The position numbers and the translations under genes are program-made. A stretch of DNA of 64,000 nucleotides from a bacterium (lineage in GTDB: Bacteria > Desulfobacterota > Deferrisomatia > Deferrisomatales > Deferrisomataceae). Under the pieces are notes generated by a model, which did no database searches, was not told the origin of the DNA, and saw only the letters and a program-made list of their open reading frames with translations. This document shows positions 1 to 64,000 of this stretch, one piece after another. The stretch's first letter is position 1; each line of letters begins with the position of its first letter. Location: positions 1-64,000 of the forward strand of contig JALUTY010000007.1 of assembly GCA_027021615.1 (NCBI GenBank), given 5' to 3'.

Positions 1-1657
1 CACTCAACTGGACCATCGCGTCTTCCCTCCTTGCCGCAGTTTCGTCGCTACGGCTCTGGAGGATGACGCGGTGGTCTTCTTCGTTCAAGGGCCCGTGCCC
101 TCTTACACCACGCATCTGGACTCTAACGGCACCCCGCTCGAACAGGTGCTTCAGGTACCGATACGGTTCCAGCCCGTTCGCTTTCGCCGACTCAATCAGG
201 CTGTAGAGCGCCGCGCTCGCCCACGCTGGTGTCGCGCTAAAGAGCCAGTTCTTCCGCCCCACCACAAACGGCCGGATCGCGTTCTCCGCCAGGTTGTTGT
301 CCGGCGTCAGAAACCCGTGGTCCACGTACACCACCAGGCGCGACCACTGCGCTCGGGCGTAGTGCACCGCCTTGCCCAGCAGGCTCTTCGGCGTCACCTG
401 GGTGGCTTTCTTGTCCAACCACGCCTTGAACTCCTCCAGCACCGGCCGGGCATGCTCCCGCCTCTCTCGCACCAACGCCGCCCCCGTGAGCCCCTGCGCT
501 TGGGCCCGCCGCTCGATGGCATAGAGCTTTCGAATCCTCGCCACCGCCCAATGGGCCGCCGTGGTCGGCGTCTTCCCCTTGGGCGCGCTGGCCACCTTCG
601 CCGCCTCCACGAACTTCCGGCGTACGGGCGCCCAGCACCCTGCGTGCGTTACCCCAGGCTGGTGGTCCAGGAAGTCGTACCCGGTGTATCCGTCCGTCTG
701 CACGCACCCCTCGTACCCCCTCAGGTACTCCCGGGCCACACGCCCCTCCCGCGTCCGATGGTACTGGTACTCCACTGCCGGCCGCCCCAGTGGTCCGCCC
801 AGAAACACCCACATGTACGATTTCGTCTGCGCGGTGCGCCCCGGTTCCTGAAGGACCTGCACCGTGGTCTCGTCGCACCGCACCACTGGCCCCGCCCGCA
901 CCTCCTGGCTCAGCAGTTCGATCACCGGCCGACAGCCCTCGGCCGCCTGAAGCGCCCAGTGGCACAGAGTCGTCCGAGACAGATCCACCCCGATCCGCTC
1001 AAACTGCTTGCTCTGCCGGTAAAAGGGAATGGCGTCCGCATACTTGGCCGGAATCACGTAGGCCAAAAGCCCTTCGCTGGTGATTCCCTTCGGGATCAGG
1101 TGCGGCCGAGCAGGCGCAATCACCACCGTCGGCCCCTCGTCCTCCACCCCCTCGCACGCCCGGCACGCATACTTGGGCCGAATCTCCCGGATCACCTGGA
1201 TCCGCGCCGGCACGATGTCCAGCCGCTCTGAGGTCTCCTCCCCGATCCGGACCTTCTGCGCCCCGCACCCGCAGCGCTTCTCCTCCTCCGGCACATCGTT
1301 GACCACCTCCACCCGCGGCAGGTTCGCCGGCAGGGCCTTCCGGCCGCGCTTCCGCCGCCGCGTGTGGGAGGAAACCTCGACTTCCTCTTCCTCTCCTTCC
1401 CCTTCCCCTTGTGCCGTAACCGTGTCTTCCGCTTCGTTAAAGAGGAGCAGCTGTTTCTTCTCCGCCTCGCTCAGCCGCTCCGTCTTCCGGCCAAACAGGC
1501 GGTGCTTCAGAAACTGCACCTCCTCCTGCAACAACGAAACGTCCGACCGAAGCTTCTTGTTCTCCTCGGCCAGCGTACGGTTCTCTTCCTGCGCAGCCAG
1601 CAATAAGCTACGCAACGTAGAGATGTCGTTCGGAATGGCGGGCGATGTCGTTTTCAT
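1..1657 (-). CDS. tnpC: IS66 family transposase TnpC (3' end outside window)
   Basis: DDE transposase of IS66. Translating the minus strand from ATG 1657 gives an open frame to the window edge (at least 552 codons). In order: an N-terminal coiled coil (about residues 20-60), a basic linker, a zinc-binding segment (CGC near 129-131 and CRAC near 165-168), then the catalytic domain. The likely acidic triad is D262 (in CDETTVQVL), D322 (in QTDGYTGYD) and E458 (in NLAENAIRPF). After the conserved YLKHLFER near residue 500 the tail does not look like the usual IS66 C-terminus. It may be a lineage-specific extension or a disrupted end. The start overlaps the tail of tnpB. The frame looks intact, so the element could be active. 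Confidence 0.88.
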   Translation of the reverse strand, partial: MKTTSPAIPNDISTLRSLLLAAQEENRTLAEENKKLRSDVSLLQEEVQFLKHRLFGRKTERLSEAEKKQLLLFNEAEDTVTAQGEGEGEEEEVEVSSHTRRRKRGRKALPANLPRVEVVNDVPEEEKRCGCGAQKVRIGEETSERLDIVPARIQVIREIRPKYACRACEGVEDEGPTVVIAPARPHLIPKGITSEGLLAYVIPAKYADAIPFYRQSKQFERIGVDLSRTTLCHWALQAAEGCRPVIELLSQEVRAGPVVRCDETTVQVLQEPGRTAQTKSYMWVFLGGPLGRPAVEYQYHRTREGRVAREYLRGYEGCVQTDGYTGYDFLDHQPGVTHAGCWAPVRRKFVEAAKVASAPKGKTPTTAAHWAVARIRKLYAIERRAQAQGLTGAALVRERREHARPVLEEFKAWLDKKATQVTPKSLLGKAVHYARAQWSRLVVYVDHGFLTPDNNLAENAIRPFVVGRKNWLFSATPAWASAALYSLIESAKANGLEPYRYLKHLFERGAVRVQMRGVRGHGPLNEEDHRVILQSRSDETAARREDAMVQLS

Positions 1658-2075
1658 CGACCCGCCCTATACCACAAAGAGCGCCTCCATGTCCAGTCTT
1701 TCTCTGATTCTGACGCTTTTTTTGCGCAGCAGATCCAAACGACAACCGACGATGAGAACCCTCCTGCTCCACTTCCAGCCCGCTCAATAACCACAAAAGC
1801 TGCCGCGGCTCAATCTCCAACACCTCCTCCTCACTACCTGGCCACCGAAACCGATCCGCCTCCAGCCGCTTCTGCCACAAGCAAAACCCGTTGTGATCCC
1901 AGTAGAGCGCCTTCACGATCGTCCGCGCACGGTTGCAAAACACGAACAGGTGGCCCGACAGCGCCGATTGCTCCATCTGGGTCTCCACCAACGCCGCAAG
2001 CCCGTTGATCGCCTTTCGCATGTCTGTAGCCCCCACCGCCAAGTACACTCGCGTCCCCGACGGCACCCCGATCAT
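1608..2075 (-). CDS. tnpB: IS66 accessory protein TnpB
   Basis: IS66 Orf2 (TnpB) protein, required with TnpA and TnpC for IS66 transposition. The start has the family signature: GTRVYLAVGATDMRKAING, followed by HLFVFCNRARTIVKALYWDHNGFCLWQKRLE. Most family members are about 115-120 aa; this frame is 155 aa. The extra C-terminal part (about residues 118-155) is basic and overlaps the first 50 nt of tnpC. That suggests either a natural extension or loss of the usual stop by frameshift. The 5' end overlaps the tnpA stop by 4 nt, which suggests translational coupling. Confidence 0.9.
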   Translation of the reverse strand: MIGVPSGTRVYLAVGATDMRKAINGLAALVETQMEQSALSGHLFVFCNRARTIVKALYWDHNGFCLWQKRLEADRFRWPGSEEEVLEIEPRQLLWLLSGLEVEQEGSHRRLSFGSAAQKKRQNQRKTGHGGALCGIGRVDENDIARHSERHLYVA

Positions 2076-2335
2076 GCCAGCCGCTCCAACGTGCGTACGA
2101 GCCGCGCCAGGGTCGCCTCCTCAAACCCCGGCCCCACCCGAGCCTCGTAGCGGCCGCCGATCCACACGGAGAGATGGGCCCCCGGCGCGCTCTGGCCCAT
2201 TGCCAACCCTAACGAGGCCACGGTACCCACCGGAATCAGACGGGCCCGCCCCTCCGGTACCGCCGCCACGCTGGTGCCCCGTGCCAGCTGCCGCCTGCGT
2301 TGCCGCTTCACCCGGTAGCTTCCGATTACCGCCAT
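2072..2335 (-). CDS. tnpA: IS66 accessory protein TnpA
   Basis: IS66 Orf1 (TnpA), 87 aa from ATG 2335. It reads MAVIGSYRVKRQRRRQL and ends in LARLVRTLERLA. The basic N-terminus and the C-terminal EEATLARLVRTLE segment fit the small DNA-binding TnpA proteins of this family. The start was chosen because AAAGGAGG lies 5-12 nt upstream of ATG 2335; an in-frame start at 2398 has no such site and would run into the terminal region of the element. Its stop overlaps the tnpB start. Confidence 0.8.
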   Translation of the reverse strand: MAVIGSYRVKRQRRRQLARGTSVAAVPEGRARLIPVGTVASLGLAMGQSAPGAHLSVWIGGRYEARVGPGFEEATLARLVRTLERLA

Positions 2336-2411
2336 GCCATCCTCCTTTCCGACCAGGAAAACGGGTCCCTCCAGTCGGATCGCAGGATGACAGGCCACGG
2401 TCAGACGGAAC

Positions 2412-2435
2412 AGAAGGGGTTTATTGAGCGCTTAC
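2412..2435 (-). repeat. IS66 terminal inverted repeat (tnpA side)
   Basis: Read into the element, the end begins GTAAGCGCTCAATAAACCCC. The GTAAGCG start is typical of IS66-family termini. Base 2435 is therefore the likely junction with host DNA. The partner repeat is outside the window. Confidence 0.7.
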
Positions 2436-2690
2436 CGAACGCCATTCACGCTCGGCCTCCCCGCGGCGCTCCCGAAGGAGTTCGTCCACCAGATTCCGGC
2501 CACCCGCGTAGCGGCTCACCACGTTTCGCGCGCGCTCGACCGCCGCGCGGAGCGGCTCGATCTCGATGCGGCCCTCCCGCACCCGGAGCAAGGCGTCGCC
2601 GCCGTTCGCGAGACCGATCGCCCTACGGAGCGCCGCGGGAAGGATGAGCCGTCCGTTCTTCGCGATGGTCACCCGTGCTTCTTGTTCCAT
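2421..2690 (-). CDS. AbrB-type antitoxin, C-terminus replaced by IS66 end
   Basis: SpoVT/AbrB swapped-hairpin DNA-binding protein of the VapB antitoxin class. The N-terminus reads EARVTIAKNGRLILPAALRR, the AbrB fold signature, and a helical tail (RNLVDELLRERRGEAERE) would normally bind a PIN toxin. ATG 2690 has a good AAGGAGG site 7 nt upstream. The last residues and the stop codon come from the IS66 terminus: the host frame enters the element at 2435 and stops within about 15 nt. A toxin gene would normally overlap this stop but the IS66 genes occupy that position instead. The antitoxin is almost full length and may still be made. Confidence 0.8.
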   Translation of the reverse strand: MEQEARVTIAKNGRLILPAALRRAIGLANGGDALLRVREGRIEIEPLRAAVERARNVVSRYAGGRNLVDELLRERRGEAEREWRSVSAQ

Positions 2691-2878
2691 GACCTACCTC
2701 CTTGGCCAGGCTCGTAGCTGTGCCATTTCTGGATAATATGGCACACGAGGGGGCGTGGGCAATGGGCGCTTCCGAGGCGGGGTTCGGGGGGAGATGCACG
2801 ATGACGGGGAGCCGGGTTTGGAGCGACGTTTCCGTTTTGGGCAGGTTCGGCCGAGGGAGAGACAGTCGGAGGCGTGGT

Positions 2879-3679
2879 ATGATCGGCGCGATCGCGGGGG
2901 ACATCATCGGGGCGCCGTACGAGCGGCACAACATCACGGCGGAAACTGGCTGGCCCCTGTTCGACGCGGGCGCTCGCTCACGGTTCACCGACGACACGGT
3001 GCTCACGGTGGCCACGGCCGACGCGATCCTGACGGGGGCCGACTACGGCGCGAAGTACCGGGAGTGGTACCTCCGGTATCCGGACCGGGGGTTCGGGCCC
3101 AGGTTTCGGCGGTGGGCCGGGTCGAACCGGGACGAGCCCTACGGGAGCCTGGGAAACGGGTCGGCCATGCGGGTGTCGCCGGTGGCCTGGGCGTCCGACA
3201 CGTTGGAGGCGGTCCTGCGGGAGGCCCGCCGCAGCGCCGAGGTGACCCACAACCACCCGGAGGGGATCAAGGGGGCCCAGGCCGTGGCCGCGGCCGTGTT
3301 CCTGGCCCGGAAGAGGAGCCCCAAGGACGAGATCCGGGCGTTCGTGGAGGGCACCTTCGGGTACCGCCTCGACATCGGGCTGCACGCACTCCGGGCCCGC
3401 CACCAGCCCGACGCCACCTGCCCCGGCTCGGTCCCCCAGGCCCTCACGGCCTTCCTGGTCTCGGAGGGGTGGGAGGACGCTGTGCGAAAGGCGGTCTCCT
3501 TGGGCGGGGACAGCGACACCGTGGCGTCGATGGCCGGCGCCATGGCCGAGGCGTTCTACGGCGGGGTTCCGCCCCAAATCAGGGACGAGGCGCTCGGTCG
3601 GCTGGACGAGCCCCTGCTCCGGGTGGTTCGGGCCTTTTGCAGGGCGGTCGGGTTGCCGTTGGGGGAGGGCGGCGGCTGA
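2879..3679 (+). CDS. ADP-ribosylglycohydrolase family protein (copy 1)
   Basis: 266-aa ADP-ribosylglycohydrolase (ARH/DraG fold), a dinuclear-Mg enzyme class that removes ADP-ribose from proteins or small molecules. Metal and ribose motifs are present: N-terminal GAIAGDIIGAPYE (about 3-15), FTDDT (36-40), GNGSAMR (92-98), THNHPEG (123-129) and GGDSDT (209-214). The metal ligands look intact, so the enzyme is probably active. ATG 2879 is chosen because a GGAGG lies 8 nt upstream and the conserved domain begins at once; longer in-frame starts add unstructured sequence. A phosphatase-like gene follows 47 nt later, and a second ARH lies at 8.3 kb. Confidence 0.9.
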   Translation: MIGAIAGDIIGAPYERHNITAETGWPLFDAGARSRFTDDTVLTVATADAILTGADYGAKYREWYLRYPDRGFGPRFRRWAGSNRDEPYGSLGNGSAMRVSPVAWASDTLEAVLREARRSAEVTHNHPEGIKGAQAVAAAVFLARKRSPKDEIRAFVEGTFGYRLDIGLHALRARHQPDATCPGSVPQALTAFLVSEGWEDAVRKAVSLGGDSDTVASMAGAMAEAFYGGVPPQIRDEALGRLDEPLLRVVRAFCRAVGLPLGEGGG

Positions 3680-3726
3680 GGGGAGGTCGAACCGTTCACG
3701 AACGGGGGGCGAACGCGGGAGGGACG

Positions 3727-4050
3727 ATGCAACCGTTGTACTGGCTTGTCGCCGACCAGATCGCCGCGGGGCCGTACCCGGGCTCGCCGGAGCCGGGGAC
3801 GGCCCTGGAGAAGGTGCGCTGGCTCGCGGGGAAGGGGATCGGGGCGTTCGTGGACCCGACCGAGCCCGGGGAGATCACCCGGTTCGGGTCCCTCGTGCCG
3901 TACGACGAGGCGATCGCGGCCGAGGCGCCGGAGCGGGCGCTCCGGGCGATCGTGGAGCGCCGGAGGGCCTTCGGCATGCCCTTTGCCGGCGACTCCCCCC
4001 AGAGCGAGGCCCAGTTCCAGATGGTGTGGTCGTGGGAGATCGGGCGGTGA
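3727..4050 (+). CDS. Phosphatase paralogue with catalytic core deleted
   Basis: 107-aa protein clearly related to the 187-aa cysteine phosphatase at 6899-7462. Its first 65 residues align (LYWLVADQIAAGPYPGSPEP against FYWLVPGQLAAGPYPSSPDS, then AFVDPTEPGEITR). Its last 25 also align (MPFAGDSPQ...WSWEIG against MPFAGDSPQ...GSWRIG). About 80 residues in between, which hold HCLGGRGRTG in the intact copy, are missing without loss of frame. The junction falls between VPYDEAIAAEA and PERALRAI. It has a GGGAGG site 4 nt before ATG 3727. It cannot be a phosphatase by this mechanism. It is either a decayed duplicate or a non-catalytic binding protein. The 3' flank also matches that of the intact copy. 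Confidence 0.75.
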   Translation: MQPLYWLVADQIAAGPYPGSPEPGTALEKVRWLAGKGIGAFVDPTEPGEITRFGSLVPYDEAIAAEAPERALRAIVERRRAFGMPFAGDSPQSEAQFQMVWSWEIGR

Positions 4051-4179
4051 TCTCCACTGCCTTTTCGGACTGCGTTTCGACCCTGGCGGACCCCCGCGGG
4101 GGCTGTTAAGTTTAGCGGCGTAAGTGTTAATATCCGATCCGCCTATTCAACGTTCTTAAGCAAAAGCTGCGACCCCACG

Positions 4180-5349
4180 ATGAAACGCGGACCCACCGGC
4201 CGCTACACGGTCACGACCGTTGGGGGCGAGCCCGTTCGGGCGTTCGTCCCGCACCCGCTGCCGCCGGACCCGCCGTTGGACTTCAAGGGGCCCCTCCAGG
4301 CGGCCTTGGAGCGGGCGAGCCTGGCCCTGGGGCGGCTCGACGGCGTTTCGACCCTGCTGCCGGACACGTCGCTGTTCCTCTACGCCTATGTCCGCAAAGA
4401 AGCCGTGCTCTCCTCGCAGATCGAGGGGACGCAGTCCTCCCTGTCGGACCTGCTCCTCTTCGAGCTGGAGGAGGCCCCCGGGGTCCCCTTCGACGACGTG
4501 GTGGAGGTGTCGAACTACGTGGCCGCGCTCGACCACGGTTTGACGCGGCTGCGCGGGGGCTTTCCGCTCTCGAATCGTTTGATCCGCGAGATCCACGGGG
4601 TGCTGCTGTCGCGCGGGCGGGGGAGCACCAAGGCCCCCGGTGAGTTTCGGCGCTCCCAGAACTGGATCGGCGGCACCCGGCCGGGTAACGCCGTCTTCGT
4701 TCCGCCGCCTCCCACGGCCGTGCCCGACTGCATGGGGGCGCTCGAGCGGTTCCTCCACGCCGAGGACGACGGGCTTCCGGTGCTGGTACGGGCGGGGCTG
4801 GCGCACGTGCAGTTCGAGACCATCCACCCGTTCCTCGACGGCAACGGGCGGCTGGGGCGGTTGATCATCACCTTTCTTCTCTGCTCCAGGGGGGTGTTGC
4901 GGGAGCCCCTGCTGTACTTGAGCCTCTATCTCAAGGAGCATCGAGCCGAGTACTACGAGCTGCTGGAGCGGGTGCGGCGCGACGGGGACTGGGAGGCGTG
5001 GCTCGCGTTCTTTCTGGAAGGCGTGGGCGTCACGGCGGAGGGGGCGGTGGAGACCGCCCGACGCCTCGAGACGCTCTTCGGGGACGATCGCGCACGGATC
5101 GAGACGACCGGACGCCGGGCGAGTTCGGCGCTCCGGGTGCACGAGGCGCTCAAGGCCCGCCCCATCCTGTCGCTGCCGGCCGCCTGCGAACGGACCGGCC
5201 TGTCGTTCCCGGCCGTCTCGTCGGCCATGGATCTGCTGATGGATCTGGGCGTGGCTCGCGAGCTGACGGGCCGGCGCCGCAACCGGCTGTTCGCCTACGA
5301 CCGCTATCTCGCCATCCTGAACGAGGGGACGGTGCGGGAAGGGGCATGA
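4180..5349 (+). CDS. Fic family protein, class II (AMPylator-like)
   Basis: 389-aa Fic/DOC protein. The active-site motif HPFLDGNGRLGR is complete at about 216-227, so it should transfer AMP from ATP to a hydroxyl on a target protein. The N-terminal SSQIEG (78-83) matches the class II inhibitory helix (S/T)xxxE(G/N), which means a self-inhibited enzyme. The C-terminal 100 residues look like a winged-helix domain (LSLPAACERTGLSFPAVSSAMDLL), as in SoFic-type proteins that often regulate their own genes. ATG 4180 has only a weak ribosome site. The gene stands alone between the two phosphatase modules and ends at a strong terminator. Confidence 0.9.
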   Translation: MKRGPTGRYTVTTVGGEPVRAFVPHPLPPDPPLDFKGPLQAALERASLALGRLDGVSTLLPDTSLFLYAYVRKEAVLSSQIEGTQSSLSDLLLFELEEAPGVPFDDVVEVSNYVAALDHGLTRLRGGFPLSNRLIREIHGVLLSRGRGSTKAPGEFRRSQNWIGGTRPGNAVFVPPPPTAVPDCMGALERFLHAEDDGLPVLVRAGLAHVQFETIHPFLDGNGRLGRLIITFLLCSRGVLREPLLYLSLYLKEHRAEYYELLERVRRDGDWEAWLAFFLEGVGVTAEGAVETARRLETLFGDDRARIETTGRRASSALRVHEALKARPILSLPAACERTGLSFPAVSSAMDLLMDLGVARELTGRRRNRLFAYDRYLAILNEGTVREGA

Positions 5350-5373
5350 GTCCCCGCCCCACCCGTTCGAGAC

Positions 5374-5416
5374 AAGGCCCGCCCCGGCAATGACCCGGGG
5401 CGGGCCTTCGCGTTTT
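5374..5416 (+). terminator. Rho-independent terminator after fic
   Basis: Perfect 14-bp stem (AAGGCCCGCCCCGG paired with CCGGGGCGGGCCTT), 7-nt loop, then cgcgtttt. It separates fic from the ARPP-1-like operon. Confidence 0.85.
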
Positions 5417-5571
5417 CCGGGCACGTCGCCCCGACCCCGGACAGGATCTGACCGCCTTCGGAGGTATGATCTCCCTCTCGCGAGCCGATGTTGGCTCGTT
5501 GGCCGATTTCCGGGACCGAAACAGGGATTCTCGGGTGCGGCCTTTGGGCCGGGCTCGAAAGGAGGGAGACC

Positions 5572-6570
5572 ATGGACGCAATCGCCGGGGCCTTGGAAAC
5601 GGTGTCGCTGGGAGGGCCGGCGGGCCACGAGAACCTCTGGGTCTTCCCCCTGATGGGCGGCACCGGGACGCCGCCCGACTATTTGACGCTCGACGAGGCC
5701 CTCGAAGGCGGCCACGCACGGGTCACCGAGGTGTCGGAGGACGGCAGTGTGCCCGAGCTCCGGTTCGTCAACGAGAGCGAGCACCGGATCCTGCTCCTGG
5801 ACGGGGAGGAACTGGTGGGCGCGAAGCAGAACCGCACCCTGAACGTCTCCATCATGGCGGGGGCGAAACAGACCGTGGTGGTGCCCGTCACGTGCGTGGA
5901 ACAGGGCAGGTGGAGCTACCGCTCGCCGGAGTTCCGGGCGGCGCGGCATGCGCATTTCGCCCGGGCCCGGGCCGCGAAGGCGGCCCAGGTCTCCGAGTCC
6001 CTGAGGAGCAGGGGCAGCCGCGAGGCGGACCAGGGTCAGGTGTGGGAGGAGATCTCCTCCAGGGCCCGGAGACTGCGGGCGGTTTCCCCCACCCTGGCGA
6101 TGGACGAGATCTACGAGAAGCACCGGCGCAGGGTGGAGTCGTACCAGCAGGCGCTGCCCACGGCAGAGGGCCAGGTGGGCGCGGTGTTCGCCATCGGTCG
6201 GCAGGTGGCGGGCCTGGACCTGTTCGACTCGGCCGTTACCCTACGGAAGCTGTGGCCGAAGATCGTCTCGAGCTACGCGGTCGACGCGATCGACCGGTTC
6301 GAGGAGGAAGACGAGCGCACGGAAGCCCCCGCCGAAGCCGTGGGCGCGTTCCTGCAAGCGGTGACGAGGGCCCCGGTGGAGCGGTTCCCGGCGCTCGGTT
6401 TGGGAGAGGACCTTCGGGTGGTGGCCCCGCGCCTGGCCGGGGGCGCCCTCCATGTGGGCGGCCGGGTCGTTCACATGGCCGTCTTCAGCCGGGAGCCGGC
6501 CGGGAATGGGGAGAGCCGTGGCACCAGAAGGGCCCGCATGGCGCGGGCCTCCCGCCGACGTCGCGGATGA
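5572..6570 (+). CDS. ARPP-1-like protein
   Basis: 332-aa soluble protein. The N-terminal half (ENLWVFPLMGG, then VPELRFVNESEHRILLLDGEELVGAKQNRTLN, and VPVTCVEQGRW) resembles, from memory, the family named ARPP-1: ADP-ribosylglycohydrolase and rhodanese/phosphatase-associated protein domain. That family was defined by gene neighbourhood, which fits this locus with two ARH genes and two phosphatase-like genes. The catalytic role is unknown. A charged helical middle (about 150-230) and a loose C-terminus follow. ATG 5572 has AGGAGGGAG just upstream; an upstream in-frame start lacks a ribosome site. It begins an operon with the zinc ribbon and phosphatase. Confidence 0.7.
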   Translation: MDAIAGALETVSLGGPAGHENLWVFPLMGGTGTPPDYLTLDEALEGGHARVTEVSEDGSVPELRFVNESEHRILLLDGEELVGAKQNRTLNVSIMAGAKQTVVVPVTCVEQGRWSYRSPEFRAARHAHFARARAAKAAQVSESLRSRGSREADQGQVWEEISSRARRLRAVSPTLAMDEIYEKHRRRVESYQQALPTAEGQVGAVFAIGRQVAGLDLFDSAVTLRKLWPKIVSSYAVDAIDRFEEEDERTEAPAEAVGAFLQAVTRAPVERFPALGLGEDLRVVAPRLAGGALHVGGRVVHMAVFSREPAGNGESRGTRRARMARASRRRRG

Positions 6571-6599
6571 CGGAGACGACGGATCGGTACCCGGAGGTT

Positions 6600-6665
6600 G
6601 GCGGCGGCTCGAGAGCCGCCCGGCCGCCTAGCGGCCTAGCAGCCCAGCCGCCCAGCGGGCCGAAG
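6600..6665. repeat. Short GC-rich repeat tract with hairpins
   Basis: The tract between the ARPP-1-like gene and the zinc ribbon consists of near-repeats such as gccgcctagcggcctagc and cagcccagccgcccagcg, including the small palindrome GCCGCctaGCGGC. It resembles other degenerate repeat tracts in this window. No coding potential was seen. Confidence 0.45.
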
Positions 6666-6716
6666 GCCCCAGACCGACGACCAACGACCGAAGTTACATG
6701 GAAGGTGGAGGGTGGA

Positions 6717-6902
6717 ATGGAGACCTGTAAACGATGCGGGACCCCGATCTTAGAGGATGCCGGGCCGGAGTCTCCCCTGGATTTCCTGGAGGAGGTGGCC
6801 TCTTGCGGCGAAAAGGAGCCGGAAGGCCCGTTGTGCGAGCGTTGCCGCGAGGAACGGCGCCTGACCGGAGCAGCCCTCCTGGACGACCTGCTCTCCGGAT
6901 GA
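6717..6902 (+). CDS. Small zinc-ribbon protein coupled to phosphatase
   Basis: 61-aa protein with two CxxC pairs (CKRC near the start, CERC near residue 43) separated by an acidic linker, then a short helical tail. It should bind one zinc. ATG 6717 follows GGAGGG by 4 nt. Its TGA stop overlaps the phosphatase ATG (ATGA), so the two are probably translated together at fixed ratio. The product may be an adaptor or substrate-recognition partner of the phosphatase; that is inference from coupling only. Confidence 0.7.
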   Translation: METCKRCGTPILEDAGPESPLDFLEEVASCGEKEPEGPLCERCREERRLTGAALLDDLLSG

Positions 6903-7462
6903 CCGTGCTTCCGTTCTACTGGCTCGTGCCCGGCCAATTGGCGGCCGGGCCGTACCCCAGTTCGCCGGACTCCGGGCAGGCGAGGGAGAAGCTCCGCTGG
7001 CTGGTGGGGCAGGGGATCCGGGCGTTCGTGGACCTGACCGAGCCGGGGGAGATCACCCGGAGCTTCGGCCCGCTGGTGCCGTACGAGGGGGTGCTCCAGG
7101 AGGTAGCCGAAGAGGCTGGCGAGACCGTGGAGCGGCTGTCGTTCCCGATCCGCGATATGCGCGCGCCGTCCCCGGAGACCACGGTGCGGATCCTGGACGC
7201 GATGGACGAGCGGGTTGCGGCCGGAACCCCTTTGTACGTCCACTGCCTCGGCGGCCGGGGCCGGACCGGGGTGGTGCTGGGATGCTTTCTGGTGCGGCAC
7301 GCCCCGCGTCTTCTGGGCACCGACGACCCTGTGGAGGCGCCCAGGCTGGCCCTGGCGCGAATCGCCCAGGAGCGGGCGGCGCAGAGGATGCCGTTCGCCG
7401 GCGATTCGCCCCAGACCTGCCCCCAGTTCGAGATGGTCGGCTCTTGGAGGATCGGGCAGTGA
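6899..7462 (+). CDS. Dual-specificity-like cysteine phosphatase
   Basis: 187-aa member of the protein tyrosine phosphatase/rhodanese-phosphatase superfamily. The P-loop HCLGGRGRTG is complete at 115-124 (nucleophile C116, arginine R122). The likely general-acid loop is the IRDMRAP segment (84-90). There is no signal peptide, so it is cytoplasmic. The substrate could be a phosphoprotein or a phosphorylated nucleotide product; the ARH and ARPP-1 neighbours favour an ADP-ribose or nucleotide role. The start overlaps the zinc-ribbon stop by 4 nt. A core-deleted paralogue sits at 3727-4050, and the sequences just after the two stops match. Confidence 0.85.
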   Translation: MTVLPFYWLVPGQLAAGPYPSSPDSGQAREKLRWLVGQGIRAFVDLTEPGEITRSFGPLVPYEGVLQEVAEEAGETVERLSFPIRDMRAPSPETTVRILDAMDERVAAGTPLYVHCLGGRGRTGVVLGCFLVRHAPRLLGTDDPVEAPRLALARIAQERAAQRMPFAGDSPQTCPQFEMVGSWRIGQ

Positions 7463-7539
7463 TCTCCACTGCCTCTTTGGACTGCCAGGGGGGGACGGAC
7501 ACACAAGGGGTTGAGAAGGAGCGCGGGGCGGGGTAGAGT

Positions 7540-7558
7540 AAGGAAACCTTGTTTCCTT
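7540..7558. promoter_or_regulatory. Palindrome upstream of vapBC-like pair (candidate operator)
   Basis: Perfect 8-bp inverted repeat AAGGAAAC-ctt-GTTTCCTT directly before the antitoxin coding region. Antitoxins of the AbrB class usually repress their own operons by binding such palindromes. One possible TTG start (7557) overlaps the right arm. Confidence 0.5.
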
Positions 7559-7583
7559 GTATGAGCATATGGCGGGGATCGGA

Positions 7584-7820
7584 ATGCTGGCGAAGCTCAC
7601 CGCAAAAAACCAGATCACCTTGCCCAAGAAGATCACCGCGGCGGTCGGGCCGGTGGAGTACTTCGAGGTCGAGGTCGAGCATGGGCGTATCGTGCTGACG
7701 CCGGTGCGCATCCAGAGGGCGGATGCGCTTCGGGCGAAACTGGCCGAGCTCGGTCTCGGCGAGGAGGATGTGGCCGAGGCCGTGGCCTGGGCGCGGCGGC
7801 CGGAGAACGACGAGCGGTGA
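7584..7820 (+). CDS. AbrB-type antitoxin (VapB-like)
   Basis: 78 aa from ATG 7584: MLAKLTAKNQITLPKKIT is the SpoVT/AbrB swapped-hairpin signature. The C-terminal half (RADALRAKLAELGLGEEDVAEAVAWAR) is the helical toxin-binding region. ATG 7569 and TTG 7557 are in-frame alternatives; 7584 has the better-placed GGGGATCGGA. It should bind DNA at the palindrome just upstream and neutralise the PIN protein, whose GTG start overlaps its stop (GTGA). Confidence 0.8.
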   Translation: MLAKLTAKNQITLPKKITAAVGPVEYFEVEVEHGRIVLTPVRIQRADALRAKLAELGLGEEDVAEAVAWARRPENDER

Positions 7821-8257
7821 GCCCGGCGCCACGGGTGGTGCTCGACACCAACCTCGTCGTGTCGGCCCTGCTCTTCCCGGGCGGGCGCCCGGCCGAACTG
7901 CGCCGGTTCTGGCAACAGGGCCTCTTCACCCCTCTGGTGTCGCGCGAAACAGCGGCAGAGATTGTTCGGGTGCTCGCCTATCCCAAGTTCCGCCTGAGCC
8001 TCGAAGACCGCAAGGTGCTCTTGGCCGACTATCTCCCCTACACCGAGACGGTGAAGACACCCGACGTGGCGCCCTCGGTCCCAGACTGCCGCGATCCCTT
8101 CGACGTCCCGTTCCTGGTGTTGGCCGAGGTCGGGAAGGCGGACTTCCTGGTCACCGGGGATCGGGATCTCTTGCTCCTGGACGGGCAGATCGCGTGTCCC
8201 ATCGTACCGGTGGACGTGTTTCTGAAGACCTTGGCGCCCCGAAAGAGGTCCGGATGA
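7817..8257 (+). CDS. PIN-domain toxin (VapC-like)
   Basis: 146-aa PIN-domain ribonuclease of the COG1569-like toxin group. The acidic active-site residues are in place: VLDTN (D10), TAAEIV (E48), CRDPFD (D93 and D96) and TGDRDLL (D115, D117). Such toxins cut tRNA or rRNA in a Mg-dependent way when the antitoxin is lost. The 4-nt GTGA overlap with the antitoxin gives coupled translation. The pair lies inside the ARH/phosphatase island, between the phosphatase and the second ARH gene. Confidence 0.85.
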
Positions 8258-8333
8258 AGGACGGGTTGCCGGCGTCGACACGGTGCCGGGCACTGGGCGG
8301 GGGAATGGCCTGCCGGCAGCCTGTGAGGATCGG

Positions 8334-9254
8334 ATGATGGCTTCCCGTGAGGACCGGTTCGCCGGGTGTTTGCTGGGCCTGGCCGTGGGCGACGCGGTGG
8401 GCACGGCGGTGGAGTTTCGCCCGCCCGGCACGTTCTCGCCGGTGACGGACATGACCGGGGGCGGGCCGTTCGGTCTAGAGCCCGGGCAGTGGACCGACGA
8501 CACCAGCATGGCCCTGTGCCTGGCCGAGAGCCTGTTGGAGACCGGCGGGTTCGATCCGGCGGACCAGATGCGCCGCTACGTCCGGTGGTGGCGGGAGGGG
8601 CACCTCTCCAGCACGGGCCGGTGCTTCGACATCGGCAACACCGTGCGGGCGGCGCTCGCGCGCTTCGAGCAGACCCGGGAGCCGTTTTCGGGCTCGACCG
8701 ATCCCCGGTCCGCCGGGAACGGGTCGCTCATGCGGCTGGCGCCGGTGGCGATGCGGTACGCGGACGACCCGGCCCGGGCGGTCCGGCTGTGCGGGGAGAG
8801 CTCGCGCACCACCCACGGGGCGCGCACCTGCGTGGACGCGTGCCGGTACTTCGGCGGGCTCCTGGTGGGCGCGCTCGGTGGGGTGGGCAAGGAGACGTTG
8901 CTCTCCCGCCGGTACGCGCCGGTGGAGGGGCTTTGGGAGGCCGAGCCCCTGTGCCCGGAGATCGATGCGATCGCCGCCGGATCGTTCCGGGTCAAAGACC
9001 CTCCGGAGATCCGGGGCACCGGGTACGTGGTGGCATCGTTGGAGGCGGCCCTGTGGGCGTTCCACCGGTCCGGGAGCTTCCGGGAGGGGTGCCTGTTGGC
9101 GGTGAACCTCGGGAACGACGCGGACACCACCGCGGCCGTGTACGGTCAGATCGCCGGGGCCTACTACGGGGCGTCGGGCATCCCCGATGAATGGCTCGAG
9201 CGGCTGGCGATGGCCGATCTCATCCGGGAGACGGCGTTGCGGCTGGTGCCCTGA
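8334..9254 (+). CDS. ADP-ribosylglycohydrolase family protein (copy 2)
   Basis: 306-aa ARH/DraG-fold hydrolase. Motifs: [18 protein letters not shown] (11-28), QWTDDT (52-57), GNGSLMR (128-134), the THGART segment (160-165) and NLGNDADT (258-265). All metal ligands seem to be kept. It is only distantly similar to copy 1, so it is not a recent duplicate; copy 1 is about 40 residues shorter. The start is ATG 8334 (or 8337) behind GAGGATCGG; longer GTG starts add a non-conserved stretch. It ends the accessory island, and a strong hairpin follows. Confidence 0.9.
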
Positions 9255-9296
9255 GATCCGGGGGAGTTCTTAGCCTCCCAAGGCTTTGAGAAAGAG

Positions 9297-9335
9297 GCCC
9301 GCCCCGGTCGTTGGCCGGGGCGGGCTTGATGTTTT
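9297..9335. terminator. Bidirectional terminator between ARH copy 2 and fadL
   Basis: Perfect 11-bp stem GCCCGCCCCGG/CCGGGGCGGGC with 7-nt loop, followed by ttgatgtttt. It lies between convergent genes and closely resembles the hairpin after fic. Confidence 0.75.
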
Positions 9336-9355
9336 CGGGGTCTCTCGGAGGCCGG

Positions 9356-10648
9356 TCAGAACCAGAAGCTCACGTTCGCCGCGAACAGGTGGGCCTCGCT
9401 CTTGTACTCGCCATCCTGGATGTCGTTGGACACGCTGCGGTCCTTGAACAGCACGGCCATGTACGCCAGGTCGAGCGCCCCGTGCTCGTTGTGCCAGCCC
9501 AGACCGAGGGTGACGTTGTGCCGGTCCGAGTCCGGGAGGTCGGGCCCCAGGGTGTCGTCGGGCACGGGGGTGTTGTCGTAGGCGTAGCCGGCCCGCAGGT
9601 CCAGGTTGTCGTTCACCGCGTACTGGGCCCCGAACCGGAAGGTCCAGGTGTTCTCCCAGTCCTTGGGTAGGGTCTCGTCGTGGAGCACCGTCTCGTCCTC
9701 GAAGTCCAGGGTCAGCTCGTCGTACGAGCTCCACCCGAACCGGTCCACGTCGAGCTCGAAGGTGAGCTTTTTCGTGGGTCGCCAGGCCACCGCAAAGCTC
9801 CAGGTGTCCGGGAGGGTGAGGTCCGTGGACCCGTCGGTGTTCACGTGGCTGGGCAGCCCTAGCACGTCTTGGGCCTTCTGGCTCACCATGAGGTCGGCGT
9901 CGCCGTCGTCCACCTTGATTTTGATGCGGCTGCGGTACGACACGCCGAACGACCACTGCTCCACCGGCCTCCATAGCAGGCCGAAGTTGAAGCCCCAGCC
10001 GTCACCCGTGCCTTCGATCTCCAGGTCACCCACGTTCAGGTTGATGGGGTTCCCCGCGCCGTCGTACACCGTAGTGTACGGCGCGTTCTCCAGCCACAAC
10101 GTGGCATAGGTGTAGTCCACTCCGAAGGCGATGCCGAGGTTCTTCCACTGGAACGCCACCGTAGGGTTTACGTTGATGGGCTTGATCGCCACCTCCTTGA
10201 CGTCGTCCCGGAAGGGGCTCGTGGTGTCCCAACGTTTCGCCAAGGGGTACAAAGAGTTGATGCCGATCCCGAAGGCCACGGGCGCCGACTCGAGTTTGGT
10301 GGTGGCATAGATGTTCGGGGGGAAGAAGATGTCGGGCCGGGCGCTCTGCTTACCCGAGAACTCCGACCCGCTCACGTTCTTGTCCCCCAGCCAGGTCTTC
10401 CCCTCGAACTCGGTCTCGGGCACCTGGATGACGGTCACGCCCAGGCTCATCCGGCTGCCGTTTTGGAAGGCGAGGCCGGCCGGGTTGTAGAAGATGGCCG
10501 AGGGGTCGTCGGCCTGGGCCACGAAGGCGTTGGCCATGCCCATGGCCTTGGCGCCCTGCTCGCGGATGTGGAACCCCGCCGGGAAGGCGGGGGACGAAAG
10601 CCCCAGCACCGCGAGCCCGGCAACCCAAGTCGTCCAGTTGCGTCTCAT
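9356..10648 (-). CDS. fadL: FadL-type outer-membrane fatty acid transporter
   Basis: 430-aa outer-membrane protein of the FadL/TodX family that imports long-chain fatty acids or hydrophobic compounds. A signal peptide (about 1-23) is followed by GFHIREQGAKAMGMANAFVAQADDPSAIFYNPAG, the family's N-terminal hatch signature. The rest has alternating beta-strand patterning, and the C-terminus ends in F (FAANVSFWF) as outer-membrane barrels do. ATG 10648 follows CAGGAGGTAG. The gene follows the VolA-like lipase gene by 44 nt on the same strand, so the pair should be cotranscribed. Confidence 0.92.
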   Translation of the reverse strand: MRRNWTTWVAGLAVLGLSSPAFPAGFHIREQGAKAMGMANAFVAQADDPSAIFYNPAGLAFQNGSRMSLGVTVIQVPETEFEGKTWLGDKNVSGSEFSGKQSARPDIFFPPNIYATTKLESAPVAFGIGINSLYPLAKRWDTTSPFRDDVKEVAIKPINVNPTVAFQWKNLGIAFGVDYTYATLWLENAPYTTVYDGAGNPINLNVGDLEIEGTGDGWGFNFGLLWRPVEQWSFGVSYRSRIKIKVDDGDADLMVSQKAQDVLGLPSHVNTDGSTDLTLPDTWSFAVAWRPTKKLTFELDVDRFGWSSYDELTLDFEDETVLHDETLPKDWENTWTFRFGAQYAVNDNLDLRAGYAYDNTPVPDDTLGPDLPDSDRHNVTLGLGWHNEHGALDLAYMAVLFKDRSVSNDIQDGEYKSEAHLFAANVSFWF

Positions 10649-10692
10649 CGTCTCTACCTCCTGAAAGGGGATAAGGATCAAGCTTCGGTGCC

Positions 10693-12717
10693 TCAGTCAC
10701 CGGACGGCGCCAGGAAGAACGCCGCCTGGGCCTGGGCGCCGGAGGTGGCGTTCATCTGGAGGGCGTCGTTGTAAAGGGCCTCCGGGTAGTAGGAGATCCG
10801 CTCCCCGGTCTCGGTGTCTACGGTGGCCGGGCTCAGCAGAAAGCTGTGGACGATGGGCTTGCCGGAAACGCCGTACTGGTAGGCACCGGCGTCGAACGAA
10901 GGGGCACCGGGCACGGTGGAGAAGTCCCCGGAGGCGATCGCCTCCGCGTCGATCGCCTCCGGATCCACCTCCGCGACCTCATCGATCCCGATGCCGCCGA
11001 GGAACGCGCGGCTGGCCACGTCGGTGACCACCGGATCGTCGTAGGCGAACACGGCCAGGAGCTTGTCAGCGGTGTTGTCGTCCCCGATGCCCATGTAGGC
11101 CCCGTCCACCGGGTCCATGAGCCACTGCACGATGTTCAGGAACACGTAGTACTCGGTGGTGCCCTTGGTGAACCCAAGGCTCCCGACCAGGGCCTGGAGG
11201 TCCGGCAGGGAGCTGGAGTCCAGCACGTTGGCCAGGCCTGCCGAAGGGCTGGAAAGGAGGATCTTCTCGGGGCGGTCGTCGGCGTTCAGGAACACCGAGC
11301 CGATGATCGAGCCCAGGGAGTGGGCCACGAAGCGAATGCCCTCGGTCTTCAGGTCTTCATTGTCGTCCCCGTCCAGGTCCACCCGGGCCTCGATCACGTC
11401 CATGGCCTCCCAGAGGTCGATGGCGGCCTGGTACACGTTGGCCCGGTCGGCAAGCATGTTGGCCGTAAAGAACTCCTCTCCTTCGACCGCGCGATCGCCG
11501 TGGAACGGCGCGTCGATCGCAAAGGTGGCGAAACACGCCTTCGCCAGGGAGTTGGCCAGGGCAAAGGCGTCCTCCTTGCTCCGGCCGAGGCCGTGCTGGA
11601 ACAAGACGGTGGCGTAAGGACCGGGGCCGCACGCGTCGGCCGAGGGGGTGAGCACTACGAAGGGAACGTCCGTTCCCGTGGGCCCTTCCTCCGCGCTCAG
11701 CGTGCTCAAGAGCGGGGAGCTGTACTTTCCGAAGTAGACGGAGGAAAGGGCGTCGTTGGGCACGAGCCCGGTGAGCCCGGCCTGGTCCCACACGTCAGAG
11801 GGCGACAGGGGAACCGGGGTTCCGCCATAGCTGCCGTCCAAAGGATTCTGCCACTGCACGGCGTTGGCGGCCGCCGGCCAAAGGCTGGTGGCCCCTTTGA
11901 ACGTGGCCACCGCGGCCTCGAACTGGCTGTAAGGGAGCTCCAAGGCCTCGGGGGTGCCCGCCGTGAGCGCGGCCGTGATCGTCGCTTCGTCCGCCAGCGT
12001 CAGGGTGGAGTCCGCGGTATGGAAGGTCCACAGAAGGAGCACGTCACCCCGGCTCCATCCGAAGTTGCCTTCCAGGGCCGGGAACAGCTGGGCGTCGAAC
12101 CCGGCCCGCAGGTCTTCGAGCCGCTCGAACGCGGTTCCAACCAGAGACTCCTGGCTCTTCAGGGCGTTCATCACCGGGCTGGGCTCCACCGGAAACCCGT
12201 TCTCGTCCAGAAGCCCGGTCCTGACCGCCACAGCGTAGTACCCGCCCGCGGAGAACGGGGTCTTGGGCACCAGCTTGAGAACGCCGTCCTCTTCCACCGC
12301 CGTGAAGTCCGCCTGGGTGCGGGGGGTCTCCTGGGCGTCCAAACGGAACACGTACAGCTGCAGCGTGGACTCGTCCACGGCCCCCGACACCGGAATGGTG
12401 AGGAACATGTTGGGGGAGAGCCCCTGGATCCCGAGGGCCTCGATCACCTGGGCCAGCTGAACCAGGGCCGGATCGGCGTCGGCATCGAGGCTGAGTTCCA
12501 CCTCCGGGTCTCCGTCGGCCAGCCAGACCAGGTCGTTCGGGAGGGGCATGATCTCCTGGGTCGGGTCGTACAGGGCGGTGACCTTCGGGGTGCCCGCCGA
12601 GGTGGTCGGCGTGGATGCAGGTTTCGGCGCCACGTTGTCGTCGGGCGGGGAGCCGCAGGCCGCGAGCGCCAGGGCCGCGGCAACGGGCAATGCGAGCAAC
12701 CGGACCGTTCGTCTCAT
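10693..12717 (-). CDS. VolA-like surface lipoprotein lipase/lysophospholipase
   Basis: 674-aa lipoprotein: signal peptide with lipobox LALAAC (C21). The N-terminal 300 residues resemble the bacterial virulence-factor lipase N domain. An alpha/beta-hydrolase domain follows, with an oxyanion-region FQHGLGRSKED (about 374-383) and nucleophile elbow AHSLGS (S467). In Vibrio, VolA is a surface lysophospholipase encoded beside fadL and feeds fatty acids to it; the same gene pair is seen here. ATG 12717 has GGAGGG upstream. It probably releases fatty acids outside the outer membrane for FadL and the Fad enzymes encoded next to it. Confidence 0.82.
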   Translation of the reverse strand: MRRTVRLLALPVAAALALAACGSPPDDNVAPKPASTPTTSAGTPKVTALYDPTQEIMPLPNDLVWLADGDPEVELSLDADADPALVQLAQVIEALGIQGLSPNMFLTIPVSGAVDESTLQLYVFRLDAQETPRTQADFTAVEEDGVLKLVPKTPFSAGGYYAVAVRTGLLDENGFPVEPSPVMNALKSQESLVGTAFERLEDLRAGFDAQLFPALEGNFGWSRGDVLLLWTFHTADSTLTLADEATITAALTAGTPEALELPYSQFEAAVATFKGATSLWPAAANAVQWQNPLDGSYGGTPVPLSPSDVWDQAGLTGLVPNDALSSVYFGKYSSPLLSTLSAEEGPTGTDVPFVVLTPSADACGPGPYATVLFQHGLGRSKEDAFALANSLAKACFATFAIDAPFHGDRAVEGEEFFTANMLADRANVYQAAIDLWEAMDVIEARVDLDGDDNEDLKTEGIRFVAHSLGSIIGSVFLNADDRPEKILLSSPSAGLANVLDSSSLPDLQALVGSLGFTKGTTEYYVFLNIVQWLMDPVDGAYMGIGDDNTADKLLAVFAYDDPVVTDVASRAFLGGIGIDEVAEVDPEAIDAEAIASGDFSTVPGAPSFDAGAYQYGVSGKPIVHSFLLSPATVDTETGERISYYPEALYNDALQMNATSGAQAQAAFFLAPSGD

Positions 12718-12791
12718 GGAACCCTCCTTTGTGTAAGAGTGGTGAACGGACCTTTGTGTCTTGTAAACGATGTTTGAGTGCGGAATCCAGG

Positions 12792-12830
12792 AAAAAAAAG
12801 GGGAGGAGCCGGATCGGGTCCGGCCCCTCC
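12792..12830 (-). terminator. Rho-independent terminator after fadE
   Basis: Read on the minus strand: GGAGGGGCCGGA, short loop, TCCGGCTCCTCC, then eight T. It ends the fadD-tetR-fadN-fadA-fadE operon before volA. Confidence 0.85.
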
Positions 12831-12841
12831 GTCGTGAGGGC

Positions 12842-14614
12842 TCACCAGATCACGCGCTCCATCTCCACCAGCTTGGCGGCGATGGTCTCCCGGGCGGCCA
12901 CCAGGTTGGCCGGGGTGCGGCGCACCAGCCGGCGAAGCGCCGCCAGCATGGTCATCAGGGTGTCGCCTTCCTCGATGCCGGCCAAGGCCTCCCGGGCCGT
13001 GGCCTCGGCCGTGGCCACGGCCTCCTCGCACACGATCTGGGCCGCGGCGATCGGCAGGGCCAGCTTGTCCTCGCCGCGCTTGGCCGCATCCTTGAGCACC
13101 CGCAACACGGTGGACTCGGCCGCGTAGGCCTGGATGGCCAGGTCGGCGATCCGCAGCAGCACGTTCTGCTGCTCGGCCAGCCCCTTGCCGAACTTCTGGG
13201 CGGCCACGCCGGCCACGAACAGGCAGATCTTCTTGAGGTTGGCCACGAGCCGCTTCTCGGCGTCCAGCAGGCCCAGGTCGGCGTCCATGTCCAGGCTGGG
13301 GATGCCCATCAGCTCCTCCTGCAGGGCCTGGACGGCCTGGAACAGGGGCACCTCGCCCTTCATGGCCTTCCGCAGCAGCATGCCCGGCACCAGGAGCCGG
13401 TTGATCTCGTTGGTGCCCTCGAAGATCCGGTTGATCCGGCTGTCGCGGTAGAACCGTTCGGCCGGGTACTCGGCGCAGTACCCGTAGCCGCCGTAGGTTT
13501 GCACGGTCTGGTCCACCACATAGTCCAGCACCTCGGAGCCGAACACCTTCACGATGGCGCACTCGACGCTGTACTCCTCGATGGCCTTGAGGGCGGCCTC
13601 GTCGTGGCCTCCGCCGCTCAGGGACAGGAGCTGGTCGATCAGGCCCACGGTCCGGTACACCGTGGACTCGGCCGCGTAGGTGTGGGCGTACATCTCGGCC
13701 AGCTTCTCACGGATGGCCCCGAACTCGGCCAGGCGCCGGCCGAACTGCTTGCGCTCCAGGGCGTAGGCCAGGGCGTGTTCCAGGGACCGCTTGGAGCTGC
13801 CCACGGCGCCCGCGCCCAGCTTGAACCGCCCGATGTTCAGGATGTTGAAGGCGATCTTGTGGCCCTTGCCGATCTCGCCGATCACGTTCTCCACCGGCAC
13901 CTGGGCGTCCTCGAAGATCACCGTGGTGGTGGAGGAGCCGTGGATCCCCATCTTGTGCTCTTCGGGTCCGATCTTGAGGCCCGGGGTGGCCTTGTCGAGC
14001 ACGAATCCGGTGAACTGCTCGCCGTCGATCTTGGCGAACACGGTGAACACGTCGGCGAACCCGCCGTTGGTGATGAACTGCTTGGTGCCGTTCAGGATGT
14101 AGTGCTTGCCGTCCTCGCTGAGCACGGCCTTGGTCCGGATGGACAGGGCGTCGGACCCGGCCGTGGGCTCGGTGAGGCAGTAGCACCCCACCAGGGATCC
14201 GTCCGCCAGGCCGGGCAGGTACTTCTTTTTAAGCTCCTCGGTTCCGTAGTACACCAGGGGCAGGGTGCCGATGCCCACATGGGCCCCGAACGCCACGGAG
14301 AACGAGCCCTGGCCCGACATGTTCTCGGTCACGAGCGCGCTGGAGGCCTTGTCGAGGCCCAGCCCGCCGTACTCCTCGGGCACGTCGGCCATCAGCAGGC
14401 CCAGCTCGCCCGCCTTGCGCAGGAGCTCGGGCACCACCCCGGGCTTCTTCTCCTCGATCTCGTCGTTGCGGGGGATCACCTCGTTGTCGATGAAGTCCCG
14501 GGCCGTCTTGGCGAACTGGAGCTGCTCCGAGGTGAAGTCCTCGGGGGTGAACACCTCCTCCGGGGTGGTCTCGCGGACCAGGAAGCTGCCGCCCTTGACG
14601 TAGTTCTCGCTCAT
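12842..14614 (-). CDS. fadE: Acyl-CoA dehydrogenase (FadE)
   Basis: 590-aa flavin enzyme for the first step of beta-oxidation, of the longer VLCAD/ACAD9-like class with an extra C-terminal domain (about 440-590). Motifs: CLTEPTAGSDALS (146-158), TNGGFADVFTVFA (182-194), and QTYGGYGYCAEYPAERFYRDSR followed by IFEGTNEINR with the likely catalytic glutamate near 399-403. No membrane segment is seen. ATG 14614 follows GAGGGAGGATTC. It lies 28 nt after the thiolase gene in the fadN-fadA-fadE order known from Bacillus. Electron-transfer flavoprotein genes are not in the window. Confidence 0.92.
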   Translation of the reverse strand: MSENYVKGGSFLVRETTPEEVFTPEDFTSEQLQFAKTARDFIDNEVIPRNDEIEEKKPGVVPELLRKAGELGLLMADVPEEYGGLGLDKASSALVTENMSGQGSFSVAFGAHVGIGTLPLVYYGTEELKKKYLPGLADGSLVGCYCLTEPTAGSDALSIRTKAVLSEDGKHYILNGTKQFITNGGFADVFTVFAKIDGEQFTGFVLDKATPGLKIGPEEHKMGIHGSSTTTVIFEDAQVPVENVIGEIGKGHKIAFNILNIGRFKLGAGAVGSSKRSLEHALAYALERKQFGRRLAEFGAIREKLAEMYAHTYAAESTVYRTVGLIDQLLSLSGGGHDEAALKAIEEYSVECAIVKVFGSEVLDYVVDQTVQTYGGYGYCAEYPAERFYRDSRINRIFEGTNEINRLLVPGMLLRKAMKGEVPLFQAVQALQEELMGIPSLDMDADLGLLDAEKRLVANLKKICLFVAGVAAQKFGKGLAEQQNVLLRIADLAIQAYAAESTVLRVLKDAAKRGEDKLALPIAAAQIVCEEAVATAEATAREALAGIEEGDTLMTMLAALRRLVRRTPANLVAARETIAAKLVEMERVIW

Positions 14615-14642
14615 GGTCGAATCCTCCCTCTCGATCGGCTGG

Positions 14643-15827
14643 CTAACGCTGGAGATTCTCGAAGATGCCGGCGGCGCCCATGCCCCCTCCGATGCACATG
14701 CTCACGATGCCGTACCGGGCCTTGCGCCGCTTCATCTCGTGGAGCAGGGTGGCCGTGAGCTTCGCCCCGGTGCATCCCAGGGGGTGGCCCAGGGCGATGG
14801 CCCCGCCGTTCACGTTGACGATCTCCGGGGCGATCCCGAGCTCGCGCACCACGTACAGGCTCTGGCTGGCGAAGGCCTCGTTGAGCTCCACCAGGTCGAT
14901 GTCCTTGAGCCCGAGGCCGGCCACCTTCAGGGCCTTGGGGATGGCCACCACCGGCCCGATGCCCATGACCGCCGGGTCCACGCCGCCCACGCCGAACGAC
15001 ACGAACCGGGCCAGGGGCTCCAGGCCCAGGGCCTGGGCCTTGTCGGCGCTCATCACCACCGAGACGGCCGCGCCGTCGGACATCTGGCTCGAGTTGCCGG
15101 CCGTGACCGATCCGCCCTGGCGGAACACCGGCTTCAGCTTGGCCAGCCCCTCCAGGGAGGTGTTGCGGCGGGGGCCCTCGTCCTTGGCGTGGACGAACGA
15201 GGTCTCCTCGGGTTTTCCGTTCCTGCCGGGCCGGTACCGGGTCACCGGCACGGGCACCAGCTCCTCGTCGAACCGGCCGGCGTCCTGGGCCGCCAGGGCC
15301 TTCTGGTGGCTGGCCAGGGCGAAGGCGTCCTGGTCCTCGCGGCCGATGCCGTAGCGCTCGGCCACGTTCTCGGCCGTGAGGCCCATGTTCAGGTACGAGT
15401 CGGGCACGCTCTGCACCAGGTCGGGGTTCACCATGATCTTGTTGCCGGTCATGGGGACCCGGGTCATGCTCTCCACCCCGCCGGCCAGGACCACGTCGGC
15501 CATGCCGGTCATCACGGCCTGGGCCGCCATGGCGATGGTCTGGAGGCCGGAGGAGCAGAACCGGTTCACGGTCTGCCCCGGCACGGTGTCGGGGAGCCCC
15601 GCCAGCAGCAGGGCCAGCCGGGCCACGTTGAGCCCCTGCTCGGCCTCGGGGAACGCGCACCCCAGGATCACGTCGTCGATCTCGGCCGGGTCCAGGGCGG
15701 GCACCCGCTCCAGGGCCCCCTTGATGGCCACGGCCGCCAGGTCGTCGGGCCGCACGGTGGACAGGGCCCCCTTGAAGGCCTTGCCCACCGGCGTGCGCAC
15801 GCTCGAAACGATCACTGCCTCACGCAT
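14643..15827 (-). CDS. fadA: Acetyl-CoA acyltransferase (thiolase, FadA)
   Basis: 394-aa thiolase that cleaves 3-ketoacyl-CoA in the last step of beta-oxidation. Active-site residues are intact: C91 in [10 protein letters not shown]348 in [15 protein letters not shown], and C378 in [11 protein letters not shown]. The start ATG 15827 has AAGGAG 6 nt upstream. It lies between fadN and fadE on the same strand. The 116-nt gap from fadN holds a short repeat tract but no promoter that I can defend. Confidence 0.95.
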
Positions 15828-15839
15828 GGATGATCTCCT

Positions 15840-15943
15840 TCTAGAAACTAGAGACTAGAAACTAGAGACTAGAATCTCTGGGTCGAACGGTCCGGAGCCT
15901 TCCGGCTTCCCAGCTTTCCAGCTTTCTAGCCTTCCAGCCTTGT
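15840..15943. repeat. Degenerate short-repeat tract between fadN and fadA
   Basis: Contains two direct copies of tagaaactagagac (15842-15869) and then a run of cagctttccagctttctagccttccagcc units. Read on the other strand it is the same ggaagct/gggaggct style of repeat seen at 29.4 and 58.6 kb. Confidence 0.6.
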
Positions 15944-18349
15944 TCAGTTCCGCAGGGGCTTTCCGGTCTTCAGGATGTGCTGGATCCGCTCCAGGGTCTT
16001 GCGCTGGGCGCACAGCTCCACGAAGCCGCGCCGCTCCAGCTCGAGCAGGTAGTCCTCGGTCACCTCGGTGCCGGCATCCACCTCGCCGCCGCACAGCACC
16101 CAGCCCACCTTCTCGCCCACCACCGCGTCGTACTCGGTGATGAACCGGCCGCTCTTCATGTTGTGAAGCATGGACCGGATGTTCGCCAGGCCGTCCCGGC
16201 CGAGCACCTTCACGGTCTCGGGCCGGGTCAGGGGCTGCCACCCGGTCTCCAGCAGGTCCAGGGCAGCCCGCTTGGCGTCGTGGATTAGGTGCTCCCGGTT
16301 CAGGGTGATCCGGTCGCCCTGGCGCAGGAACCCGAGGTCGAACGCCTCCCGGGCGCTCAGGCTGACCTTGGCCATGCCGATGGCCTCGAACGCCTTGCGC
16401 ACGAACGGCATGGGGTCGGCGCCGGTGCCCTCGGGGTACCGGGCCATCCAGCGCAGGAGCAGCTCCTTGGTGCCGCCGCCGGCGGGCAGCAGGCCCACGC
16501 CCACCTCCACGAGCCCCATGTAGGTCTCGAGGCTGGCCTGGACCCGGTGGCTGTGGAGCACCACCTCGGCCCCGCCACCCAGCACCCGGCCGAACGGGGC
16601 GGCCACCACGGGAACCGGCGCGTACTTCAGGGCCACGGTGGCGTTCTGGAACGCGCGCACCATGGCGTCGATCTCGGGGAGGTTCCCTTCTAGGGCCTCG
16701 AACAGGAGCATCATCAGGTTGGCGCCCACAGAGAAGTTCTCGCCCTGGTTGCCCACCACCAGCGCGTCGAACCGGGTGCCGGCCTCGGCCATGGCCTTGT
16801 GGATCGCCTGCATGATGCCGCCGCCGATGGCGTTCATCTTGGAGTGGAACTCCAGGCAGGCCACGCCGTCGCCCAGGTCGATCAGGCTGGCCTCAGGGTT
16901 GCGGTACCACTCCCGCTCGATGCGCTTGAGGTCGGCCAGAACCACTACCCGCGGCCGGGCCTCAAGGGGCACATGGGCCTTGCGCACGGGGTCCCAGATC
17001 TTCACGTCCAGGCCCTCACGCACGTAGAAGCTCGGAGTGTCGGACCGGGCCAGGGCCACGATGCCCTCGGGCACGTCACGGCCCTCGGCCTGCATTCGCT
17101 CCACGGTCTTCTTCACGCCCAGGGCGTCCCAGATCTCGAACGGGCCGATCTCCCAGCCGAACCCCCAGCGCATGGCCCGGTCCACGCTCGCGACGTCGTC
17201 GGCCACGTCGGGGATCCGCCGGGCCGCGTACAGGAGCGTCTCGGCCGTGACGTCCCAGGCGAACGTGCCGGCCGGGCCCTTATCGAACACCAGCCGGGCC
17301 ACCCGGGCCCCGGGCTCCTCGACGTTCTTGACCTCGGCGAGCACCGGGAAGTTCGCCTTTTCCTTGGGCCGGTACTCCAGGGTGGCGGGGTTGATGACTA
17401 GGGTGGTCTTCTTGCCGTTCTCCTTGACCCGCTTGTAGAAGCCGGCCTTGGCCTTCATGCCCAGCAGGCCCTTCTCGATCATGCTGCCGAGCCAGGCCGG
17501 GATCTCGAACACCTCACGGCGTTCGTCGTCGGGCGCGCCCTCGTACTGGGTACGTGCCACGTGGGCGAGCACGTCGAGCCCCACCAGGTCGGCCGTGCGG
17601 AACGTGGCCGACTTGGGCCGGGCCAGGGCCGTGCCGGTCAGGGCGTCTACCTGCTCCACGGTGAGGCCGTGCTTCTCCATGGCCCGCAGGGTGTAGAGCA
17701 TCGAGAAGATCCCGATACGGTTGGCAATAAAGTTGGGGGTGTCCTTGGCGAACACCACCCCCTTACCGAGGCGTTTCTCGGCGAAGGCCGCGAACTCCCG
17801 CAGCAGCCCCTCGTCCGTGGTCCGAGCAGGGATCAGCTCGAGCAAGTGCATGTACCGGGGCGGGTTGAAGAAGTGGGTCCCGAAGAACCGGGGCCGCAGG
17901 GCCTCGGGGAGCGCCTCGGCCATGGCGTTCACCGAGAGCCCCGAGGTGTTGGTGGTGAGCAGGGCCCCGTCCTTGACGTGGGGGGCCACCCGCTCGAACA
18001 GCGAGACCTTGATGTCGAGCCGCTCGACCACGGCCTCCACCACCCAGTCCACGTCGGCGAGCTTGTCGAGGTCGTCCTCGAAGTTGCCCGGGGTCACGAG
18101 CCGGCCGAGGGACCTGTGGGCGAACGCGGCCGGCTTGGCTTTGAGCGCGTTCTCCAAGCCCTTGCGCGCGAACCGATTTCGCACCTCGGGGGAGTCCAGG
18201 GTCAGGCCCTTCTTCTTCTCGTCGTCGGTGAGCTCCTTCGGCACGATGTCCAGGAGCAGGGTGGGGATGCCGGCGTTGGCCAGGTGGGCCGCGATGGCGC
18301 TTCCCATCACGCCGGCACCGAGCACGGCAGCCTTACGGATTGGGGGCAT
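15944..18349 (-). CDS. fadN: 3-hydroxyacyl-CoA dehydrogenase/enoyl-CoA hydratase (FadN-like)
   Basis: 801-aa bifunctional beta-oxidation enzyme. The N-terminus has the NAD-binding GAGVMGSAIAAHLA (11-24) and the HAD catalytic region (FFGTHFFNPPRYMHLLELI). The C-terminal domain (about 480-700) is crotonase-like, with LEFHSKMNAIGGGI and PFGRVLGGGAEVVLHSH. The domain order is dehydrogenase first, hydratase last, as in Bacillus FadN and unlike E. coli FadB. ATG 18349 follows AAAGGAGGTAG. The operon order fadN-fadA-fadE also matches Bacillus fadNAE. Confidence 0.93.
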   Translation of the reverse strand: MPPIRKAAVLGAGVMGSAIAAHLANAGIPTLLLDIVPKELTDDEKKKGLTLDSPEVRNRFARKGLENALKAKPAAFAHRSLGRLVTPGNFEDDLDKLADVDWVVEAVVERLDIKVSLFERVAPHVKDGALLTTNTSGLSVNAMAEALPEALRPRFFGTHFFNPPRYMHLLELIPARTTDEGLLREFAAFAEKRLGKGVVFAKDTPNFIANRIGIFSMLYTLRAMEKHGLTVEQVDALTGTALARPKSATFRTADLVGLDVLAHVARTQYEGAPDDERREVFEIPAWLGSMIEKGLLGMKAKAGFYKRVKENGKKTTLVINPATLEYRPKEKANFPVLAEVKNVEEPGARVARLVFDKGPAGTFAWDVTAETLLYAARRIPDVADDVASVDRAMRWGFGWEIGPFEIWDALGVKKTVERMQAEGRDVPEGIVALARSDTPSFYVREGLDVKIWDPVRKAHVPLEARPRVVVLADLKRIEREWYRNPEASLIDLGDGVACLEFHSKMNAIGGGIMQAIHKAMAEAGTRFDALVVGNQGENFSVGANLMMLLFEALEGNLPEIDAMVRAFQNATVALKYAPVPVVAAPFGRVLGGGAEVVLHSHRVQASLETYMGLVEVGVGLLPAGGGTKELLLRWMARYPEGTGADPMPFVRKAFEAIGMAKVSLSAREAFDLGFLRQGDRITLNREHLIHDAKRAALDLLETGWQPLTRPETVKVLGRDGLANIRSMLHNMKSGRFITEYDAVVGEKVGWVLCGGEVDAGTEVTEDYLLELERRGFVELCAQRKTLERIQHILKTGKPLRN

Positions 18350-18410
18350 GGCAACTACCTCCTTTCGACGGGGTCGTCGGAAAACAAGCCCCTCGCCCGG
18401 ATGGAACGGT

Positions 18411-19019
18411 TCATTCGGAGCGAGAGGGTGCGCGGATGCCGTTCAGGATCAGGTCGATGATCGGCTCGGCCTTGGGCTTGAGGGGGCCCCGCCGGGGGTT
18501 CAGAACCCAGGCCGACACCGTCTCGTCGATGGTGCCGAACAGGGCCCGGCGCATCACCCGGGTGGGGATGTCGGTGCGCACCAAGCCCGCCGACTTGGCC
18601 TCTTCCAGGACCTCCTCGATCTTCCGGGCATAGGCCCGCAGGGGGCCCGCGATGGCCTGGCGGATCGATGCGTCGGGCTGGCGGAGCTGCAGCTGGAGGA
18701 ACGCGGCCAGCTCCGGGTCCCGCTCCATCACCTCCAGGTGACGTTCCACCAGGCAGCGGATCTTTTCGAGGGGGTCGCCGAGCGAGGCCAGGTCCTGGTC
18801 CAGCTCTTCGAGGATGCCCTGCAGGACGTGCCGAAAAGCGCACACCAGCAGGTCCTCCTTGCCTTTGAAGTACAGGTAGATCGTTCCGTCGGCCACGCCG
18901 GCCTGTCGGGCCACCTGGGCCACGGTGCACTGGTGGTACCCGTGGCGGCTGAAGGCTCGGACCGCAGCCTCCAGGATCTGACGTTCCCGCTCGACCTTGC
19001 GTTGGTTTGCAGCGGCCAC
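18411..19019 (-). CDS. TetR-family regulator (FadR type)
   Basis: 202-aa TetR/AcrR repressor with N-terminal helix-turn-helix CTVAQVARQAGVADGTIYLYFKGKEDLL and a larger helical ligand-binding domain. GTG 19019 is chosen: it lies 2 nt after the fadD stop with AGGAGG just before it, which suggests coupled translation. Its position between fadD and fadN, and two TGAATGA-type palindromes at the promoter of this operon, match the fatty-acid-responsive FadR of Bacillus and Thermus. The ligand is probably an acyl-CoA. It would repress its own operon. Confidence 0.88.
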   Translation of the reverse strand: MAAANQRKVERERQILEAAVRAFSRHGYHQCTVAQVARQAGVADGTIYLYFKGKEDLLVCAFRHVLQGILEELDQDLASLGDPLEKIRCLVERHLEVMERDPELAAFLQLQLRQPDASIRQAIAGPLRAYARKIEEVLEEAKSAGLVRTDIPTRVMRRALFGTIDETVSAWVLNPRRGPLKPKAEPIIDLILNGIRAPSRSE

Positions 19020-19021
19020 CC

Positions 19022-20815
19022 CTAACCCTCCTCGTACAAGGCTTCGAGTTCTTTCTTGTAGTGCTCGGTGATGATCTTCCGGCGCATCTTCAGAGTGGGG
19101 GTCACTTCGCCCTGATTGGCAGCGAACTCGTGGTCCAGCAGCACGAACTTCTTCACCGACTCGTACGAGGCCAGGTGGGCCTTGTGCTGGGTCTCCTGGA
19201 TCAGGCGATGGTAGAAGTCCCGGACCTGCGGATGGGCGACCAGGTCTTTGGGGGAGGAGTAGGAGATACCCTTCAGCTGGGCGTAGCGTCTGAGCCACTC
19301 GAAGTCGGGCACGATCAAAGCCGAGATGAACTTCTTTTTGTCGCCGTAGAGCATCACCTCCGAGATGTACTTGCTCATCTTCAGGATGTTCTCGACCTTC
19401 TGGGGCGCCACGTTCTTGCCGCCGGCCGTGACGATCAGGTCCTTCTTGCGGTCGGTGATCCGCAGGAACCCCTTGCGATCGAGCTCGCCGATGTCCCCTG
19501 TCATGAAGAACCCGTCGGCGGTGAACACCTCGCGGGTCTTCTCCTCGTCCTGGAAGTACCCCGGGAACACGCTGGGCCCCTTGACCAGGATCTCGCCGTC
19601 ATCCGCGATCTGGACCTCCAGGTTCGAGAGCACGGGTCCCACGGTGCCGATCTTCCACCGCTTCGGGGTGTTCACCGCGATCACCGGCGAGGTCTCGGTG
19701 AGGCCGTACCCCTCGTAGATCCGGATGCCCATGGCCAGGAACGCCTTGGCCAACTCGGGGGAGAGCGGCGCGCCGCCCGAGATGAAGAACCGCATCCGTC
19801 CACCCAGCCGGTGGCGGATCTTCGAGAACACGATCCGGTCGGCGACCACGTATTTGAGCTTGAGCCCCGGGGGTAGGGGCTTCTTCCGGGCCATGACCTC
19901 CCCGGCCTCGCGAGCCACCTTGAGGGCCCAGAAGGTGAGCACCCGCACCGGGGCCGGTGCCGCGGCCGCCTTGGCCTGCACGCCCGCATACACCTTCTCG
20001 AAGATGCGCGGCACACTCACGGCCACCGTGGGTCGGACCTCGCCGAAGTTGTCGGCCACGGTCTGGATGCTCTCGGCGTACCCGACGGTGGCGCCGGTGT
20101 AGAGCATGAGGTAGTACCCGGCCATGCGCTCCAGAATGTGGGCCAAAGGAAGGTGGGCCAGATGCACGTCGTTGGGGCCGATGTCGAACTCGGCGAGCGA
20201 GGCCTCGACGTTGGCCGTGATGTTGCGGTGGGTGAGCATCACCCCCTTGGGCTCGCCCGTGGTGCCCGAGGTGAAGATGATGGTGGCCACGTCGTCCGGC
20301 TTCAGGGCGGCCAGGCGCTCGTCCACCACCGACGCGTCCACCTCGTCGCCCCGGGCGGCCAGGGCCTCCAGCGACACCACGTCGGGCCGGTCGATGCCTT
20401 GGATCGCCTCGGGCTCGAACACCACCAGAAGCTCCAGCCCGGCCACCTGGTCGAGAAGGGGCAGGCACTTGACCACCTGCTCGGTGTCCGACACGAACAG
20501 CACGCGGGTGCCACTGCGCTCAAGCAGTTTCTTCACCTCGGGCTGGGTGAGCGAGGGGTACAAGGGCACGCACACCGCCCCTGCGGTCAGGATGCCGGTG
20601 TCGGCCACGGCCCACTCATACCGGGTGTGGCTCAAAATGGCCGCCCGGTCGCCGGGCTGGATGCCCCGGCCGGCCAGGGCCCGGGCGACGCGGGTGGCGA
20701 GGGTGTAGTACTCGCCCCATGTGACCTCTTGATATGCACCCTCCCGCTTCACCAGAAAGCAGCGGTTGCGGGTCCACCGATTGTGGCGTTCGAGGATCAT
20801 CTGGGGTAGGGTCAT
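19022..20815 (-). CDS. fadD: Long-chain acyl-CoA synthetase (FadD)
   Basis: 597-aa AMP-forming ligase that activates long-chain fatty acids with ATP and CoA. Signatures: P-loop TIIFTSGTTGEPKGVMLTHRN, YEGYGLTETSP, GFFMTGDIGELDRKGFLRITDRKKD (adenylate binding and hinge) and GGKNVAPQKVEN. The length fits the 600-aa FadD15-like group. ATG 20815 follows GGAGAAGG; an upstream frame of 79 extra codons crosses the promoter and operators and is not real. First gene of the fad operon. Confidence 0.93.
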   Translation of the reverse strand: MTLPQMILERHNRWTRNRCFLVKREGAYQEVTWGEYYTLATRVARALAGRGIQPGDRAAILSHTRYEWAVADTGILTAGAVCVPLYPSLTQPEVKKLLERSGTRVLFVSDTEQVVKCLPLLDQVAGLELLVVFEPEAIQGIDRPDVVSLEALAARGDEVDASVVDERLAALKPDDVATIIFTSGTTGEPKGVMLTHRNITANVEASLAEFDIGPNDVHLAHLPLAHILERMAGYYLMLYTGATVGYAESIQTVADNFGEVRPTVAVSVPRIFEKVYAGVQAKAAAAPAPVRVLTFWALKVAREAGEVMARKKPLPPGLKLKYVVADRIVFSKIRHRLGGRMRFFISGGAPLSPELAKAFLAMGIRIYEGYGLTETSPVIAVNTPKRWKIGTVGPVLSNLEVQIADDGEILVKGPSVFPGYFQDEEKTREVFTADGFFMTGDIGELDRKGFLRITDRKKDLIVTAGGKNVAPQKVENILKMSKYISEVMLYGDKKKFISALIVPDFEWLRRYAQLKGISYSSPKDLVAHPQVRDFYHRLIQETQHKAHLASYESVKKFVLLDHEFAANQGEVTPTLKMRRKIITEHYKKELEALYEEG

Positions 20816-20826
20816 GGGCCTTCTCC

Positions 20827-20844
20827 TGAATGAATGTTCATTCG
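20827..20844. promoter_or_regulatory. FadR-like operator O2
   Basis: TGAATGAATGTTCATTCG, an almost perfect match to the Bacillus FadR consensus TGAATGAnTAnTCATTCA as I recall it. It lies just downstream of the predicted transcription start and 12 nt before the fadD start codon. Confidence 0.8.
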
Positions 20845-20852
20845 GGGACGAA

Positions 20853-20881
20853 ATGCTAGATGAATGAGCCCTCAATGTCAA
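20853..20881 (-). promoter_or_regulatory. sigma70-type promoter of the fad operon
   Basis: On the minus strand TTGACA (20881-20876), a 17-nt spacer, then TAGCAT (20858-20853). The -35 is perfect and the -10 matches 4 of 6. Transcription should start near 20846, placing operator O1 over the spacer and O2 over the first transcribed bases. Confidence 0.8.
20861..20878. promoter_or_regulatory. FadR-like operator O1 (degenerate)
   Basis: TGAATGAGCCCTCAATGT: one perfect TGAATGA half-site and a weaker second half. It overlaps the spacer and -35 of the fadD promoter, where a bound repressor would block RNA polymerase. Confidence 0.6.
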
Positions 20882-21050
20882 CCCAAGTAAACTGGGTTTT
20901 GGGGAAAAGTCCAGAGGTGAATTTCGGGGACCGAAAACCATTTGGAATTTCGACAAAATCCACTGAAGCCAAAGGGAGCGTCCTCTCTCGGCCCGGCCTT
21001 CAGGAGGCTCCGGGGGGAAACCGAGACATCGTTCCCGGGAGGTAGCAGCC

Positions 21051-22169
21051 ATGGCGTCCGGAGTTCGGGTTGCGTTGGTTGAGCCGTTTTTCGGGGGAAG
21101 CCATCGGGCCGTGGCCGGGGGCTGGATTCGTCACACGCGGCACCAGGTTTGGCCGTTCACCCTGCCGCCCCGGTTCTGGAAGTGGCGCATGCGGGGCGCG
21201 GCCTTTGAGATGGCGAGGAACCTGTCGGCACGGGCGGGAGAGTGGGACGTGGTGTGGGCCACGTCGCTCATGGACGTGGCCCACCTGCGGGCGCTGCTCC
21301 CCCGGAGAGTCCCTACGGCCGTCTACTTCCACGAGAACCAGGTGGCGTATCCTCCCCGGCCTGGCGAGGACCCGCCGGAGCGGGACCTCCAGTACGCCTT
21401 CACGAACCTGGCCAGCGCCCTGGCCGCCGATCGGGTGCTGTTCAACTCGGCTTTTCAGCGGGATGCCTTTCTGGCAGGACTGTCGGCGCTCGTCCGGCGC
21501 ATGCCGGATGCCCGGCCCCGGTGGGCCGTGGACGCGATCGCGGAGAGGTCCGAGGTCCTCTGGCCCGGTGTGGAACTCGCGGACGTGCCGGCTCCCTTCC
21601 CGCGGCTGCCCGGCCCGCTCACCATCCTGTGGAACCACAGGTGGGAGCACGACAAGGCCCCGGAGGTGTTCTTCGGGGCTCTGATGTCCCTAGCGGACGG
21701 GGGGGTTCCGTTCCGGCTGGCCGTGGCAGGGGAGCGGTTCGGACGGATGCCGCCCGTGTTCGGGCAGGCCAGGGAGCGGCTGGCCGATCGGATCGTACAT
21801 TGGGGGTATTTGAAGGACCGGCGGGAGTACGCCGGGTTGCTGGCCCGATGCCAGGTGGTGGTGAGCACCGCGCGTCAGGAAAACTTCGGGATCAGCGTGA
21901 TCGAGGCGGCCTACGCCGGCGCCCACCCCCTGGTGCCCGCCCGCCTGGCCTATCCCGAGGTGGTGCCGGAGCCGTTGCGGGAGCGGTGTCTGTGGCAGGA
22001 CCCGGCCGACCTGCGCCACCGGCTGCGAGCTCTTTGCCTGGGAGTGGAAAAGCCACTAGATCCCGCCGTGTTACGTGAAGCATTCTCGCGGTATGCGTGG
22101 GAGGAGCGCGTAACGGCGTTTGACGATACCGCGCTGCGCCTTTCCGGTTTGGCCGGAGATGTGGTATAA
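21051..22169 (+). CDS. Glycosyltransferase, tRNA-queuosine mannosyltransferase-like
   Basis: 372-aa GT-B glycosyltransferase. The N-terminal half (VALVEPFFGGSHRAVAGGW, WDVVWATSLMDVAHLRALLP, VYFHENQVAYP, RVLFNSAFQRDAF) is the former DUF3524 domain, now known from animal GTDC1/QTMAN, which mannosylates queuosine in tRNA. The C-terminal half has the family 4 nucleotide-sugar site (WNHRWEHDKAPEVFF, then STARQENFGISVIEAAYAG). The bacterial substrate is not certain. ATG 21051 follows GGGAGGTAG. It stands alone and is transcribed away from fadD. No queuosine synthesis gene is in the window. Confidence 0.8.
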   Translation: MASGVRVALVEPFFGGSHRAVAGGWIRHTRHQVWPFTLPPRFWKWRMRGAAFEMARNLSARAGEWDVVWATSLMDVAHLRALLPRRVPTAVYFHENQVAYPPRPGEDPPERDLQYAFTNLASALAADRVLFNSAFQRDAFLAGLSALVRRMPDARPRWAVDAIAERSEVLWPGVELADVPAPFPRLPGPLTILWNHRWEHDKAPEVFFGALMSLADGGVPFRLAVAGERFGRMPPVFGQARERLADRIVHWGYLKDRREYAGLLARCQVVVSTARQENFGISVIEAAYAGAHPLVPARLAYPEVVPEPLRERCLWQDPADLRHRLRALCLGVEKPLDPAVLREAFSRYAWEERVTAFDDTALRLSGLAGDVV

Positions 22170-22194
22170 ATAAAAGTCTTTCCGGGGAGAAACC

Positions 22195-22338
22195 GTGCGA
22201 CCCACCCTCTGGCTCGTTACCCTTGCCCTGGCGCTCGCCATGATCCCGACCCTGTGGGCCGGTTACACGGGCCGGACCCAGACGCTACACGACGCCGAGG
22301 GTGCGGCCCCGATCCCGATCAGGAATCGAGCCTCGTGA
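22195..22338 (+). CDS. Small membrane or secreted peptide
   Basis: 47-aa frame from GTG 22195 behind GGGGAGAAACC. It has a basic start, one hydrophobic helix (LWLVTLALALAMIPTLW) and a short polar tail (TGRTQTLHDAEGAA). It ends inside the 3' end of the convergent DUF362 gene. The ribosome site and hydrophobic pattern support it; there is no family I recognise. It follows the glycosyltransferase by 25 nt and could be cotranscribed. Confidence 0.45.
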   Translation: MRPTLWLVTLALALAMIPTLWAGYTGRTQTLHDAEGAAPIPIRNRAS

Positions 22339-23428
22339 GACGATACCGCCGGGTGCCCAGGCCGATCCGCTCGGCGTGGGCGAGCTGGACGGACCAGTCG
22401 ATCTGGGGGTACACCCCCCGGAACTTGTCCCCGCCGGGCTCGTGGTTGCACCGAAGGGCCGAGCCCTCCCGGCCGGGGCAGGCATTGACGAGATCGACCG
22501 AGGCCTGGTCGATGGCTACCGGGTCGCGGCCGGCGATGAGCCCGACGTCGGGCACGATGGCGACGTCGTTGTGGCCGTGGCAGTCACAGGCCGGGCTGAC
22601 CTGGGTCAGGAAGCTCAGGAACACGGCTCGGTCCTGCTTCCCGTGGAGCGCGGCCAACGCGTACTCGGCCATCTTCTCCTGCATGGTAAGGGGACCCTCG
22701 GTCCACCGAACTTGGATTGCGCCCGTGGGGCAGGTGAGGATGCATTCCCCGCAGCCCACACATCGGTCAGAACAAATCTGGGCTTTTTTGTCGACGGTGA
22801 TGGCGGCGTGAGAGCACCACTTGACACACTCTCCACAGGCGACGCACCGTTTCGCTTTCACCTTGGGGGACACGTCCGAGTGCTGGGCGAGCTTGCCCTC
22901 GCGGGTTGCACACCCCATGCCGAGATTCTTGACGGCCCCGCCAAACCCCGCGACGTCGTGCCCCTTGAAGTGGCTCAACACCACCAGCGCGTCGGCGTGC
23001 ACGATCTCGGCGGCCACCGAGGCCTCGCGAAAGTGCTTACCCGAAACGGGGATCTTCAGGCCGGTGTTTCCCCGGAGCCCCCCGGCGATGACAAGCGGAG
23101 CCCCGACCGTGGCGTAGGAGAACCCGTGGAGGAGAGCGGTCTCCAGGTGGCTGACCGCGTCGGTGCGGCTTCCCCGGTACAGGGTGTTGGTGTCGGTCAG
23201 GAACGGCTTGGCCCCCAGCTCCCTGAGCAGGTCCACCACGCGCCGAACGAACACCGGCCGCAGGAACGAGGCGTTCCCTCGTTCGCCGAAGTGGAGCTTG
23301 ACGGCCACCAGGTCCCCGGCGCGCACGCACCGGTCGACGCCGACCCGCCGTAGCAGCTCGTCGATCTTGTCGAACAGGGTGCGGCGGTGGTGGGTCCGGA
23401 GGTCGGCAAAGAAGATCTCGGGGGCCAT
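22319..23428 (-). CDS. DUF362 domain protein with two 4Fe-4S clusters
   Basis: 369 aa. An N-terminal DUF362 domain (ADLVAVKLHFGERGNASFLRP; FLTDTNTLYRGSRTDAVSH; VVLSHFKGHDVAGFGGAVKNLGMGC) is interrupted near 190-245 by a ferredoxin insert with two cluster motifs: CVACGECVKWC and CVGCGECILTC. The DUF362 fold continues after it. The family is common in anaerobes and its reaction is not known; cytoplasmic electron transfer is likely. ATG 23428 follows GGAGGCACGG, so a longer frame from 23812 is not used. Its 3' end overlaps the small peptide gene by 20 nt. Confidence 0.88.
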   Translation of the reverse strand: MAPEIFFADLRTHHRRTLFDKIDELLRRVGVDRCVRAGDLVAVKLHFGERGNASFLRPVFVRRVVDLLRELGAKPFLTDTNTLYRGSRTDAVSHLETALLHGFSYATVGAPLVIAGGLRGNTGLKIPVSGKHFREASVAAEIVHADALVVLSHFKGHDVAGFGGAVKNLGMGCATREGKLAQHSDVSPKVKAKRCVACGECVKWCSHAAITVDKKAQICSDRCVGCGECILTCPTGAIQVRWTEGPLTMQEKMAEYALAALHGKQDRAVFLSFLTQVSPACDCHGHNDVAIVPDVGLIAGRDPVAIDQASVDLVNACPGREGSALRCNHEPGGDKFRGVYPQIDWSVQLAHAERIGLGTRRYRLTRLDS

Positions 23429-23579
23429 GTCCGTGCCTCCTGCCAGTGGGGGGATGGGGATGGGAGCCGGCCATGGAGCGTAATATACCGGGCCCTCCGG
23501 CGTCCATCGGCACCGGAAGGAGCCAGGAAGAGTGACTTCCCAGGGTGCTGCGGCCTTGCGGGTCGCGGAAGGAGGCAGG

Positions 23580-24086
23580 ATGATGTTCCGGATCGGCGAC
23601 AAGGTGGTGTACCCGGGGCACGGCGTGGGCGAGGTGGTGGCCATCGAGTCCCGAGAGATGATGGGCAGCCGGATGGATGTGTACGTGTTGAGGATCCTCG
23701 ACAAGGGGATGACCATCATCGTTCCGGTGGCGAAGAGCGACGAGGTCGGGCTGCGGGAGGTCATGGGAGGGGAGGAGATCGACCGGGTGTTCCACGTGCT
23801 CCGGGAGCGCAAGCGAGTGAGCGACGGCCAGACCTGGAACCGTCGGTTCCGGGCCTACAGCGAGAAGATCCGCACCGGCTCCGCGCTGGAAATCGCCAAG
23901 GTCCTGCGCGACCTGTACCTGCTGCGCGCCGGCAAGAGCCTTTCGTACGGAGAGAAGCGCATGCTCAACACGGCCATGGAGCTGCTGGCCCAGGAGATCG
24001 CCGTGGCCAGCGGCGAGCCCCCCCAGCGGGCCGAGGCCCGGATCCTCTCCGCGTTCTCGGACGTGGCGGCGAAGCCGGAGGGGTAG
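23580..24086 (+). CDS. CarD/CdnL-family transcription regulator
   Basis: 168 aa. N-terminal CarD/TRCF RNA-polymerase interaction domain (FRIGDKVVYPGHGVGEVVAIE, then YVLRILDKGMTIIVPV) and a helical C-terminal domain (LRDLYLLRAGKSLSYGEKRMLNTAMELLAQEI). CarD/CdnL proteins bind the RNA polymerase beta subunit and stabilise open complexes. ATG 23580 follows GGAAGGAGG. It is first in an operon with the PIN-TRAM gene and ispDF, an arrangement common in this group of bacteria and in Firmicutes. Confidence 0.93.
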   Translation: MMFRIGDKVVYPGHGVGEVVAIESREMMGSRMDVYVLRILDKGMTIIVPVAKSDEVGLREVMGGEEIDRVFHVLRERKRVSDGQTWNRRFRAYSEKIRTGSALEIAKVLRDLYLLRAGKSLSYGEKRMLNTAMELLAQEIAVASGEPPQRAEARILSAFSDVAAKPEG

Positions 24087-24088
24087 GG

Positions 24089-25108
24089 GTGGCTGGGATC
24101 TGGGTGCGGGCGATCCTGCTGGGGATCTGCCTCGCGGCCGGGGCCCTCGCGGGCCCCGCTTTCCTTCCAGGGGAGGCCGGGCGGTGGGCCGGGCTGGTCG
24201 GCGGCCTGGGGGTGTTCCTGGCCGCCTGGGGGGCGGAGCGGTGGGTGCGCCGTGCGCCGCCCGCGGTGGTGTTCGGCGGCGGGTCCGGGGTGTTCCTGGG
24301 GCTCGTGGCCCTGGCGGCCATGAGGGCGGGGCTCGGGGTAGACGATCCGGTCCTGCTCGTACCCCTCGGCGCGTGCCTGGCCTACCTGGGAGGGGCAGCC
24401 GGGGCCCGGGGCGTGCGGGCGTTTCGTGCGGCCCCAGGCAAGCCGGGGGTGGCGGCGAGCATCACCCCCAAGATCCTTGACACCTCGGCCATCATCGACG
24501 GCCGGGTGGCCGACATGGTGGACCTGGGCTTCATCGGGGGGCCCCTGGTGGTTCCCCAGTTCATCCTGAACGAGGTCCAGGGGATCGCGGACTCCACCGA
24601 CCCCCTAAGGCGGGCGCGGGGCCGGAGGGGGTTGAGCATCCTGGAGCGGCTGCAGGCAATGGAGGGGGTGGAGGTCCGGATCACGGACCAGGACTTCCCC
24701 AAGGTCAAGGCGGTGGACTCCAAGCTCGTTTCTCTGGCCAAGGCGAGCGGGGCCACCCTGATCACGAACGACTTCAACCTGTCGAAAGTTGCGGAGCTTC
24801 AGGGGGTTCGGGTCCTAAACATCAACGAGCTCGCGAACGCTCTGCGGCCGGTGGTCCTGCCCGGCGAGGCGGTGCAGGTCACTCTCCAGAAGGAGGGGAA
24901 GGAGCCGGGGCAGGGGGTGGGGTACCTCGAGGACGGCACCATGGTGGTGGTGGAGCAGGGGAGCGGGCTGATCGGTCAGCCAGTCAAAGCCGTGGTGACC
25001 TCGGTGCTCCAGACCTCGGCCGGCCGGATGATCTTCGCGCGACCCGAGGGAGTGGAACCCGAGGCCGAGGGTGGGAAGCGCCGCAGGGTGTGGAGGCGTA
25101 GGGCGTGA
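24089..25108 (+). CDS. PIN-TRAM membrane protein (YacL-like)
   Basis: 339 aa. Three or four N-terminal hydrophobic helices (about 5-110), then a PIN nuclease domain (PKILDTSAIIDGRVADM near 122-138, with ITDQDFPKVKAVDSKL and LITNDFNLSKVAE acidic sites), then a TRAM RNA-binding domain (GYLEDGTMVVVEQGSGLIGQPVKAVVTSVLQTSAGRMIF). YacL-like proteins are predicted membrane-attached RNases. GTG 24089 lies 2 nt after the carD stop, and its TGA overlaps the ispDF GTG. Confidence 0.9.
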   Translation: MAGIWVRAILLGICLAAGALAGPAFLPGEAGRWAGLVGGLGVFLAAWGAERWVRRAPPAVVFGGGSGVFLGLVALAAMRAGLGVDDPVLLVPLGACLAYLGGAAGARGVRAFRAAPGKPGVAASITPKILDTSAIIDGRVADMVDLGFIGGPLVVPQFILNEVQGIADSTDPLRRARGRRGLSILERLQAMEGVEVRITDQDFPKVKAVDSKLVSLAKASGATLITNDFNLSKVAELQGVRVLNINELANALRPVVLPGEAVQVTLQKEGKEPGQGVGYLEDGTMVVVEQGSGLIGQPVKAVVTSVLQTSAGRMIFARPEGVEPEAEGGKRRRVWRRRA

Positions 25109-26289
25109 CCGCGTGGGGGGTGGTGGCGGCCGGCGGAACCGGCCGCCGCATGGGGTTGGCCGTTCCCAAGCAGTTCCTCAGTTTGGCCGGGGCGCCGATG
25201 TTGGTCCACACGTTGCGCGCGCTGGGCCGGTGGCCCGGGTTCGCGGGGCTGTGTGTCGCAGTGCCGGCCGAGCGGCTGGCCGAGGCGGGGAATCTGGTGG
25301 AGGAGGCTGGCCTCTCCGTGCCGGTCCGGGTCGTGCAGGGTGGCGCCGAGCGGGCCGAGAGCGTGCTCTCCGGGGTGAAGGGGCTCGAGGCCCTGGGGGC
25401 CCGGCCCGGAGATGTGGTGCTCGTACACGACGCGGCCCGACCGTTTCCGCCGGTGGAACGGTTCGACGAGCTGGCGGCCGCCGCCACGCCGGACGGGGCC
25501 CTGCTGGCCGTACCGATGGGGGACACAGTGAAGCGCGCCGATGGGGAGGGCCGAGTCACCGCAACCGTGGACCGCACCGGGCTGTGGCGGGCCCAGACCC
25601 CCCAAGCGTTTCCCTTGGGGCTCCTTGTCGAGGCACTGACCCGGGCCGTGGAACGGGGCCTTCCCCCCACCGACGAGGCAGGTGCGGTGGAGGCCCTGGG
25701 CCGGAGACCTCGGATCGTGGTGGGGGACCCCCGAAACATGAAAATCACGGTGCCGGAGGATCTCGAGATGGCACAGGCCCAGGCGGGAAGGGGGGCGTTT
25801 TCCTTGGGAATCGGGCACGGCTACGACGTGCATCGGCTGGTGGAGGGGCGACCGCTCGTGCTGGGGGGTGTGACGATCCCGTTCGACAAGGGGCTCCTGG
25901 GCCACTCCGACGCGGACGTTCTGGCTCATGCCGTGGGGGATGCGGTGCTCGGGGCCTGCGGCCTGGGGGACCTGGGACGGCACTTTCCCGACACCGATCC
26001 CCGGTGGAAGGGGGCCTCGAGCCTGGTGCTGCTGTCGCGCGTCGCCGAGCTGGCCGCGGCCCACGGATACGGCCTCCAGAAGGTGGATGCCACCCTGGTG
26101 GCCCAGCGACCCAAGGTGGCGGGGTATGTCGCCGAGATGGAGGCCAACCTCTCCCGGGCCCTGGGCCTTCCCGAGGGTGGGGCCACGGTGAAGGCCACCA
26201 CCACCGAGGGCCTCGGGTTCGAGGGCCGCGGGGAGGGGATCTCGGCCCACGCCGTGGCGCTGGCGGGGAAAAGGCCGGGGGGCTTCTAG
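25105..26289 (+). CDS. ispDF: Bifunctional IspD/IspF isoprenoid synthesis enzyme
   Basis: 394-aa fusion for two non-consecutive MEP-pathway steps. IspD (about 1-225) has the CTP-binding AAGGTGRRMGLAVPKQF, VLVHDAARPF and AVPMGDTVKR. IspF (about 230-394) starts GIGHGYDVHRLVEGRPLVLGGV, with metal ligands D and H, and has GHSDADVLAHAVGDAVLG and ATTTEGLGFEGRGEGISAHAVA. GTG 25105 overlaps the preceding TGA by 4 nt. The fused form is common in delta- and epsilonproteobacteria. Confidence 0.95.
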   Translation: MTAWGVVAAGGTGRRMGLAVPKQFLSLAGAPMLVHTLRALGRWPGFAGLCVAVPAERLAEAGNLVEEAGLSVPVRVVQGGAERAESVLSGVKGLEALGARPGDVVLVHDAARPFPPVERFDELAAAATPDGALLAVPMGDTVKRADGEGRVTATVDRTGLWRAQTPQAFPLGLLVEALTRAVERGLPPTDEAGAVEALGRRPRIVVGDPRNMKITVPEDLEMAQAQAGRGAFSLGIGHGYDVHRLVEGRPLVLGGVTIPFDKGLLGHSDADVLAHAVGDAVLGACGLGDLGRHFPDTDPRWKGASSLVLLSRVAELAAAHGYGLQKVDATLVAQRPKVAGYVAEMEANLSRALGLPEGGATVKATTTEGLGFEGRGEGISAHAVALAGKRPGGF

Positions 26290-26325
26290 GGGTGGGGGTA
26301 CCCGCCTCCTGCCGGGAGCGAAGCG

Positions 26326-26366
26326 TCCCAACGTCCTGCCGTTCCAACGTCCCAACGTCCCAACCT
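26326..26366. repeat. cgtcccaac repeat tract
   Basis: Four imperfect copies of cgtcccaac/gttccaac in 41 nt, between ispDF and the acyl-CoA synthetase gene. No gene here. Confidence 0.5.
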
Positions 26367-26386
26367 TACCCAAGGAGGCACGAACC

Positions 26387-28039
26387 GTGAGCGATCTCAC
26401 CGTTGCCCGTACCCCCTCGGCCTACGACTACCCGCTGTTGATCAAGCACCTCTGGCACGCTCCCCTCGTGAACACCCCGGACCAGGAGATCGTGTACCGG
26501 GACGTGCGGCGGATGACCTACCGCGAGCTTCGGGAGCGGGTGGGCCGCCTGGCCTCGGCGCTGGCCGGGCTCGGGGTGAAGCCGGGGGACACTGTGGCCG
26601 TGATGGACTGGGACAGCCACCGGTACCTGGAGTGCTTCTACGCAGTGCCCATGATGGGCGCGGTTCTCCACACCGTGAACGTACGGTTATCGCCCGAGCA
26701 GATCCTGTACACGATCAATCACGCCGAGGACGACGTGATCCTGGTGCACGCGGATTTCGTGCCGGCGATCGAGGCCGTCCAGGAGCGGATCGAGCGACCG
26801 GTTCGGTTCGTGCTGCTGACCGACGATGGCGGGCGACCCGAAAGCCCGGTGGAGTTCTCGGCCGAGTACGAGGAGATGGTGGCCGGCGCCGACCCCGGCT
26901 ACGAGTTCCCGGACCTGGACGAGAACACCCGGGCCACCACCTTCTACACCACCGGAACCACGGGCCTACCTAAGGGTGTGTACTTCAGCCACCGCCAGCT
27001 GGTGCTCCACACCCTGGCGGTCACGGCCGCGCTCGCCATGCCTCCGGTTCAGGGACGGTTCCACCGGGACGACGTGTACATGCCCATCACCCCCATGTTC
27101 CACGTCCACGCCTGGGGCATCCCCTACGTGGCGTTGGTCTTAGGGGTCAAGCAGGTGTACCCGGGTCGGTACGCGCCGAACGTGCTGCTCCGGCTCATCC
27201 AGACCGAGGGCGTGACGTTCAGCCACTGCGTGCCCACCATCCTCCACATGCTCCTCTCGAGCCCTGCGGCCCGGAACGTGGACCTGTCGGGGTGGAAGGT
27301 GATCATCGGCGGATCCGCCCTGCCACAGGGGTTGTGCCAGACGGCGCTGGCGCGGGGGATCGACATCTACACCGGCTACGGCATGAGCGAGACCTGCCCG
27401 GTTCTGACCCTGGCGCAGCTCGACCGGGAGGCTCTGGAGCTGCCCCCCGAGGAGCAGGCCGTGCTGCGGTGCAAGACGGGGCGACCGATCCCGCTTGTGG
27501 ATCTGAAGATCATGGACGAGGAGCTGAACGAGCTGCCGCGGGACGGGACGAGCGCCGGGGAGATCGTGGTGCGGGCCCCGTGGTTGACCCAGGGGTACCT
27601 GAAGGACCCGGCCAACTCGGAGAACCTGTGGCGGGGCGGTTATCTCCATACCGGCGACGTGGCCGTGCAGGGCCCCGACGGGTACGTGAAGATCACCGAT
27701 CGCATCAAGGACGTGATCAAGTCGGGAGGCGAGTGGATCTCGTCCCTGGACATCGAGGACCTGATCTCCAAGGTCGAGGGGGTGAGCGAGTGCGCCGTGA
27801 TCGGGGTGCCCGATCCGAAGTGGGGCGAGCGGCCCCTGGCCCTGGTGGTGCCGAGGCCCGGTCACGAGGATCGGCTGGGCGCGGCCCAGATCCAAGAGCT
27901 CCTGAAGGGATACGCCGAGAAGGGCGTGATCTCCCGCTACGCTGTGCCCGAGCGGGTCGTGTTCGTGGACGCCATCGCCAAGACCAGCGTGGGCAAGGTC
28001 GACAAGAAGACTCTCCGGGCCCGGTACGCCGAGGCCTGA
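26387..28039 (+). CDS. Acyl-CoA synthetase (medium/long-chain, AlkK-like)
   Basis: 550-aa AMP-forming fatty-acyl-CoA ligase. P-loop TTFYTTGTTGLPKGVYFSHRQ, the ITPMFHVHAWGIPY segment, YTGYGMSETCPVLT, YLHTGDVAVQGPDGYVKITDRIKDVIKSGGEWIS, and the catalytic lysine in KTSVGKVDKKTLR. It resembles the AlkK-type medium-chain ligases more than the FadD at 19-21 kb. GTG 26387 follows AAGGAGGCACGAACC. It probably has its own promoter in the 97-nt gap after ispDF, which contains repeats. Confidence 0.92.
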   Translation: MSDLTVARTPSAYDYPLLIKHLWHAPLVNTPDQEIVYRDVRRMTYRELRERVGRLASALAGLGVKPGDTVAVMDWDSHRYLECFYAVPMMGAVLHTVNVRLSPEQILYTINHAEDDVILVHADFVPAIEAVQERIERPVRFVLLTDDGGRPESPVEFSAEYEEMVAGADPGYEFPDLDENTRATTFYTTGTTGLPKGVYFSHRQLVLHTLAVTAALAMPPVQGRFHRDDVYMPITPMFHVHAWGIPYVALVLGVKQVYPGRYAPNVLLRLIQTEGVTFSHCVPTILHMLLSSPAARNVDLSGWKVIIGGSALPQGLCQTALARGIDIYTGYGMSETCPVLTLAQLDREALELPPEEQAVLRCKTGRPIPLVDLKIMDEELNELPRDGTSAGEIVVRAPWLTQGYLKDPANSENLWRGGYLHTGDVAVQGPDGYVKITDRIKDVIKSGGEWISSLDIEDLISKVEGVSECAVIGVPDPKWGERPLALVVPRPGHEDRLGAAQIQELLKGYAEKGVISRYAVPERVVFVDAIAKTSVGKVDKKTLRARYAEA

Positions 28040-28159
28040 GGGCAAAAGAGGCGGACTCGAGGGTTCCCAGGAGTCCCCAACGGCAAGGGTGGCTTGTGGT
28101 GGTCCGGCCCCATGCCCCCCGAGGCTTTGGCGTCGGGGCCAAGGAGCCGCCCCGGCGAG

Positions 28160-28200
28160 CCCCAAAAGGGCGGCCCGGGCTGCGCACAGGCCCGGGCCGC
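28160..28200. terminator. Bidirectional terminator
   Basis: Perfect 11-bp stem GCGGCCCGGGC/GCCCGGGCCGC (28170-28180, 28190-28200). On the minus strand it is followed by CCTTTTGGGG, so it best serves the SLOG-like gene to its right. It also lies downstream of the acyl-CoA synthetase. Confidence 0.7.
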
Positions 28201-28226
28201 TTCGTCCAGGGAAGGAAGGCCGGCGC

Positions 28227-28775
<549 letters not shown>

Positions 28776-28878
28776 TTTGCGATCCTTCCACCCCCGCTCC
28801 GTGAGGCAGGAGTGCCGAGTTCGTGGAAAAGGCGGCCGTTTATACAGACCCGGGGCGTCCGGGTCAAGGGAAAAAATC

Positions 28879-29376
28879 TCACGGCCCGGAGGCCGGTCGT
28901 TTCGGCCCCAGCCACCTGCGGATCTCCGCCTCCAGCACCTCCCCCTCCACGAACCCCTCCCGTCGGCTGACCACCCGGCCCCTGCGGTTGATCAACACGG
29001 TGGTGGGCAGGGCCACGACCCGGTAGCTGCTTTTCACCTCGGCGGTTCCGCGGACCACCGGGTAGGGGACGGGGTTCTTGCGCAGGAACCGCTCCAGGGG
29101 CTCGGGCCGGGCGTCGAGACTCACGCCGAGGACCTGGAACCCCAGGGGGCCCAGCTCCTTCTGCAGCCGGGAGAGTTCGGGGATCTCCCACCGGCACTGA
29201 GGACACCAGCTGGCCCAGAAGTCCACGAGCACGACCTTGCCCCGCAGCTCGGCCAGGCGCGCCTCCAGGCATGCCTGGCCGCAGGTCTCCGCGGCCGGGG
29301 CCGCGGTGCCCGCCAGCAGGCAGACCAGGCCGGCGGCCAATAGGAACCGGCGGAAACGGCGCGGCCACTCGGGCAT
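28879..29376 (-). CDS. TlpA/ResA-like thioredoxin-fold protein
   Basis: 165 aa with an N-terminal signal peptide or anchor (FLLAAGLVCLLAGTAAPAA) and a periplasmic thioredoxin fold. The redox motif is WCPQC (57-61), and the cis-proline region is VVALPTTVLINRRG. An extra pair, CGQAC, sits near residue 32-36 before the fold. It likely reduces disulfides in periplasmic proteins, for example during cytochrome c maturation. ATG 29376 follows GGGAGGCAGC. Confidence 0.88.
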   Translation of the reverse strand: MPEWPRRFRRFLLAAGLVCLLAGTAAPAAETCGQACLEARLAELRGKVVLVDFWASWCPQCRWEIPELSRLQKELGPLGFQVLGVSLDARPEPLERFLRKNPVPYPVVRGTAEVKSSYRVVALPTTVLINRRGRVVSRREGFVEGEVLEAEIRRWLGPKRPASGP

Positions 29377-29392
29377 GCTGCCTCCCAGTAAC

Positions 29393-29685
29393 TTCCGCTA
29401 GGAGGCTGGGAGGCTAGGAGGCTTGAAAACCTCTCGGATTCCCACACCTTCTAGGAATCACCATGCCTCTTCGCCTCGACTGCACGGTCCGGGGGGCATG
29501 GGGCCTGCTGGAGCGCCGGGCGCGGCTCCTTGGCTCGCCGCGCCCCCCCGAACATCTGTAGTTTTGTCGAACTCCAGGACCATCCGCTGTCTCCGCCCGG
29601 ACAGACTGCTCAGACAACGGCATGCGAAGGCGCGGCGATCGGATGCTGCACTCGCGCCTGGCCGGAAGCAGGCTCCATGCCCCGC
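29393..29685. repeat. Long imperfect palindromic repeat, copy A
   Basis: This gene-free 317-nt gap is mostly one repeat. Its left part (29393-29433) reads ttccgctaggaggctggg...gaggcttgaaaacctc and recurs at 58.56 kb. The core is a hairpin: GGGGCATGGGGCCTGC (29493-29508) pairs with GCAGGCTCCATGCCCC (29668-29683). The inner arms also pair (ggctcgccgcgcc near 29545 with ggcgcggcgatc near 29629). The core matches copy B at 36.4-36.7 kb. It lies after the 3' end of the receiver gene and before the TlpA gene. No coding sequence is supported. Confidence 0.75.
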
Positions 29686-29693
29686 AGGGCAAC

Positions 29694-30086
29694 CTACCGC
29701 GGCTCGGGTGTTTGTCCAGCCTCGGGGGGCAGGTCCAGCATCTCCCGAACCACGGCCGTTAGCTGATCGAGCCGGAACGGCTTTCCGAGAAATCGATCGG
29801 CGCCTGCTCGCACGGCGCGCTCCGGGACGTCCGGGTGGACCTCCACGGAGATCACCAGGATGGGAACGGTGCAGGTCTCGGGTTGGCGTCGCAGCTCCCG
29901 GATCAGGGAGAAGCCGTGCTCCTCCGGCATCACGAGGTCGGTTACAACCAGGTCGAACGGACCGGGCCGGCGCAGGGCCTGAGCGGGGTTGGCGGCCTCG
30001 GCGATCTCGAGACCGAAGGACCTCTCGAGAACGGTGCCCACGATCTCGCGGATCGTGGAGGAGTCGTCCACCACCAGCGCTCTCAA
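29694..30086 (-). CDS. Single-domain response regulator (CheY-like)
   Basis: 130-aa receiver domain without an output domain. Acidic pocket VVDDSS (D7, D8), phosphoacceptor D50 in VVTDLVMPE, and the conserved lysine in LGKPF (K102). TTG 30086 is the only suitable start, behind AAGGGGGAACG; it overlaps the stop of the upstream hydrolase gene. The kinase partner is not in the window. It may pass a signal by protein contact. Confidence 0.88.
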   Translation of the reverse strand: MRALVVDDSSTIREIVGTVLERSFGLEIAEAANPAQALRRPGPFDLVVTDLVMPEEHGFSLIRELRRQPETCTVPILVISVEVHPDVPERAVRAGADRFLGKPFRLDQLTAVVREMLDLPPEAGQTPEPR

Positions 30087-31018
30087 GGTCGTTCCCCCTT
30101 GCGGATGTGCGGGATACCCGGGTCGGGCGCGTTCTCCTCTGTTGCCGGATCGGCCCTAGATGACGGTCTCTTGAGCCCCGCGGTCCTTCCGGAAGGGGGA
30201 CCGGAAACGAGGTCGAGGAATCTCTCCCACGCATCCCAGTAGGCGTCTCCCCCTACGAAGGCGGGGTCGTCGTGGCCAGCCCCGACCACGGTGCGAAAGG
30301 TCTTGGGGCCTGCATAGTGATCGTACACCCGCCACGCCATGCCGATGGGCACCACCCGATCCTTGTCCCCGTGAAGGAACAAGGCAGGCACCTTTTGGCG
30401 GGCGGCAGCCGCCAGATTGTCCCACATCTCGACCAGCCTGCGGCGAAACGGCCAGGACAACAACGGGTAGTGGAGCCGGGCCAACTCCTCGACCCGCGTG
30501 AACGTCCCCTCCAGCACGAGCCCGTCCGGAGCGTACCGGAGGGCGGCGTGGAGGGCCACGGCGGCGCCAAGGCTGCGCCCGAAGAAGACCACGGGTCCCC
30601 GCACCCGGCTGCGAGCCTCCCGAAGTGCACAGCCGGCGTCCCCGACCAGACCCGGCTGGGAAGGACGTCCCGAGCTGGTGCCATACCCCCGGTACTCCAA
30701 GGCGAGAATCGGCAGTCCCAGCCGCTCGGCAAACCGCTGGATCAGGTCCACCCGGTCGGACAGGCCCCCGGCGTTTCCGTGCAGGAAGACGATGGCAGGT
30801 CCGTCCCGCTTGCCGGGGATCCACCACGCGTGCAGACGCGTGCCGTCATCCGCCTCCAGCGTCAGATCCTCGTAGTCCACCCCACGGGACGCGGGCGTGG
30901 CCGCAGAGGTGGAGCGGGGCTGGTACACCCAGCTGTCCACCCATCGTCCGCATCCATTCAGGAGCAGCGCCAGGCTTAGCGCCCCCAACGAAAGGGCAAG
31001 CAGCGATCCCTGGATCAT
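30083..31018 (-). CDS. Alpha/beta-hydrolase lipoprotein (BEM46-like)
   Basis: 311 aa from ATG 31018. The N-terminal hydrophobic segment ends in LALLLNGC, a probable lipobox. The hydrolase fold shows FLHGNAGGLSDR (oxyanion), YRGYGTSSGRPSQPGL, the nucleophile elbow FFGRSLGAAVA, the acid in HGDKDRVVP, and the histidine in VGAGHDDP. It resembles the BEM46/ABHD13 group of serine hydrolases with unknown substrates. A longer frame from 31207 would overlap the divergent SNF2 promoter region and is not used. It is coupled to the receiver gene by 4 nt. Confidence 0.8.
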   Translation of the reverse strand: MIQGSLLALSLGALSLALLLNGCGRWVDSWVYQPRSTSAATPASRGVDYEDLTLEADDGTRLHAWWIPGKRDGPAIVFLHGNAGGLSDRVDLIQRFAERLGLPILALEYRGYGTSSGRPSQPGLVGDAGCALREARSRVRGPVVFFGRSLGAAVALHAALRYAPDGLVLEGTFTRVEELARLHYPLLSWPFRRRLVEMWDNLAAAARQKVPALFLHGDKDRVVPIGMAWRVYDHYAGPKTFRTVVGAGHDDPAFVGGDAYWDAWERFLDLVSGPPSGRTAGLKRPSSRADPATEENAPDPGIPHIRKGERP

Positions 31019-31215
31019 GGGCCTCCACAGGAGCCGGAAGGGAAGGGCGGCGTCAGTTGTCGAGATCGGGCGGTACACGCGTTGTCTCGCATCCCCATGT
31101 CTTCTAGCATAGAGGGTTCCGCCCTTCGAGCAAACCGGGCGGAGGCCGCCGCTGCCCGCCGGGCGCGCCCGTGCGGGTGGCGAGCCCACAGGAGAAGAAT
31201 GGGGCATCTTCCGCG

Positions 31216-34200
31216 ATGACCGAACGTTGGATCGATCCGTCCCGGATCCTTAGCACCCTCAAGCGCAGGGCCCGGGTTTCCCCCGACGCGGCTGGCCGTG
31301 TGGAAGGGTTCGAGGAGCTTTGGGAACCTGACGAGGCCCGAGCGAAGGGGTTGGTGACCGTGCCCGGCGGCCCCCCGGTCGAGGTGGCCCTCCGGGTCAC
31401 CCCGACCCGGGTGGAAGGGGAGTGCCCCTGCGGGGCGCGGGCATGGCCGTGTGTGCATCTGCTCTTGCTGGCCCGGAACTGGGCGGCGCGGCCCCGCGCG
31501 CCGGAGGAACCCCGCGGGAGCTGGCGTAACTGGATCGAAGATCTGCTCGGAACGAAGCGCCCCGACGCCGTGGATCGGGCCCTGGTGCACTGGATCGAGC
31601 CGGTGCCGAGTCAGGAGGGCACAGGCCTGGCCCTACACTGGCGCGTTCATAAAATAAGGCTTGGCGAGGTGGGGCCGGGCCGGGTCGTGCGGTGGGAGCG
31701 GCTCGCCGAAGCCGCTGACGAGGCCGGTAGCCCGGGGGACAGGGAGGTACTGCGTCGGGTGGAGGGATTGTTGGCGGCCGGGGCCGAGCGGGCCGGGCCG
31801 GGCGTGCGGGTGGGCCCCAGGGACGTGGACCCGTTGCTGCGCAGCCTGGCCCAAGCCAGTCGGGTGTACGACCAGAGGTCCCGGTCGCTCCTGCGGATCG
31901 AGGACCGACCGGCCCGGATCGGGCTGCGCACCGAGGGATCGAGCTCCGGCTTTCGCCTGCGGGCCGGGCTGAAGGGGCTGAAAAAACGTTCCGTGCTCGT
32001 GCTGGGGGACGGCCCGCCCTGGGTGCTGGCTGAGGGGGAGCTGCGGCCGGTGGTGGGCGTACGGGGGGGAGCGGCCCTGGCCCGGCTCCTGGACGAGGGG
32101 GTCTTGTTGGGGGAGGAAGACATTCCATCCCTGGTGGGCGCGGTGGCCGCGGAGCTGGAGGAGCGGGGAGTCCCCGTGGACCTCGGTGGGCTGCGGTCCC
32201 GCCGCCTGGTGCTGGACGAACGGCCCAAGCCCCGTCTGTATCTGGAAGAGACGGCCGGCCGGCTCTGGGGCCGACTCGGGTTCCGGTACGGCGACGTGGA
32301 GATCGCGGCATCCAACCCGGATCCCATGCCCCGGGTCACCCTGGGGACGCAGCGGGTGTTTGTCCGGCGGGATATGGACTCGGAGTTCTCCCACACCCAG
32401 GACCTGGACCGGGCCGGGCTGCGGCCGGTGGAGCCTGGCCTGTTCAGCGCCGAAGGCGAGGCGGCCCTCGCCTTCATGACCGAGGGGCTGCTCCGGCTGG
32501 GGGAAGGCTGGGAGGTTCTGGGGGCGGAGAGCCTAGTGCGTTGGCGGGTTCGGGCCAAGCCGGTGGTGCTCCGGGTGAGGGTCCGGTCCGGTGTGGACTG
32601 GTTCGAGGTGGAGGCAGAAGCCGGGGCCGAGGGGCACGGGGTGCCCTTGGAACGGCTGTTGGAGGCGCTCCGGACCGGGGCCCGGTTCGTGCGCTTAAGC
32701 GACGGTTCGTACGGACGCATCGCGGAGGCCCTTCGGGAGAGGGGACTGCGGGGGCTGGAGGACCTGCGCCTGCGACACGGGCGGGCCCGACTCCCTCTCC
32801 ACATGGGCCCCGTGTTGGACGAGGTGGCCGAAGCGGCCGCCGACGTGGACTGGGAGAAGGGCTCCCGAGGCTGGGCCCGGATCCTCGAATCGTTGGAGAT
32901 GGCGTCCAAGGGGCTCCCACCCGAGGTGCCGGGGCTCCAGGCCCGGCTGCGGCCGTACCAGGCCCAGGGGGTACGTTGGCTGGTCACGTTGGGTGAGGTG
33001 GGCTGCGGCGCGGCCCTGGCAGACGACATGGGACTGGGAAAAACTCTCCAAGCCCTGGCGGCCGTGGCGGTGGACGTGGGGCGCGGCCGGCCCGGACCGA
33101 ACTTGGTGGTGGCCCCGACCTCGGTGGTCCCCAACTGGGAGGCCGAGGCAGGCCGTTTTCTGCCTGGCTTGCGCGTCCTGCGCCACCACGGCGGTGACCG
33201 GACGGACAGCCCCCAGGGCCTGCTGGAGGCCGACCTCGTGGTCACGAGTTACGCGTTGCTCCGACGGGACCGAGCGATGCTGGAGCAGGTGGAATGGAAC
33301 TGGGTGATCCTGGACGAGGCCCAGGCCGTGAAGAATCCGGACACCCAGACGGCTCGAGCCGCCCGCGCCCTGCGGGCGAGAAAGCGGGCCGCCCTCACAG
33401 GGACCCCGCTCGAAAACCATCTGGGAGAGATCTGGAGCCTGTTCCAGTTTCTGAACCCCGGTCTCCTCGGAAGCCAGAGGGCGTTCGTCCGGAGGTTTGT
33501 CCAGCCGGTGGTGGAGGGCGACCCCCAGGCTTCGGAGACGCTCCGACGTCGCATCGCGCCGTTCGTGCTCCGTCGGCTCAAGGAGCAGGTGGAACCCGAG
33601 CTGCCCCCGAAGGTGGAGTCGGTGGTGTGGTGCGACATGGATCCGGAGCAGGAGGCGTTCTACCGAAGCCTGCTCGACGCCAGCCGACAGCGTGTGCTGC
33701 AGGACATCCGCCGCAGGGGGCTCGAGCAGGCCCGGTTTTCAGTGCTCGAGGCCCTCCTGCGGCTGCGCCAAGCCTGTTGTCTGCCGGAGCTGCTACCCGG
33801 GGGGATCGGTGGAGGCATACCTTCTGCAAAGTTCGAGCGATTCAAGGATGTTGTGACCGAAATCTTCGAGGAGGGGCACAGGGTTTTGGTGTTCAGCCAG
33901 TTCACCCAGGTCCTGTCGCGGCTGCGTAGCTGGTTTCGGGAGACCGGGGTGGAGCACCTGTACCTGGACGGCCGGACCCGCCGGCGCGAGGACAAGGTAC
34001 GGCAGTTTCAGGAAGACGAGTCCGTGCGTGCGTTTTTGATCAGCCTGAAGGCCGGAGGGGCCGGTTTGAACCTCACCGGCGCCGACTACGTGATCCTGTT
34101 CGACCCCTGGTGGAACCCGGCGGTGGAGGAGCAGGCCACCGATCGGGTCCACCGCATCGGCCAGACGCGGAAGGTGTTCGCCTATCGGCTGGTAGTTCGC

Positions 34201-34353
34201 GGGACCGTTGAGGAGAAGATCCTCGAGCTTCAAGCCCGGAAGAAGGAGCTGGTGGATGACCTGCTTCGGCCAGAGAACCCCGCCGCTCTGACGGAGGACG
34301 CGGTTTGGGAGCTGCTCGGGGGGGCCCCTGGGCTGGAAGGAAGAACCCCCTAG
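31216..34353 (+). CDS. SWIM-zinc-finger SNF2-family ATPase
   Basis: 1045-aa bacterial Swi2/Snf2 protein. N-terminal SWIM finger CPCGARAWPCVHLLLLA (about 76-92), a long middle region, then the two-lobe motor: ADDMGLGKTLQALA (motif I), ILDEAQAVKN (II), ALTGTPLENHLGEIW (III), VFSQFTQVL (IV), SLKAGGAGLNLTGADYVILFDPWWNPAVEEQ (V) and DRVHRIGQTRKV (VI). Such proteins translocate on double-stranded DNA; the cellular role of bacterial SWIM-SNF2 forms is not settled. ATG 31216 starts near the family start; GTG 31171 is an alternative. Divergent from the hydrolase gene. Confidence 0.92.
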   Translation: MTERWIDPSRILSTLKRRARVSPDAAGRVEGFEELWEPDEARAKGLVTVPGGPPVEVALRVTPTRVEGECPCGARAWPCVHLLLLARNWAARPRAPEEPRGSWRNWIEDLLGTKRPDAVDRALVHWIEPVPSQEGTGLALHWRVHKIRLGEVGPGRVVRWERLAEAADEAGSPGDREVLRRVEGLLAAGAERAGPGVRVGPRDVDPLLRSLAQASRVYDQRSRSLLRIEDRPARIGLRTEGSSSGFRLRAGLKGLKKRSVLVLGDGPPWVLAEGELRPVVGVRGGAALARLLDEGVLLGEEDIPSLVGAVAAELEERGVPVDLGGLRSRRLVLDERPKPRLYLEETAGRLWGRLGFRYGDVEIAASNPDPMPRVTLGTQRVFVRRDMDSEFSHTQDLDRAGLRPVEPGLFSAEGEAALAFMTEGLLRLGEGWEVLGAESLVRWRVRAKPVVLRVRVRSGVDWFEVEAEAGAEGHGVPLERLLEALRTGARFVRLSDGSYGRIAEALRERGLRGLEDLRLRHGRARLPLHMGPVLDEVAEAAADVDWEKGSRGWARILESLEMASKGLPPEVPGLQARLRPYQAQGVRWLVTLGEVGCGAALADDMGLGKTLQALAAVAVDVGRGRPGPNLVVAPTSVVPNWEAEAGRFLPGLRVLRHHGGDRTDSPQGLLEADLVVTSYALLRRDRAMLEQVEWNWVILDEAQAVKNPDTQTARAARALRARKRAALTGTPLENHLGEIWSLFQFLNPGLLGSQRAFVRRFVQPVVEGDPQASETLRRRIAPFVLRRLKEQVEPELPPKVESVVWCDMDPEQEAFYRSLLDASRQRVLQDIRRRGLEQARFSVLEALLRLRQACCLPELLPGGIGGGIPSAKFERFKDVVTEIFEEGHRVLVFSQFTQVLSRLRSWFRETGVEHLYLDGRTRRREDKVRQFQEDESVRAFLISLKAGGAGLNLTGADYVILFDPWWNPAVEEQATDRVHRIGQTRKVFAYRLVVRGTVEEKILELQARKKELVDDLLRPENPAALTEDAVWELLGGAPGLEGRTP

Positions 34354-34571
34354 ACCCTTCCCGCCCCAGCGTCCGAACGAAGCCGCCGCGGGAGATCCAG
34401 GATGCTTCGAGCTGCCGGGCCCGAGGCGGGGGCTCCCGACACCCGGCGGGAACGTCACCCTCCCGGCCCAGGTCGAAGGCCGAACCCGCACCACCCTTTA
34501 CTGCTCGCTGCGTCGGTACCACGTGGATCCCCCCCTCTGCAGGAACTCCGGGGCTCCTGCGAGTCCGGGGC

Positions 34572-34769
34572 TCAGACCTCGGCCGTACCGCCCTCTGCCT
34601 CCTTCAATCGGTGAAGGATCGCGCTGAGGGTCTGCTTTTGGGCCTTGAGCCCTTCCCGAAAGTCTTTCCGATCGGTGTCGGCGATCTCCATCCGCAGCTC
34701 GGAGAGCACATAGTCCAACACCTGGACAAGGGTGCGTGTCTCCTCCTCCGAGAGCTCCAGTTGGGCCAT
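34572..34769 (-). CDS. Small helical protein
   Basis: 65 aa, charged and helical (MAQLELSEEETRTLVQVLDYVLSELRMEIADTDRKDF), with no cysteine and no membrane segment. ATG 34769 follows AAGGAGGGAGAACC, a strong ribosome site. It looks like short conserved proteins seen in related bacteria, but I cannot name a family. A zinc-binding small protein gene lies 30 nt upstream on the same strand, so they may be cotranscribed. Confidence 0.65.
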   Translation of the reverse strand: MAQLELSEEETRTLVQVLDYVLSELRMEIADTDRKDFREGLKAQKQTLSAILHRLKEAEGGTAEV

Positions 34770-34799
34770 GGTTCTCCCTCCTTCCCTGGGGTCGGCGGC

Positions 34800-34988
34800 T
34801 CAGACCCGGTTCCGGACCGCCTCCGGGGAGTCCAGACCCTCGGGGGGGGCCTGCGAAGGGGCCAAAGGACAACCCGGGGCGTGCTCGTCGTAGCGTGCCT
34901 CGTACCCACATTCGTCACACTGTGACGCCACGTGGGCACCGCACTCTTGGCAGCGAATGATCTCCAACCCGTACGCATGGTTACACAT
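34800..34988 (-). CDS. Small cysteine-rich zinc-ribbon-like protein
   Basis: 62 aa from ATG 34988: MCNHAYGLEIIRCQECGAHVASQCDECGYEARYDEHAPGC. CQEC and CDEC pairs plus H and C flanking residues suggest one or two zinc sites. ATG 34988 follows GGAGGGAGCG. Precedes the small helical protein gene. Confidence 0.6.
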   Translation of the reverse strand: MCNHAYGLEIIRCQECGAHVASQCDECGYEARYDEHAPGCPLAPSQAPPEGLDSPEAVRNRV

Positions 34989-35008
34989 AGCGCTCCCTCC
35001 GCACATGG

Positions 35009-35282
35009 TGGGTATAGGGATGAGTGTTCTTTAGCCACACGCCATGCCCCTCGGCAAGGTGGCGGGAGGGGAAAATACCGGATCGGTTCGTCTGTATATC
35101 CGGTCGTTACCGGAAAGTTATACTAAAAGAGTTTCGAATAGCGGCCCCATACGGATAAAGCAATGAGCCGATAGGGTACTTCGAGGGGCGGTTGGTTGAA
35201 ACCGTGCCCTTCCGAACCTATAGTCTTAACCGTTCGCTATCCGTTCGGCATCGGACGACACCACCAAGGGAGGATGTGTGCC
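35009..35282. other. Gene-free stretch, likely divergent regulatory region
   Basis: 274 nt between two divergent small zinc-protein genes. It is more AT-rich than the flanks (for example gttatactaaaagagtttcgaatagc near 35117) and should hold both promoters. A short inverted pair, ccggtcgttaccgg, lies at 35100-35113. No coding frame is convincing. Confidence 0.4.
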
Positions 35283-35579
35283 ATGAACAACGGAGCTTGT
35301 TTCGCCTGTGGTGCAGCCGCGAACGCCATCACCGCGCCGCTGTCGGGCCAGGCGGCGGAGATCGAGGCCCGGGGACGGCTCTACTTTGGGTTACCCCGAG
35401 AAGCCGTGCTGTGCCCGACCTGCATCGAGGACGTCCTGCTTGTGGGAAAAGCGATGTGGGAAGAGGACAGAGCTTCGCTCTGCCCTGCCTGCCGGAGGGA
35501 GCGTCTGGCCGGGGAGGCGTGGGCGGCGGTGCCGGCTACGGGTTCGGGTTACCCTGTGAGCCAGGGGGCACGGGCATGA
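35283..35579 (+). CDS. Cysteine-rich small protein with three CxxC motifs
   Basis: 98 aa from ATG 35283, behind GGGAGGATGTG. CFAC (about 6-9), CPTC (about 44-47) and CPAC (about 66-69) suggest zinc binding. No signal peptide. Not a family I recognise. It ends at nested hairpins 35583-35660. Confidence 0.6.
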   Translation: MNNGACFACGAAANAITAPLSGQAAEIEARGRLYFGLPREAVLCPTCIEDVLLVGKAMWEEDRASLCPACRRERLAGEAWAAVPATGSGYPVSQGARA

Positions 35580-35582
35580 TTC

Positions 35583-35660
35583 GAGCCCCGGCTTATTATG
35601 CTGGTACCCTGTCTCGCGGGCCCGACGGCCCGTTCTTTTTTGCCCGAGGAGCCGGGGCTC
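35583..35660. terminator. Nested terminator hairpins between convergent genes
   Basis: Inner stem CGGGCC-cgac-GGCCCG followed by TTCTTTTTT (35617-35641), a good terminator for the plus strand. An outer perfect 11-bp stem GAGCCCCGGCT (35583-35593) pairs with AGCCGGGGCTC (35650-35660) and includes the stop of the minus-strand gene. Confidence 0.75.
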
Positions 35661-36282
35661 AACCCGAGGTCCAGAACACGAACCCGGATCGCTCTAGCAC
35701 TGCGAGATCGAACGGGCCGTCGACGGCATCGTCCCGCTCACGGATCCGGTGCATCCCCTGCATCACCGCCTCCAGGAGCCGATCCCGGGTCGGCTGCTGG
35801 AGCTCCTGGTACAAGAGGGTTTCGAGCCCGAGCCGGCGAGGAGCGGTGACGACGCCCTTGACCCGCACCCCGCGGTGGGGGTGCCCGTGGTCCTCGGAGG
35901 CATAGAACGCCAGTCTGCACCTTCCGTCCGAGTCCCGCCCGGCCAACAGTAGGTACGAGCGACGGTGGGCCTCGGGGTGGTCTTGGAACCACTGGTGCCC
36001 CCGGTGCACGAACGCCTCGTACTCCCTGCGGAAGACCTGCACAACATAGGGTTCGATCTCCTCGAACTCGGCCGCGCTCCGACGCCGAAACACCTGTGAG
36101 AGCGTCCGGCTCACCCCGATGCCCACAGCCGCACCGGCCGTTGCCATGGCGGCCTGGGCGCCCAAGGGGTAGAGCTTGCGGAGGGAGTGGATCTGCTGCC
36201 CGTCCTCCTGCTCCAGCACCACCCTTCTGTCGGCGGCCAGCACCACCCCGTCCGGCCACGCACATCCTACCAGCTGGGACAT
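35659..36282 (-). CDS. Proteasome-like Ntn hydrolase
   Basis: 207 aa. The N-terminal LVGCAWPDGVVLAADRRVVLEQ resembles the proteasome beta strand-loop (GKDGVVLAADRR), followed by helices and beta strands of the right length (YLLLAGRDSDGRCRLAFYAS). If translation begins at ATG 36282 and Met is removed, Ser is the first residue and could be the N-terminal nucleophile; GGAGAGG supports that start, while GTG 36291 would bury it. No proteasome ATPase or Pup genes are in view. Function unknown; possibly a self-compartmentalised peptidase related to Anbu. Confidence 0.6.
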   Translation of the reverse strand: MSQLVGCAWPDGVVLAADRRVVLEQEDGQQIHSLRKLYPLGAQAAMATAGAAVGIGVSRTLSQVFRRRSAAEFEEIEPYVVQVFRREYEAFVHRGHQWFQDHPEAHRRSYLLLAGRDSDGRCRLAFYASEDHGHPHRGVRVKGVVTAPRRLGLETLLYQELQQPTRDRLLEAVMQGMHRIRERDDAVDGPFDLAVLERSGFVFWTSG

Positions 36283-36390
36283 CCTGTCCACCTCTCCCGG
36301 TCATGCCCAAGCGAAACCCCAAGCCCCCGGGCGGGCGCCGAAGGCCCCTTCCCAGGAACTTTGGGCCTTCGACCCGCTGGAAGCCCGCAT

Positions 36391-36666
36391 TACTAATTCC
36401 AACGAAAGTATTGCCAGGCCCGTGCCCCCTTCCCCTTGGGGAGTGCGGGGTGGGGGGCCTGGTGGAGCGCCGGGTGCGGCTCCTTAGCTCGCCGCGCCCT
36501 CCGAACGTCCGGATCGCCGCCGGATCCCAAGGCTTCCGCTATCGTGGCACGGACCGACGCGCAAGCGGCGACATGAGAAGGCGCGGCGATCGGATGCCGC
36601 ACCCGCGCCCGGCCGGAGCCAGGCCCCCCACCCCGTCCCCTGGCAATACGTTTGAAGGTCTTAGTA
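36391..36666. repeat. Long imperfect palindromic repeat, copy B
   Basis: A 276-nt inverted repeat. Outer arms are TACTAA (36391-36396) with TTAGTA (36661-36666) and GTATTGCCAGG (36408-36418) with CCTGGCAATAC (36639-36649). Inner arms are GGGGTGGGGGGCCTGG (36447-36462) with its exact complement (36619-36634), and gctcgccgcgcc with ggcgcggcgatc. The core matches copy A. It lies in the 703-nt gene-free gap between the proteasome-like gene and the MetE-like gene. It could be a non-autonomous mobile element or a structured RNA. Confidence 0.75.
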
Positions 36667-36985
36667 TTCATGAAGCCTTCTGCTGCAAACGCCGATTGCA
36701 CGCCGTCTCGGGGCGTGCTCGCGCCTGGGGGCTCGACGTACCGTCCCGTACGCCTGCGCCCCTCGTTGGTGCGCTTGCCCCGATCTGACGCACACTCGAC
36801 GGTTCCGCGACGAACGCTCATGAATCATGCGGGCTAACGGAGCTAGCGCTCGGTTCGAGCCTACCCCGTGGCGGAGACCATGGCAAAGCGGCCGGCCCCC
36901 CACGGCGTGACCTGGGTCAATGGCGGCGGGGTGCCGATCGGGTATGATGGAGTGCATCAAGAGACGGAGGACGCAGGAGGGAGCC
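36667..36985. other. Gene-free stretch before MetE-like gene
   Basis: 319 nt with scattered open frames but no convincing gene and no known riboswitch consensus. It should hold the promoter of the MetE-like gene. The 5' neighbour is the palindromic repeat. Confidence 0.35.
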
Positions 36986-38020
36986 GTGAGCATACCCGGA
37001 AACTGCCTCACCACCGCCATGGGCATCCTGCCCCACACCGATGTGGACCGGGCCCTGGACCTGGCATTGAGCCTCGACATCCCGTTCTGGCCCCAGCTGC
37101 CGCGTCTGTCGTACTACGAGGACATGTACGTGCAGGTTTCAGAGAACTTTCCTGGGGTTCGGATCGACGAAGAGAACCGGCGGATCGACTTCTCCACCGA
37201 GCGGTTTTACGAGGAACTGCCGGCGTTTCTGGAGCGTATGGAGGATCCGGACCTATACCGGCTGTCCGAGAAGTACTCGGCAGTGTACCACCGCTTCCTC
37301 TCCCTGGGCCTCTCGGATCGACCGGCCGTCCGGGGGCAGATGGAGGGCCCGATCTCCTTTGGTTTCAGCGTCAAGGACGAGAACGACCGCCCCCTGATCT
37401 ACGATGACGAGGTCCGAGGGCTGCTGATCGACTTCCTGGCGCGAAAGGTGAACACCATGGGGGAGGAGCTCCGGGCCAGGAACCCCAATGCCTTCATGTT
37501 CGTGGACGAGCCGGGGTTGGAGTTCCTGTTCTCGGCCCTGGCAGGGTACACCGACACCGCGGCCCGCCAAGACCTGGACACGTTCTTCTCCCTGATCCAA
37601 GGGAAAAGGGGGGTGCATTTGTGCGGGAATCCAGACTGGGACTTCCTGCTGAACACCCCCATGGACGTCCTGAGCTTCAACGCCTTCGGCAGCGGGGATC
37701 GGTTCGTAGGTTACGCCCCGAGCCTTCGGAGGTTCCTGGAGAGCGGGGGGGTGATCGGGTGGGGGATCGTGCCGGCGAACTACGACGACTACCGGGCCAC
37801 AGACCTCACCGAGCTGCTGGACCACCTGGAGCGGCTCTGGGATGCCCTGGAGCCTACGGGCCTGACCCGCGAGAAGCTCCTTCCGCGAAGTCTGCTGCTT
37901 CCGGCCACCTGCGCGCTGGTGAACCCCGACCGGGAACAGACGGTGGAGGCCTGCTACGATCTGCTGCGGGAGTTAAGCTTCAGGGTCCGGGACCGCTACG
38001 GGCTAGGAGGAGTGGGATGA
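36986..38020 (+). CDS. MetE-like core methyltransferase (copy 1)
   Basis: 344-aa protein with the C-terminal methionine-synthase/UROD barrel only. N-terminal TTAMGILPHTDVDRALDLALSLDIPFWPQLPRLS matches the second copy at 60-61 kb. Zinc ligands are probably H and C in GVHLCGNPDW and C in LLLPATCAL; the acidic residue in MFVDEPG is conserved. It lacks the N-terminal half of full MetE, as in the core-MetE proteins of anaerobes that may use a methyl-corrinoid donor. GTG 36986 follows GGAGGGAGCC. The next gene overlaps its stop. Confidence 0.78.
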   Translation: MSIPGNCLTTAMGILPHTDVDRALDLALSLDIPFWPQLPRLSYYEDMYVQVSENFPGVRIDEENRRIDFSTERFYEELPAFLERMEDPDLYRLSEKYSAVYHRFLSLGLSDRPAVRGQMEGPISFGFSVKDENDRPLIYDDEVRGLLIDFLARKVNTMGEELRARNPNAFMFVDEPGLEFLFSALAGYTDTAARQDLDTFFSLIQGKRGVHLCGNPDWDFLLNTPMDVLSFNAFGSGDRFVGYAPSLRRFLESGGVIGWGIVPANYDDYRATDLTELLDHLERLWDALEPTGLTREKLLPRSLLLPATCALVNPDREQTVEACYDLLRELSFRVRDRYGLGGVG

Positions 38021-38520
38021 GGCGGGCCAGACGCTTCGCCGGGGGGATGGTCGCGGCAATCGGGTTCTGGGTCTGGGTTTCGCCTCTGCCCTCGGGGGCT
38101 GCGGCATGTCCGCCGGACCTCCTGGAATCGGCACGGGCCTACCGGGATCGCCTGAATGCCGAGGGCCAGGCCGTTCGCACCTCGTCGGCCGACGCCCCTC
38201 TGGGGGTCGAGGAGACCGTGTTCTTCGACCTGGCCGCCCACGCGTGCCACAAGGGGCCGGGGCAGACGTACCGGGTGTACGGCGAGCCGAAATGCGCGGA
38301 CCCAGGAGGGGAGGGCCGGATCACCATGGACCTGCCGTACCGCCTGTTCTTCCGCCGGGCCCTGACCCTGCCGGAGCTTTACTCCCAGCCGTGGAAGCCG
38401 GGTACCGACGGCGTTCTGCGGGTCGAGTTCGAGCGGGAGCAAGGGGGCGGCCGTTGGGTACCGGTGGGGCGGCGCGAGGTGCTGGACCTGGGGAAGAAGC
38501 GCGGGCAGGGCCGCCGGTAA
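38017..38520 (+). CDS. Exported protein of unknown function
   Basis: 167 aa. N-terminal signal peptide (ARRFAGGMVAAIGFWVWVSPLPSGAAA), then a soluble domain with three cysteines, including DLAAHACHKGPGQTYRVYGEPKCADPGG. ATG 38017 overlaps the MetE-like stop by 4 nt and has AGGAGGAGTGGG. No family recognised. Confidence 0.65.
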   Translation: MRRARRFAGGMVAAIGFWVWVSPLPSGAAACPPDLLESARAYRDRLNAEGQAVRTSSADAPLGVEETVFFDLAAHACHKGPGQTYRVYGEPKCADPGGEGRITMDLPYRLFFRRALTLPELYSQPWKPGTDGVLRVEFEREQGGGRWVPVGRREVLDLGKKRGQGRR

Positions 38521-38550
38521 GCCCTCGGCCGAAGCCGGGACGAGGGGGGC

Positions 38551-38811
38551 TCAGGTCTCCGTGGGCTTGTGGCAGAAGTAGCACTTCAAGTGGTCGGGTC
38601 GGACCGGGCCCGCCGGGGCCAGGTGGTCCTCGGGCATGGCCGTCTCGGAGTCCCGGCCGTGGCACGACGGGCAGGCCTCATAGGCCTTGCGGTCGGCATG
38701 GGTCGCGTCGGGCGGCAGCCGCGGCGTGGAGACCGGTGGAGCCCGGAACAGCACGAATAGCACCCCCGCACACACCAGGACAAACAGCAGATGCACGTAG
38801 CGCCGGTTCAT
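38551..38811 (-). CDS. Small dihaem c-type cytochrome
   Basis: 86 aa: an N-terminal hydrophobic anchor (VHLLFVLVCAGVLFVLF) and two haem-binding motifs, CPSCHGR and CYFCHKP. It is membrane-tethered with the haems outside. ATG 38811 is followed by a typical anchor; upstream GGCCTTCCC on the other strand corresponds to GGGAAGGCC before the start. It may transfer electrons at the inner membrane. Confidence 0.85.
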   Translation of the reverse strand: MNRRYVHLLFVLVCAGVLFVLFRAPPVSTPRLPPDATHADRKAYEACPSCHGRDSETAMPEDHLAPAGPVRPDHLKCYFCHKPTET

Positions 38812-38862
38812 GGGAAGGCCTCCCTCGAGACAAAGAATTGCATTGTAGCCCAGGGTGCCACG

Positions 38863-38894
38863 AAAAACACCCCTCGGCCCAAGACGAGGGGTGT
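38863..38894 (-). terminator. Rho-independent terminator after TPR protein gene
   Basis: On the minus strand ACACCCCTCG, 8-nt loop, CGAGGGGTGT, then TTTTTCG. A perfect 10-bp stem. It ends the gene at 38929-39504. Confidence 0.9.
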
Positions 38895-38928
38895 CAAGCG
38901 GAAACGGTTTGCCCGCCGAGGGGTGGTC

Positions 38929-39504
38929 TCAACGGTTCACCGCGACCAACCCCGGCTGGATCCGCTGGAGGGTATTGTTGTCCAGAATGCGTTGGGTGAG
39001 GACGCAGTCGGGATACACGTAGTCCGCGAGCACCCGCGCGCACGGGGCCCCCGTTCGCTCCCGGATCTCGATCTCGTCGCCTTTGCCCACCCATCCGCTC
39101 CCGCTCAGGAGCAGCCGGCCGCCCACCACGGCCACCACCTGGCCGGGTTCCTCGGGCAGAGGCGACTCCTTCCGGGTCAGGGTGGCCACAAGAGCCTCCA
39201 CCGCCTCGCGATCCGGGGCAAAGGGTTCCAGGTCGAGGTATCTCTCGAAATGGTGGCGGGCCAGACGAAAAGCGCGGAACCCTTTGAGAAACGCCACCCC
39301 CAGGTTGTAGTGGGCCTCTGCGTACTCCGGCACGATCTCCAGGGCCTGCAGGTAGCAGTCGATCGCGTCAGCGTACCGTTTCGCGTCGAGAAACTGGTTA
39401 CCCGCCTCCTTGACCAGCCGGGCCGAGCGGGGAATATCCGCCGCAACGGCCCCCGCCGCAAACATCAGGACCATCACCAGAGCCGCGATCCGCCGAAGCC
39501 ACAT
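38929..39504 (-). CDS. Exported TPR-repeat protein
   Basis: 191 aa from ATG 39504, behind AAAGGGGGCG. Signal peptide (IAALVMVLMFAAGAVAA), then tetratricopeptide helices (AKRYADAIDCYLQALEIVPEYAEAHYNLGVAFLKG), then a C-terminal beta-rich domain (VVAVVGGRLLLSGSGWVGKGDEIEIRERTG). Periplasmic scaffold. The C-terminal part may be a small ligand-binding domain. A longer frame is possible but lacks a signal peptide. Confidence 0.75.
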   Translation of the reverse strand: MWLRRIAALVMVLMFAAGAVAADIPRSARLVKEAGNQFLDAKRYADAIDCYLQALEIVPEYAEAHYNLGVAFLKGFRAFRLARHHFERYLDLEPFAPDREAVEALVATLTRKESPLPEEPGQVVAVVGGRLLLSGSGWVGKGDEIEIRERTGAPCARVLADYVYPDCVLTQRILDNNTLQRIQPGLVAVNR

Positions 39505-39728
39505 GACGCCCCCTTTTGCGGAAACGAACCGCCCGTCCCCCTCAGAGAGCCGAACGGGCCAACCGAACGGAATCGAAAGGCCACCCGGGTGGGGAAAATG
39601 CTTCCCAAATGTAGCAAAGGCTTGCTTCAGGTCAACCCCGGCCGTCCCCAACGCCGGGCCGGAGCTCAGAAAGCAGAGCCAGCCCCCCCTTTCCCTCTCT
39701 CAATCGCCGTGCCAGCGCGGGAGGGGCC

Positions 39729-40544
39729 GTGAGGAAACCGCAACGCTCGGAGCTCGAACGGCTCTACGCCGCACACCACCGCCCCGAGTTTCTCTGGCCC
39801 GACCCCCTCGTGTTTGCCCGCGGTTGGACGGATCCTCGGGACGGCGAGGTGGCCGCCCTGGTGGCGGCCGCGTTTGCATACGGCCGGGTCGAGAAGATCC
39901 TCGAGGCCCTGGGGGAGATCTTCGACCATCTGGGGGACCGGCCGAGGGAGGCCTTGGGCCACGTCCCGCCCCGCGAGTGGCAGGAGCGGCTGGGGCGGTT
40001 TGTGTACCGGTTCCACAAAGGGCAGGACGTGGCCCTGCTCCTCCACCTGGTGGCCCAGGCCCTGGAGCGGTGGGGAACCCTCGCGGATCTGTTCGAGAGG
40101 TCGGATCCCGGCGACGACCTCAGGGCAGCCCTCTCGGGGTTCTCGGACGCCATCCTTGGGGGCGACCCCCGCCCCCTCCTTCGGGAGCCCCGGCTACCCC
40201 CGCGCCACCCGGTGCGCCACCTGCTGGCCTCCCCGGCAGCCGGCGGGGCCGCGAAGCGGATGTGCCTGTTCCTACGGTGGGTGGTGCGGCGCGATCCCCT
40301 GGACCCCGGCTACTGGCACGGCCGGGTGGACCCGGGCCGGCTGGTGGTCCCCCTCGACGCCCACGTGGCCCGCGTGGGACGGGCCTTGGGGTTCACGGCC
40401 CGGAAGAGCAACGATTGGAAGACCGCGGTGGAGATCACCCGCAGCCTGGCCGCATACGATCGGGCCGACCCGGTACGGTTCGACTTTTCGTTGTTCCGGT
40501 TCGGGATGGGGCGCTACGGGCCGGGCTCCGTCTGGAACGAGTAG
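39729..40544 (+). CDS. TIGR02757 family protein (DUF2400)
   Basis: 271 aa of a conserved all-helical family of unknown function. It has RPEFLWPDPLVFARGWTDPRDGEVAALVAAAFAYGRVEKI, SPAAGGAAKRMCLFLRWVVRRD, and DAHVARVGRALGF, which are family landmarks. It is related to DNA glycosylase-like helical folds in sequence style. GTG 39729 follows GGGAGGGGCC. The 3' end overlaps the 3' end of astB by 31 nt tail to tail. Confidence 0.85.
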   Translation: MRKPQRSELERLYAAHHRPEFLWPDPLVFARGWTDPRDGEVAALVAAAFAYGRVEKILEALGEIFDHLGDRPREALGHVPPREWQERLGRFVYRFHKGQDVALLLHLVAQALERWGTLADLFERSDPGDDLRAALSGFSDAILGGDPRPLLREPRLPPRHPVRHLLASPAAGGAAKRMCLFLRWVVRRDPLDPGYWHGRVDPGRLVVPLDAHVARVGRALGFTARKSNDWKTAVEITRSLAAYDRADPVRFDFSLFRFGMGRYGPGSVWNE

Positions 40545-41875
40545 AGGAAACCGAGTCCAAGCAGGCGAGTCAGTTCGTCCAGGGCAGTGCGGATCTCACG
40601 GAGCAGTTGGGGGTCGGCCAGATCCTGGAGCACCAGCCGATCTCGGTAGTGGCGGCTCACCCACTCGCGCAGAGCGGCCGCCCGTTCGGGGGTGAGCATA
40701 ACGCCGGGATGCACGGCCGACCGCTCGGCCGGGGTCAGTACCACCCGCAGCCGAAGGCACGCCGGTCCCCCGCCGTTTCGCATGCTCTGGCGCACATGGA
40801 CGTAATGGACCGCTCGAATCGGGCCGGGCCGCTCCACCAGTTCGGTCAGGATCTCCCGGGCCGCGGGGTCTCGCCGGCACTCGGTGGGCGCAAGCACAGC
40901 CATCCCGCCTTCGGGCAGGGTGAGGATCTGGCTGTTGAACAGGTAGGTGGCGACGGCCCGGGACAGGGGGAGGCGTTTTTCGGAGATCACCTCCAGATGC
41001 AAGGGAGTAGCGAACGCCGCCTCGAACCGCCGGGCCAACCGTCGCGCTCCCCCCCGGTCGGCCCAGGCTTCGGAGTGGACGAGAAGGAAGTCCTCGTTGC
41101 CCGCGGCTGCCACGTCGTTGTGGAAAACCCCGGCGTCCACCGACTTCGGGTCCTGACGGAGCAGCATCACGCGCTCCGGAGCCAAGCCGTGGGATCGGAT
41201 CAGGGCTTCCGAGGCCTCTCGGCTGTGACGGGCCGGAAACCGAGTGGGCTCCCGGCCCTCCACTCGCAACGCCCGGCGGCCGTACACGAAGAGCTCGATA
41301 CCGGGGGCGCCGTGGCCGGGGGCGAGCCGCATGTGGTTGGCGGCCCCTTCATCTGTCAGGGCCGAGCTCGGCGGAAGGGGGGGGTGAACCGCGAACCGGT
41401 CGGGATCGGAAAAGATCTTCTGCAACACCCGGTGGGTGAAGGCCGCTTCCAACGAGCGGTGGAACTGGGAGACGAGGTTGGCTGGGGTGACGTGAACCCG
41501 GCCGTCCGCCGTGTCGGCCGACGGACTGACGGTGGCCGCGTTGGCCGCCCACATGCTCGACGCGCTCGACACCGCCGCCAGGAGATCCGGGGCGTCCCGC
41601 AGGCAGCGCGCCAACACCTGCTCATCGGTGCCGGTGAACCCCAGCCGCCGCAAAGTCGGAACGTCCGGCCGTTCGTGGGGGGGGAGGACGGCCTGGGGCA
41701 CGCCCATTTTGGCCACAAGCTCCATTTTACCGATCCCCTCCAATGCCGCGGCCCGGGGATCGGAAGGGGCCCCGCTGTGGTCCATGGAGGCCAGGTTGCC
41801 GTACGCCAGCCCTCCGTAGTGGTGGGTGGGTCCGACCAGGCCATCCAGCTGGAGCTCCACGGCGGCTGGGCCCAC
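40514..41875 (-). CDS. astB: N-succinylarginine dihydrolase (AstB)
   Basis: 453 aa. AstB converts N2-succinylarginine to N2-succinylornithine, CO2 and two ammonia in the arginine succinyltransferase pathway. Landmarks: LDGLVGPTHHYGGLAYGNLAS, KMGVPQAVLPPHERPD, AANAATVSPSADTADGRVHVTPANLVSQFHRS (active-site region), and QSMRNGGGPACLRLRVVL with the catalytic cysteine. GTG 41875 is chosen for the GGGGGACAGGAG site; GTG 41860 is possible. It follows astA by 80 nt. The 3' end overlaps the convergent TIGR02757 gene. Confidence 0.92.
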   Translation of the reverse strand: MGPAAVELQLDGLVGPTHHYGGLAYGNLASMDHSGAPSDPRAAALEGIGKMELVAKMGVPQAVLPPHERPDVPTLRRLGFTGTDEQVLARCLRDAPDLLAAVSSASSMWAANAATVSPSADTADGRVHVTPANLVSQFHRSLEAAFTHRVLQKIFSDPDRFAVHPPLPPSSALTDEGAANHMRLAPGHGAPGIELFVYGRRALRVEGREPTRFPARHSREASEALIRSHGLAPERVMLLRQDPKSVDAGVFHNDVAAAGNEDFLLVHSEAWADRGGARRLARRFEAAFATPLHLEVISEKRLPLSRAVATYLFNSQILTLPEGGMAVLAPTECRRDPAAREILTELVERPGPIRAVHYVHVRQSMRNGGGPACLRLRVVLTPAERSAVHPGVMLTPERAAALREWVSRHYRDRLVLQDLADPQLLREIRTALDELTRLLGLGFLYSFQTEPGP

Positions 41876-41955
41876 GGCTCCTGTCCCCCTGTCGGTGCAC
41901 CTCCGGGCGGAGCGGGCGAGACGTCCCCCGCCCCCGCAGACGCAAGGCATGCCCA

Positions 41956-42981
41956 TCAGGCACCGGACGGGGCGGGCCGCAACGGGGCGCAGGCCACCGG
42001 ATCGCCGGGAGGCACCTGGAGAGCCTCGAGCCCCTCGGGCGGAAGCAGGGCCTCGGGGGCGTTTCGGGGAAAAGGGGCGATCACCACGGGCACGCCGGAA
42101 GGGTAGGGAGCTACGAGGTGGGGTTCCCCGGTCGGGCCCGCTTCGTCGGGGACGGCCGGGCGCACCCGGGTTTCGCGCACGGTTCGGATCCGGTCCCGGG
42201 GGCAGCCCACCACGGGGCCGCCGTCGAAGATGTCCACGAAACCCAGCGGGCGAAACCCCTCCTGGCGCAGCAGGGCAAGGGCCGGTTCCGTTTCCGGATG
42301 CACCCGCCCGATGACCCGTTGGGCCTCCTCGGGAAGGAGGGGCACGTAAATCGGATGGGCGGGCATCAGTTCCGAGATAACCCGCTTGTCCCGCACGCTC
42401 AGGTAATCGGCCTTGGGGAAGTCGAGGCCGAAGAAGTGGCGGCCGATGGCCTCCCAGAACGGGCACCGTCCCCGGTCGTCCACCACGCCGCGCATCTCGG
42501 CGATCACCTCCCGTTCGAACCGGTGGGGCTGGCACGCCATGTACAGGAACCGGCCCAGGGACAGGAGCCGGCCGTTGCCGTGCCGGCGGTAGGAGGGTGC
42601 CAGGTACAGGCTGCCGATCTCGCAGGGGCCGCTGTGCTCCCGAACCGGGTGCAGGCATCGGATCCGACGCCGGATACCCAGCACCTCGGACCGCAGCTCA
42701 TGGGTCTCGAGCCGGTAGGTGTAGAACGGCTCGAACCCTCCCACCTTGGCGACAATGCCCGCGGTACCGGCCAGGGCCCCCGTGCGCGGGTCCTCCAGCA
42801 CGAACAGGTACGACTCCCCCCCCGGCCGTCGGACGTCGCGACCGAACACCTCGGCACCCTCCCACACCCGTTCGGCCAGGAGCTCGGGGTCCTTGGGGAG
42901 GCTCGTGAGACCGTGCCCGGAGCCGACAACAAGCTCCACGACACGGTCCAGATCTTCCCTTCGGACCGGCCGAAACACCAT
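41956..42981 (-). CDS. astA: Arginine N-succinyltransferase (AstA)
   Basis: 341 aa; first enzyme of arginine catabolism by succinylation (arginine plus succinyl-CoA). Family signature: FRPVRREDLDRVVELV, GHGLTSLPKDPELL, SYLFVLEDPRTGALAGTAGI, CEIGSLYLAPSYRRHGNGRLLSLGRFLYMA, and FPKADYLSV followed by KRVISELMPAHPIYVPLLP. ATG 42981 follows GGGGAGGTC and overlaps the astC stop by 1 nt (TGATG). Single-subunit form. Confidence 0.92.
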   Translation of the reverse strand: MVFRPVRREDLDRVVELVVGSGHGLTSLPKDPELLAERVWEGAEVFGRDVRRPGGESYLFVLEDPRTGALAGTAGIVAKVGGFEPFYTYRLETHELRSEVLGIRRRIRCLHPVREHSGPCEIGSLYLAPSYRRHGNGRLLSLGRFLYMACQPHRFEREVIAEMRGVVDDRGRCPFWEAIGRHFFGLDFPKADYLSVRDKRVISELMPAHPIYVPLLPEEAQRVIGRVHPETEPALALLRQEGFRPLGFVDIFDGGPVVGCPRDRIRTVRETRVRPAVPDEAGPTGEPHLVAPYPSGVPVVIAPFPRNAPEALLPPEGLEALQVPPGDPVACAPLRPAPSGA

Positions 42982-44390
42982 CACGGCGAGACCTCCCCTT
43001 CCCCGGCGGGACCTTGGGCGATCACCGCCTCCACCCGGTCCGCCACGGCGTCCAGGTCGTTGTCGGAGACGGCAGGGGTGGGAACCAGGAACCGTACCCG
43101 GCAAGGGGCATGGCCGGCCGTAAACGCCACCACGCCGGCTTCGAACAGCCTCCGGACCACGGCCCTGGCCGCGGCAGACGACCCGTCGAACGGAGTGAAA
43201 GCCACCATGGCCCCGATTCCGTAAGGCCCCCGGATCTCCCCGGGCATCCGGCGCTCCATCTGCTCGAACCTCTCGGCGAGACGGAGGTACACCCGGGCGT
43301 TGCCGCCGTCCGGGCCGAACAGGTCGGACTCCCTCAGCACCCGGAGCACGGCCAGGCCCACGCGGAACGACGCGGTGGCCCCGGTGAACGTCTGGCTGAT
43401 CAGGCCGGTGGGGGGACGGTAGGCCTCCCGGAACAGGGTGGCGCACACCTGGGTCATCTTCCCCACCGTGACCAGGTCCACCAGGTCGTCGAGCCCGTAG
43501 TGCTGAAAGGCAAACGGCGCCAAGGTCCTTCCGAAGGTCTGGACCTCGTCCACCATCACGGCCACGCCGCTGTCCCGTAGTTCCGCCATGAGGACCCGGA
43601 AGAACTCCCCGTCCCCGGGGAATCCGCCCCGTTCCCCCTGAACGAGCTCGAACACCATGGCCGCGTGCCGCCCCGGATATCGGTCCAGGTGTGCGCGGAG
43701 GGCGGCCCGGGCCCTGTCGGTGCTGCCCTCGGGGTCCGATGGATCGAAGAACGGAACAAAGTCCACCGCCACGGTGGGGGGCAGCCCCTCCCGGTAGGCC
43801 GGCCGATCCGTGACCCAGGCCAGCGTCAGGGTCCTTCCCGCAAACCCACCTTCGAAGGCCAGGATGCGGTCGGCCGGCCGGTGCCGGTGGAACGCGAGCT
43901 TCAAGGCGTTCTCGTTGGCCATGGCCCCGCTGGTGGTGAAGAAAACGTGAGCTAACCGGGCCCCCCGGGCGTTGGCCAGGCCGAGGAGCTCCTCCGCAAA
44001 CGAGAGCGCCAGGGATGTTTGCTGGAGGTTGCCTTGCATGGCCATGTCCTCGAGGGCGGCGTCCAAGCCCGCCTCCAGCACGAGGGGATGCCCGTGGCCC
44101 AGGAAGTGGACCCCGATCCCCCCGATCATGTCGTACTTCACGCTGCCGTCGGCCAGCTCGACGAACGGCCCCCGCCCCACGCCGGAGCCGAGGTAGGGCA
44201 GGGCTAGGGGGGCGCCCCGGAGCTCTCCCCACCGTTGCACCGCTTCGGATGCCTGCACCGTTAGGGCGGGGTCGGGGGCCCGGATCCCCGTGATCCGGGC
44301 CTGCACGTCGCCCACCGCCCCGGCGAGGAGCCGTCGGGCCTCCCGTACCCGCGGGTCGGCGCGCAGCAGGTCGGCCGACAGCAGGGTCAC
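42981..44390 (-). CDS. astC: Class III aminotransferase (AstC-like)
   Basis: 469-aa PLP enzyme. In the AST pathway it would transfer the amino group of N-succinylornithine to 2-oxoglutarate. Motifs: DMIGGIGVHFLGHGHPLV, FFTTSGAMANENALKLAF, VMVDEVQTFGRT and the PLP lysine in VTVGKMTQVC. The GTG start at 44390 overlaps the M20 gene stop by 4 nt, so they should be coupled. It is longer than E. coli AstC (about 406 aa) because of an N-terminal extension; it may belong to the L-lysine 6-transaminase-like branch. Confidence 0.85.
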   Translation of the reverse strand: MTLLSADLLRADPRVREARRLLAGAVGDVQARITGIRAPDPALTVQASEAVQRWGELRGAPLALPYLGSGVGRGPFVELADGSVKYDMIGGIGVHFLGHGHPLVLEAGLDAALEDMAMQGNLQQTSLALSFAEELLGLANARGARLAHVFFTTSGAMANENALKLAFHRHRPADRILAFEGGFAGRTLTLAWVTDRPAYREGLPPTVAVDFVPFFDPSDPEGSTDRARAALRAHLDRYPGRHAAMVFELVQGERGGFPGDGEFFRVLMAELRDSGVAVMVDEVQTFGRTLAPFAFQHYGLDDLVDLVTVGKMTQVCATLFREAYRPPTGLISQTFTGATASFRVGLAVLRVLRESDLFGPDGGNARVYLRLAERFEQMERRMPGEIRGPYGIGAMVAFTPFDGSSAAARAVVRRLFEAGVVAFTAGHAPCRVRFLVPTPAVSDNDLDAVADRVEAVIAQGPAGEGEVSP

Positions 44391-45583
44391 GGCACGGCCT
44401 CCGCTGAACGGCCACCAGAACGGTGCGCGGCCTCCAGGCTCCGCAAGAACTCGGTCACCAACTCCACCCGCTCCTCCAGGCTGTGCAGGTCCACCCACTC
44501 CTCCGGGGTGTGCATGCCGTCTCCCCGGGGACCGAGGCCGTCGGCGCACGCAAGCCCCGCGGCCGACAGCAGGTTAGCGTCCGACACCCCCCCGCTGGGG
44601 GCCCAGCGGAGCGACCGACCGGACCGGCCGGCGCACGCCGCTAACCGTTCGTACAGGGCCAGGGTGCGATCGTCGAGGCGTCTCGGCGGTCGGCCGAGCT
44701 CCCCGTGGATCTCGAGCCGCACGCCGTAACGTGCCTCGATCCGCGCGTGAATTCGGGTGAGCCCCTCGGTGAACCGCTGCACGTCCAGCGGGTCCCGGCA
44801 CCGTACGTTCCACCGGGCCACCGCGCGCTCCGGGATCACGTTGACCGCCTCCCCGCCCCGGATCTCCCCCACGTTGACGCGAACCCCGGGGGTGTCTCCG
44901 GCCCACCGTTCCAGCTCCACCACGAAGGCAGCCAGGGCGTGCACCGCGTTTCGGCCCTCGTCCGGGTTGCGGCCCGCGTGGGCCCGGCGGCCGTGGGCCA
45001 CCACCGTGAAGTTGCCCGACCCCATCCGGTCGGACACCAGCGCGCCGTCCGGGTGGGAGGGCTCGAACACCAGGGCTGTGCCGTACCGGCCGGCCCGGGA
45101 GACCAGGAGCGGAGCAGAGGCGGGGGATCCGAGCTCTTCGTCGGGGGCGATCCACACCGCCCAGCCCACGTCCGGCTCCGTACGGCCGCCGACCTCGAAT
45201 CGGCGAAGAGCTTCCCAGGCCACGGCGATCCCCCCCTTCGCATCGAGCGCGCCCACTCCCCATAGGGCGGGTCGACCGCGATGGGTGCCACGCTCGGGGG
45301 GCCTGGTCAAGGGGAGGGCGGTGTCGGCATGCGCCACGATCAGGACCTGGGTCGAAGCCGTGGGCCGCCTGACGGCCCAAAGGGCGGGCCCCACGGCGAC
45401 CGCCACGGCCCGGCCGTCCTCGTCCCAGGTACTCCAGGGGTCGAGGGGCACCCGGTCCACGCGGGCACCGAGGGAACGGAAGAGGGGGACGAGGCCGGCT
45501 ACCATTCTACGGACCCCGGCGGGGTCCCGGCTCCAGGATGCCACCCGCACCCACTGCTCGAGCGTTCGGACCAGGTCGTCCAT
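44387..45583 (-). CDS. M20-family metallopeptidase/deacylase
   Basis: 398 aa from ATG 45583. M20 zinc-enzyme motifs: VLIVAHADTALP (first metal H, D), WGVGALDAKGGIAVAWEA (second metal D), APDEELGSP (catalytic E), FEPSHPDGALVSDRMGSGNFTV, and a C-terminal H in GDGMHTPEEWVDL. M20 enzymes include DapE, ArgE and CPG2. Being first in the operon before astC, astA and astB, it could hydrolyse N-succinylglutamate in place of AstE; that is inference. Start site weak. Confidence 0.8.
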   Translation of the reverse strand: MDDLVRTLEQWVRVASWSRDPAGVRRMVAGLVPLFRSLGARVDRVPLDPWSTWDEDGRAVAVAVGPALWAVRRPTASTQVLIVAHADTALPLTRPPERGTHRGRPALWGVGALDAKGGIAVAWEALRRFEVGGRTEPDVGWAVWIAPDEELGSPASAPLLVSRAGRYGTALVFEPSHPDGALVSDRMGSGNFTVVAHGRRAHAGRNPDEGRNAVHALAAFVVELERWAGDTPGVRVNVGEIRGGEAVNVIPERAVARWNVRCRDPLDVQRFTEGLTRIHARIEARYGVRLEIHGELGRPPRRLDDRTLALYERLAACAGRSGRSLRWAPSGGVSDANLLSAAGLACADGLGPRGDGMHTPEEWVDLHSLEERVELVTEFLRSLEAAHRSGGRSAEAVP

Positions 45584-45614
45584 GGAACCCGAGCGTACCG
45601 GCGAACCGTTCCCC

Positions 45615-45944
45615 TTACCGCCGCACGACCAGATCCAGCCCCACCAGACGGTCGTCCTTCCGGGTGTACTTGAGGCGGGCCGTGGTGCCCACCTCCACGT
45701 CGGACAGGCGAATCTCCCGGCCATCGACACGAGGCCTCACCGCTTCGTCCAAGGTGACCCCTACCGTGAGATCCCCTTTGGGGGTGGGGACCTCGATCAC
45801 CACGGTCCGGTACGGCACGTCCACGGCGCTGATCCGGCCCTCCACGACCCGGATCTCTCCCGGTCGGATGGTTGCCGCCCACGCCGGTGCGGCAAGAACG
45901 ACTCCGACCAGTACGGCCCACAAGACCCTTCGAAGTGCGACCAT
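45615..45944 (-). CDS. Small periplasmic protein
   Basis: 109 aa with a signal peptide (LWAVLVGVVLAAPAWA) and a beta-rich mature part (IRVVEGRISAVDVPYRTVVIEVPTPKGDLTVGVTLDEAV), possibly OB-like. ATG 45944 follows AAAGGAGGTCG. It lies 127 nt downstream of the htrA stop on the same strand. The function is not known. Confidence 0.7.
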   Translation of the reverse strand: MVALRRVLWAVLVGVVLAAPAWAATIRPGEIRVVEGRISAVDVPYRTVVIEVPTPKGDLTVGVTLDEAVRPRVDGREIRLSDVEVGTTARLKYTRKDDRLVGLDLVVRR

Positions 45945-46071
45945 GGCGACCTCCTTTCCCTTGGGGAGAAAGAACCGTCGAACCGCACCACGAACCGTAG
46001 CCGATCCCAGAGGGTTGTCAACCGGGGCACACGGCTTCCGCCGCGCCCCGACGGTCCTCCCGGCCGACCGG

Positions 46072-47478
46072 TCATTTGGACAGGGGCACCACCACGTACA
46101 GGGTGCCGGCACCCCGCTTGATCAGGAACAGCACGCTCTCCTTGCCTTTGGACTCCGCCAGGGCCTTGCGGTAGGCATCCAGGTCGGGAACCTCCTGCTG
46201 GTTCACCTCCAAGATCACGTCGCCCCGACGGACGCCCGCCTGGGCCGCAGGGCTATCCGGCACCACCCCCGACACCACCAGGCCTTTGTCGGTGTCCAGG
46301 CCGAGGTGCTTCTGGAGCTCCGGGGTGATCTCTTGCACCGTGAGTCCCAGGTCCTTCTGGACGCGAGCTTCGCCGGCCAGGGCCTCCTCCTTGAGCTCGC
46401 CCAGGGTCACCTCGAACGTCTTGCGCTTGCCCTTGCGAAGGACCACCACCTTCACCTTGCTGCCCGGAGCACGCTCGGCCACGATCCGGGGAAGCTGGTG
46501 CATCTTGTCGATGGTCTGGCCGTCGAACTCCACGATGATGTCTCCCCGGCGGAGCCCCGCCTTGTCCGCGGGGCCGTTCTCCACCACGTCGGAGATCAAC
46601 GCTCCCCGGGGAGCCTTCAGGCCGAACTGATCGGCCAGGTCTCTGGTGACCTCCTGGATCATGACCCCCAGCCATCCCCGGGTGACCTTGCCCCGTTCCT
46701 TGAGCTGGGGCACGATCTCCTTGGCCATGTTCACGGGAATGGCGAAGCCGATCCCGGTGCCTCCGGCCACGATGGCGGTGTTGATGCCCACCACCCGGCC
46801 GTTCATGTCGAACAAGGGGCCGCCCGAGTTTCCCGGGTTGATCGCCGCGTCGGTCTGGAGGAAGTTGTCGTAGGGACCGGCACCGATCACCCGCTGCTTG
46901 GCGCTGATGATCCCGGCCGTGACGGTGTGCCCGTACCCGAACGGGTTCCCGATGGCAATCACCCAGTCCCCCACCCGGATCTTGTCGCTGTCGCCGACCC
47001 GTACCGGCTGAAGATCGACCCCCTTGGGGTCGATCTTGATCACGGCGAGGTCCGTCTTGGGGTCGGTTCCCACGATGCGGGCCTCGAACTCGTGCTCATC
47101 GGAAAGCCGGACGACGATCTCGTCCGCGCTCTCCACCACGTGGTTGTTGGTCAGGATGTAGCCCTCCCGGTCCCAGATGAACCCCGACCCCAAGCTCTGG
47201 GTTTTGAACTCCCGGGGCTGGTCCCCGAAGAACCGGTCGAAGAAGTCATCGCCGAAGAACCGGCGGAACGGGTCGTTGGGGCCGAAACGAGGCAGGTTGC
47301 GGAACATTCTCCGCGTCTTCACCACCTTGGTGGTGGAGATGTTGACGACGCTGGGTTTGAGCTTCTCCGCGAGGGGTGCGAAGCTTTCGGGGGCTCCCCG
47401 GGCCGAGGCGGTCGAGGGAAGAGCGAGGGGTGTCAGGAACAGAGCCAACACGACCCACACGAGCGCGTGACGATTCAT
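46072..47478 (-). CDS. degP: Periplasmic serine protease HtrA/DegP (Do family)
   Basis: 468 aa. Signal peptide (1-27), trypsin-like domain with H113 (LTNNHVV), D143 (KTDLAVI) and S218 (GNSGGPL), then two PDZ domains (about 255-345 and 370-460). It degrades or refolds damaged envelope proteins. ATG 47478 follows GAAGGAGGTG. All catalytic residues are present. Confidence 0.95.
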   Translation of the reverse strand: MNRHALVWVVLALFLTPLALPSTASARGAPESFAPLAEKLKPSVVNISTTKVVKTRRMFRNLPRFGPNDPFRRFFGDDFFDRFFGDQPREFKTQSLGSGFIWDREGYILTNNHVVESADEIVVRLSDEHEFEARIVGTDPKTDLAVIKIDPKGVDLQPVRVGDSDKIRVGDWVIAIGNPFGYGHTVTAGIISAKQRVIGAGPYDNFLQTDAAINPGNSGGPLFDMNGRVVGINTAIVAGGTGIGFAIPVNMAKEIVPQLKERGKVTRGWLGVMIQEVTRDLADQFGLKAPRGALISDVVENGPADKAGLRRGDIIVEFDGQTIDKMHQLPRIVAERAPGSKVKVVVLRKGKRKTFEVTLGELKEEALAGEARVQKDLGLTVQEITPELQKHLGLDTDKGLVVSGVVPDSPAAQAGVRRGDVILEVNQQEVPDLDAYRKALAESKGKESVLFLIKRGAGTLYVVVPLSK

Positions 47479-47643
47479 TTCGCATCACCTCCTTCATGCA
47501 TGGCTTGTAAGGACCGACGGGCCGAGGAGCCGCACGGGACGCGGCCACTGCCCCCGGCGCCGGCAGGAGCGGCCCCAATATAAGGCCACCGGATGAGGAA
47601 GCAATGAGGCCCGGGTTAAAAGCCCGTGAGAGCGGGGTGGGGA

Positions 47644-48225
47644 TCAGGATGTAAGGCGCTCCAGGATGCGGTGGGCCACCGCCGGCAGGTCGGTCTCTGC
47701 CCTGGGATCGTCGGCCACCCTCCCTCGTTCGTCCAGGTTCTCCAAAAACAGGTTCGCCACGCCGTCAATCCCGAGGACCTCGAACCAGGCGTCCACGATC
47801 CGGTGGAGGCAAGTGAACACCGAGTGGGAGGGGCTGCCGGCCGTGGCCACCAAGGCACCGGCGCGACGGCGTTGCGGCCGCCGGTTCAGGAGGTTCACCC
47901 GAGCCCAACGGCACTGGAACCGGTCGATCGCGGCTTTCAGGGGGGCGGGCGGCCCTAGGAAGTAGACCGGACTCCCCACCACCAGTGCGGCGGCCCGGTC
48001 CACCGCCCCATACACGGAAGGCATGTCGTCGTCGCGGATCACGCACTCTCCGGTCTGCGCACAGCCCCCGCATCCGACGCACGGCCGGACCCGCAGGTCG
48101 GCGCAGCGCAACCGCTCCACCGGCGTACCGGCACCCTCGAAGGTGGCGGCGAGCCGGTCGAGGAGAAGGTCGGTATTGCCGCCCCGGCGGGGGCTGCCGT
48201 AGACCAACAGAACCGGTTCTTCCAT
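47644..48225 (-). CDS. NADPH-dependent FMN reductase-like flavoprotein
   Basis: 193 aa flavodoxin fold: VYGSPRRGGNTDLLLDRL (FMN phosphate loop), CVGCGGCAQTGEC (an added cysteine cluster), VVGSPVYFLGPPAPLKAAIDRF (FMN ring contact), as in the iron-sulfur flavoprotein-like branch. Cytoplasmic. Electron partner not known. Start site weak. Confidence 0.85.
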   Translation of the reverse strand: MEEPVLLVYGSPRRGGNTDLLLDRLAATFEGAGTPVERLRCADLRVRPCVGCGGCAQTGECVIRDDDMPSVYGAVDRAAALVVGSPVYFLGPPAPLKAAIDRFQCRWARVNLLNRRPQRRRAGALVATAGSPSHSVFTCLHRIVDAWFEVLGIDGVANLFLENLDERGRVADDPRAETDLPAVAHRILERLTS

Positions 48226-48228
48226 CGC

Positions 48229-48471
48229 TCACACCCGAATCGGCCCCCGGCCTTCCGGTGAGGGGAGCCGGGGTTCACCGGGATCCTTCGGCTGCTGGTC
48301 CCGGCACGTGGCAGAGGGCATGCGCCGTTCCCAGCCCCTTTTCTGAGACTTGCAGTAGTACCAGAAGACCACGGAAGCGCAAGGCGGACCGGTTCTGGGA
48401 GAGGCGGGCACGGCAGGACGAGCCTGCTTTTTCGGCCGCTTGCTACTGGAAGAGCTCGGGATCGGGGGCAT
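48229..48471 (-). CDS. Doubtful small ORF with WYYC motif
   Basis: 80-aa frame overlapping the 3' end of yacG by 29 nt. The part beyond yacG includes SVVFWYYCKSQKRGW, which recalls cysteine-aromatic tails of some outer-membrane lipoproteins, but the start is unclear and no signal peptide is seen. It may be noise. Confidence 0.25.
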   Translation of the reverse strand: MPPIPSSSSSKRPKKQARPAVPASPRTGPPCASVVFWYYCKSQKRGWERRMPSATCRDQQPKDPGEPRLPSPEGRGPIRV

Positions 48472-48622
48472 CCCCGGACTCGTCCTCCTCGGCCGGAAGC
48501 CGATAGTCCTCTCGGAACCACCGGCCCAGGTCGGCAAGCCGACATCGTTCAGAGCAGAAGGGACGGTAGGGATGGTCCTTCCAGACGACTGGTGCCTTGC
48601 AGGTGGGGCAGCGCACGGTCAT
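48443..48622 (-). CDS. yacG: DNA gyrase inhibitor YacG
   Basis: 59 aa with one zinc site, CPTC and CSERC, in the family pattern RCPTCKAPVVWK...RPFCSERCRLADLGRW. YacG binds the GyrB subunit and blocks DNA binding. ATG 48622 follows GGAGCG. Acidic tail. Confidence 0.93.
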   Translation of the reverse strand: MTVRCPTCKAPVVWKDHPYRPFCSERCRLADLGRWFREDYRLPAEEDESGDAPDPELFQ

Positions 48623-48684
48623 CTCACGCTCCGGTGGGGCGGAAGGGGAAGTTTTCTCACTCGGCGCACGCAGGTTGCCGCGCA

Positions 48685-49557
48685 CTACTGTGGCATCGAG
48701 CCGGAAGACCGTGCAAGCCCCCGGGCTCCTGCCCCGTGCCCCCGCGCCTCCCATGGGCAGTCGGCCGCTGCCTCTTCTCCGAACACCACGTGGTGGACCG
48801 CCACGTGCTCGGCCCGCTCCAGGTACCCCCGTAGCAACGCCGCGTCGCACAGAGAGTTGATCTCTCGGGGAACTCCTCCGGACAGCTGGTAGACGGCGTC
48901 CAGGGCCCGAGGCCGGAACATGCACCGGCCGGCTCCGGCACGCTTGAGACGGGTGAGCACGTATCGGATGGTCTCGTCCCTCGAGAGGGGCGCCAGCTGG
49001 GCCCGGACCCCGATCCGTTGGTCCAGCGGCGGGAGCGATCGAACCCCGGAAACCACCTCCGACCGTCCCACCAGCACCAAGGCCAAAAGGAACCGGCCAC
49101 CGAACCGGGGGTTCAGGAGCAGCCGGATCTCGTTCCACGTCTCGGGCTTTTGAATGGCGTGAGCCCCATCCACCACCAGCACGCTCTCCACCCCCCGCCG
49201 ATGGTTCTCCAAGAGGTACGAGCGAATCTGCGCCACCAGCTCGGCCTTCCCACCCGACGCCGGCTCCTGGCCCCACTGTCTCAGCGCCTCCCGGAGAAAT
49301 GGCTCCGGCTCCGGCTCCGGGTCTGCCAGAACCGCCACCTCATGGGCCCCTTTCGGTAACGAGGCCAGGAGCCGGCGACACACAAGGGTCTTCCCGCACC
49401 CAGCAGCACCCGTGAGGAGAACGGGCCCTTTTCTCCGGGTCACGGCGTACTCCAACCGGGTCAGGCACTCGAGGTGGACCCTCGAACCATAAAAAAAACG
49501 CGGGTCCGGTCGGCTCTCGAAAGGCGGCATGCGAAGGTTCCAATACGCTTCATACAT
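48685..49557 (-). CDS. ExeA-like AAA ATPase
   Basis: 290 aa from ATG 49557 (MYEAYWNLRMPPFESRPDPRFFY, the standard ExeA/AAA_22 opening). Walker A TGAAGCGKT, Walker B VLVVDGAHAI with alanine-histidine after the aspartate instead of the usual DEAQ, sensor region LVGRSE. There is no PEPSY or peptidoglycan-binding tail. Resembles the ATPase part of type II secretion GspA/ExeA or of Tn7-like systems. No partner secretion genes nearby. Confidence 0.82.
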   Translation of the reverse strand: MYEAYWNLRMPPFESRPDPRFFYGSRVHLECLTRLEYAVTRRKGPVLLTGAAGCGKTLVCRRLLASLPKGAHEVAVLADPEPEPEPFLREALRQWGQEPASGGKAELVAQIRSYLLENHRRGVESVLVVDGAHAIQKPETWNEIRLLLNPRFGGRFLLALVLVGRSEVVSGVRSLPPLDQRIGVRAQLAPLSRDETIRYVLTRLKRAGAGRCMFRPRALDAVYQLSGGVPREINSLCDAALLRGYLERAEHVAVHHVVFGEEAAADCPWEARGHGAGARGLARSSGSMPQ

Positions 49558-49619
49558 GGGACCCATCCCGGGAAAGAGGTTCGACGCGTCGGGGTCTTGA
49601 TCGGCAGCCGGCAAGTGGA

Positions 49620-49957
49620 CTTTAGAGTTTTTTTCCTTTTCGGACTATGCAAACTTTACCAAAACGACCGTCGTCTTTCGAACGAGCCCGTCTACCCGGC
49701 AAAAACATTTCGATCTCGGATTTTTTTCAACCTCTATCGGTGTTTCCGGCAAACTCACCATTGTTTTCACCTCGTCGGAACCCCGCGAGCCGCCAGGACC
49801 CTCGGGAGGGGACCTCGGGGTTCCCAGAGATAACGTCCGATAAGATATATTATGTTAAGTTTTGCCGGGGCAGCCTGTAGGGGAACTTTTCCTGTGCAGA
49901 CCGGGCTGGTAGAGTTTGGCTTCCTCTTTCACAAACCAAAGGCTCGGGAGGTCTTGC
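49620..49957. other. AT-rich gene-free stretch between divergent genes
   Basis: About 340 nt, clearly richer in A and T than its surroundings (for example gataagatatattatgttaag near 49838-49858). It should hold promoters for the ExeA-like and DsbC-like genes. It has two ccggcaaa words 60 nt apart. I see no coding frame. Confidence 0.45.
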
Positions 49958-50806
49958 ATGGTCCGCGTACGATGGCTGACGTTGATGGGAGTCCTGGTCG
50001 CTCTGGCCGCGCCCTTGGGGGCTGCCGGGTTCATGTCGGAGGGGTGCGGGGGGGGCAAGTGCAGCGACTGCCACACCCTTTCGGCGGACGAGGCCCGGTC
50101 TGTCCTGGGCAGGCTGGTGGACGGTGTCCTGGGGGTTCGTGAGGCCGAGGTTCCGGGGCTGTGGGAGGTGGACGTGGAGAAGCGGGGCCAGAAGCTCCCG
50201 GTGTTTCTCGACTACTCCAAGCGGTTCGTGATCACGGGCGACGTGATCGATCTGGGCACCATGACCAGTCTGACCCGAGAGCGCTACATCGACCTGAACC
50301 GGATCGACCCCTCGATCATCCCGCTGGACGACGCAGTGGTACTGGGGGATCCGAAGGCTCCGATCCGGATCGTGGTGTTCGACGATCCAGAGTGCCCGTT
50401 CTGCAAGAAGCTGCACCCAGAGCTGAAGAAGCTGGTCCAGCGCCGGCCGGACGTGGCGGTCTTCATCAAGATGCTGCCCCTCAAGATCCATCCCACCGCC
50501 CGCAAGAAGGCCGAGGCCATCATCTGCTCCAAGTCGGTCCAGATGCTCGAGGACAGCTTCGCGGGAAAACCCCTCCCAGAGCCCACCTGCAAGACCGACC
50601 AGATCGAGAAGAACGAGCGGCTCGCGAAGAAGATCGGGGTTCGGTCGACCCCTACCCTGGTGTTCCCGGACGGCCGGGTGGTGCCGGGGTACAAGGAGGC
50701 CGACCGGATCCTGCGCTACCTGGAAGGGGGAACCAAAGGGAAGCGTGCGGCAGGGGCGACCGGGGAAAAGGCCGAGGGGGCAGCGAAGAAACCCCCTTCC
50801 CCTTGA
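49958..50806 (+). CDS. DsbC-like thioredoxin-fold protein with extra CxxCH
   Basis: 282 aa. Signal peptide (1-23), then CGGGKCSDCHTLS with a CxxCH (35-39) that fits haem c attachment, then a DsbC-type dimerisation region (VPGLWEVDVEKRGQKLPVFLDYSKRFVITGDVIDL) and a thioredoxin fold with CPFC (146-149) and the STPTLVFPDGRVVPGY cis-proline region. Periplasmic disulfide isomerase or reductase. ATG 49958 follows GGGAGGTC. The C-terminal tail is low-complexity. Confidence 0.85.
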   Translation: MVRVRWLTLMGVLVALAAPLGAAGFMSEGCGGGKCSDCHTLSADEARSVLGRLVDGVLGVREAEVPGLWEVDVEKRGQKLPVFLDYSKRFVITGDVIDLGTMTSLTRERYIDLNRIDPSIIPLDDAVVLGDPKAPIRIVVFDDPECPFCKKLHPELKKLVQRRPDVAVFIKMLPLKIHPTARKKAEAIICSKSVQMLEDSFAGKPLPEPTCKTDQIEKNERLAKKIGVRSTPTLVFPDGRVVPGYKEADRILRYLEGGTKGKRAAGATGEKAEGAAKKPPSP

Positions 50807-50817
50807 TGGGCCTTCGG

Positions 50818-50930
50818 TCCGCCAGGCGGGTAGGCGGCCAGACGGATCCCGAGCCGCCGCCAAGGCTTTCAGGGGACAAGGGGGCCGGTGGAGGACAGCC
50901 GCGGCCGGAAGCAGGCCCCTATGCCCCACC
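50818..50930. repeat. Partial palindromic repeat, copy C
   Basis: GGCCGGAAGCAGGCCCCTATGCCCC (50903-50927) matches the right arm of copies A and B; the left arm is not clear. It covers the stop codon of the convergent GHL10-parvulin gene. Confidence 0.5.
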
Positions 50931-52736
50931 GTTGAATGCGTCGTTGAGCGCCCGCCGGAACGCAGCGCGGCGGACAGGCCAGGGGGCCTGGGCAAACGGC
51001 ACCGGCTCGCCCTCGCCCCGGGCCCGCACCCGGTACACCCAGAACCCGTTTTCCACCCGAATGGGTCCCACCAGGTCTCCCGGGGCCGCCCGTTCGAGCC
51101 GATCTCGGCCCGGCGTGCCCGGAAACAGATAACGGCGGCCGAGGGGGCCACCGAACCGTGCCGATCCCCCCTGGCTCACCTCCCGGGCCACCGCCCCGAA
51201 GGGCTCCCCCGCCCTCACCCGCTCCAGGGCCTGGCGCGCGGCCTTCTTCTGGGCCCGGACCCGGTCCGGGGGGTCGTCTGGGTTGACGTAGCGGAAGATG
51301 CCGTCCAGCTCGACCCAGGGGGGTACAGGAACGAGTCGTTTCTCTAATTGTTGCAGCTTAGATGGAATGACCTCCTGAGCTACAACTTGAAGTTCATCCC
51401 ACCGCCGATCCAACCCCTCCTGGGCGACCCCTCGTGGGAGCCTCCCCCCGGTCACCCGGTCCAGGAGTGCCCTCAGGATCCGCGCGCCCGGTGCCGAAGG
51501 CCGGGGGTCTGGGGCCGAAGGGGGAGGCCGGGCGGCCCTCCCCGCCTCCCCTGCCCTGCCCGACGTCAGGGCCCGAACCCACGGCCCCGGTCCCTCCGGC
51601 CGATCCAGGAGGGTCCCCCAGTCGAACAGACAGAACCGGTCCGCCCCGGCCGCCCGGGCCGCTGCGGCCTCCCGGCCGATCTCGTCGGGGTCCTTGATGT
51701 ACGCCCCCAGGCCGACCCACAGCTCGGCCCCCCAGGGGGCGGCCAGCGGCACGAGGCGGCGGACCTGGACCGCGACCCGCTCGACCGGGCCGAAGTAGGC
51801 CATGGGGTACAGGGCGTCCACCAGGCCCTCGGCGACCCAGGTCCGCCAGTCCTGCCCTTTGTCCCGGTACGCCGGACCCGGATCGGGCCACACGGCGGCG
51901 GACAGCTTGATCCTGCGGTCAGGGGTCGAGGCCGCGAGCACCCGCCGGACCCGCCGCACCAGGGCCGTGACCTCCCGGGCCCGGGCCTCGGCCCACAGCA
52001 GCCCCAGGGTGGTGAGCACCCGGTCCCCGGCCGGCATGGTCCCGGCGGCCCACCCGGCCAGATCGGGTCGGTCCCGGAGCTCGGGGGGCAGCAGCCGCGG
52101 GTCGAGCCCCCAGATCTCCCGAAACCGGCGGCCCAGGGGACCGGCCTGGCCGTACCCGGGGCCGGGGTAGCGGATGAAATCCAGGTGCACCTCGGACACG
52201 GGGTAGGCGTCCACCAGCTCCTCCACGATCCGAGCGAACCGGGCCCGGTACCCTTGGGAGGCGGGGTCGGCGTAGACACCCTCGATCCAGCCCAGGGCTC
52301 GGTCCAGCGGGGAGTAGGTGTCCACCCGGCGGCCCCGGTCGTCCGAGAGGATCCACTCGGGGTGGGCCCGCATCGGATGGGCCGGGTCCTGGGGCGGGTG
52401 GTCGGCCCCCCACAAGTAGAACACGTTCAGCCACGCGGCCAGGGCAACCCCCTCGCAGGACTCGAGGGCCAGTCTCAGGGGGTCGTAGCCGGGGGGCTGC
52501 CCGGCGAGGGGCTCGGCCCGGGGCGCGAGACGGCTGTGGTACCAGGCATCCCCCCTTCCCCGGACCTGAACCAGCACCCGATCGAGGCCCTGCTCCCGCG
52601 CGGCCCGGCACGCCCTGCGGACCTCGGAGGGATCGGCGAGCCGGTCCCGCACCACCCAGGCCGCCCTCTGGGGCGCCGGCGCCGCACAGGCCCCCATGAG
52701 CCAGAGGGCCGCCGCGGCAGCCCCGATCCGAATCAC
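50919..52736 (-). CDS. GHL10-like glycosidase/parvulin fusion lipoprotein
   Basis: 605 aa. Signal and lipobox (LWLMGAC). The first 370 residues resemble GHL10/YngK putative glycosyl hydrolases (LVQVRGRGDAWYHS, LAAWLNVFYLWG, VSEVHLDFIRYP with a likely acid, WVGLGAYIKD). After a proline-rich linker the C-terminal 120 residues look like a PpiC parvulin (EVSQGGSARFGGPLGRRYLFPGTPGRDRLERAAPGDLVGPIRVENGFWVYRV). The combination is unusual. GTG 52736 overlaps the mpl stop by 4 nt. Confidence 0.78.
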   Translation of the reverse strand: MIRIGAAAAALWLMGACAAPAPQRAAWVVRDRLADPSEVRRACRAAREQGLDRVLVQVRGRGDAWYHSRLAPRAEPLAGQPPGYDPLRLALESCEGVALAAWLNVFYLWGADHPPQDPAHPMRAHPEWILSDDRGRRVDTYSPLDRALGWIEGVYADPASQGYRARFARIVEELVDAYPVSEVHLDFIRYPGPGYGQAGPLGRRFREIWGLDPRLLPPELRDRPDLAGWAAGTMPAGDRVLTTLGLLWAEARAREVTALVRRVRRVLAASTPDRRIKLSAAVWPDPGPAYRDKGQDWRTWVAEGLVDALYPMAYFGPVERVAVQVRRLVPLAAPWGAELWVGLGAYIKDPDEIGREAAAARAAGADRFCLFDWGTLLDRPEGPGPWVRALTSGRAGEAGRAARPPPSAPDPRPSAPGARILRALLDRVTGGRLPRGVAQEGLDRRWDELQVVAQEVIPSKLQQLEKRLVPVPPWVELDGIFRYVNPDDPPDRVRAQKKAARQALERVRAGEPFGAVAREVSQGGSARFGGPLGRRYLFPGTPGRDRLERAAPGDLVGPIRVENGFWVYRVRARGEGEPVPFAQAPWPVRRAAFRRALNDAFNGGA

Positions 52737-54166
52737 GCCCGTTCCTCCAGCGCGGCCAGGAGGCGGTCGTGGATGTCCTCGAATCCTCCGTTGGAGAGGA
52801 CCACCACCACGTCGCCCGGCTCGGCCCGCTGTGCCACATGGGCCACGATGCCGGAGGCGTCGGAGAACCATCGGGCCTCCACCCCGCGGCGGCGCAGGTC
52901 GCGGGCGAGGCGCTCCACGTCGAGCCGTTCGTCCAGGGGCACCTTGTCGGTGTCGGGAACCGACCGCAGGCACACCCGGTCAGACGCGTGGAAGCAGCCC
53001 ACGAGCGCCTCCTGGAACACCCGGCGCCGCATGGTGTTGGAGCGTGGCTCCACCACCGCCCAGATCCGCCGGTCCGGGAACCGCTCCCGAAACCCCTCGA
53101 GGGTGGTTCGGATCGCCGTGGGATGATGGGCAAAGTCGTCGTACACGCTCACCCCCCGGGCCTCGCCCCGAAGCTCCGCCCGGCGTCGCACCCCGGGAAA
53201 CGTCGAGACGGCCCGGCAGATCACCTCGGGCGGGATGCCCGCGAGGGTCAGACTGACTACGACGGCCAGGAGGTTCCAGGGCTGGTGGGAGCCCACCAGC
53301 GAGTGTTCCAGCCGCATCGCCGCCCCCCCCGGCCCCTTCACCTCGACCGTGCCGGCCGGGCCGGGCCGGGCGGTCCAGTCCGCGGGGTTCCCGCGGGCCG
53401 AGTACGTGATCACCCGGCAGGGGGCACCGGCCGCCAAGGCCATGACCTCCGGATCGTCGGCGTTGGCCACCAGGGCCCCGGACCGGGGTACGATCCGCAC
53501 CCCCTGCTCAAAGGCCCGGCGGAGGTGATCCATGTCCGGGTAGATGTCGGCGTGGTCGTACTCCAGGTTGTTGAGCACGAGAACCCACGGCCGGTAGTGC
53601 ACGAACTTGGGCCGTTTGTCGAAGAAGGCCGTGTCGTACTCGTCCCCCTCCAGCACGAACCACTCCCCCTCCCCTACCCGGAACCCGCCCCCCAGGCCCT
53701 GGGGCACCCCGCCCACCAGCCACGACGGCCGTTGGCCCGCCTGCTCGAGCACCCAAGCGCACAGGGCCGAGGTGGTGGTCTTGCCGTGGGTGCCGGCCAC
53801 CACCAGGCACCGGCGGCCGGGCAGAAACGCCCATTCCACAAGCTCCGGCAGGGAGCACCGGGCCATCCCCCGGTCCAGCACGGCCTCCAGCTCGGGGTTC
53901 CCCCGGCTCACCGCGTTGCCCACCACCACCCAGTCCGGGACCGGGTTCAGGTTGGTCGGATCAAACCGATCGGCCACGGGAACCCCCGCCCGGGCCAGCA
54001 CCGTGGACATGGGGGGGTACACGCCCTGGTCCGACCCAGAGACCTCGGCCCCTAAACGGTGGAGCTCCACGGCCACCGAGGCCATGGCGGTGCCGCAGAT
54101 CCCAAGGAAATAAAAACGCTTTCCCTTGAAAGCCCCCGGAAAAACGTGTTTTATCTGGTTGAACAC
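52733..54166 (-). CDS. mpl: Murein peptide ligase Mpl
   Basis: 477 aa Mur-ligase-family enzyme that attaches the recycled tripeptide L-Ala-gamma-D-Glu-meso-DAP to UDP-MurNAc. FLGICGTAMASVA (UDP binding), GTHGKTTTS (ATP loop, 125-133), EGDEYDTAFFDKRPKF and NLEYDHADIY (family-specific), then YDDFAHHPTAI. GTG 54166 begins the family sequence. Coupled to the GHL10-parvulin gene. Confidence 0.93.
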   Translation of the reverse strand: MFNQIKHVFPGAFKGKRFYFLGICGTAMASVAVELHRLGAEVSGSDQGVYPPMSTVLARAGVPVADRFDPTNLNPVPDWVVVGNAVSRGNPELEAVLDRGMARCSLPELVEWAFLPGRRCLVVAGTHGKTTTSALCAWVLEQAGQRPSWLVGGVPQGLGGGFRVGEGEWFVLEGDEYDTAFFDKRPKFVHYRPWVLVLNNLEYDHADIYPDMDHLRRAFEQGVRIVPRSGALVANADDPEVMALAAGAPCRVITYSARGNPADWTARPGPAGTVEVKGPGGAAMRLEHSLVGSHQPWNLLAVVVSLTLAGIPPEVICRAVSTFPGVRRRAELRGEARGVSVYDDFAHHPTAIRTTLEGFRERFPDRRIWAVVEPRSNTMRRRVFQEALVGCFHASDRVCLRSVPDTDKVPLDERLDVERLARDLRRRGVEARWFSDASGIVAHVAQRAEPGDVVVVLSNGGFEDIHDRLLAALEERA

Positions 54167-54230
54167 GCTCGCCCTCTTTTGTTACACTTCGACCCGCGTT
54201 TGATTCCTGCTCGATTTGGGGAGGGAGACC

Positions 54231-54419
54231 ATGAATCGAGACCAAGCGGTCCCCTACATCCTCGCCGACTCGTTCCTCAAGTGGTGGCGGGAGATGGGCT
54301 CGCCCGAGATCGGCCCGGCGTTCCAGTACTGGGCAGACCGGGAGAACCTGAAGCCCCGTCGGCGCCACGCGGTACGCCGGCGGGTCGAGGAGCTCCGGGC
54401 CAGCCGGCGGGCCGCGTAG
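54231..54419 (+). CDS. Small protein of unknown function
   Basis: 62 aa from ATG 54231, behind GGAGGGAGACC. Helical, aromatic-rich first half (YILADSFLKWWREMGSPEIGPAFQYWADRENL) and a basic tail (RRRHAVRRRVEEL). Divergent from mpl and convergent with namZ. The good ribosome site supports it. Confidence 0.6.
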   Translation: MNRDQAVPYILADSFLKWWREMGSPEIGPAFQYWADRENLKPRRRHAVRRRVEELRASRRAA

Positions 54420-54467
54420 GGGGGCAGCCCGGGGGCCGGAGGGCAACTCCCGAGCCCGGCATCGGGC

Positions 54468-55637
54468 TCACCCGTACAAGCGAAACGGGCGGGTCTGCTC
54501 CCACCAACCTTTGAGATCGGCCGACCAGGATCGCTCCAGGTCCCGGGGGTTCGCCCCTTCCTCCACGGCCCGGCGCAGGGCCTCGTCGCCCAGCAGGAGG
54601 TGGATGGGAAGCCGTTCGGTCTCGTACTCGTAGGGGGGCGGGCGCCAACCAAACCCCTTCTCCGCCGCCCCTTTCCACAGGGCCGTCAGCAGGGCCAGGC
54701 CGGTGCGGTACGGACGGAACGCCTGGGGGTCGGTCACGTGGAGGTGGACCCCACCGCAGGGCCGCCCCCCCCACTTCTGAAAGGTGGGTTTGAACCCCAC
54801 CGGCCGGAACACCACCCCCGGCAGGTCGTACCGGTCCAGGGCCCGCGCCAGATCGTCGCCGCGGAGCCACGGCCCCCCCACGATCTCGAACGGCCGGGTG
54901 GTACCTCGGCCTTCCGATGCGTTGGTGCCCTCGAGGAGCACCGTTCCGGGGTACACCAGAGCCGTGTCGAACGCGGGCATGTTGGGCGACGGCATGACCC
55001 AGGGCCGGCCGGTTGCCGGCCACAGGCCGCCGTCCCACCCTTCCAGCTCCACCACCTCCAGGTCGCAGGCGATCCCCCCGGGCCGGCACATCCACCGGGC
55101 CAGCTCGCCCAGGGTGAGGCCGTGGCGCATGGGAATCGGCTCCATTCCCACGAACGAGCGCCATGGGGGCCGGAGCAGGTTTCCCTCGACGGCCCGGCCC
55201 AGGGGGTTGGGCCGGTCGAGCACGACCACCCTGACCCCGGCCCGGCCGCAGACCTCCAGCGTCAGCCGAAGGGTCCAGGCGAACGTGTACACCCGGCACC
55301 CCACGTCCCACAGATCCACCAGGAGCACGTCCAGCCCTTCCAGCCACGCGGGGTCCGGGGCCCGCCGGTCGGCGTATAGGGACCACACCGGAATGCCCAG
55401 CGTCGGGTCCACGCCGTGGGGGGTCTCGACCATGTTGTCCTGGACGTCGGCCCTCACGCCGTGCTGGGGGCCAAACAGGGCCTCGAGCCGGACCCCGGGG
55501 GTGCCGGCCACCCGGTCCCGGGCCCACCGGAACTCCCGGTCCACGCTGGCGGCGTTCAGAAGAAGCCCCACCCGCTGCCCGGGACGGACCCACGGGCGGG
55601 GGTCCCGGCAGAACCGCTCCAGACCCACGGTGACCAT
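54468..55637 (-). CDS. namZ: Exo-beta-N-acetylmuramidase NamZ-like (DUF1343)
   Basis: 389 aa of the former DUF1343 family, now GH171. Landmarks: RVGLLLNAASVD, LFGPQHGVRAD, DNMVETPHGVD, WSLYADRRAPD, LLVDLWDVGCRVYTF, LDRPNPLGR, TLGELARW and PNMPAFDTALVYPGT with EGTNASEGRGT. NamZ releases MurNAc from the ends of peptidoglycan fragments. No signal peptide, so a cytoplasmic recycling role is likely. ATG 55637 follows GGGGAGCTG. The antiporter stop overlaps its start. Confidence 0.88.
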   Translation of the reverse strand: MVTVGLERFCRDPRPWVRPGQRVGLLLNAASVDREFRWARDRVAGTPGVRLEALFGPQHGVRADVQDNMVETPHGVDPTLGIPVWSLYADRRAPDPAWLEGLDVLLVDLWDVGCRVYTFAWTLRLTLEVCGRAGVRVVVLDRPNPLGRAVEGNLLRPPWRSFVGMEPIPMRHGLTLGELARWMCRPGGIACDLEVVELEGWDGGLWPATGRPWVMPSPNMPAFDTALVYPGTVLLEGTNASEGRGTTRPFEIVGGPWLRGDDLARALDRYDLPGVVFRPVGFKPTFQKWGGRPCGGVHLHVTDPQAFRPYRTGLALLTALWKGAAEKGFGWRPPPYEYETERLPIHLLLGDEALRRAVEEGANPRDLERSWSADLKGWWEQTRPFRLYG

Positions 55638-56998
55638 CAGCTCCCCTTTCCCGACTCGCCCGCCCGATCGAGGGCCGCCTTGAACCCGATCGGGCCCACC
55701 AGCTCGTTCAGCGTGATGCAGGCCACGAGGAACACGGCCACACCGGGCCCCCAACCGGGGAACCGGCGGGCCAGCTCGCTGGCCAGCCCCAGGCTGACCC
55801 CGGCCTGGGTGAAGAACGCCATGCCGCTGTAGCGGCGAAGCGCCCTGCCCTGCCCTGCCATTGAGGATCCGATCCACCCGGCGACCATCAGAAGCGCCAT
55901 CCGGGCCGCCACGAACACCAGGGCCAGGTGCCACACCGAGCCGAGCACCGGCAGGTTCAGGTGGACCCCGGCGGTGGAGAAGAACACGATGAAGATCGGA
56001 AGCGCCACCGCGCGCAGCCCCTCGGCCAGTGCCTCGCCCTCCCGGGTGAAGTTCTGGACCGTGAACCCAGCTGCGGTGGCGATCAGCAGGGGTTCCAGGT
56101 GAACCGCGGTGCCGTACTCGGCCTCGAACCACTGCGCCAGCCAGCGGGAGAACTCCGATACCAGGAGCCCTGTCATCATCAGCACCACCGGCAGGTAACC
56201 CCGGAGCCTACGGATGTACAGGGCCAGGGCTCCGCCCAGAATGAACCCGACCGCCACGGACGCGACCAGCTGGCCGGCCACCGCGGCCAGGAACGCGGCG
56301 TCCATACCAGCCCCGGTAAGGACCGACCCTCCCACCGAAGCCACCAATGCAAAGAGGAGGATCACCAGGCTGTCCATCAGAACCGTGACCCCGAACACCG
56401 TGTCGGTGAACGGGCCCGCGGCCCGACAGTCCCGGATGATCGCGATGGCCGAGGTGGGGGATCGGGCGATACCGACCACCCCGATCAGGGCTCCTACCAC
56501 CCAGATCCCAGGACCGGCCAGGTCCAACTGGAACGGCAGCCACGGCCGGGCCAGAAACGTGAGCCCGGCCAGGCCGGGAACGACCAGCAGCATCATGCCG
56601 GCCGCGATGCCAGCGATGCCCCGGAACCGGGCCCGCAGGGTGGACAGGCGCAGCTCCCCCCCGGCGGTCAGAGCGATGAAGGTCAGCGCCAGGTCGTCGA
56701 TGGCCTTCATGCGGTGGGCCCAGCTGGAGTCGATCAGCCCCAACACATGAGGGCCGCTCACAACCCCGGCCACGATGTAGCCGCTGATGCGAGGCAGGCG
56801 CAACCGGGCAAACACCTCCCCCAGCAGGTAGGCCTCCAGGAGAAGGAACCCGTAGTTGGCGGACAGGAGGGCGGGCTCGAAGCGGCCCTCCCCCAGCGGA
56901 ATCCGGTCCAACAGGGCCATGATCCCGGCGAGGCCGGCGGCAAACGCCAGCCGCAGCCACAGGCCGGACCATCCACGGGCAGCAGCGGTCTCGGCCAC
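55637..56998 (-). CDS. Cation/proton antiporter (KefB/CPA2-like), copy 1
   Basis: 453 aa with about 12 membrane helices (RISGYIVAGVVSGPHVLGL, IDDLALTFIALTAGGEL, VGALIGVVGIARSPTSAIAIIRD, and others), the CPA2 pattern. It exchanges Na+ or K+ for protons. No C-terminal NAD domain. GTG 56998 starts 3 nt after the previous stop; it overlaps namZ by 1 nt (TGATG). Confidence 0.88.
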   Translation of the reverse strand: MAETAAARGWSGLWLRLAFAAGLAGIMALLDRIPLGEGRFEPALLSANYGFLLLEAYLLGEVFARLRLPRISGYIVAGVVSGPHVLGLIDSSWAHRMKAIDDLALTFIALTAGGELRLSTLRARFRGIAGIAAGMMLLVVPGLAGLTFLARPWLPFQLDLAGPGIWVVGALIGVVGIARSPTSAIAIIRDCRAAGPFTDTVFGVTVLMDSLVILLFALVASVGGSVLTGAGMDAAFLAAVAGQLVASVAVGFILGGALALYIRRLRGYLPVVLMMTGLLVSEFSRWLAQWFEAEYGTAVHLEPLLIATAAGFTVQNFTREGEALAEGLRAVALPIFIVFFSTAGVHLNLPVLGSVWHLALVFVAARMALLMVAGWIGSSMAGQGRALRRYSGMAFFTQAGVSLGLASELARRFPGWGPGVAVFLVACITLNELVGPIGFKAALDRAGESGKGS

Positions 56999-57001
56999 GG
57001 C

Positions 57002-58153
57002 TCAAACCTTCCGGTACGCCCAGCCGTAGTAGGCGGAGCTGACCAGGTCGTTGACGATCACCCCTGTGAGCACGGCCGCGGCACCGTCGCCGACCCCATG
57101 GGAGGGGAACAGCAGCATCAGGTTGACCATGAGCGCCACGCTCATCTCGCTCTGGGCGAGCACGCCCCACCCCACGGACCGCACCCCTCCGCTGGGGTTC
57201 AGAACCCAGCCGGCGGCGGCGCCTCCCGCGATCTTGCCGCCAAATCGGGCCGCCACGTACACCGCGGTGATCAGCCACGCCCCGCCACCCAGCAGCCCCC
57301 ACCAGGCCCCGGCCACCAGGAGCATCAGAAAGTAGATGGGCTTCTCGATCCGCAGCAGGCGGTCCTGGGCAGCCCGAGCCTGGGGGTGCACGTTGGCAAC
57401 GATGCATCCCGCCACCGCGTTGACCAGTACCGGCGACAACCCGGCGTAGGCCGACAGCCCCCCGGTGAACAGCACCGTGCCCGCCAGCACCGGGAGTTCG
57501 GCCTCCCGCGTGCGGGCCACCCCCATGGCCCCCAGCAGAATCACGGAGGACGCCAGGGCGAACCCCAGGGTTTGGGCCAGCCGGATCCACCCGCCAGGCA
57601 CAAACCAGCACAGGGCCACCCCGAACAGCACCACCCCCCACAGGTCGTCGAAGGCCGAGCAGAACCGCAGGAATCGGAACGTGGGGTTCCGGCCCAGGGA
57701 GGTGTGGCGGTCCACCAGGAACAGGAACGTTGTCGATGTTCCCAGGCCAGAGGCGGCCAGGGCCACGGCCAGGGGAACCGGCACGTCACCCCCGCGGGCC
57801 AGCACCCACCCCAAGGCCCCGAACAGCGCCGCGAGCACCACTGCGTTGAGGGCCGCACTGGCCGCAAACATTCGGCCCGGCAGCCGGCGTAGACCGGTCG
57901 CCTCGAACTGAAGCCCGAACACGAACCCCAGGTACCCCAGGCCCAGGCCCACGAACGGTTCGAGCCCCTGCAACGTGGCCCGGTCGAGCACCCCGGTGAT
58001 CCGGGGGCTCAGCAACAGACCCAACACCAGGAACTCCGCTCCGGTCAGGTAGAAGAACCGGCCAAACCGCCCGGCCCGAACCCTGCCGAGCCAGCGCTGG
58101 GAGACCGTCAGGCCCAGGGCCAGGAACACGGCGACGCCCACCAGCTCCCGCAA
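57002..58153 (-). CDS. Cation/proton antiporter-like protein, copy 2
   Basis: 383 aa of about 11-12 membrane helices (FFYLTGAEFLVLGLLLSP, VGLGLGYLGFVFGLQFEA, GLGTSTTFLFLV, LPVLAGTVLFTGGLSAYAGLSPVLVNAVAGCIVANVHP). It appears to be a second CPA2-like antiporter, quite different from copy 1; the pair may form a heteromeric transporter. TTG 58153 is preferred because GGGGGAGACTAGGG precedes it; ATG 58177 is an alternative that overlaps the upstream gene by 20 nt. Confidence 0.78.
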   Translation of the reverse strand: MRELVGVAVFLALGLTVSQRWLGRVRAGRFGRFFYLTGAEFLVLGLLLSPRITGVLDRATLQGLEPFVGLGLGYLGFVFGLQFEATGLRRLPGRMFAASAALNAVVLAALFGALGWVLARGGDVPVPLAVALAASGLGTSTTFLFLVDRHTSLGRNPTFRFLRFCSAFDDLWGVVLFGVALCWFVPGGWIRLAQTLGFALASSVILLGAMGVARTREAELPVLAGTVLFTGGLSAYAGLSPVLVNAVAGCIVANVHPQARAAQDRLLRIEKPIYFLMLLVAGAWWGLLGGGAWLITAVYVAARFGGKIAGGAAAGWVLNPSGGVRSVGWGVLAQSEMSVALMVNLMLLFPSHGVGDGAAAVLTGVIVNDLVSSAYYGWAYRKV

Positions 58154-58157
58154 CGCC

Positions 58158-58547
58158 CTAGTCTCCCCCGAGCACATGGCGCTCGAGCACGAACGCCGTC
58201 AGGGTCCCTTCGAGCACCCGTCGGTCGCCCGCCTCGACCTCCACCCTGACCTTCCTCCTTTTGCCGTTGGCCTCCAGCACCCGGGCGTGGGCCTCCATGA
58301 CCTCGCCCACCCGTACGGGCGCGGTGAACCGCACCTCGGCCGCCCCCAGGACCACGTTCGGATGGTTCACCGCCATCATGACCGCATAGTCGGCCAGGCC
58401 GAAAGTGAACCCTCCGTGGACGAGGCCCCGGTCGTCCGCGGCCATCTCGGGGCGGGTCGCGAGCCGGGCCCGACACTCCCCTTCCGCCAGCTCCACCACC
58501 TCGCCCACCCAATCGGGGTGGATCGCCAGGTGCGTCCTGGGTTCCAT
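58158..58547 (-). CDS. Hotdog-fold thioesterase (PaaI-like)
   Basis: 129 aa. The HGGFTFGLADYAVMMAVN segment is the hotdog helix with the G-D/N active-site environment, and VVLGAAEVRFTAPVRVGEVMEAHARV follows. Probably cleaves an acyl-CoA or aryl-CoA. ATG 58547 follows AGGAGGTGAAG. It is first in the operon with the two antiporters and namZ. Confidence 0.85.
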   Translation of the reverse strand: MEPRTHLAIHPDWVGEVVELAEGECRARLATRPEMAADDRGLVHGGFTFGLADYAVMMAVNHPNVVLGAAEVRFTAPVRVGEVMEAHARVLEANGKRRKVRVEVEAGDRRVLEGTLTAFVLERHVLGGD

Positions 58548-58561
58548 CGCTTCACCTCCTG

Positions 58562-58740
58562 TTCCGCTGGGAAGCTGGGAGGCCAGGAAGCTAGGAGGCT
58601 TGAAAACCTCCTTGAGATCCGAGCGTTCCCAGCAAAAACCCCACCTTCCGCGCCACAGCATCACCGCCGGCAATTGCCCCGGCCGCCACCAGTTACGTAC
58701 AGTCCGAGGCCATGGGGCCTGGTGGAGACTCGGAGCGGAC
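58562..58740. repeat. Palindromic repeat family, partial copy D
   Basis: Left block ttccgctgggaagctggg...gaggcttgaaaacctcc (58562-58611) matches that of copy A. The CATGGGGCCTGGTGGAG word (58711-58727) matches its left core arm, about 100 nt further on as in copy A. The right core arm is missing. The 295-nt gap holds no gene; it also includes the promoters of the divergent operons. Confidence 0.6.
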
Positions 58741-58842
58741 CGGCCCGAGTATACCCTGGAATCGCCTCCGGCGCCCTGCTATAGTCCGCCCCGCCCGGGA
58801 AGGAGCCGAGCCCGGGAGCCTTGTCTCGCTCAAGAGGTTGGG

Positions 58843-59958
58843 ATGCCCGACGTCCGCTTGTTGTACCGTTTGGTCGAGCGCCGTGCCTTCCAGGAGGACT
58901 GGGCCGGGGTGCTCGCCCTGGTCGACCGGATCTGGGAGATCCAGGGGACCTCCCCGGAGCCGGAGGATCGGTTCTTCCTCGGGTTCCACCGTGGGTTGGC
59001 CCTGGTGGAGACGGGGGCCCCGGCCGAGGCGGTGCCCCTGCTGGTCGAGGTGGTCGAGATCGACCCGGACCACGTGGCCGCCCGGCTCCTCCTGGCCGAC
59101 GCCCTCCTGAGGGACTCCCGTTGGGACGAGGCCCGCGCCCAGCTGGAGGCGGCCTTGGACCGGGCGCCGGACCACCCGGGCTGCTTGTGCGCGTTGGGCT
59201 GGGTTCTGTACCAGCGAGGAGAACGCACCCGGGGCCGTCAGCTGTTGGAGCGGGCCACGGAACTCCACCCCCACTACCCCCCGGGTCACGTGGATCTCGG
59301 GCTGATCCTGGCCGGCGAGGCCCGCTGGGAGGAGGCCGAGTTTCACCTGGAGGCCGCCATGGCCCTGGCCCCGGACGACGCGGACGTGGCCGAGGCCCTC
59401 CGGGTGGTCCGGGAGGGCCGGGCCGGCGAGGCCGTAGAGCGCCAGCAGGTGCGGGCCCTCCTCCCGGAGATCCGGGCCCAAAGGCGGGGCTTGTCCCCGC
59501 AGGAGAGGCGAGTGCTGCGGCGGCTGCGCGCCTGGCTCCGGGGCCAAGGAGCGAGCCACCTGGAGGTTCTCCTGGTGGAGGGGGTGTGGGCCGAGGTGGC
59601 CGCGGCCGGCACCCGGCCCCGCCGGTTGGACGACGGATGGGCCGCGGGGCTCGCCTGGGCCTGCCACCGGATGCTGGGGCACTCGGTCCGCCGCCGCGAG
59701 GTGGCCCGGCACTGGGGCGTATCGGTGGACACCTTGGCCCGCCGATACAGGGTGATCCGCCGGCTCCTCGACGCGGCCGACACGTGGCCCCCGGAGGACG
59801 AACTCCCCCCGCCCTCCCCGACCGCCTCAGCGGTTCCGGCCGCCCTGATCCCGGTGGACTTCCAGAGCCGTCGCCGGCTGCCCGCCACCACGCCGTGCCC
59901 GTGCGGCAGCGGCCTTCCCGTGGAGATCTGCCGGCACACCGAGCCCGCCAAGGTGTAG
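58843..59958 (+). CDS. TPR protein with C-terminal SEC-C motif
   Basis: 371 aa. Tetratricopeptide repeats occupy about 30-200 (AAEAVPLLVEVVEIDPDHVAARLLLADALLRDSRWDEARAQLEAAL...). A helical domain follows (about 205-310) with WACHRMLGHSVRRREVARHWGVSVDTLARRYRVI, which looks like a helix-turn-helix. The C-terminus ends CPCGSGLPVEICRH, a SEC-C-type zinc motif. ATG 58843 follows AAGAGGTTGGG. A zinc- and protein-binding adaptor, perhaps regulatory. Confidence 0.72.
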   Translation: MPDVRLLYRLVERRAFQEDWAGVLALVDRIWEIQGTSPEPEDRFFLGFHRGLALVETGAPAEAVPLLVEVVEIDPDHVAARLLLADALLRDSRWDEARAQLEAALDRAPDHPGCLCALGWVLYQRGERTRGRQLLERATELHPHYPPGHVDLGLILAGEARWEEAEFHLEAAMALAPDDADVAEALRVVREGRAGEAVERQQVRALLPEIRAQRRGLSPQERRVLRRLRAWLRGQGASHLEVLLVEGVWAEVAAAGTRPRRLDDGWAAGLAWACHRMLGHSVRRREVARHWGVSVDTLARRYRVIRRLLDAADTWPPEDELPPPSPTASAVPAALIPVDFQSRRRLPATTPCPCGSGLPVEICRHTEPAKV

Positions 59959-59968
59959 CCCGGATCAT

Positions 59969-61039
59969 TCACGGGCGCTCGTCGCGAAATCGCCGGGACA
60001 CCTCCACCAGCAGATCCAGGATCGCCTCGGCCAATGCCTCGTCCAGGCCGCCCATACCGCACGACGGGGTGAGGAGACATCCCCCCCGCAGGAGGGACGG
60101 GTCTACCCCTGCGCGGGCGAACCGCTCCATCGCCTCCTCGAGCCGCCGCATCAGGTCCGGCGCTCTGACGGCCCGGGCCTCCTCGGAGGTGGGCACGATC
60201 CCCCACGCGATCGCTCCCCCCCGCTCCAGAAACTCCTGGGCCTCCCGGGGGTACAGGAGCATCTTGTCCAGGTAGTGGTAGGCGTCGAAGTTGACGATGT
60301 GGAGCCCGCTCTCGAACAGCAGCCCCCAGTCGGTGTTTCCGCAACAGTGCACACCCACCCACGCCGGCTCCCCAGCCAGGGCCTCCAGGGTCGGCCGCCA
60401 CAGGTCCAGCACCATCTCGCGGGTCAGGCTCGAGTAGGCCGATCCGAACACCTCCATGACCGGCTCGTCTAGGAACACGATCACCGGCACTCCGAGCCCC
60501 CTGAGCCGCCGCACCTGCCACAGGGCCTTCAGCGAGACGAGCTGGGCCACGGCCTCCCGAAACCCCTCGTCGTGGGTCACCTCGCGCCCCTCCGGGTCCT
60601 TCAGAGAGGTGGCCAGGGTGACCGGCCCGGTGACATGGGCCTTCACGCACCGCAGGTCGGCGGGCCGCTTCTGGACGAGGAGCCGCTCCAGGGCATAGAA
60701 TCCCGGTGCCCGGTCGACCCCCAGGGCGAACGCCTCGAGGTCCCCCTCCAGGACCCTCTGGTAGAACCGCTCCAGGGCCGCGGCCGCCCGGTCGGGACCC
60801 GGGATCCGCAGGCGGGCGTCCACGGGGAAGCCCTCCAGGTACTGGGGCACCATGCCCTCCTGGGGGCTCCGACGCGGCAGCTGGGGCCAGAAGGGAAGCT
60901 CCCGAAGCCGGCGCCACACCGCTGCCACGGCCTCGTCCGGGTCGGTGTGGGGCAAGCTGCCGATGCCGGTGGCCAACCCCCCGGGGGACAGAACGTTCCA
61001 CAGCTCCGTCGCAGAGTTCTGAAGGGAAACCGCAGCCAT
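59969..61039 (-). CDS. MetE-like core methyltransferase (copy 2)
   Basis: 356 aa from ATG 61039. TGIGSLPHTDPDEAVAAVWRRLRELPFWPQLPRRSPQEGMVPQYLEGFP matches copy 1; zinc ligands H and C in GVHCCGNTDW and C in LLTPSCGMGG; FLDEPVMEVFG acidic segment. It lacks the MetE N-terminal domain. It begins back to back with a small membrane protein gene: the two start codons share the CATG of CCATGG. TTG starts just inside this frame are possible alternatives. Confidence 0.75.
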   Translation of the reverse strand: MAAVSLQNSATELWNVLSPGGLATGIGSLPHTDPDEAVAAVWRRLRELPFWPQLPRRSPQEGMVPQYLEGFPVDARLRIPGPDRAAAALERFYQRVLEGDLEAFALGVDRAPGFYALERLLVQKRPADLRCVKAHVTGPVTLATSLKDPEGREVTHDEGFREAVAQLVSLKALWQVRRLRGLGVPVIVFLDEPVMEVFGSAYSSLTREMVLDLWRPTLEALAGEPAWVGVHCCGNTDWGLLFESGLHIVNFDAYHYLDKMLLYPREAQEFLERGGAIAWGIVPTSEEARAVRAPDLMRRLEEAMERFARAGVDPSLLRGGCLLTPSCGMGGLDEALAEAILDLLVEVSRRFRDERP

Positions 61040-61316
61040 GGGGAAAACCGTCCTTTCCGTGGGATTCTGGGTCGTAGGGGTCCTGGTGTTGATCGGGAGC
61101 TGGCGCGCGGGGGGATGGGGCCTCGGGGTTCCGGTGTGCACGGGATTGGTCTTGGCCGTGGCCGGCCTGGACCTATTCCGTCACCGGGAGACGCTGACCT
61201 GGGACCGGGATCTGGTCAAAACCCTACTCCACCTGGCCGCGGCCGTGGCCCTGGCCTCGGCGGTCCTGCTCGCCCTGGCCCACCTGCTGGTCACCGGCCG
61301 GTTCGGGTTCAACTGA
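61038..61316 (+). CDS. Small integral membrane protein
   Basis: 92 aa with three hydrophobic stretches (VGFWVVGVLVLIGSW, VPVCTGLVLAVAGLDLF, LLHLAAAVALASAVLLALAHLL). ATG 61038 has GAAGGGAAACC upstream. Divergent from the MetE-like gene with overlapping start codons. No family recognised. Confidence 0.6.
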   Translation: MGKTVLSVGFWVVGVLVLIGSWRAGGWGLGVPVCTGLVLAVAGLDLFRHRETLTWDRDLVKTLLHLAAAVALASAVLLALAHLLVTGRFGFN

Positions 61317-61329
61317 TCCGCCCCCCTTT

Positions 61330-61836
61330 TCAGGGCCTCTGTCGGGACAGGCCCTCGGCCTTCAGGATCGAGCGGGTACGCGTGCGCTCCTCACGGCGGT
61401 GGAGCGCCGCCTCCCAGCGCCGACGGTCCTCGTCGCTCTCCAGCACCAGGGGGGGCACGGGCCGGGGCTTCCCATGCTCGTCCAGGGCGACGAAGGTGAG
61501 ATAGGCCGAAGCCGTGTGGCGCACCACTCCAGTCTTGGGGTCCTCGGCTTCGACCCGCACCCCCACCTCCATGCTGGTGCGTCCCACGTAGTTCATGGAG
61601 GCTTTCAGCACCACCAGGTTGCCCACGTACACGGGGGCGTGGAAGTCGAGCCGGTCGATCGAGGCGGTGACCGCGTTGCCCCGGCAGTGACGGAACGCCA
61701 CCACGCCAGCGGCGTCATCGATCATCTTCATGATCATGCCACCGTGCACGTTGCCCGCCAGATTGGCGTGCTGCGGGAGCATCATCTCGGCCACCTCGAC
61801 CCGGGTCTCCGAAACCCTCCGGCCTTCCTCACCCAT
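61330..61836 (-). CDS. Acyl-CoA thioesterase (YciA/BFIT-type hotdog)
   Basis: 168 aa hotdog thioesterase: MMLPQHANLAGNVHGGMIMKMIDDAAGVVA with the G/N-H-G catalytic loop, DRLDFHAPVYVGNLVVLKASMNYVGRTSMEVGVRVEAEDP, and the FVALDEHGKPRPVPPL end typical of the YciA group. It hydrolyses acyl-CoA. The stop of the chemoreceptor gene overlaps its start by 8 nt. Confidence 0.9.
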   Translation of the reverse strand: MGEEGRRVSETRVEVAEMMLPQHANLAGNVHGGMIMKMIDDAAGVVAFRHCRGNAVTASIDRLDFHAPVYVGNLVVLKASMNYVGRTSMEVGVRVEAEDPKTGVVRHTASAYLTFVALDEHGKPRPVPPLVLESDEDRRRWEAALHRREERTRTRSILKAEGLSRQRP

Positions 61837-63442
61837 CCCGTTTCTCCTCCACTGCCATTCCGCCGCCTCGAGACGTGTCGGCCCGCAGCCCGTCGGCCTC
61901 GGCCACCAGGATTCGCACGATGTCGTGGAACCCCAGGAGGCTGTCGGACGCGCTCTCCCCGGACTCGGCCACGGCGTTGAGGTGTCCTTCCAGGGCGGCC
62001 GCGGCCCGGCGCTGATCCTCGAGCAGACTGCCGATCTCCTCCACCTCTCGTGCGAAGCTCGCCATGAGCTCGGCGGTCTCCCGCCCGGTGTCCCGGTGGC
62101 TGTCGGCCGCAGCCCGCAGGGACTGGCTCAGCGCCGCCAGGGTCTGGTTCAGGGCCTGGACCCGGTCCATCTCCTGCATCCCCTGGTCCAGGTTCTCGGC
62201 CACCCGATGGAGGCTGGAGTTCACCTCGTCCGCAGCGCTCACCATGGCCCGGGCCTGCTCGTCCTGAGTCTGGGCCGCGCCGGCGATCTCCCGGGCCTCT
62301 TCCACGGCCGCAGTGACCGCCTGCTCGATCTGCTCGATCTCCTCGCCGGCCTTGGCCCCGAGCCCCCTGCCCTCCTCCACCGCCTCGAGGCTCTCGGCCA
62401 GACCCCGGTTGGCCTCGGCGATGTTGGCCTGCACCCCCCGAATCAGCTCCCCGATCTGGGCCGCGTTCTCCCGGGTCCGGCGGGCCAGGCTGCGGATCTG
62501 ATCGGCCACCACGGCGAAGGCGGCCCCCTTCTCCCCGGCCTGGGCCGCGAGGATCGCCGCGTTCAGCGACAGCAGGCCGGTCTCCTCAGCCACCTCGGTG
62601 ATCACGGCCAGGACGCCCTCGATCTCCCGGCTCTGCTCCCCGAGGGCCTGCACCGCCCGGCCCAGGTTCTCCGAGGCCCCCCGAATCCGATCGATCCCCT
62701 CCCCCACCCTCCGCACGGCATCCTTCCCCCCCCGGGCCGAGCTCTCCACCTCCTGGAACAGCGCCAGGCTGCGATCGATCCTCTGCCGGATCTCACCCAT
62801 GGCCCGGCCCACCTGGGCCACGAACGCAGTGGTCCGGTCGCTGGCCTCGCTCACCCGGTCCACGTTGCCGTGAATCTCCCGGAGCGCGCCGTAGATCTGG
62901 GCGATGGAGGCAGTGGCCTCCTCCACCGACCGGTTCAAAGTCTCCGCTCCGGAGAAGAGCTCCTCCGTGCTCTGGGACAGGGTGTCCATGAACGCCAAGC
63001 CCTGGCTGCTAGCCTCCCGCACTCGCTCGGCCCGTTCCCACACCCGCTCCCCGGCCTCGCCCATGGTACGGAGCCCGTCTCGAGAGCCCCGTACCGACTC
63101 GCCCAGTGTGTCGATCACCCAGCCCAGGAGGGTTGCGTGCTCCTGGAGCTTGCGCACCACGTCCCGGATCGCGTCCCCGTGGCTGTCGAGACGACGGAAC
63201 CGCTCCTGGAGCTCCTCCGCCAAGGGGGCCGACGGACCGGCCGGATCGGTTTCCGCCAGATCCATCAGTTCCGCCAGGCTACTGGGTGCTGTCGCTCCTC
63301 GGCCGGGGATCAGCCCTGCCGCGAGCCCGGTCACCGCCACCCCGATGCCCACCGGGCCGAACCCGGCCCATGCCAACCCGGCTCCCACCACCCCGAGTCC
63401 ACCCGCCACCCACGTCGCGACGGGCCACCGGCAAAACCCCAT
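61829..63442 (-). CDS. Methyl-accepting chemotaxis protein without periplasmic domain
   Basis: 537 aa. Two adjacent hydrophobic stretches at the N-terminus (about 8-45) with no periplasmic domain between them, then a long coiled coil, then the signalling tip: EVAEETGLLSLNAAILAAQAGEKGAAFAVVADQIRSLA. It would signal to CheA/CheW; it probably senses from the membrane or cytoplasm. ATG 63442 follows AAAGGGAGTG. Confidence 0.9.
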   Translation of the reverse strand: MGFCRWPVATWVAGGLGVVGAGLAWAGFGPVGIGVAVTGLAAGLIPGRGATAPSSLAELMDLAETDPAGPSAPLAEELQERFRRLDSHGDAIRDVVRKLQEHATLLGWVIDTLGESVRGSRDGLRTMGEAGERVWERAERVREASSQGLAFMDTLSQSTEELFSGAETLNRSVEEATASIAQIYGALREIHGNVDRVSEASDRTTAFVAQVGRAMGEIRQRIDRSLALFQEVESSARGGKDAVRRVGEGIDRIRGASENLGRAVQALGEQSREIEGVLAVITEVAEETGLLSLNAAILAAQAGEKGAAFAVVADQIRSLARRTRENAAQIGELIRGVQANIAEANRGLAESLEAVEEGRGLGAKAGEEIEQIEQAVTAAVEEAREIAGAAQTQDEQARAMVSAADEVNSSLHRVAENLDQGMQEMDRVQALNQTLAALSQSLRAAADSHRDTGRETAELMASFAREVEEIGSLLEDQRRAAAALEGHLNAVAESGESASDSLLGFHDIVRILVAEADGLRADTSRGGGMAVEEKRDG

Positions 63443-63458
63443 GGCCGCACTCCCTTTG

Positions 63459-64000
63459 TCAACCGTGCCTGTTCCGGTTCCGGTTCGGCCGTTCAGAGCT
63501 TGGGCTTGAGGCGAGGGAAGGATCGGACCTCCAAAACCGCTCCTGCAGTCGCTCCAAGAGCGGCCCGAGGGTGTCGGGTCGCCGGGCGCTGACCGCCACC
63601 CCGTCCCATTGGGCTGCCAGGCGTTCGGCCGCCGGCGGGTCCAGCAGGTCGGCCTTGTTGAATACCCGCAACACGGGTTTGTCACCCAGGCCCAGATCGC
63701 GCAGCAACCGCTCCACCGCCCGGATCTGCTCCTCGAACCCCGCGTTGCCGGCATCGACCACGTGCAGCAGCAGGTCCGCGTCCTCGAGCTCCTCCAGGGT
63801 CGCCCGGAAGGCCCCCACCAACCCATCGGGCAGGTCCCGCAGAAATCCCACGGTGTCGGTGATGATCACCTCGCGCTCTCGGGGAAACCGGAGCCGGCGG
63901 GTTGCCGTGTCGAGGGTGGCAAACAGCAGGTCCTCGGTCAACACCCGGGAACGGGTCAGAGCGTTAAGGAGGGTGCTTTTGCCGGCGTTGGTGTACCCCA
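63459..64000 (-). CDS. hflX: GTPase HflX, C-terminal part
   Basis: C-terminal part of HflX; the N-terminus lies beyond the right edge. The first complete codons give [15 protein letters not shown] (P-loop), then [26 protein letters not shown] (G3) and FNKADLLD (G4). HflX splits stalled or hibernating ribosomes. The C-terminal tail is proline- and serine-rich. It precedes the chemoreceptor on the same strand by 16 nt. Confidence 0.95.

Follow-up and report, generated by a model that had tools for sequence, protein, structure and literature searches.

A predicted FadR operator on the promoter of a fatty-acid degradation operon in the Deferrisomataceae, and the wider occurrence of its box in the Desulfobacterota

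The fad operon and its promoter

The window, by which we mean the whole 64,000-nucleotide stretch that was analysed (contig JALUTY010000007.1, positions 1 to 64,000), carries a putative operon with the gene order fadD-fadR-fadN-fadA-fadE-lipase. Its genes and the elements predicted upstream of fadD are as follows.

20876..20881, minus strand: -35 element TTGACA, from the promoter scan; position kept across families
20861..20878, minus strand: degenerate operator-like site ACATTGAGGGCTCATTCA, 11/14 match, within the -35/-10 spacer
20853..20858, minus strand: -10 element TAGCAT after a 17-bp spacer, from the promoter scan; TAG kept in most relatives
20827..20844, minus strand: main FadR-type operator (predicted) CGAATGAACATTCATTCA, 13/14 fixed positions of the Bacillus FadR box
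19022..20815, minus strand: fadD (Pfam AMP-binding 6e-85; NCBIfam FadD families)
18411..19019, minus strand: fadR, TetR-family FadR (YsiA-like), GTG start at 19019, ~202 aa (structure, Pfam and NCBIfam matches)
15944..18349, minus strand: fadN-type 3-hydroxyacyl-CoA dehydrogenase/enoyl-CoA hydratase, 801 aa (Pfam 3HCDH_N/3HCDH/ECH)
14643..15827, minus strand: fadA thiolase, 394 aa (NCBIfam acetyl-CoA C-acyltransferase 483 bits, cutoff 240)
12842..14614, minus strand: fadE acyl-CoA dehydrogenase of the Bacillus type, 590 aa (NCBIfam AcCoDHFadEBacil 865 bits, cutoff 600)
10693..12717, minus strand: lipoprotein with similarity to VolA/Pla-1 lipase, end of the putative operon (NCBIfam TIGR03502 1.6e-25, below cutoff)

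The operon thus encodes its own TetR regulator as the second gene (18411-19019), as an earlier sequence-only reading of the window had stated, and the lipase-like lipoprotein gene is found at the equivalent place in the genomes G006, G007 and G008. Read along the minus strand, TTGACA (20881-20876) is followed by the 17-bp spacer TTGAGGGCTCATTCATC, by TAGCAT (20858-20853), by 8 bp and then by the palindrome CGAATGAACATTCATTCA (20844-20827), which is joined through GGAGAAGGCCC to the fadD ATG (20815), with a GGAG between the palindrome and the start codon. TTGACA-17-TAGCAT is the sole promoter found by the scan in 20700-21100 (10/12 matches, against a mean of 0.1 in shuffles); the description of it as a consensus promoter directed toward fadD fits the -35 element; the -10 element matches at 4/6 positions.

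The palindrome differs by one mismatch at the 14 fixed positions of TGAATGAnnnnTCATTCA, the 18-bp FadR box of Bacillus, and occupies roughly the positions +1 to +18 relative to the fad promoter, where it abuts the Shine-Dalgarno sequence of fadD; the earlier placement of a Bacillus FadR box right after the predicted start was thus confirmed. Base composition predicts 2e-5 sites as good as this one in the 235-bp intergenic region, a site of this quality arose in 2e-4 of Markov-1 resamples of that region, and a motif scan of the 4.25-Mb genome returned it as the sole site with at most one mismatch.

A Bacillus-type FadR and its conserved box

The TetR regulator encoded in the operon is orthologous to the FadR of Bacillus. 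It aligns with the B. subtilis protein (PDB 3whb/1vi0) over residues 5-191 with an E value of 6e-42, and its best structural matches are all FadR proteins of B. subtilis or B. halodurans (1vi0, 3whb, 5gp9 and 5gpa; E 6e-42 to 2e-38), whereas the best non-FadR structure reaches 6e-15. Pfam assigns it a TetR_N domain (2e-17) and the 'YsiA-like' TetR_C_4 domain (1.7e-27), and the NCBIfam profile FadR-Bacillus (NF053878) scores 190.6 bits, with a cutoff of 200. Membership of the PsrA, FadP or GntR-type FadR groups was rejected, the PsrA profile giving 23.7 bits against 190.6 for FadR-Bacillus, and no GntR or FadP match was listed among the NCBIfam profiles. The recognition motif [VI]ADGT[ILMV]YLY is present in nearly all of the 39 aligned FadR orthologues and missing from three paralogues in the alignment, and the recognition helix of the window protein is the same as that of Bacillus FadR. 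A recent transfer of the operon from Bacillota was also considered and is unsupported by the tree, in which the FadR proteins of this order stand apart from those of Bacillus, the root being unsure.

Box and regulator occur together throughout the class and well beyond it. FadR is encoded in 10 of the 12 genomes of the class, and all ten of these carry the box with zero or one mismatch in the same promoter register; the two genomes lacking FadR contain no box with up to one mismatch. The register of -35, -10, box and start is common to four families although the flanks diverge, and in eight of the ten genomes the box runs directly up to the ribosome-binding site of the leading gene; in G001 and G002 it heads a fadR-fadN operon. 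All 38 distinct orthologue loci inspected had a box adjacent to fadR (10/10 in the class, 20/20 further loci in the phylum, these being scored at up to two mismatches, and 8/8 others). Nine of the 20 further phylum loci have the box after fadR and before an acyl-CoA dehydrogenase gene, and the remaining eight, five of them with a perfect box, belong to Acidobacteriota, Myxococcota, a Paenibacillus and an unclassified MAG. Of the 297 phylum genomes compared, 125 encode FadR orthologues; perfect boxes were found in 66/125 genomes with FadR and in 7/172 genomes without it (Fisher p = 4e-23, a value which is optimistic because the genomes are related), while a mirrored control pattern occurred in 2/297. 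An exact TTGACA stands 28-44 bp before 65 of 84 distinct perfect boxes, against a background of 1.7% at random positions, and the box is therefore mostly an operator downstream of a promoter, as in the window. The sequence-only reading had remarked on a Bacillus box in a distant phylum; this is true of the phylum, but the pair is no isolated transplant, since FadR and its box are common there and are also found in Acidobacteriota and Myxococcota.

Two variations on the arrangement were seen in relatives. In G011, which belongs to another family than the window genome, a second FadR box with two mismatches lies 43 bp upstream of fadE within the fad operon (L074, 7145-7162). Three loci of family f45 (L091, L105 and L107) carry the variant boxes TGACTGAnnnnTCACTCA, which suggests that the fourth position of the box has drifted together with the FadR of that family.

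These data bear directly on the other ways in which the palindrome might be explained. That it is a chance occurrence we regard as next to impossible: its shortness is all that speaks for this, the local probability is about 1e-4 or less, and conservation across families and phyla refutes it. The palindrome might instead control the divergent gene for a QTMAN-like glycosyltransferase (21051-22169), with which fadD shares the intergenic region and which is kept as a neighbour in seven genomes examined; the box is, however, placed on the fadD promoter, and in G001 and G002 it accompanies a leading fadR with no QTMAN gene found alongside, so that such a role appears extremely improbable. It is also very unlikely, to us, that the box belongs to another TetR protein with FadR as a mere neighbour. 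Seven genomes have perfect boxes with FadR undetected, which would fit that idea, but several of these are incomplete MAGs from genera in which sister genomes do encode FadR, the recognition helices of the paralogues differ, and the box tracks fadR through differing gene orders (fadD-fadR, fadR-fadN and fadR-etfBA).

A separate matter is the degenerate copy in the promoter spacer, ACATTGAGGGCTCATTCA, which lies 34 bp from the main box, centre to centre, and has three mismatches with one perfect half-site (TCATTCA). Sites as good as this are expected 0.006 times by composition in the 235-bp intergenic region and appear in 1.1% of resamples, so it is unlikely by chance, yet the figure is not decisive. 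Both sites could be real operators, with FadR bound, perhaps with cooperativity, at the start site and in the spacer and repression tightened as a result. This is a possibility that we hold only tentatively and incline against: the perfect half-site, the position inside the promoter, the low chance expectation of about 0.006-0.011 and the occurrence elsewhere in the phylum of paired perfect boxes at fadN, separated by 57-66 bp, argue for it, while 3/14 positions are mismatched and, beyond this genus, the spacer is free of such a site with the main box kept. In the class the spacer site is confined to the three genomes of the window's genus, and their identity at the site is uninformative because the flanks are identical too. 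The copy is thus located in the -35/-10 spacer as the sequence-only reading had it, but the operator role is weakened by its being seen only in this genus, where it may provide a weak second FadR contact.

Extent of the predicted regulon and boxes at energy-metabolism genes

Within the window genome the FadR regulon looks local and limited to the fad operon. Sites with up to three mismatches number 17, against nine for the mirrored control, and among these 17 hits, most of whose contexts were inspected, no fatty-acid gene carries a box besides the fad promoter. The expectation that a motif scan would reveal further sites near fatty-acid genes thus failed in this genome at up to two mismatches; it is borne out in relatives, where 23 of 28 loci with perfect boxes have the box 24-123 bp upstream of fadR or fadN (13 at 24-93 bp from fadR and 10 at 38-123 bp from fadN). 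The one other site of the genome with up to two mismatches, a two-mismatch site at C21:57675 before a gene for a 1663-aa cytochrome/TSP3 lipoprotein, was discarded as a candidate target, as such sites are no more frequent than in the mirrored control. Another candidate was the gene of a 383-aa 4Fe-4S protein, at which four members of the class (G001, G002, G006 and G007) have a FadR box.

L127:9091-10242, and in the window's own genome G000:C62 about 29871-30998: 4Fe-4S protein gene, conserved

This weak second target is common to same-genus genomes and degenerate in the window genome, whose orthologue keeps only a four-mismatch remnant, and it was rejected as a second target there. In G003, a genome of the same order as the window, a perfect FadR box (L128, at 8105; G003:C82:16104) overlaps the start codon of a PAQR/hemolysin III gene (TrhA), a gene of membrane homeostasis.

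In other lineages of the phylum the box is found at genes of energy metabolism. All five perfect boxes of three species from another genus (G012, G051 and G086) stand at orthologous places: one separates sat from aprB, three precede cbiA-dsrC, hdrCB and fadR-etfBA, and the fifth lies between folD-cooC-acsD and folC (folC, cooC and etfBA were named by eye from the sequence). Alignments of these sites show the box conserved amid variable flanks, with variation also in its four central bases; four of the five sites, all but the one at folD, also retain TTGACA and the -10 region. Its position between sat and aprB suggests that sulfate activation may be under acyl-CoA control. The site in question, at 3001 in L173, L178 and L184 (G012, G086 and G051, respectively), is perfect, has a TTGACA promoter and separates divergently oriented sat and aprB.

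Other families show boxes in the same layout before F-type ATP synthase operons, rnfABC, V-type ATPase, Mrp antiporter, Tmc and folD-cooC-acsD genes. In G096 and G061, two genera of one family, perfect boxes with TTGACA lie upstream of F-type ATP synthase operons (atpA and atpB; L214, L215, L224 and L225), and G096 has further boxes at rnfABC (L216) and V-type ATPase (L217). A perfect box precedes folD-cooC-acsD (Wood-Ljungdahl) in two families (L177, L180, L186 and L211), and in G014 boxes lie near acsD (L145), a NuoF-like gene (L188) and an RnfC-like gene (L189). In two genomes boxes were also located about 0.7-1.8 kb ahead of dsrAB, and in a further one next to hdrC, with no exact TTGACA at the expected distance there. 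Nearly all boxes at energy genes follow the order TTGACA, -10, box.

This pattern suggests that FadR may have become a wider energy-metabolism regulator in fatty-acid-oxidising anaerobes. We lean, with moderate confidence, to the reading that in several lineages of the phylum the box has spread from beta-oxidation to energy genes (sat/aprB, cbiA-dsrC, hdrCB, folD-cooC-acsD, tmc, mrp, rnfABC and the F-/V-type ATP synthase operons), and that an acyl-CoA-sensing FadR would there induce, as one regulon, the entire life style of anaerobic fatty-acid oxidation, by sulfate respiration or syntrophy. No description of a FadR box at energy genes was found in the literature searched, which was covered in part.

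Proposed mechanism and relation to known systems

For the window itself, the palindrome at 20827-20844 is very probably the operator of the FadR encoded in the same operon, through which repression of the fad operon would be released by acyl-CoA. The explanation is founded on the sequence, the orthology, the conservation of the box, its promoter register and its co-occurrence with the regulator; FadR binding, the acyl-CoA ligand and repression as the sign of control we infer by homology to B. subtilis. When long-chain acyl-CoA is absent, a FadR dimer would occupy +1 to +18, immediately after the -10 element, and block the promoter or the first elongation step, so that expression of fadD-fadR-fadN-fadA-fadE(-lipase) would be low. 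FadD would turn incoming fatty acids into acyl-CoA, which would bind the C-terminal domain of FadR and release it, turning the operon on, and fadR would set its own level. On the simplest reading, FadR at +1 to +18 would repress sterically, acyl-CoA would be the inducer and the operon would be autoregulated.

The window finding is a well-supported further case of the known Bacillus-type FadR switch, and its main interest lies in the phylum-wide use of the box-on-promoter module. The pair of regulator and box is kept almost letter for letter in Bacillota, Desulfobacterota-like lineages, Acidobacteriota and Myxococcota; in contrast, surveys of Proteobacteria give other regulators for fatty-acid degradation. 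The box can serve as a searchable marker in uncultured fatty-acid oxidisers, and searches with it suggest that fatty-acid sensing may be tied to how sulfate reduction, Rnf and ATP synthase are controlled, a connection that can be tested.

The closest known system is FadR (YsiA) of Bacillus subtilis, likewise a TetR-family protein, homologous over its full length and acting at the 18-bp box TGAATGAnnnnTCATTCA on the promoter. Among the operons that it represses are lcfA-fadR-fadB-etfB-etfA and fadN-fadA-fadE, targets which correspond to those seen here (lcfA/fadD-fadR and fadN-fadA-fadE), and C14-C20 acyl-CoA causes its release (PMC4525379). The window differs in its phylum, in having the two Bacillus operons joined as one with a lipase added, in lacking fadB-etfBA inside the operon, and in a regulon seemingly limited to that operon. 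The FadR proteins of Thermus thermophilus and Sulfolobus belong to the TetR family too and regulate fatty-acid genes in response to acyl-CoA (PMC5597230, PMC6449355), but the similarity of the window protein to Thermus 3ANG is much weaker (E 6e-13) than to the Bacillus proteins. PsrA, FadP and the GntR-type FadR of Proteobacteria control fatty-acid degradation as well and belong to other families or subfamilies (PMC5343134); that survey gives Deltaproteobacteria orthologues for only five of its 33 regulators, and Bacillus-type FadR is not listed in it. From the same broad group as the window genome, the accessible text of PMC5109826 describes, with no mention of an operator, FadR2 of Desulfococcus multivorans, a TetR-type protein of a fatty-acid gene cluster which was detected in myristate-grown cells.
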